DNA from: Stentor roeselii
Taxonomy: Eukaryota; Ciliophora; Heterotrichea; Heterotrichida; Stentoridae
Direction: 5' to 3'
Length of the DNA stretch: 22,950 nt
Assembly: GCA_006503475.1 (NCBI GenBank)
Contig: RSEH01000408.1
Coordinates: forward strand, 1 to 22,950
Positions 1 to 22,950 of this stretch are shown in pieces; the first letter of the stretch is position 1; each line of letters opens with the position of its first letter. Both the position numbers and the translations under genes were made by a program. Under the pieces are notes generated by a model, which saw only the letters and a program-made list of their open reading frames with translations, had not been told where the DNA came from and searched no databases.

Positions 1-80
1 CCCTACCGCCCTACCACCCTAACACCCTACCACCCTAACACCCTAACACCCTAACACCCTAACACCCTAACACCCTAGCA
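1..80. repeat. Telomeric repeat tract, ten CCCTAACA-type units
   Basis: Ten consecutive 8-base units run from the first base. Six are exact CCCTAACA (units 3 and 5-9). Units 1, 2 and 4 read CCCTACCG or CCCTACCA, and unit 10, at the junction with unique sequence, reads CCCTAGCA. This is the C-rich strand of a TGTTAGGG telomere, which I know from the heterotrich ciliates Stentor and Blepharisma. It marks the left end as a chromosome end. The variants in the outermost units could be telomerase slips or sequencing errors. Confidence 0.93.
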
Positions 81-102
81 TTTATTATATTTTATATTTT
101 CT

Positions 103-327
103 TTGCTGGATCAACTTGAAAATTTATTCATATATTTATCACAGCAAATTGAAAAATAATTGTGGTTAATTATTGAATTGGAAGATTATTCCTTAGAAGG
201 ACTATCAATTAAATTCACTAAGAGGGTTTTTTTTGAGTTATAGCTTATAAAAGATATTAAGTTAATATACAGCTACTCCAACCGCTTCAGACAAGGTCAA
301 ATTGGTTTTACTGCTTTGAGGTTATGA
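103..327 (+). pseudogene. Possible coding relic abutting the telomere (unrecognised)
   Basis: One forward frame is crossed by only a TAA and a TAG over about 74 codons before a TGA. It reads as a helical, acidic/hydrophobic sequence that starts LLDQLENLFIYLSQQIEK. Acidic GAN codons are about twice as common as base composition predicts. No domain is recognisable and there is no start codon in place. It could be the remnant of a gene cut off when the telomere was added, or chance in AT-rich DNA. Chance remains a serious alternative. Confidence 0.18.
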
Positions 328-1054
328 CATAATTCAAAGAATTTAAGAGCTAGCAGATAAAAGAGAAAAAAAAAGATTTTTAGTTGTAATATATAATGAA
401 AACTTCCAAAATATTTATTTTGATTGCAAACTCTTGAAAATTTCAATTTCACATGCATTGGCTATGATAAGATAAATTATGAGAAATAATTCTTTTATAC
501 TAAATTACACAATTATTCTCGGCAAGGAAATACTTAATAAATTAATTTATATATATTTCTTAAATATTTTAATAATTACACCTAGTTGGTATCATTAAAT
601 TTTAACTGAAATTAGAGCATGTAAATGGATATAATTAAAATTTTTTTAATCTTCAAAGTTTTGATTAAGAGAGATAGATGAATCTTGCTTTGATTATGAT
701 TAAGAATAAATCTTAGAGTAGATATAGATAATCTTAATATAAACTTTGAATGATTTATATTACTTGAACAAATCCTTACACAGTCGATATAATTTGGACA
801 TCTGGCATCATCTCATCAACATTATGAAAGAAATAGCTATTATATGATTTAATTGTTAAATCTTAGGTAAGTTAGTATTGATTTTTTTCCACAAAAATAA
901 CTAATAATTTATCTTGTGTTCTATGATGATGATCTCTTTAAGGATTTAACATCTTTTTAAAAAAATTATGCTGTGAAAGAAACAATATTACTTGATTTCC
1001 TAGATCTTCACACGAAAAAAACTTGTTATATAAATTGTAGTTTTTGGTACATTT

Positions 1055-1101
1055 TTTTGTAGCCCTAAAATCGTAGGTTAATTAAATAAAATATAGATCT
1101 A
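1055..1101 (+). repeat. Dispersed TGTAG element, copy 1
   Basis: A block beginning TTTGTAGCCCTAAAATCGTA and ending in ATAGATCT is matched at nearly every position by a block at 9271-9317, and more loosely by the tandem units at 20765-20916. The core is TTTGTAG, eight bases, then Y-GTAGGT. It lies about 440 bp upstream of gene 1. Its function is unknown: it might be a regulatory site, a non-coding RNA fragment or an old mobile-element end. Confidence 0.6.
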
Positions 1102-1495
1102 GAAGATTAATATGGGATTATACAAAATATGTATTATTTTGTATTGCATACTGTAAAACAGAAATTTAGAGCCGGCTGAGATTTATAAAAATCAACTCAA
1201 TAGAATTTTTCTGCAACCTTAGATTGTTTTATCTTAGTAAGTCATGAATTAAATTGATATATGAATGAAATAAAATATCAAGTATTATTATTTGATATTT
1301 AGTTTGGTACAAAGAATTGCTTGCGTTGAAATACAAAAAATAATTATTTTAACAATAGTTGAATAATTATAGCTTGATACACCCAAATATTATGCATTTT
1401 TTGAATAATGGGTATATCGGAAAAAGTAGACATATCTTTCATTAAAGAAATCCTCTTTCATGAAAAAATATGATAAATCTTAAATCTAAATAAAT

Positions 1496-1777
1496 ATGAG
1501 TTGCCAAATAAAAGACTGCAAGCAAGATATAATATTTGAATGTTTTTCTTGCAATCCTTGTCTATTATTTTGCTTCGATCATGGCAAAAATCACTTAAAG
1601 AATCCAGAACACGAGGTACTATTTATAGCTCCAGAAAAAAAACGGGGGATTATTAGCAGATGTCTGAAAGTTTTAGTGAAAAATAGTATAAAGAAAATAA
1701 TTGAAAACTCTATGAGCATAATACTCGAAATTAATAAAACTACTAACAGGGTAATCTCTAAAGAAAATGAAAAATAA
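1496..1777 (+). CDS. B-box-like zinc-finger N-terminal segment of gene 1
   Basis: The 93-residue ORF starts at an ATG preceded by an in-frame TAA (1487-1489). Residues 3-39 hold a compact Cys/His set: C3, C8, C16, C19, C26, H29, H33 and H39, spaced like a cross-brace B-box zinc finger. Such fingers usually mediate protein-protein contacts in TRIM-type and many ciliate proteins. A helical segment follows (about residues 48-90). Gene 2 has the same domain and start sequence (MSC), and there the domain reads on into the coiled coil. Here the frame ends at TAA 1775-1777, overlapping the next ORF by 11 bases in a different frame. So this was almost certainly the N-terminus of the following protein, separated by a frameshift near 1750. 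It may survive as a short independent protein. Confidence 0.72.
   Translation: MSCQIKDCKQDIIFECFSCNPCLLFCFDHGKNHLKNPEHEVLFIAPEKKRGIISRCLKVLVKNSIKKIIENSMSIILEINKTTNRVISKENEK
1748..1777 (+). other. Frame break between B-box and coiled-coil/GTPase ORF
   Basis: Against gene 2 (around 10301-10335), gene 1 lacks about five bases here: gene 2 has ATCCAATCTCT where gene 1 has ATCTCT. The deletion lies between two ATC direct repeats, a typical slippage product, and puts the B-box and downstream ORF in different frames. The upstream frame ends AAA TAA T, which resembles the +1 frameshift sites of Euplotes. A +1 shift there would rejoin the ORFs. The deletion is the simpler reading. Confidence 0.6.
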
Positions 1778-4700
1778 TATTTCTTGCATACACCAATTCA
1801 AACCTTTAAAGTTTGATAAACTTAGATTTTCCTTTATTATAAATCACTCAAAATATTTAGAAAAAGAAATTATATACTTGTCTGAAAAAGAAAATATTAG
1901 TTTAATAAAAGATGAACTTGATGAAAAAACTGAATGTTTAAAGGCCAAGATAAATGAAATGGAAGATCTAAAAGCTCTCAATTATCAATTAGAAAAGGAT
2001 TTAATCGAAATCAAACAAAGCTATAAAAATCTTTCAGAAAAGTATGATATGAAAACTGTTGAATTTCTTGAAATTCAACAAAATCTCAAAGTCGAAAATA
2101 ATAACCTCACCAAAATTAAAAATGAGTTTGAAGGACTTACTTATGAAATATTTAAAGACTATCCCTTATTAACTAAGTTAGAAATGACTGGAATGAATAA
2201 TGAGGCTATAATTGTCTATCAAAAGATGATCGAAAGTATTATTATTCAAATTGATGAAAAAGATAAAATTATCAATAAGTATCAAATGGCTTATGAAAAT
2301 CTTGACAATAAATTCAAAGAAAAAATCAAAGAATTATCAATTTTTAGAGTTATAATCGCTGAATACAATAAAACCAATAGAACTTTAATCAATAAATATA
2401 ATGAGAACTTAGAACGATTAAAGATGATAACATCACCTGATCCTGATATTGGAAGACTTTCATCCACATATAAAGATATAACAATAGGTGCTATTCGTCC
2501 AAATCAGCCTTTGGGTCATTTTGATTATAGCATCCTGCTTATAGGTGCAAGTGGAAAAGGTATGTCGACTTTTGTAAACACTTTTATTAACATTCTACTT
2601 GGAAACAATTTGGAAAATCTAATTGCTATTATTCCTTGCAAAAATTTTCCAATCGTTGATCCTAGGTTTGATGATGGAATTGAAGAAAAAACCAAAGAAT
2701 CTGAAAAAAAATATCAAACCAAAAATGCTCACTTTTACAAAATAAACACTCCAGCTACACAAAACAAAACTATTTTAATAGTAGACACTCCTCGTCTTTT
2801 TTGGATGAATGAAAAGAAAAATGATGATTATAATGTTGAAGTCATCATAAATGCTGCAAAAAGGGTTGGAGGCTTCAATGCGATCTTTTATATTGAAAAG
2901 TCAACCACTAATAGACTCTGTCCCATTACTGAATATAATATTTCGAGAATCTCTAAAATCTTCAAAAAAGATTTTAAAAACAATTTAATAGGTGTATTTA
3001 CCTTTTACCAAGGCGATTTGATGTTTGATGATAAATGGCTCCCATTTAAAATTCAACATAAAATTAAAATGAATAACAATTTTTTTGCATATTATAAAGC
3101 CTATTTAAAGAAACCTAAAAAGTTAAATAAAATGATTAGTAAATGGGAAAAAGTAAAAAAGAAGTGCAAGGAACTTTTAAGTAAACTTTTTACAATGAGC
3201 AAACAATCAGCAACACAAATTAATTTAATAATCGAAAATAATAATTTTTTTAAGGAAAAAGTAGCTAAATTTCAAATGATTATTAGAAAACAGCTTTTAT
3301 ATGAAAATGCTTTGAAAATTTCAACTTATACTTTTAAAAATGAACTGATTAAAATTTTGAAGACCGGTTCGCATCACTTAAACTGTATTAAGCATAATAC
3401 ATTATGCCAAGAAGATGCTTTTGAATTTAATGAAAATAATGGAACTGATTATTATAGTAATTTTTCTTGCATAGACAGTCATTCAGGTAGATGCACCACT
3501 TGTGGATGCAAATCACTGAATCATGCTATTATAAAAACTAATCCATATAAATCATTGGATGAAATAAATAATGTACTAGCAGGAAGTAATATAGATTCAT
3601 ACATAACTGTGGATTCAATGATACAGCAACTTGCACTAAAGCAACATAAAATTTTATTAAAGTTGATATTCAGAACCCTACAGAAAGATGCGTTTTATAA
3701 TTATAAAGTTTCTGATTATCTTAGAAAATCAGAAATATTTATTAAAAAATCGATGAAAAATGAAATAGACCATGAAATTTTAATGAATTTTGCGGGAAAA
3801 TTAAAAATTTATCAAGATTACTATAAAAAATATAAGGAAATAGAAAATGAAATTGAAAACATTAATAGTTATAATCAGAGTTATCAAACTATTATAGAGA
3901 AGTATAAAAGCTTAGAATATGAATCTACTGATGAAGACATTGAAACTATGATTGAGCATCAAGAAATAACAATAGGAGCTGTTCGTCCAAATCAGCCTTT
4001 GGGTCATTTTGATTATAGCATCCTGCTTATAGGTGCAAGTGGAGACGGTAAGTCAACTTTTGTAAACACTTTTTTTAACATTCTACTTGGAAACGATTTG
4101 GAAAATTTAATTGCTATTATTCCTTGCAAAAATTATCCAATCGTTGATCCTCGGTTTGATGATGGAATTGAAGAAAAAACCAAAGAATCTGAAGACCAAT
4201 ATCAAACCAAAAATGCTCACTTTTACAAAATAAACACACCAGCTACACAAAACAAAACTATTTTAATAGTAGATACTCCTGGGATAAAATTATATACTGG
4301 ATTAAGTAAAGATAACATCAATATAGAAATAATTTTAAAAGCTGCAAAAAGAGTTAGATACTTAAATGCAATTTTAGTCGTACAAAATTCAAGTTTTAGT
4401 AAATTGAACCCTTTTATTGAATATAATCTTTATAGAATCACTAAACTAATTCCAAAAGATTTTGAAACAAGAGTTTTTGTTGCATCAACCTTTTACGATA
4501 AATTATATTTATTTGAAGATCAATGGATTCCATTTCCAATTCAAAGAAAATTGAAAATGGGAAATACTGCATTTTCATTTCCCAAGGCTCAAAAAATGAT
4601 GACTCAAGATAAAGATAATATATTTGATTGGGAAAATTCCAAAAAAAAAATCAATAAATTTTTATCCATACTGTTTACATTGAGCAAACAGCCAACAACG

Positions 4701-5288
4701 CAATACAATTTTTTATTAGACATGCATCATTTATATATGAAAAATATGGCTAAACTCAAAGTGATACCTAAGAGTATCAATAAGCTCAATTATATATTGG
4801 AATACATAAATAATGAATCTTATACTGAAACTTTCAAATGGATGAAAACTTACTCTATTAATGAAATATGTATTAAGGAGAAAACAATATTCAAAGAAAA
4901 TTATCCTCTCAATCAAGATAAGTTTATTTTAAGTCATTTTTTTGAAGGTTGTGATTTCATGCAAAAATGTGTAGATAAATGCAAAGTATGCGGAGGTCAA
5001 TTACGAGAGCATTTTTTTATATTTAAAAAACAAAATCATTCAGGAATAGACTTAGATCAGATGATACAGCACTTTGAATTAGATAAAAGTAGAAATATTA
5101 TAGGTTTACTTAATGCAGAAAAAGATATAAACAGTTTTTTACCAAACTATACATTTTCAAATTATCTTCTAAAAACAATGGAATACATTAAATACTGCAT
5201 TGATAAAAAATCCAAATTGAAGCATAAAGAAGAATTAAAATTATATGAAGAAATATTAAAAAATATGAGAGAAAGTGATAGTCCATAA
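1767..5288 (+). CDS. Coiled-coil protein with tandem GTPase and Cys/His modules (gene 1)
   Basis: The ORF encodes 1173 residues with no internal stop. Residues about 30-225 form a Glu/Lys-rich coiled coil. GTPase domain A starts near residue 237: its P-loop is GASGKGMST (260-268), with Met266 replacing the essential lysine, and its Walker B region is DTPR (340-343) instead of DTPG. Metal module A is intact: C540, H543, C547, C568, C576, C579, C581, H586. A helical tail follows. GTPase B has an intact GASGDGKST (756-764) and DTPG (836-839). Metal module B is degraded: E1038, F1042 and G1077 replace a His and two Cys. The G-domain resembles AIG1/septin-type GTPases, and the GTPase plus CxxCGC-H layout recalls a broad fungal/animal P-loop family known to me. 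Binding and hydrolysis of GTP is inferred for domain B only. The ATG at 1767 is the first in frame, but the ancestral start was probably 1496. The gene may be a decaying or neofunctionalised copy. Confidence 0.82.
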   Translation: MKNNISCIHQFKPLKFDKLRFSFIINHSKYLEKEIIYLSEKENISLIKDELDEKTECLKAKINEMEDLKALNYQLEKDLIEIKQSYKNLSEKYDMKTVEFLEIQQNLKVENNNLTKIKNEFEGLTYEIFKDYPLLTKLEMTGMNNEAIIVYQKMIESIIIQIDEKDKIINKYQMAYENLDNKFKEKIKELSIFRVIIAEYNKTNRTLINKYNENLERLKMITSPDPDIGRLSSTYKDITIGAIRPNQPLGHFDYSILLIGASGKGMSTFVNTFINILLGNNLENLIAIIPCKNFPIVDPRFDDGIEEKTKESEKKYQTKNAHFYKINTPATQNKTILIVDTPRLFWMNEKKNDDYNVEVIINAAKRVGGFNAIFYIEKSTTNRLCPITEYNISRISKIFKKDFKNNLIGVFTFYQGDLMFDDKWLPFKIQHKIKMNNNFFAYYKAYLKKPKKLNKMISKWEKVKKKCKELLSKLFTMSKQSATQINLIIENNNFFKEKVAKFQMIIRKQLLYENALKISTYTFKNELIKILKTGSHHLNCIKHNTLCQEDAFEFNENNGTDYYSNFSCIDSHSGRCTTCGCKSLNHAIIKTNPYKSLDEINNVLAGSNIDSYITVDSMIQQLALKQHKILLKLIFRTLQKDAFYNYKVSDYLRKSEIFIKKSMKNEIDHEILMNFAGKLKIYQDYYKKYKEIENEIENINSYNQSYQTIIEKYKSLEYESTDEDIETMIEHQEITIGAVRPNQPLGHFDYSILLIGASGDGKSTFVNTFFNILLGNDLENLIAIIPCKNYPIVDPRFDDGIEEKTKESEDQYQTKNAHFYKINTPATQNKTILIVDTPGIKLYTGLSKDNINIEIILKAAKRVRYLNAILVVQNSSFSKLNPFIEYNLYRITKLIPKDFETRVFVASTFYDKLYLFEDQWIPFPIQRKLKMGNTAFSFPKAQKMMTQDKDNIFDWENSKKKINKFLSILFTLSKQPTTQYNFLLDMHHLYMKNMAKLKVIPKSINKLNYILEYINNESYTETFKWMKTYSINEICIKEKTIFKENYPLNQDKFILSHFFEGCDFMQKCVDKCKVCGGQLREHFFIFKKQNHSGIDLDQMIQHFELDKSRNIIGLLNAEKDINSFLPNYTFSNYLLKTMEYIKYCIDKKSKLKHKEELKLYEEILKNMRESDSP
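2477..2793 (+). repeat. Near-identical duplicated tract, copy A (front of GTPase A)
   Basis: This tract, from the ITIG motif through the Walker B aspartate, aligns without gaps to 3966-4282. I count about 17 differences by eye over roughly 317 positions. Immediately downstream the two domains fall to roughly half-identical protein sequence. Two of the differences create the Met266 and Arg343 lesions. Confidence 0.85.
3966..4282 (+). repeat. Near-identical duplicated tract, copy B (front of GTPase B)
   Basis: Partner of 2477-2793 at an offset of 1489 bp. This copy keeps the canonical P-loop lysine and the DTPG glycine. The abrupt loss of similarity after the DTP codons suggests a conversion tract rather than a uniformly young duplication. 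Confidence 0.85.
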
Positions 5289-5341
5289 TAAATAATTAGT
5301 TAATAGACTATTAATTGTTATGAAAAAAAAATTAAATTAAT

Positions 5342-6350
5342 AATCAAATATCTCAGCATGTTAAGAATTCGTGCTTTTAGCTGAAGGACTTATTAGTTCA
5401 AACTGAGAAGATATGCTAGTGTTATTTCGAAAGCATACTTTTATTTGAAGCTGGTTTTCCAGTAGATGATCAAGTTTATGATTTATACTTTGCTATTTAC
5501 TCCTATAGATAGTCATCTGCTTATGGATTATTTTAAAATATCCTATTCAATGAATATTTTACCAACACAAGAAGAAGTTTAGTTTCATATCTGATACTGA
5601 TTTAGGAATATAGTCGAGCTTTTTATACGAAATATCAAGTATTTTGAAGATGATAATAGATGAGTTGCAATCTGAAATTAATACTTAATCACTGTTTGAA
5701 TATTGGTAGGGTATTAAGAGCGAAGATTGTAATTGTGATCTAAATTTATATAAAGAGTCAATAAATAATTAACTAATTATGTACCTATAAACCTTAAAGT
5801 CTTTTAAATTCTTCTTCAGATAAACTTGAATAAAGATTTTGAAGAGAAAACTTCTTTAATCATTAGACCCTTGAAATCTTATATAATAATAGAAATAATA
5901 TAAAATCCCTTCATCGAAATATGAATTTTTTACTAGAACGTTGTATTGTTGATAAGGTTTTGTATGGAACCTTTTTATTTAAGCTAAATATTTCCATATT
6001 TGCTGACTATCACCAGTAAGCAGTAAGGTAGGACTATAGCTGCTTCTGATATAAGAAGATTCTGCTTTGCAAAATATTCTTGCTTCATATTGTATCTTGC
6101 TTTCACATAAAAATGTTTTGATCTCGTATAATAAGGAATTTGAAGGAGAAAACTATGCTTTAATTAAAGTTTACTAAAGTCAATCTATAATTGATCCTAA
6201 ACCTAAACTTCTTAGTGAAGATGCATCACTTGAAATGCGTACAAATTTTACCAAGCGTCTTCCTATAGTATGATCAAAAGGTTGGAAAACTCCTTGTGAT
6301 TCAGGATTTTTCAGAGAGTTACGTATATACCTGATATTCTTTTCTTTTAG
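5342..6350 (+). pseudogene. Possible decayed gene, unrecognised, with frame changes
   Basis: Several adjoining stretches in different frames look protein-like. From 5342 one frame includes FEAGFPVDDQVYDLYFAIYS. From about 5584 another includes SILKMIIDELQSEINT. From about 6061 one reads through IIDPKPKLLSEDASLEMRTN. G is enriched at the first codon position in the first and third stretches (about 19 of 88 codons in the last, against 12 and 9 at positions 2 and 3). The last stretch has only two stops in about 88 codons. Most interruptions are TAA/TAG where Gln would fit, as expected of CAA/CAG decay by C-to-T change, or of reading UAR as Gln. No family is recognisable. Chance structure in AT-rich DNA is possible. 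Confidence 0.3.
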
Positions 6351-9270
6351 AAAATTTTGAAAAGGACTCTGTTATACAATTGAAATTATTTTGGTGATTT
6401 ATTCATTGAATAAAAATTTGGTAAAGTTATCTTAAATTGTACTTAAAGATTTATTTGTAATAATAATCGGCCTCGCATATCTGAAGAAATAATACAGAAT
6501 ATTAAATAATAAGCGTGCCCGAGATTAAATATTTTTATTATTTCATCAAGGACTTCATATAAATCACCCTAGATACGTTTAAATGGACAACAAATTTTTA
6601 TAGTTCCTTGAAATGTTTTTTCTGCCCAGTCTCTGAGTATCCTGAACTATTAATGCCTTCCAGACATTAAAATTTAATAAAATCCCTTATATCTTCTCCT
6701 CTCATTCAAATAGATTATTTAAAGTTCTGGCAGATAATAAATTCTCTGAATTAACCACATGACATATCTTGATTATTAAACTAATTTACGATTTTTAAGG
6801 AATTAGTTTTAGACCTATGTCATTTACAATAAGAGCCTTGATTTACTCATTCGATTTCAGCTATTAAAATTTAATCTTAACAATTTGCATTTTTATCAAT
6901 TTTTTGTGCGAATAGCTAAATGCATTCTATACTCAAGCTACTCCTATAGGCTAAACAAATCAGAAATGATATCTCTTTAGTGATGACTTTAATTTTCTTA
7001 TAAGTTTGATAATTATTCCGAATTTAATTGCCTTATCGATTTATTTTTTTTTAATTTGTTTTTCCGTTCCTCTGAGAGAGCATCAAGTATAAGTTGATAT
7101 TAACTCTTATCAATTTTATTAAATCAATAGATAATAATTAAAATAATGGAATAATTTAGATCTTATATTCGAAATTAAATTAAGTAAATTGAATTTTCAA
7201 ATATATTAATCTTGGTAATTTACTAAATCATATTATTTCAAAACTAAAATGATTCTAATATTGTTTAAAAATAGAAATAAGTTTTAAATCTGATGTTGTT
7301 TTATCATGCTTGAGAAATGCACCTAAATGTATAGGTAGTTTCCTAAAGATAGATTCACGAAGAAAAATTTTTGTGATAAATTATTTAGAAAGAAATTTTA
7401 GGTTATGAAAAATATCTCTATCCTTTGAATTCATAATAAATAATTTTAATTATCATTGGATTTAAAAAATTATATGATAGATTCCTATTCCAAAAGCTGT
7501 TTTCAGTGATTTTATGATTCGATACTTTAAAAAAGAAAAGGAAGAGTATTTCAATAAATATTTAAACAAAGGAATGTAAATAAATCCTAATGGTTATTGA
7601 GTTGAGAGATTATATTGATATGCATGAATTATTTCTGCACTAGGCTACATTTATACCTAATTATTATTTTTTTATGATTGCCATAAAAATTAAAGTGATT
7701 AAAATAAATTAAAAAATGAAATTGATCTTTTTAATGATATATACACCCAATTTTTCAAGAGCATTATAACCTAATCATTATAATTTCCTAAATCCAACAC
7801 TTTGTTAAATTTTGAGATTTATTTCAAACTAATTCTTAAAAAAGTGAACCTATTTTCGTTATCTATTACAATTCTAATATAAATACATAAAATATTAACC
7901 TCTGGAGTTGTGATTAGTGTATCAAAGATTTTGGGGAAAGTACTTACAAGCTTCTATTAAATAATAACTTTGAAATTTAAAGTGTGAGAATATGCTTAAG
8001 CATGGTATATTCAATATTCATATTCTTATAATGTTATAATTCCACTTTTTAAAGCATTAATACTTTTATCTAAATACTTTCATCTTCAGCAAATGTAATA
8101 AATTCGCATTTAGAGCAGATGTCTTACTTTTAATGGTAGATTTCGCATTTATATAATTTATTTTTAGATCTGAATCAGACATATTTCTATTCAATAGAAA
8201 TTTTAGACATGATATATTCGATGAATCCACTTGTAGAATAAATCCTTCGTTATTTTACTCTCATTACATTTTTTTATAGATATTAATTCGAATTTCTTTG
8301 ATATTCAAATATCTATAATCTGATTAGAAAGAAGAAATAGCAAATTCTTTTATTGGAATAGCCTTCTCTCAGTTCAGCAATACTCCATAACTTTTAATTC
8401 AATTAGCAAAGCTCAATTCAGATATGTTTAACAAGGCGATGATAAAATCAATGTACACTCTGAATGCCCATTGATTAAAAAAGTTTTTTTTGCTGCATAT
8501 CGATTCAGATACCTTCAGAACTCAAGGTTGAATATCCCACATCACCAGATCAATAATATAAATAAGTTATCTATGATTAAGACTTCATATAAAATTTCCT
8601 CTCTCATTTAAATTTTATACTTTATTAGGATATTAAAGACTCTGTTTGTTTACCCGTGTAAATACAAAAAGTAATTTTGACGATTACCCTTCTAATAACA
8701 AAATTCTCGTGTTCTTTCAAAAATTCCACATCTTAAAACTTTTATTTTAAAATCTAAAAAAAATTTCTTGCAATTTTCGCGAAATATACAATAGACATTC
8801 AAAAATTATCCAGAAAATGAAATTTAACAGTTTAACCTAAATAATCTCATAGATTCTCTCACAACCCAATTCCTATTTGTGAGAAGATAAGTAAAGAGCT
8901 GTTGATGAAAACACTTATATTTTCCTATTTAGTTTGGAAATTCTAAGCTTATTTGTACTCTCTCAAGGTCTAGATGATTTCGGATATCATCAAAGGAAAA
9001 TGCTTCAAATTAGTAAGTGTTGCAGATGAGCGAGCTTACATACTGAAAATATCTTCTTTTTCATAATGGAACGATTTATAATTACTTTATTCAATATTTA
9101 TACATGATTTTATTGTTTAATCCTTGATTATGTTTAAATATCGCAATAAATGAATATTACTATTTTTTAATGAGTGATATAAATAATATTTAGGATAGAT
9201 AAATAGTTTGATTTTGTTATTATTAAATTCTATAAATAATTATAACGTAATTGGAATATTTTGGTTTATT

Positions 9271-9317
9271 TATTTGTAGCCCTAAAATTGTAGGTGCATT
9301 ATTAAAAATATAGATCT
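9271..9317 (+). repeat. Dispersed TGTAG element, copy 2
   Basis: It matches 1055-1101 closely: the same TTTGTAGCCCTAAAAYTGTA-like core, then an AT spacer and ATAGATCT. It lies about 730-775 bp upstream of gene 2, so each of the two B-box/GTPase genes has one copy upstream. The surrounding sequence is not obviously conserved, which makes the block stand out. Confidence 0.6.
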
Positions 9318-10045
9318 AAATATAAGATTTGGATTATTTAAAACACTTCAATATTCTACACAATGCTAATAATTAAAAAAAAATTAAAAACTATTCGAAT
9401 ACTGAAAAGGTCTAATATAATCTTAAGTATTTCAATATTGAACTTTAATAAAAATTTGTGAATTAGTGAGGGATTAATTTAAAAATTCATGTGAATTAAA
9501 ACTCGAAAATTCATTGCTGATTCAAATAATTTGATAATATATATAAACACCCTAATAATTCTTTTACTTAGCTTTTTATTTAAATCGCTTTCAATTTATC
9601 ATTTTGATCAAAGTGATCAAAATTAAATCAATTCACTGAACAAATTTCTTAGTTTTACAGATTTGAATACCTTAAATCACCGATTTATATTCCAAACAAA
9701 TAAATAAGTAGCAGGAAAATATAGACACATTAATATTTTATAATCAATTGTTTTTCAAGTCAATATAGATCTTTGAACAAAAACGATGATTGAAGTGAAA
9801 AGAGTAGAGGATATAGGCTTAATAATGTTTTAAAATGGGTAATATACTTATAGAGACCTCAAATTGTACAAGAATGAGAATATATATGAGAATTTTGATA
9901 AATTTGTAAAAAATAATTCGTAAATCAAGGTAAATTAATGAATTAATATTCAAGTCTTCACCAAACTAACAATTAATCTATAGGAATACAAGCTGTGCAG
10001 ATTAATGGAAATATACCATTTAGATATCTAAGTCTATAAATAATT

Positions 10046-12847
10046 ATGAGTTGCAGCACAGAAGACTGCAAGGAAGACATAGTATTTCAATGCTCTACTT
10101 GCAATTCTTGCTTATTATTTTGCTTTGGTCACGGCCAAAGCCATTACAAGAGCCTAGATCATGAAATTATATTTATCGCTCCCGAAAAGAGAAGAACTAT
10201 AATTTCCAAATGCCTTCAAATCTTAGTAAAAAATTGCGTGAAGGACTTAAATGAATAATCTATGGATATCGTACTTGAAATACATAAAACTTCACAGAGG
10301 GTCATCCAATCTCTGAACCAAATGAGAAATAATATTACTAGAGTACATGACTTCCAACCTTTGAAGTTTGATAAGCGTCGATATGATTTTGTGATGTGGT
10401 AATTACAATTCTTAGAAAAAGAAATGATCTATAATTCCAACGATGAAAAAATGAATTTTATCAGAGATGAACTCGACGAAAAAAATGAAATTATAAATTC
10501 CAAGATGAGAGAAATCGAGAATCTCAATAATCAACTTTTTGAAAGGAACAAAGCTTTAATGAAAACTAGAGAAGATTTTGAGAGTCTTATGGATCAATTT
10601 GATCTAAAAATTCATGAATTAGATGTAAAAAATCAAGACTTAGATAAAAAAAGAAGTGAAATAGAAAATCTTAACAGAAAATTGTTCGAGTGTAACAAAT
10701 CAATAATCGAAGTTAATGAAAACCTCAAACGTTTTTCAGAAAAATATGATTTGAAAATACTTGAACTTGAAGAGAAATCAGTATGTTTAAATAATAAGAT
10801 GATTGAAATAGAGGGCCTTAATAAACAAATTTCTGAGAGGGATAAATCTTTAAATGAAATAAAAGAGAACTTCAAAAGTCTTTCAGAGACACACAATACA
10901 AAGACAATTGAAATAGAGGGCCTCAAAAAACAAATTTCTGAGAGAGATAAATCTTTAAATGAAATAAAATCTAATTTCAAAAGTCTTTCAGAGACACACA
11001 ATGCAAAGACCAAAGAATTACTCGAAGTTCAAAAAAATATTAATTTTAAAAATAATGATCTTACAAGGATTCAAAGCCTTTTTGATAGTTTAAAGAGTGA
11101 AATTTTAAAGGACAGTTCTTTTTTCATGAAGAAACAACAAATTGATAATGAAATCATGAATATGTATCAAAATATTATCAAAAATATAAAGGCTCTTATT
11201 GAAGAAAAAGAAAAGACTTCAAATCAAAATCAAACAAATATTGAAAATCTTAATGAAAAATTAAAAACTAAATCTAATGACTTGTCAAAACTTGAGAAAA
11301 ATTATTCAGCTCTTAATTCTAAATATAATGAAGTTAATATAATAAATCAAACCTTAAATAATAAAAAGAAAGAATCTACTGAAAGAATGAAGATAACAAA
11401 ATTACCAATACTAAAAATTGGAAGAAACCCAAGTGCATATCAAGACATAACAATAGGAGCAGTTCATCCGAATCAACCTATAGGCCATTTTGATTATAGC
11501 ATACTAGTTGTAGGTGGATCAGGGAATGGGAAATCTACTTTAATAAATACTCTATTCAATATTCTACTCAAAAACACCTTAGAAACCCTAGTTCCAATAA
11601 TTCCATGCAAACATTATCCAGTAATCGATCCAAGGTTCAATGACGGGCTTCAAGAAAAAATCACTGCAGGCCCAGATACATCTTGGAACAAATTTGCTCA
11701 TTTTTACAAAATAACCACACCAACTACACAAAATAAAACTATTTTAATGATAGATACTCCTGGACTGGGAATACCAGATATAAATATTGAATCTCGAAAT
11801 ATTGAAATCATCATAAATGCTGCCAGAAGAGTGGGCAATCTCAATGCAATTTTAATTGTAGAAAAATCATCAACAAATAGACTGAACCCTATAATTGAGC
11901 ACGTTCTAAATCAGATTAATAATATTTTTAATAAAGATTTTGAAAGAAATTTTATTTTTGCATTTACCTATTATCAAGAAAACTATGGATTTAATGATAA
12001 CTGGTTTTCACATCCAATTCAACATAAAATGTTTTTTGAAAATAGGTGGTTTTCGATACCTAAACCTGAATTATTTGAACCTAAAAGAATGAAAGGAATT
12101 ATTAAATTTAGGGAAAAAAGCAAAAAACAATCTAACAAATTTTTAGCCCAACTTTTGAAAATGAATAAACAATCAACAGCTTGACTTAATTTGAAATATG
12201 AGCAGCTTAAATGTGTAAAGAAAAAAATAGCTAAGTTCAAAATGAGTGTTGAGAAAAAAGTTTTTTATAAAAATTTATTATCATCGCAAACTAATTAACT
12301 TAAGAATGAAATTAGTAATTTGGTGAAAGATGATTACTACAATTTAATTTGTATCAAGCATCAGACTGTATGCCAAGAAGATTGTGGATTAGAACTTTCC
12401 GAATCTCATGGAACTGATTTTTTCAGTCATTTTTTTTGGAGAGACAGTTGTTCTGGTAGATGTAAAGTTTGTGGATGCATATCGCTGAGTCATGCTAATA
12501 TGAAGATAAAACCAAGGAAATTAATCTATGAAATTATTAAATTATATACAGGAATTGATATATATTCAGCGATATCTAATGATAATATGATCCAGCAACT
12601 TGAAGAAAAACACAATAAATTATTTGCAGGCATACTGAATGAAGAAAAGAAAGTTGAATTTATGTTAGAAAAATATTCAATGTCTAATTATCTTCCTAGT
12701 GCAATAAAAAATATACAAAAATGTATGAGAAATGAAAAAGATCGTGGGAAATTAATGAAGTATACAGAAGAATTGAGAAGTTATCAAGAAATATATCAAA
12801 ATCAAAAGATCATCAGAGATTATGATTATTATAATAATTTTAAATAG
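10046..12847 (+). pseudogene. B-box/coiled-coil/GTPase/Cys-His gene with four in-frame stops (gene 2)
   Basis: One continuous frame of 934 codons from ATG 10046 (in-frame TAA at 10037) to TAG 12845 covers the full family architecture. It has a B-box-like finger (residues 3-39), a long coiled coil with 49- and 35-residue repeats, a GTPase with an intact GGSGNGKST (P-loop from base 11513) and DTPG, and a complete metal module CxxHxxxCxxxC...CxxCGCxxxxH. Four stops interrupt it: TAA 10256, TAA 10400, TGA 12182 and TAA 12296. No frameshift is evident. The longest uninterrupted part, ATG 10424 to 12184, encodes 586 residues (coiled coil plus GTPase). The catalytic motifs and frame are well preserved, so inactivation is recent, or the 586-residue product is used, or stops are read through. 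Standard pseudogenisation is the default view. Confidence 0.8.
10511..11014 (+). repeat. Heptad-multiple coiled-coil repeats in gene 2 (49, 49, 35, 35 residues)
   Basis: Four consecutive protein repeats each begin EIE(N/G)L. Units at 10511-10657 and 10658-10804 are 49 residues. Units at 10805-10909 and 10910-11014 are 35 residues and nearly identical in DNA, giving a 105-bp tandem duplication. 49 and 35 are seven and five heptads, so the long units contain an extra two heptads. Gene 1 has a single such unit, so the rod has been lengthened in gene 2. Confidence 0.88.
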
Positions 12848-13044
12848 ATAATCTGATAACATTATTATTGCTTGGAAACATAATATAAATTCAGTTGATA
12901 GTAATGTAAATTTTTGAAATATCTAAGATAGTGAAATGGTTTATCAAATATAATTTTATTGAATAGATCAATATATTAATGTTTAAAAAAGAGCATCCTA
13001 GTTAATTAATAAAGGAACTAATCCTTTTTAGTTCGAATTTTATG

Positions 13045-14360
13045 CCGAAGTGAAAGCTTATTTAGGCAATTTCGATTATAGCTTCCTTTTTATAGGTGCG
13101 AATGGATTGGTAAATCGAGTTTTGCAAACACTTTTATTAACATATTACTTGAAAATACTTTGGAAAATATTATTTCTGTTACTACTGCAGATATTATCCC
13201 ATCATTAATCCTCGATTCGACGATGGGATTCAAGAAGAAAAATGTGTATAAAGGAACCAAGCATGCTCACTTTTACAAAATAAATACTGCATCTACTGAA
13301 CACAAAAATATTCTAATTATAGACACTTCTGGATTAATAGATATTGATGATAATATAAATGTAATCATAAATGCTATCAGAAGAGTTAGCCACTTGAATG
13401 CGGTAGTTTTTGTTCAGCTACGAATCTGCTGAATCCTATAGTTGAAAATTATCTTTGTACAATAGTTCGAATGATTCCAAAACAATAAGAATTAAAATTT
13501 ATCCGTGCATTTACCTTTTTCCTTGGTGATATCCTTTTCGAAGATAATTGGTTCCTTTCAATTACAGCACAAACTTAAAATTAAAATCTTGCATTCTGTT
13601 ATTCAAATTCTGAAATTTGTAAACCAAAGATAAAGAAAAGAAATATATATTATTGGGAAAGAAGTATAAATCAAATTAAAAAATTTATGCTCAAGCTTTT
13701 TACGATGAGCAAGGTTGAAACACACCATAAATTAAATTTCAAACAATATAATAATATCATGAAAAAAATAACAAATTTCAATTAATAATTGAAAACATAG
13801 AAACATGTAAAAAAGCATTAAGTTCGTTAACTCTTTGACCAAAAGTAGAATTCAATAGCTATGTGAAAACTGATTACCATAGTACAGTTTGCATTGATCA
13901 CAAAACTTTATGCCATGAAGATTGTGCTTTAAATTTAACTGAATTCAGGAATAAGACTTTTTTGACAATTGTTTTTGCATGGACAGAAATACAGGGATTT
14001 GCAGAATATGCGGTTGTCCATCACAGCAGCATCATCATACGAAGAAAAAACCTTGTAAATCATTAGATGAAATAAGTAATTTAATAGAATCCCTTTACAT
14101 TAACCCGAACTAAATCAATGATCAGATGATTATACAGCTTCAAGTCAAGCAACTTGAAATAATTTCAAGTCTTATTAATGCCTAAGCAGATCTCAATAGT
14201 ATTTCACCGATATATAAAATTTCTGACTATCTTCTAAAGACAGTAGAAAAAATTGAGCAGGCGATTAAGAAAGAAACTGATCCTTCCATTGATGAAACTC
14301 ATAGATAAATTTAAATATTATCAAGAATTGCATCGAAAAATGAACTATACTGCACGTTAA
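13045..14360 (+). pseudogene. GTPase/Cys-His module pseudogene, copy 3
   Basis: The copy starts at the G-domain boundary (GNFDYSFLFIGANG) without a B-box or coiled coil. A small deletion inside the P-loop shifts the frame: the GKSS continuation is in another frame from 13111. An ORF at 13160-13432 carries HAHFYKIN and IIDTSG, the latter degenerate for DTPG. Further frame changes and stops follow (TAA near 13487). The metal module survives in two frames: CIDHKTLCHEDC at 13890-13930, then C-x5-7-CRICGC-x4-H at 13975-14035 after a frameshift. The tail ends at a TAA near 14360. Its closest relatives are genes 1 and 2 (subfamily A). Clearly inactive. Confidence 0.85.
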
Positions 14361-15064
14361 TAAAGTAATAAATAAAGTAGTAATGGCTATGAAAGAGTTA
14401 TAAGTGGATTACTTTTGAATATTAATTTACTATTCAACTTTAATAATTGAATTTTTGAAAATATTATGAGTGAAAGAGGGCATATTTTCATAAGAAAATT
14501 AGAATATAGACATTCACTATAATTATCAATTCTATAAATGAGTGTTAGGGCTTAATTCAATTAAAATAATATTATTAATGAGCGATTATATTTCACACTA
14601 TTATTCATTATGATAATCAAATGAAATATCAATAAAAAATCTAATATGCTGATGATTAAGCTAAAATTTAACCTATCTAAGAGATATCAATTCTAAGGCA
14701 GAAATTGAAATATTATCTATATTGAAGTTTATTTAAATCATAATATTGCCATAATTTATTAAGTATTATACTCGATAATTTAGCTAATATATTAATTTTA
14801 TCCAAAGAAAATTCTTTAATTTTTTTAAAAATTTTAAATTTTAACTAATTTATTCTTATCAAGATTTCATAAGTATTTAAAATCTTTATAGGGAGATTAC
14901 GTTTTATATGATAATCTCTTTTAATTCTCAGAAATATAAAATTTTTTCTAAAAAAACTATATTTAGACAACTAGAGATAGTTGTATTATTGTTTTACTTA
15001 ACTTATTATATAATTCTTAAAAAATTGATTTTTCAACAAATATTTACTTCAAATTATAAAATTT
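14361..15064. other. Intergenic AT-rich stretch
   Basis: About 700 bp with no ORF or module remnant that I can see. An ATATAGACA-like segment followed by a GTTAG(A/G)GC block near 14503-14560 partly resembles 17649-17700. Both lie upstream of the next recognised gene copy, but the match is short and may be coincidental. Confidence 0.5.
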
Positions 15065-15599
15065 ATGCAATATGATAATAATATCTTAAAGATTAAACAA
15101 TTATTTCCAACAAAACCTTATAAGTCTATAAATATGAATTGCTTTAAATGCAATAATCCTGGTACTGCCCAATGTATGAATTGTCCTTTCTATACACTTT
15201 TATGTCCTGATCACATGATTACTCACATAAGCGTAGATGGGCATACACTAGGAAAGATTGATTATCCTATGATTGAAAAATTAAATAGAGGCTACGTCAA
15301 AAATGAAAAAAAAAAGGTAATTTCAAAAATTTACAAGAAAACTGAATTAATTGTTTCTTCAATCATAAATGAATCACAAAAATTGATCGAAAATCTAAAA
15401 ATTATAAACAAGAATGTAAATTCATTAGATAAATTCATTTCAGTAGAGGTTGATTATAACAGATTTACTGAAATTATACAACAAATAAACAGAAGTGAAA
15501 AGACTGAGTATTGCATTAAGACTTTCGGTTGCAGGAAGGACTTAGATAAAGTATTTTCTGAACTTTTGTTCACGAAAGATGGAAAATATGCATTTCTAT

Positions 15600-15614
15600 G
15601 TATTTGATATTTAG
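15600..15614 (+). other. Candidate 15-base intron GTATTTGATATTTAG
   Basis: It starts GTA, ends TAG, is 15 bases long and contains the in-frame TGA that would otherwise end the B-box ORF. Stentor introns are known to be mostly 15 bases. It is directly followed by a second 15-base GTA...TAG sequence at 15615-15629, so the precise splice choice is ambiguous. Confidence 0.6.
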
Positions 15615-15710
15615 GTATTATTGAAATAGACTGTAAAAGAAATCAAGGGGGTAATTACTAAGAGAATATGAGAGTAAAAGTTATCAAGCATGTAACATTT
15701 GAAGAAGCTG

Positions 15711-15726
15711 GTATTTTTTATTGAAG
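15711..15726 (+). other. Candidate 16-base intron GTATTTTTTATTGAAG
   Basis: Removing these 16 bases joins the frame used upstream (FEEA) to the ORF that continues to 15920, and it avoids the TGA at 15722-15724. Lengths of 15-16 bases with GTA...AG ends fit heterotrich introns. Confidence 0.5.
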
Positions 15727-15860
15727 TCAAAGCATCAGTTGTTAAAATAAGTAGAAATTACTTAGGGGATCGTATCATTCAATTAGTTGATGTTCTGAAT
15801 TTGAATACAAATAAGTGCGAAATTTTTGAAGGAGAAGAAAGAAATGAGGAATATACTCGA

Positions 15861-15900
15861 AAGTGGGTGAGTCGGTACCCCGAGTGTGCACACCCAACTT
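15861..15900 (+). other. GC-rich imperfect hairpin
   Basis: In a roughly 70 percent AT window this segment is unusually GC-rich. AAGT-GGGTG (15861-15869) can pair with CACCC-a-ACTT (15891-15900). TCGG (15872-15875) pairs with CCGA (15880-15883) around a TACC loop. It overlaps the end of the ORF. It may be a structured RNA element, a terminal palindrome or a composition accident. Confidence 0.4.
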
Positions 15901-15920
15901 GGAAAAGTCCCTTTAGTTAA

Positions 15921-16329
15921 GTAATTAGATTTAGATGATTCTAATATAAAAAATCCTTGGAAATAGCGAAAGTTAACACATAATTTTAACAGGGTTACAA
16001 AATTAAAAACAGAAAATAAGCATTTTTCAAAATCTACTTTTTTTACAATTGATCTACGATTTTAATAAAGGATACAAAATTTTGTAACAAAATAATTTTG
16101 TATGAACGGTAATAATGTGAAGAAATTAACTTAATTAAAGTATATTTTCAGTTAAGAGTTAAATATTTTTATAACAGTTTAAGATAGTAATATTTTTGAG
16201 TTCATTAATTTTCTAGATCTCTTTAAAATTACATATTGAACTATTTTCTTTTACTAAATCATTTATTCAAAACATACAAAGGTCATATTATACCTTTTCT
16301 GTCATCATTTGAGTAATTTGATCAAATTT
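15921..16329. other. Short intergenic stretch
   Basis: About 400 bp of AT-rich sequence between the B-box gene and pseudogene 4. No coding or repeat signal is evident. Confidence 0.5.
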
Positions 16330-17500
16330 ACCCTAAAGAGCCATATGATTAGATGTTTTATTTCTAGGTGCGGAAGGTAACGGACAGTTTATATTATCAA
16401 ATACTTTAATGAATATGATTATAAATAAAGATCCAGGAAATTTAATACCAATAATAAAGACTAGATACTATTATAAGGCTCCTTTTGAATATCAATATGA
16501 TATAAAAGAAATAACTGGAAATTCAGAAACGATAAAGATACAAAAGGCTCTTTTCTACCATATAAGAGATCAATTAACTAATAATAAAGCAATTCTTTGA
16601 TTTAATTTCCTAGAGTATAAAACATTTCACGATTATGATGGATACTTAATATAGTTTTTGAAGCTGTTAAAGCATTTAAGTCATTAAATGCTATTATTAT
16701 TATTGAAAAATCTAGCGAAAAAGACTATATTTAAATTTAAAATTTACACTAAATATATTATCTAAACTTATTCCTGAAGAAATTGATAATCAAATTCTTT
16801 TATTATTTGTTTTTATTTAGGTTTGATCTCATAAAAAGTTGAATAGATGCTATATCCGATCAGATAAAAGTGAAATTTAACAATAGTGCTTTATTATAAT
16901 CAGGAGCAATATAATAATAGACCAAAAAGATTTATGAGAAAAAGAGAAAATTGGGAAAGAATCAGAAGAAGGATCGAAAAGCTCATTCAAGAATTATAAA
17001 AAAATTTCAACTCAATCATCCACATATTTATATAATCAACTAAAAATGATATTTCTGAATATCGAACTTTGAAAGAAACTTATGAAAATGTTTAGAACTA
17101 TTTAAGAATAAATCGTGCGAATTAATAAGTGTTATTGAATGGGTACAAACAAATACTAACAATAATTTATGCAGATATCTTCATAGTTTTTGTAAATTTG
17201 GTACTAGTTAATAATTCGAACAAAATAATCAAAATTGTTGCAGGATTACGTCTGTATGAGTAGTAAAAATATGTGTAAAGTATGTTGATGCAGATCAGAA
17301 ACTCCTATCTTCACTGATAAAATTTCAACAGTAAATTAAATATTAAAATAATACTAAATTATGTATAAGGCTGTAAAAAAAAGGAAGTATTGGATTATAT
17401 AGAGAAAAATGAATTATTATTGATTATGATAATTCGAAAATTAGAGAAATTATATTTAAGTTCATGTTTTAGTATTTCAGGATACTTGGATTTATTTTTA
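16330..17500 (+). pseudogene. GTPase/Cys-His module pseudogene, copy 4
   Basis: The copy starts at the G-domain boundary (KEPYD). The P-loop reads GAEGNGQF, having lost the Lys-Ser pair. The 63-codon ORF 16409-16600 aligns with copy 5 (KDPGNLIPIIKT). Further pieces lie in several frames: FEAVKAFKSLNAIIIIEKSS near 16660 and LNILSKLIPEEIDNQ near 16745. The metal module is CMSSKNMCKVC followed by TGA in place of the Gly of CGC, then C, near 17250-17295. The C-terminal part is very close in DNA to copy 6 (19740-20280). Many stops and frameshifts: inactive. With copies 5 and 6 it forms subfamily B. Confidence 0.82.
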
Positions 17501-17755
17501 TTATAGCGGAAAAATATATCTAAAATACTTTAAAAGATATAAAATAATTTTTTATCTAGAGTTTTATAGATAGCTCGTTCAGAATTGAAGGTTTTTAGAT
17601 TTTTAGAATGTTTTTTTAATCTTAAGAATTTAAAACCTTAGCAGAAAAAATATAGACACTTCATCAGCATTTTTAATATAAATGTCTGTTAGAGCCTGCT
17701 AAGTTTAATAACTTTATAATAATTAAAATTAAATTTGATAATTAGAGAAACCTAG
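17501..17755. other. Intergenic gap upstream of copy 5
   Basis: AT-rich, with no coding signal. An in-frame TAG at 17753-17755 closes the frame just before the copy 5 G-domain. No B-box or coiled-coil remnant precedes that copy. Confidence 0.45.
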
Positions 17756-19104
17756 TCTGAAAGAGCCATCAAGTCAAATGAACCCTTGGAGCCTTTCGAT
17801 TACAGTATCCTTATTGTCGGTGCTAGTGGAAATGGGAAATCAACAATTATAAATACTTTTGCTAATATGAATTTAAACAGAAAACCAGGTAATCTTATTC
17901 CTATAATTGCTACAGATTATTATCCCATCGTACCTCAAGAATATCAAGACGATATTATAGAAAGAAATGATTCAGAAAAAGGAGTCAGCCAAACTGAGAA
18001 CGTTCATTATTATCATATGAGAAGTTCATTAACTCATTATAAAACTATTCTGTTTGTCGATACTCCTGGCTTTGGTTCAACAGGAGGGGTTGAGAATGAT
18101 GAGAATGTTTTAAAGATTCTCGATGGTGCACGAAAAGTGAAATTTTTCAATGCTATATTAATAGTCGAAAAAAGCCGTACTAACAGATTGAATCCTTGTT
18201 TAGAATATGTAATCCAAAGACTTAAAGAGATTATTCCTCGTGACTTTGAAAATAGATGTGTATAGGGATTCAGCTTTTATAATGGCGTGACTTATTTCCA
18301 TACAGAGCGGCTTCCTTTTCCAATTATATATACATTCAAATCCAATAACAATGCATTTAGCTATAGTGAGCAAGAATATATTGAGAATCAAAGAATTAGA
18401 AAAAATGCTGAAGAAAATTGGGAAAAGGGGAAAAGAAGATTCGAAAAATTCTTCCTTAAATTGCAGGAATTCGGAAGAGTTTCAACTATTCAATACACTT
18501 AACTATTAGAGTCATATAAGAGGGTTTTCTAAACATAAATGGAATTCAAAATATATTCTATTTTATAGATTTTTGTCTTAATAATCAATCAGGATTGGTT
18601 AAAGTAACTGATTTAATAAATACAGAAACAAGTATATGCGTATGTGAAAATCACAAAATTATTTGTCATTATAATTGCAATTTGAATCCAGATATTAATA
18701 TGGCAACAAACGTTTTAGGTTTTTGCTTATGCATGAATACTCAAAATTTTTGCAAAGTATGCGGATGCCCAACATCTAAACACATTCCACTTGTTAAAAA
18801 TTCCAAAATAGAAATCGAAAAATTACTTAGATATGGAATTTCGATAAATATTGATGAATTGAATAAAGCCAAAGTGTTGAATGCACTTAGGAATAAACAA
18901 AATGATATAATTTCAGAGTTGTTTATAATTAGTGAATCAATTTTAAATATATCTCCAAATGTTAATTCGTTCAGTTATCAAAATAGAGATATGGAAGTAA
19001 ATCGATATTCTGAAGAAATCAATTATAATCTAACAGATGGAATAAAGGCTTGTTTTTTCGGATTGTTTTATCGAAGAATACTAGAAATACTCTCAAAATT
19101 TTAG
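17756..19104 (+). pseudogene. GTPase/Cys-His module, copy 5 (interrupted)
   Basis: The G-domain opens EPLEPFDYSILIVGASGNGK with a complete P-loop (GASGNGKST). It retains DTPGFG and VEKSRTNRLNP, so the catalytic residues are intact. There is no ATG ahead of the domain; the frame is open only from a TAG at 17753. TAG 18263 and TAA 18500 interrupt the same frame. A frame change near 18510-18590 precedes the C-terminal ORF (18595-19104, no proper start), which has a full metal module: CENHKIICHYNC, then C-x-C-x6-CKVCGC-x4-H. Helical tail ends at TAG/TAA near 19104. This is the best-preserved member of subfamily B, yet it is broken in at least three places and lacks the N-terminal domains. Confidence 0.82.
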
Positions 19105-19659
19105 GATAAGTAAAGATTTAATATTATAACAAAAGTTCATTAGTAAATCTCAAAGTTATTCGATAATTTCATAAAGTTTATAATAAATTTTCAATATTTA
19201 ACAATTTCAGTCATGATTAATCCTTAAGTTTTAAATCTCTAATGCCTGTAAAATTTTAACTAAATATATTAACTTTAAGTTTTTATAATTGCATTAAATA
19301 GTTAATAATAAGTAATTTTAGCTCATATTCTTAATTTTATTGTTCATTGAAATAATCCTGCTGATATTACTTTAGTCTTAAATCAAATGATTATTTATAG
19401 ACTAAAATAATTTTATTGCTTAAATTTCTCATGATAATTTTATTCTTTTTAAATCTATGAGATTTAAAAATAGTATTTGTATAAATCAATTCATCAAAAG
19501 TAGAGTGATGCATACCATCGTCAAATATAAGATCTAATACTATATTTTCTTTCAACAAATAGATCTAATTCAAATTTCCAATACTGAATACCAATTATGT
19601 TTGTGATTAAGTTCAAGACACTAATTGTAGCATCACAAATTTAAATATTATATTTTATG
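19105..19659. other. Intergenic AT-rich stretch
   Basis: About 550 bp where the G-domain of copy 6 would be expected if that copy were full length. I see no P-loop or DTPG remnant here. The domain was therefore lost by truncation, or has decayed beyond recognition by eye. Confidence 0.5.
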
Positions 19660-20337
19660 AATGCATATTTTAATTATAGTCAAGAGCAATATAATAATTA
19701 TCCCAAAAAATTAAAGAGATAAACAAAATATTGGAAAAGAAACAGAATAAAAATCGAAAATTTCATGCGAGAATTACAAGGCATGAATTCTATTTCAACT
19801 CAATCATTCAAAAATCTACTAATTTTCCATAAAGAACTAAAAAATAATATTTCTGAATATCAAACTTTGAAAGAAAACTTAAAAATATTAAAAAAACTAT
19901 TTAAGAATAAATCCTGTGTATTATTTAGTGTTATTAAATGGAAAAAAACAAATACTCACAAACTAATATGCAAAACTCATTACAGTATTTGTTACTTTAG
20001 TGATAATTTATGTCTCGAAAAAAATAATGAAAATTCCTTGCAAGATTATGTCTGCATGAGTAGTACAAATATGTGTAAAGTTTGTGGATGCACCTCAGAA
20101 ACTCATATCTTAGCTGATGAAATTCCAACTGTAGAATCTAGATCTCTTGCAGAATATTTGAAAAGATATTCAATCAATGCTGAAGCATTCAAGGAAAAGG
20201 AAGTTTTGGATATCATGAAGAAAAATGAATTATATTTGATTATGAAATTTCAAGAATATAGATCACGTTTTAGTATTCCAACATGTTTACAAAATGAGAA
20301 GGATTTTTATCTTGATAATAAATTAAGTGACACTTAG
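19660..20337 (+). pseudogene. 5'-truncated Cys/His-module copy 6
   Basis: Homology to copy 4 begins in the helical segment after the G-domain (YSQEQYNN at about 19676-19700). No GTPase domain precedes it. A stop near 19725 separates this from a clean 190-residue ORF (ATG 19765 to TAG 20337). The ORF holds a helical stretch, then CKTHYSICYF, then C-x7-CKVCGC-x4-H, then a tail. The second-half cysteines are intact; the first half has a shifted Cys. The ORF has no internal stop, so a short metal-binding protein could be made, but truncation suggests a relic. Confidence 0.72.
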
Positions 20338-22063
20338 AGTAAGTAGAATTCAAAATAGATTACTTAATTATTACTAATAATATTAGTTTATGATCAAAAA
20401 TGAATAAATTATTTAAGCCTTTAGATTTTATTAATCAATAATTACTATGTGTTGAAATTTTACTGGATAACTAATTTGCTTATTAAATTTTAATTTAATT
20501 ATTTTTTAGATAAAAATACCTAAGAGTCTATATATTGTTATCCAATCCTTAATTTATCACAAAAATTATGAATTAATACATAAATGATTCCTAAATATAA
20601 TAAATCAATATTATTATATTTGCTTAACAGATTACAATTTTAAGATAATAAAGATCATAAATTCAAGCCAATTAAATTAAGTTTTCCACCGCTCTAAGAA
20701 TTTGATTTCATTTCAAATATCTAGAAAGTCCTTAAAAATTCAATTCAAAATATATTTTAAAAGGTTCTTAAATTTGTAGGCAAAAAATTGTAGGTCAATT
20801 ATAAAAAAGATAGATTTTGTAAAATTATATAAAAATTTAGTTCTTAAATTTGTAGACAAAAAATTGTAGGTCAATTATAAAAAAGATAGATTTTGTAAAA
20901 TTATATAAAAATTTACAAATAATTGTAGATCAATTACAAAAAATTTTGACTCTAAATCATAATTTAAAAAAAATTACAGTTAGCTCATTGAAATCTGTTT
21001 TCATGTAAAAATTAAATATTTTTAAGAGCTTGAAGCTAATATATATTCATGTTATAAAAATTACAAAATAATTTTGTGATCTTTATACTGGATTAAATAT
21101 GCATAGTAATTGATTTTTTTTTCTTTAAGTACAATTGACCAAATATTTTAGAAATTATTCAATATATGGGATTACAGCTGATTTCTTTGGTTAATATAAA
21201 AATTTATTAATGCAAGATAAGTTATAATTTTTTTTCATATCCTTGCTAATTTTTGAATCGTTAACTTTTGTTTTAATGAGAAATTTATGATTTTTCGATT
21301 AAAAGCATTAGCTAAAATTATCTGATTGTTTATCATAAACTGGGTATTTTAAAAGTATTCATTACTTGAATGAATTTTATTAAAAGATATAATTTCCCTG
21401 TTTTTCTATAATAAATCTTTAATCAATCATTTAGTATAATTTTTATACGTATTAGAGACAACTAGATTATATTTTCTTTTATATTTATTTGAGACTTTAA
21501 TATCATGATCTAAGCATCCTTTTTCCTTGAGGTTTATTATATGAATATATAAGCACTGCTAAATTTATTTACTTTTAAAGTTTATATTGTTATAAGTTAG
21601 TGGGCTTAGTAAAATATTCAATGAAGAAAATTATTAGAGAAATTATAAAACCTTTCCTTTTTTTAGTGTTAAATAAAGTCATCGTATATTGGTATTATAG
21701 ACTTAAATGAATATCATGAAAGTTTACAAATCAAGTATTATTTAATCATATCTGCAATATTTTCCATGTTGTCTCGATATTTAAGTGTTTTTACCTAAAA
21801 ATCAATATTTTCAACCAAAACCATTATTGCATCTAATTCGAAAATCAACACTATATAAAAGAAACTATTCATTAGAAATATATAAAGTATTTTCTACTAC
21901 TATTAAATATATTATATATAGAAAGTTTTCAATTACCTAGAATATGAATCTTGTATCGATTATCTTATAATTCAAGAGTTTATTGATATCCAAAACGATT
22001 TATTATATATATGAATTGAAATATTTACTTATTGAGTTCAATTGTCTATATTTTATTATATAA
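20338..22063. other. 1.7-kb intergenic stretch
   Basis: Very AT-rich, with no ORF of note on either strand. It contains the 76-bp tandem repeat at 20765-20916. An in-frame TAA at 22061-22063 directly precedes the next gene. Nothing else recognisable. Confidence 0.55.
20765..20945 (+). repeat. 76-bp tandem repeat with TGTAG core (two and a partial unit)
   Basis: Unit 1 (20765-20840) and unit 2 (20841-20916) differ at about two positions: TTTGTAGGC against TTTGTAGAC, and the last base. A degenerate partial third unit (AATTGTAGATCAATTA) follows to about 20945. Each unit begins TTCTTAAATTTGTAG and contains AAAATTGTAGGT, the same core as the elements at 1055 and 9271. The near-identity indicates a recent duplication. 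Confidence 0.85.
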
Positions 22064-22950
22064 ATGGAACTTAGAGCTCAACCAAAATTTGAAACCAATA
22101 TTACCAACCCATATATAGACGAATATCTAAATCATCTGGAAAATATCGGTCTAAATATTGAAATCCTATCAGAATTAGATGATAATGAGTTGCAATTAGT
22201 ACGCAGATTAGCTGATAGACACATAGACGATAAATTATTCAAAATCTTTTTCAGGACTATAGACAACAATAGAGATAAAAGCAAAAATGCTCCTGAAATT
22301 AAAAAATCTAAAGAAGCTGAATATTTACTAAATGAATGCAAAAATTTATCCTTTAACTTTAAAAAATTACGAAAGATTCAAGAATCTAATTTTTCAGATT
22401 TAAATGAAGAACTAAGTTCACCCTTAACTCCAGTACAAATTCTTATTTTAAAAGCCCTAATTCGCCATAACGAGCGTGTAGAATCCAATCATCAAAATAT
22501 TCAGATTTCACCTCAACAATATAAGGAAATGGAAAAAAAACTAAAAATTGCAGAAGATGAAAATAAACTATTGAATTTTAAATTTGAAAATAAGGAAAAA
22601 TTAGAAAACAAGCTAAAATCACTAAATATTAATAAAACAGCAGAAAATGATAAGATTATCATGGCCAATCAATCAAAAATAGTTTCTCTTGAAAATTTGA
22701 AAATATTAGTACGATCAATTTCAAATTTTGGGCGAAATCTTGATATATGTTTTTGTGTTGATGGCACTGGCTCGATGTCATATATTATTAATGGAATTCG
22801 AAAGTGCTTGGTCAAATATTCAGAAGATATTACAAAACTCTCTGGTATGAAATCACTATTTTCTCTAGTTGTATACAGAGATCACTGTGATGGTGATCGA
22901 AGACTAGAAATTCATGATTTTACGACTAGTGAAGAATTAAAAATATTCAT
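22064..22950 (+). CDS. Coiled-coil/von Willebrand A-domain protein, alpha-kinase-associated type (partial, runs off window)
   Basis: The open frame continues to the window edge with 295 codons and no stop. The ATG at 22064 directly follows an in-frame TAA (22061-22063). Residues 1-150 are predicted helical and unrecognised; about 150-215 form a Lys/Glu-rich coiled coil. A vWA domain begins near residue 226 (LDICFCVDGTGSMS). The MIDAS metal-binding motif D-G-T-G-S-M starts at D233. The following VVYRDHCDGDRR and DFTTSEELKIF match the vWA domain type that precedes the alpha-kinase domain in VwkA-like proteins of Dictyostelium and other protists. A C-terminal alpha-kinase domain is therefore possible beyond the window but cannot be seen. 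Glutamines use CAA/CAG only and no UGA occurs, which supports the standard code. No intron is needed in the visible part. Confidence 0.8.
   Translation, partial: MELRAQPKFETNITNPYIDEYLNHLENIGLNIEILSELDDNELQLVRRLADRHIDDKLFKIFFRTIDNNRDKSKNAPEIKKSKEAEYLLNECKNLSFNFKKLRKIQESNFSDLNEELSSPLTPVQILILKALIRHNERVESNHQNIQISPQQYKEMEKKLKIAEDENKLLNFKFENKEKLENKLKSLNINKTAENDKIIMANQSKIVSLENLKILVRSISNFGRNLDICFCVDGTGSMSYIINGIRKCLVKYSEDITKLSGMKSLFSLVVYRDHCDGDRRLEIHDFTTSEELKIF

Follow-up and report, generated by a model that had tools for sequence, protein, structure and literature searches.

Among the immune GTPases of vertebrates, tandem proteins of the IRG family include mouse Irgb2-b1 and Irgb5-b4, zebrafish irgg-irgq1 and a tandem pair of Fugu (PMC1297648), and further tandem IRG proteins appear in the parts of PMC3810784 and PMC6420625 drawn on here. 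One unit of zebrafish irgg-irgq1 is a quasi-GTPase that is thought to be regulatory, and the two units of the Fugu tandem are nearly identical across their first 290 residues and diverged behind them, according to the relevant passages of PMC1297648. The GMS proteins Irgm1, Irgm2 and Irgm3 carry Met where the P-loop normally has Lys, are described as regulatory and have GKS proteins as their partners (excerpts of PMC3042988 and PMC1297648). The GTPase-like domains that lie within the longer protein p190RhoGAP are termed pseudo-GTPases in the section of PMC5593906 used here. The searches made here gave no paper that links Stentor, GTPase and B-box, or that combines GIMAP, AIG1, septin, G domain and dimerization.

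Here, a locus of the ciliate Stentor roeselii is compared with these systems. The window is the whole stretch analysed, 22,950 nucleotides of contig RSEH01000408.1.

The reading frame and its surroundings

The ORF designated P0001 (1767..5288, forward strand) runs from ATG to TAA over 1173 codons without an internal stop, and it contains two related GTPase modules, A and B, within one open frame, as the initial annotation had described. Its N-terminal part (1767..2469, +), which aligns in tblastn with the pre-GTPase region of a neighbouring copy (copy 2), is coil-like, with weak Pfam matches that stay under the cut-off and involve coil-like families only. The linker between the modules (3867..3957, +) is partly similar, in the A/B alignment, to the stretch preceding module A. 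The contig ends in a telomere-type array, (CCCTAACA)n, at 1..77 (no strand assigned; Tandem Repeats Finder, period 8, 9.6 copies), and P0001 sits in a GTPase gene cluster adjoining the telomere.

All further copies in the window lie on the forward strand. Copy 2 (10046..12847) has a B-box, a coil, one GTPase and a Cys/His module in a single frame, which is interrupted by stops at 10256, 10400, 12182 and 12296. By sequence comparison, copy 3 (13062..14290) is a GTPase module broken over several frames, copy 4 (16289..17229) is broken, copy 5 (17717..19020) has G1 and G3 with the frame broken later, and copy 6 (19648..20304) is a C-terminal remnant. The large neighbouring ORFs on C334 and C74, considered as double GTPases, were rejected as such, with one GTPase each in the stretches read (all three partial); their N-terminal domains gave no match to the GTPase profile (hhalign probability 0.6%).

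Upstream, a B-box-like ORF of 93 codons (1496..1777, +) is translated in a frame that differs from that of the GTPase ORF; in copy 2, unlike P0001, B-box, coil and GTPase share one frame. This ORF shares 59% identity with the beginning of copy 2, which is among its 73 genome places at E<=0.001, and it has no match in Pfam. Introns of Blepharisma are mainly 15 and 16 bases long in the part of PMC9942806 used. A scan for mini-introns of 12-29 bases with GT at 1690-1779 yielded a single GT..AG, 13 bases long, and a mini-intron at the B-box junction, where runs of A are present, is not favoured. The out-of-frame B-box ORF, the broken downstream copies and a near-identical tract of 323 bp are features that go beyond the initial annotation.

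Nucleotide-binding and Cys/His positions

The G1 motif of module A reads GASGKGMS (2544-2567), wherein M266 (codon 2562-2564) replaces the P-loop Lys, and its DTPG motif reads DTPR, with R343 (2793..2795, +) replacing the Gly. Module B reads GASGDGKS, with K762 at 4050-4052, and the alignment places the Gly of its DTPG at G839 (4281..4283, +). Among the nine other aligned members (copy 2, C334 and seven of C74), G1 Lys and DTPG are each found in 9/9, so the Met and the Arg are specific to module A. Both replacements had been noticed earlier, and a module without these G1 and G3 residues fused to a module that keeps both is a fair description of P0001. The perfect GTPase motifs that had been ascribed to module B hold for G1 and G3, the sole motifs checked; elsewhere it has SSFSK and TFYDK where most members read SSTNR and TFYxG. 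On its predicted sequence, module A is a pseudo-GTPase in the sense that G-motif residues (G1 Lys, G3 Gly) are gone, and its nucleotide site looks disabled. A P-loop with Met instead of Lys, the mark of the IRG GMS group, is found in module A; module B has Lys.

The reference for the putative metal positions consisted of 12 Cys/His that are invariant across six intact paralogs. Module A (Cys/His region 3384..3530, +) keeps 8/12, the other four being Q548, one gap, F566 and I588, and module B (4869..5018, +) keeps 5/12, with E1038, F1042, K1043, Y1046, F1064, G1077 and F1084 at the remaining seven. Copy 2 keeps 8/12 and C74_87 10/12. The complete set of 12 is thus absent from both modules, including module A, which had been credited with a full set of ligands; for module B, E1038, F1042 and G1077 had been placed correctly as losses, and the count is seven, not three. 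Because of these numbers the halves are not cleanly complementary, and the clean split into a metal half and a GTP half is not upheld.

In Pfam, MMR_HSR1 (PF01926, cut-off 21.9 bits) is matched by module B (26.2) and C334 (23.6), which pass; the whole of P0001 scores 20.6 and module A has no match. For Septin (PF00735, cut-off 26.2 bits) the single modules fail (B 21.1, A no match), and the whole of P0001 reaches 30.1 bits across two stretches. AIG1/GIMAP (PF04548, cut-off 27 bits) stays below the cut-off throughout (A 23.6, B 18.6, C334 24.7). The IRG family (IIGP, PF05049) gave no match at E<=0.1 for A, B or C334, and 2/11 family members match at that threshold, the best at 7.2e-4.

Gene conversion, selection and survival of the frame

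The tract in module A (2470..2792, +) and that in module B (3958..4280, +), each of which holds G1, differ at 18/323 positions, and the flanks of A and B, unlike the tract itself, are strongly diverged. Inside the tract A and B group together in the tree; past it, A groups with copy 2 and B groups with C334. Taken together, the few differences, the diverged flanks and the switch in topology point to a recent gene conversion spanning G1 to DTP; R343 is the first codon beyond it. No third near-identical copy of the tract was present among the 5 places found. Four of the 18 differences fall inside the P-loop, a count matched by 695/20000 shuffles, and a maximum of 4 differences per 12 bases was reached in 4169/20000; the clustering is not used as evidence, the region having been picked after the data were inspected.

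Past the tract, dN/dS on eight sequences is 0.20 on the A branch, 0.40 on the B branch and 0.28 for copy 2, and equality of A and B is not rejected. Neutral dN/dS in both modules, named earlier, together with a missing transcript, as the sign of a young pseudogene, is therefore not what the eight sequences give; in a five-sequence set, the value for module B cannot be told apart from 1 (2dlnL 2.9). Inside the tract the estimates are 0.68 (A) and 0.18 (B), neither separable from 1. Pairwise NG86 values for A against B past the tract (dN 0.62, dS 0.78), where differences per codon position are 154/125/153, had suggested a near-neutral divergence; this was set aside as biased in the present AT-rich DNA, since codon models that use F3x4 frequencies put A, B and copy 2 at 0.28 and the A and B branches at the values above. 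As evidence on the fused gene dN/dS is limited, because the branches extend back before the fusion, and values below 1 and the open frame may largely reflect that earlier time.

In neutral simulations the ORF was still open in 0/1000 cases at 0.0475 substitutions per site, in 11/1000 at 0.0175 (14 with two stop codons) and in 164/1000 at a shorter time of 0.0065. A neutrally evolving ORF would be unlikely to have kept its frame from the conversion until now. The tally of family-invariant residues past the tract is 31/55 in A, 32/55 in B and 31/55 in the stop-bearing copy 2.

Readings of the fusion and known systems

We tentatively read P0001 as a young fusion in which the half with the Met P-loop may serve the second half as a fixed partner in cis, a reading that falls somewhat short of an even chance. 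Two paralogs, one of A type (nearest to copy 2) and one of B type (nearer to C334), would have fused head to tail; either earlier or later than this fusion, gene conversion would have copied the first half of one GTPase module over the other. Given its Met and Arg changes, module A would have lost the usual GTP switching and retained its fold, and its role may be that of an immobile partner within the same chain for module B, which with G1 and G3 intact would bind GTP. This reading is favoured by the open 1173-codon frame and by the tract with its topology switch, which like the motifs are observed directly, by the simulations at 0.0475 and 0.0175, by the dN/dS past the tract, and by the IRG precedents. 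It is weakened by a loss of invariant residues equal to that of copy 2, by metal positions lost from both modules, by the out-of-frame B-box ORF and the broken neighbouring copies, and also by the value below 1 for copy 2 itself, the tract estimates inseparable from 1 and the frames left open at 0.0065.

About as likely as the cis-partner fusion is a young chimera in decay, in which telomere-side recombination joined two paralogs, the product is unselected and the open frame persists late in a pseudogenising cluster. Five further copies in the window broken, a B-box severed by frame, G1 and G3 residues gone from A, metal positions missing from both modules, residue loss on a par with copy 2 and a tract dN/dS for A that is inseparable from 1 all fit such decay, yet module B keeps G1 and G3, the eight-sequence dN/dS beyond the tract lies below 1, and neutral frames seldom or never stay open at 0.0175 and 0.0475. 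Decay begun lately is compatible with the open frame, the intact motifs of B and dN/dS below 1.

It is improbable that A is a complete metal part and B a complete GTPase part of an internal pseudo-dimer: A does keep more metal positions, and its dN/dS past the tract is the lower of two values not rejected as equal, but its metal set is incomplete, and further GTPase segments of B do not follow the family pattern. Equally improbable is an assembly artefact, whether reads from two paralogs were misjoined or bases were miscounted at the B-box junction, as might be suggested by the 323-bp near-repeat within the ORF and the A runs at that junction. The frame is open across the joint, and the 18 differences show that the tract copies are not a single sequence placed twice; a miscount at the B-box junction is compatible with both points.

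Should the fused protein be produced and have a use, the pairing of a Met P-loop GTPase with a normal sister, here in a single chain, would have arisen a second time, outside vertebrates, and fusion with gene conversion in a telomere-side cluster would be able to generate pairs of this kind; should it be in decay, the locus is a clear snapshot of GTPase family turnover at a chromosome end. The broader proposition, that a ciliate independently evolved a cis-regulated GMS-GKS GTPase with an IRGM-like Lys-to-Met half, a GKS half and GTP-binding parts homogenised by gene conversion in a fast-changing telomere-side family, is doubtful.

By sequence, the family is matched best by septin, AIG1 and MMR_HSR1-type GTPases, chiefly in the P-loop, both in Pfam and among solved structures, where septins come first; P0001 differs from septin and AIG1 in that its single modules stay under the Pfam cut-offs. 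Module A is likened to the pseudo-GTPase domains of p190RhoGAP by description, not by sequence. Unlike the tandem IRG proteins, P0001 has a Cys/His region after each GTPase unit, neither its modules nor C334 match IIGP in Pfam, and the mouse tandems are, in the passages used, joined by splicing, whereas its units are joined in one exon-like ORF. Like them, it joins two GTPase units of the same family in one predicted product. Module A resembles the GMS proteins as described there in its Met for the P-loop Lys, with module B as a GKS sister, although GMS and GKS are separate proteins in the IRG family, module A additionally lacks the Gly of DTPG, and regulation of B by A is hypothetical. The cis-partner model would be an intramolecular version of the action of GMS on GKS in the vertebrate IRG family, and likewise of the proposal that Bekpen et al. 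made for tandem IRG genes in which one of the halves is a quasi-GTPase.

Motif and domain changes in the two modules

P0001, the fused double-GTPase reading frame at 1767-5288 (forward strand), runs from ATG to TAA over 1173 codons with no internal stops, and consists of a coil-like N-terminus, a first GTPase and Cys/His unit (module A), a linker, and a second such unit (module B). The G1 motif reads GASGKGMS in module A and GASGDGKS in module B, and the G3 motif reads DTPR and DTPG, respectively. Since the G1 lysine and DTPG are each kept in 9/9 other aligned members (copy 2, the relative on contig C334 and seven from contig C74), the losses in module A (M266 and R343), as described in the initial annotation, are real and specific to A. 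K264 lies two positions upstream of M266, and one might speculate that it substitutes for the lost P-loop lysine. Elsewhere on C334, a 388-codon ORF (7026-8192) combines a Cys/His start with one GTPase-like part, in which by eye the P-loop looks intact and DTYY stands in place of the family DTPG; on this reading a G3 loss would be found in a single-module relative too.

Twelve Cys/His positions are invariant across C334 and five C74 members, the six paralogs that are intact, and the Cys/His pattern suggests that this region binds metal. Module A retains eight of the twelve, and so does not hold the full metal-ligand set first ascribed to it; module B retains five, the three losses originally listed for it all being correct but the list incomplete. 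Copy 2 and module A have in common Gln at the fourth position and Phe at the sixth, and therefore part of A's change predates the fusion. The third-position Phe of module B is also seen in C74_87, which has one in-frame stop, and C74_105 lacks the entire Cys/His region.

A 93-codon B-box-like ORF (1496-1777) shares 59% identity with the beginning of copy 2, where one frame holds B-box, coil and GTPase. On contig C273, the coordinates put the B-box match in register with the match to the beginning of P0001, the open frame being given as 237 codons. In the window the B-box frame is offset from that of P0001, which could reflect a real break, a very short intron, a translational frame shift or a base-count error; translation of P0001 from the ATG at 1767 requires no B-box. 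The B-box-like start (1496-1774) belongs to a large family, with 73 genome places at E≤0.001, and a 180-codon ORF at 15065-15607 has, from its Cys/His pattern by eye, a similar start.

The near-identical tract and the origin of the fusion

Between 2470-2792 in A and 3958-4280 in B, a tract spanning G1 to DTP, only 18/323 positions differ. A-B dS (NG86) is 1.2 before the tract, 0.095 within it and 0.78 past it, and fourfold sites differ at 3/37 within and 8/21 past the tract. Topology tests on four sequences (A, B, copy 2 and C334) place A with B within the tract, the alternatives having p-AU of 1.4e-9 and 8e-4 (DNA) and 0.006 and 0.009 (protein). Past the tract A groups with copy 2 and B with C334; here p-AU is 0.015 (DNA) and 0.042 (protein) for A with B, and 0.015 and 0.005 for B with copy 2. 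The near identity of the tract and this switch in topology point to recent gene conversion between the two modules. A genome search with the B tract found five places, namely B itself, the A tract (94%), copy 2 (75%), copy 3 (74%) and C334 (73%), and so revealed no third donor of near-identical sequence. The tract stops immediately 5′ of the R343 codon and hence excludes the G3 loss of A. It includes the Lys-to-Met change, for which the simplest account is a substitution on A later than the conversion.

Modules A and B stem from two paralog lineages. The linker preceding B partly resembles the stretch preceding A, which fits joining through unequal exchange of neighbouring genes. Genome searches matched at least 28 places with P0001 and at least 42 with C334, several being fragments of the same copies; no second double GTPase emerged from these searches, which give a partial view, or from the stretches read of three large ORFs nearby, which show one GTPase apiece. 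The large ORFs L003, L004 and L057 (C334 and C74) share an N-terminal domain with a terminal Cys/His motif, followed by coil and GTPase; this domain gave no match to the GTPase profile.

Signs of decay, selection and the open frame

Past the tract, 31/55 positions invariant among the six intact paralogs are kept in A, 32/55 in B, 31/55 in copy 2, 46/55 in C74_87 and 27/55 in C74_105; in a leave-one-out control, each intact paralog kept from 55/57 to 55/69. Copy 2 (10046-12847) has four in-frame stops (three TAA, one TGA), retains GGSGNGKS and DTPG, and in its coil region (10802-11010) carries a 105-base unit repeated twice (92% match). Further broken relatives lie at about 13062-14290 (copy 3), 16289-17229 (copy 4), 17717-19020 (copy 5) and 19648-20304 (copy 6). 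A 76-base unit occurs twice (98% match) at 20764-20915, and an ORF open at the contig end (22064-22948) matches VWA_4 (von Willebrand A) weakly, at 14.4 bits against a cut-off of 27.

Past-tract codon models used eight sequences (A, B, copy 2, C334 and four of C74, excluding C74_75, C74_87 and C74_105) on an assumed background tree. The dN/dS values were 0.20 (A), 0.40 (B), 0.28 (copy 2) and 0.12 (elsewhere), with 2dlnL against 1 of 16.1, 4.3 and 7.7 for A, B and copy 2; neither A = B (2.2) nor A = rest (2.1) was rejected. With five sequences the values were 0.21, 0.45, 0.33 and 0.11. The dN/dS check proposed in the initial annotation thus places both modules below 1 on eight sequences, but for B the test against 1 gives just 2.9 on five. 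As copy 2, now with stops, also falls below 1, these values mostly reflect history before any decay. Within the tract, dN/dS is 0.68 (A) and 0.18 (B), neither separable from 1, singly or jointly (4.4, two parameters).

Neutral simulation of the whole ORF at 0.0475, 0.0175 and 0.0065 substitutions per site gave on average 12.0, 4.7 and 1.8 stops and left 0, 11 and 164 per 1000 runs open (0, 14 and 241 without TGA as a stop). For the six synonymous differences counted in the tract, the 95% range is 2.2 to 13.1, which puts 0.0175 per lineage near the lower end. At 0.0175, A or B singly stayed open in 133 to 214 of 1000 runs, so the open-frame argument depends on the whole ORF, which was chosen partly for its length. 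Among 30 ORFs of ≥300 codons, drawn from 20 loci on both strands with overlapping loci kept unmerged, the terminal codon was TAA (17), TAG (11) or TGA (2, one immediately followed by a second stop), which makes TGA a tentative stop here; P0001 has no in-frame TGA.

The window is the whole of contig C358, from an assembly of 44.39 Mb in 522 contigs, and its first end carries a (CCCTAACA)n array. PMC9942806 reports the same repeat at Blepharisma telomeres, and the source is probably a heterotrich ciliate.

Comparison with the IRG family

A functioning cis-regulated pair and a decaying chimera are about equally likely readings of P0001. The nearest parallel to it comes from the vertebrate IRG family. 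As described in PMC1297648, Met replaces the P-loop Lys in GMS proteins, tandem IRG genes join two units, one tandem couples a canonical unit with a quasi-GTPase that is maybe regulatory, and a Fugu pair is almost identical in its first 290 residues and diverged thereafter. GMS proteins are negative regulators of GKS proteins, and the Irgm3 interaction needs GDP and proceeds via the catalytic face (PMC3042988). P0001 has the same combination within one chain, but Pfam does not place its modules in the IRG family; it therefore resembles that family without belonging to it.
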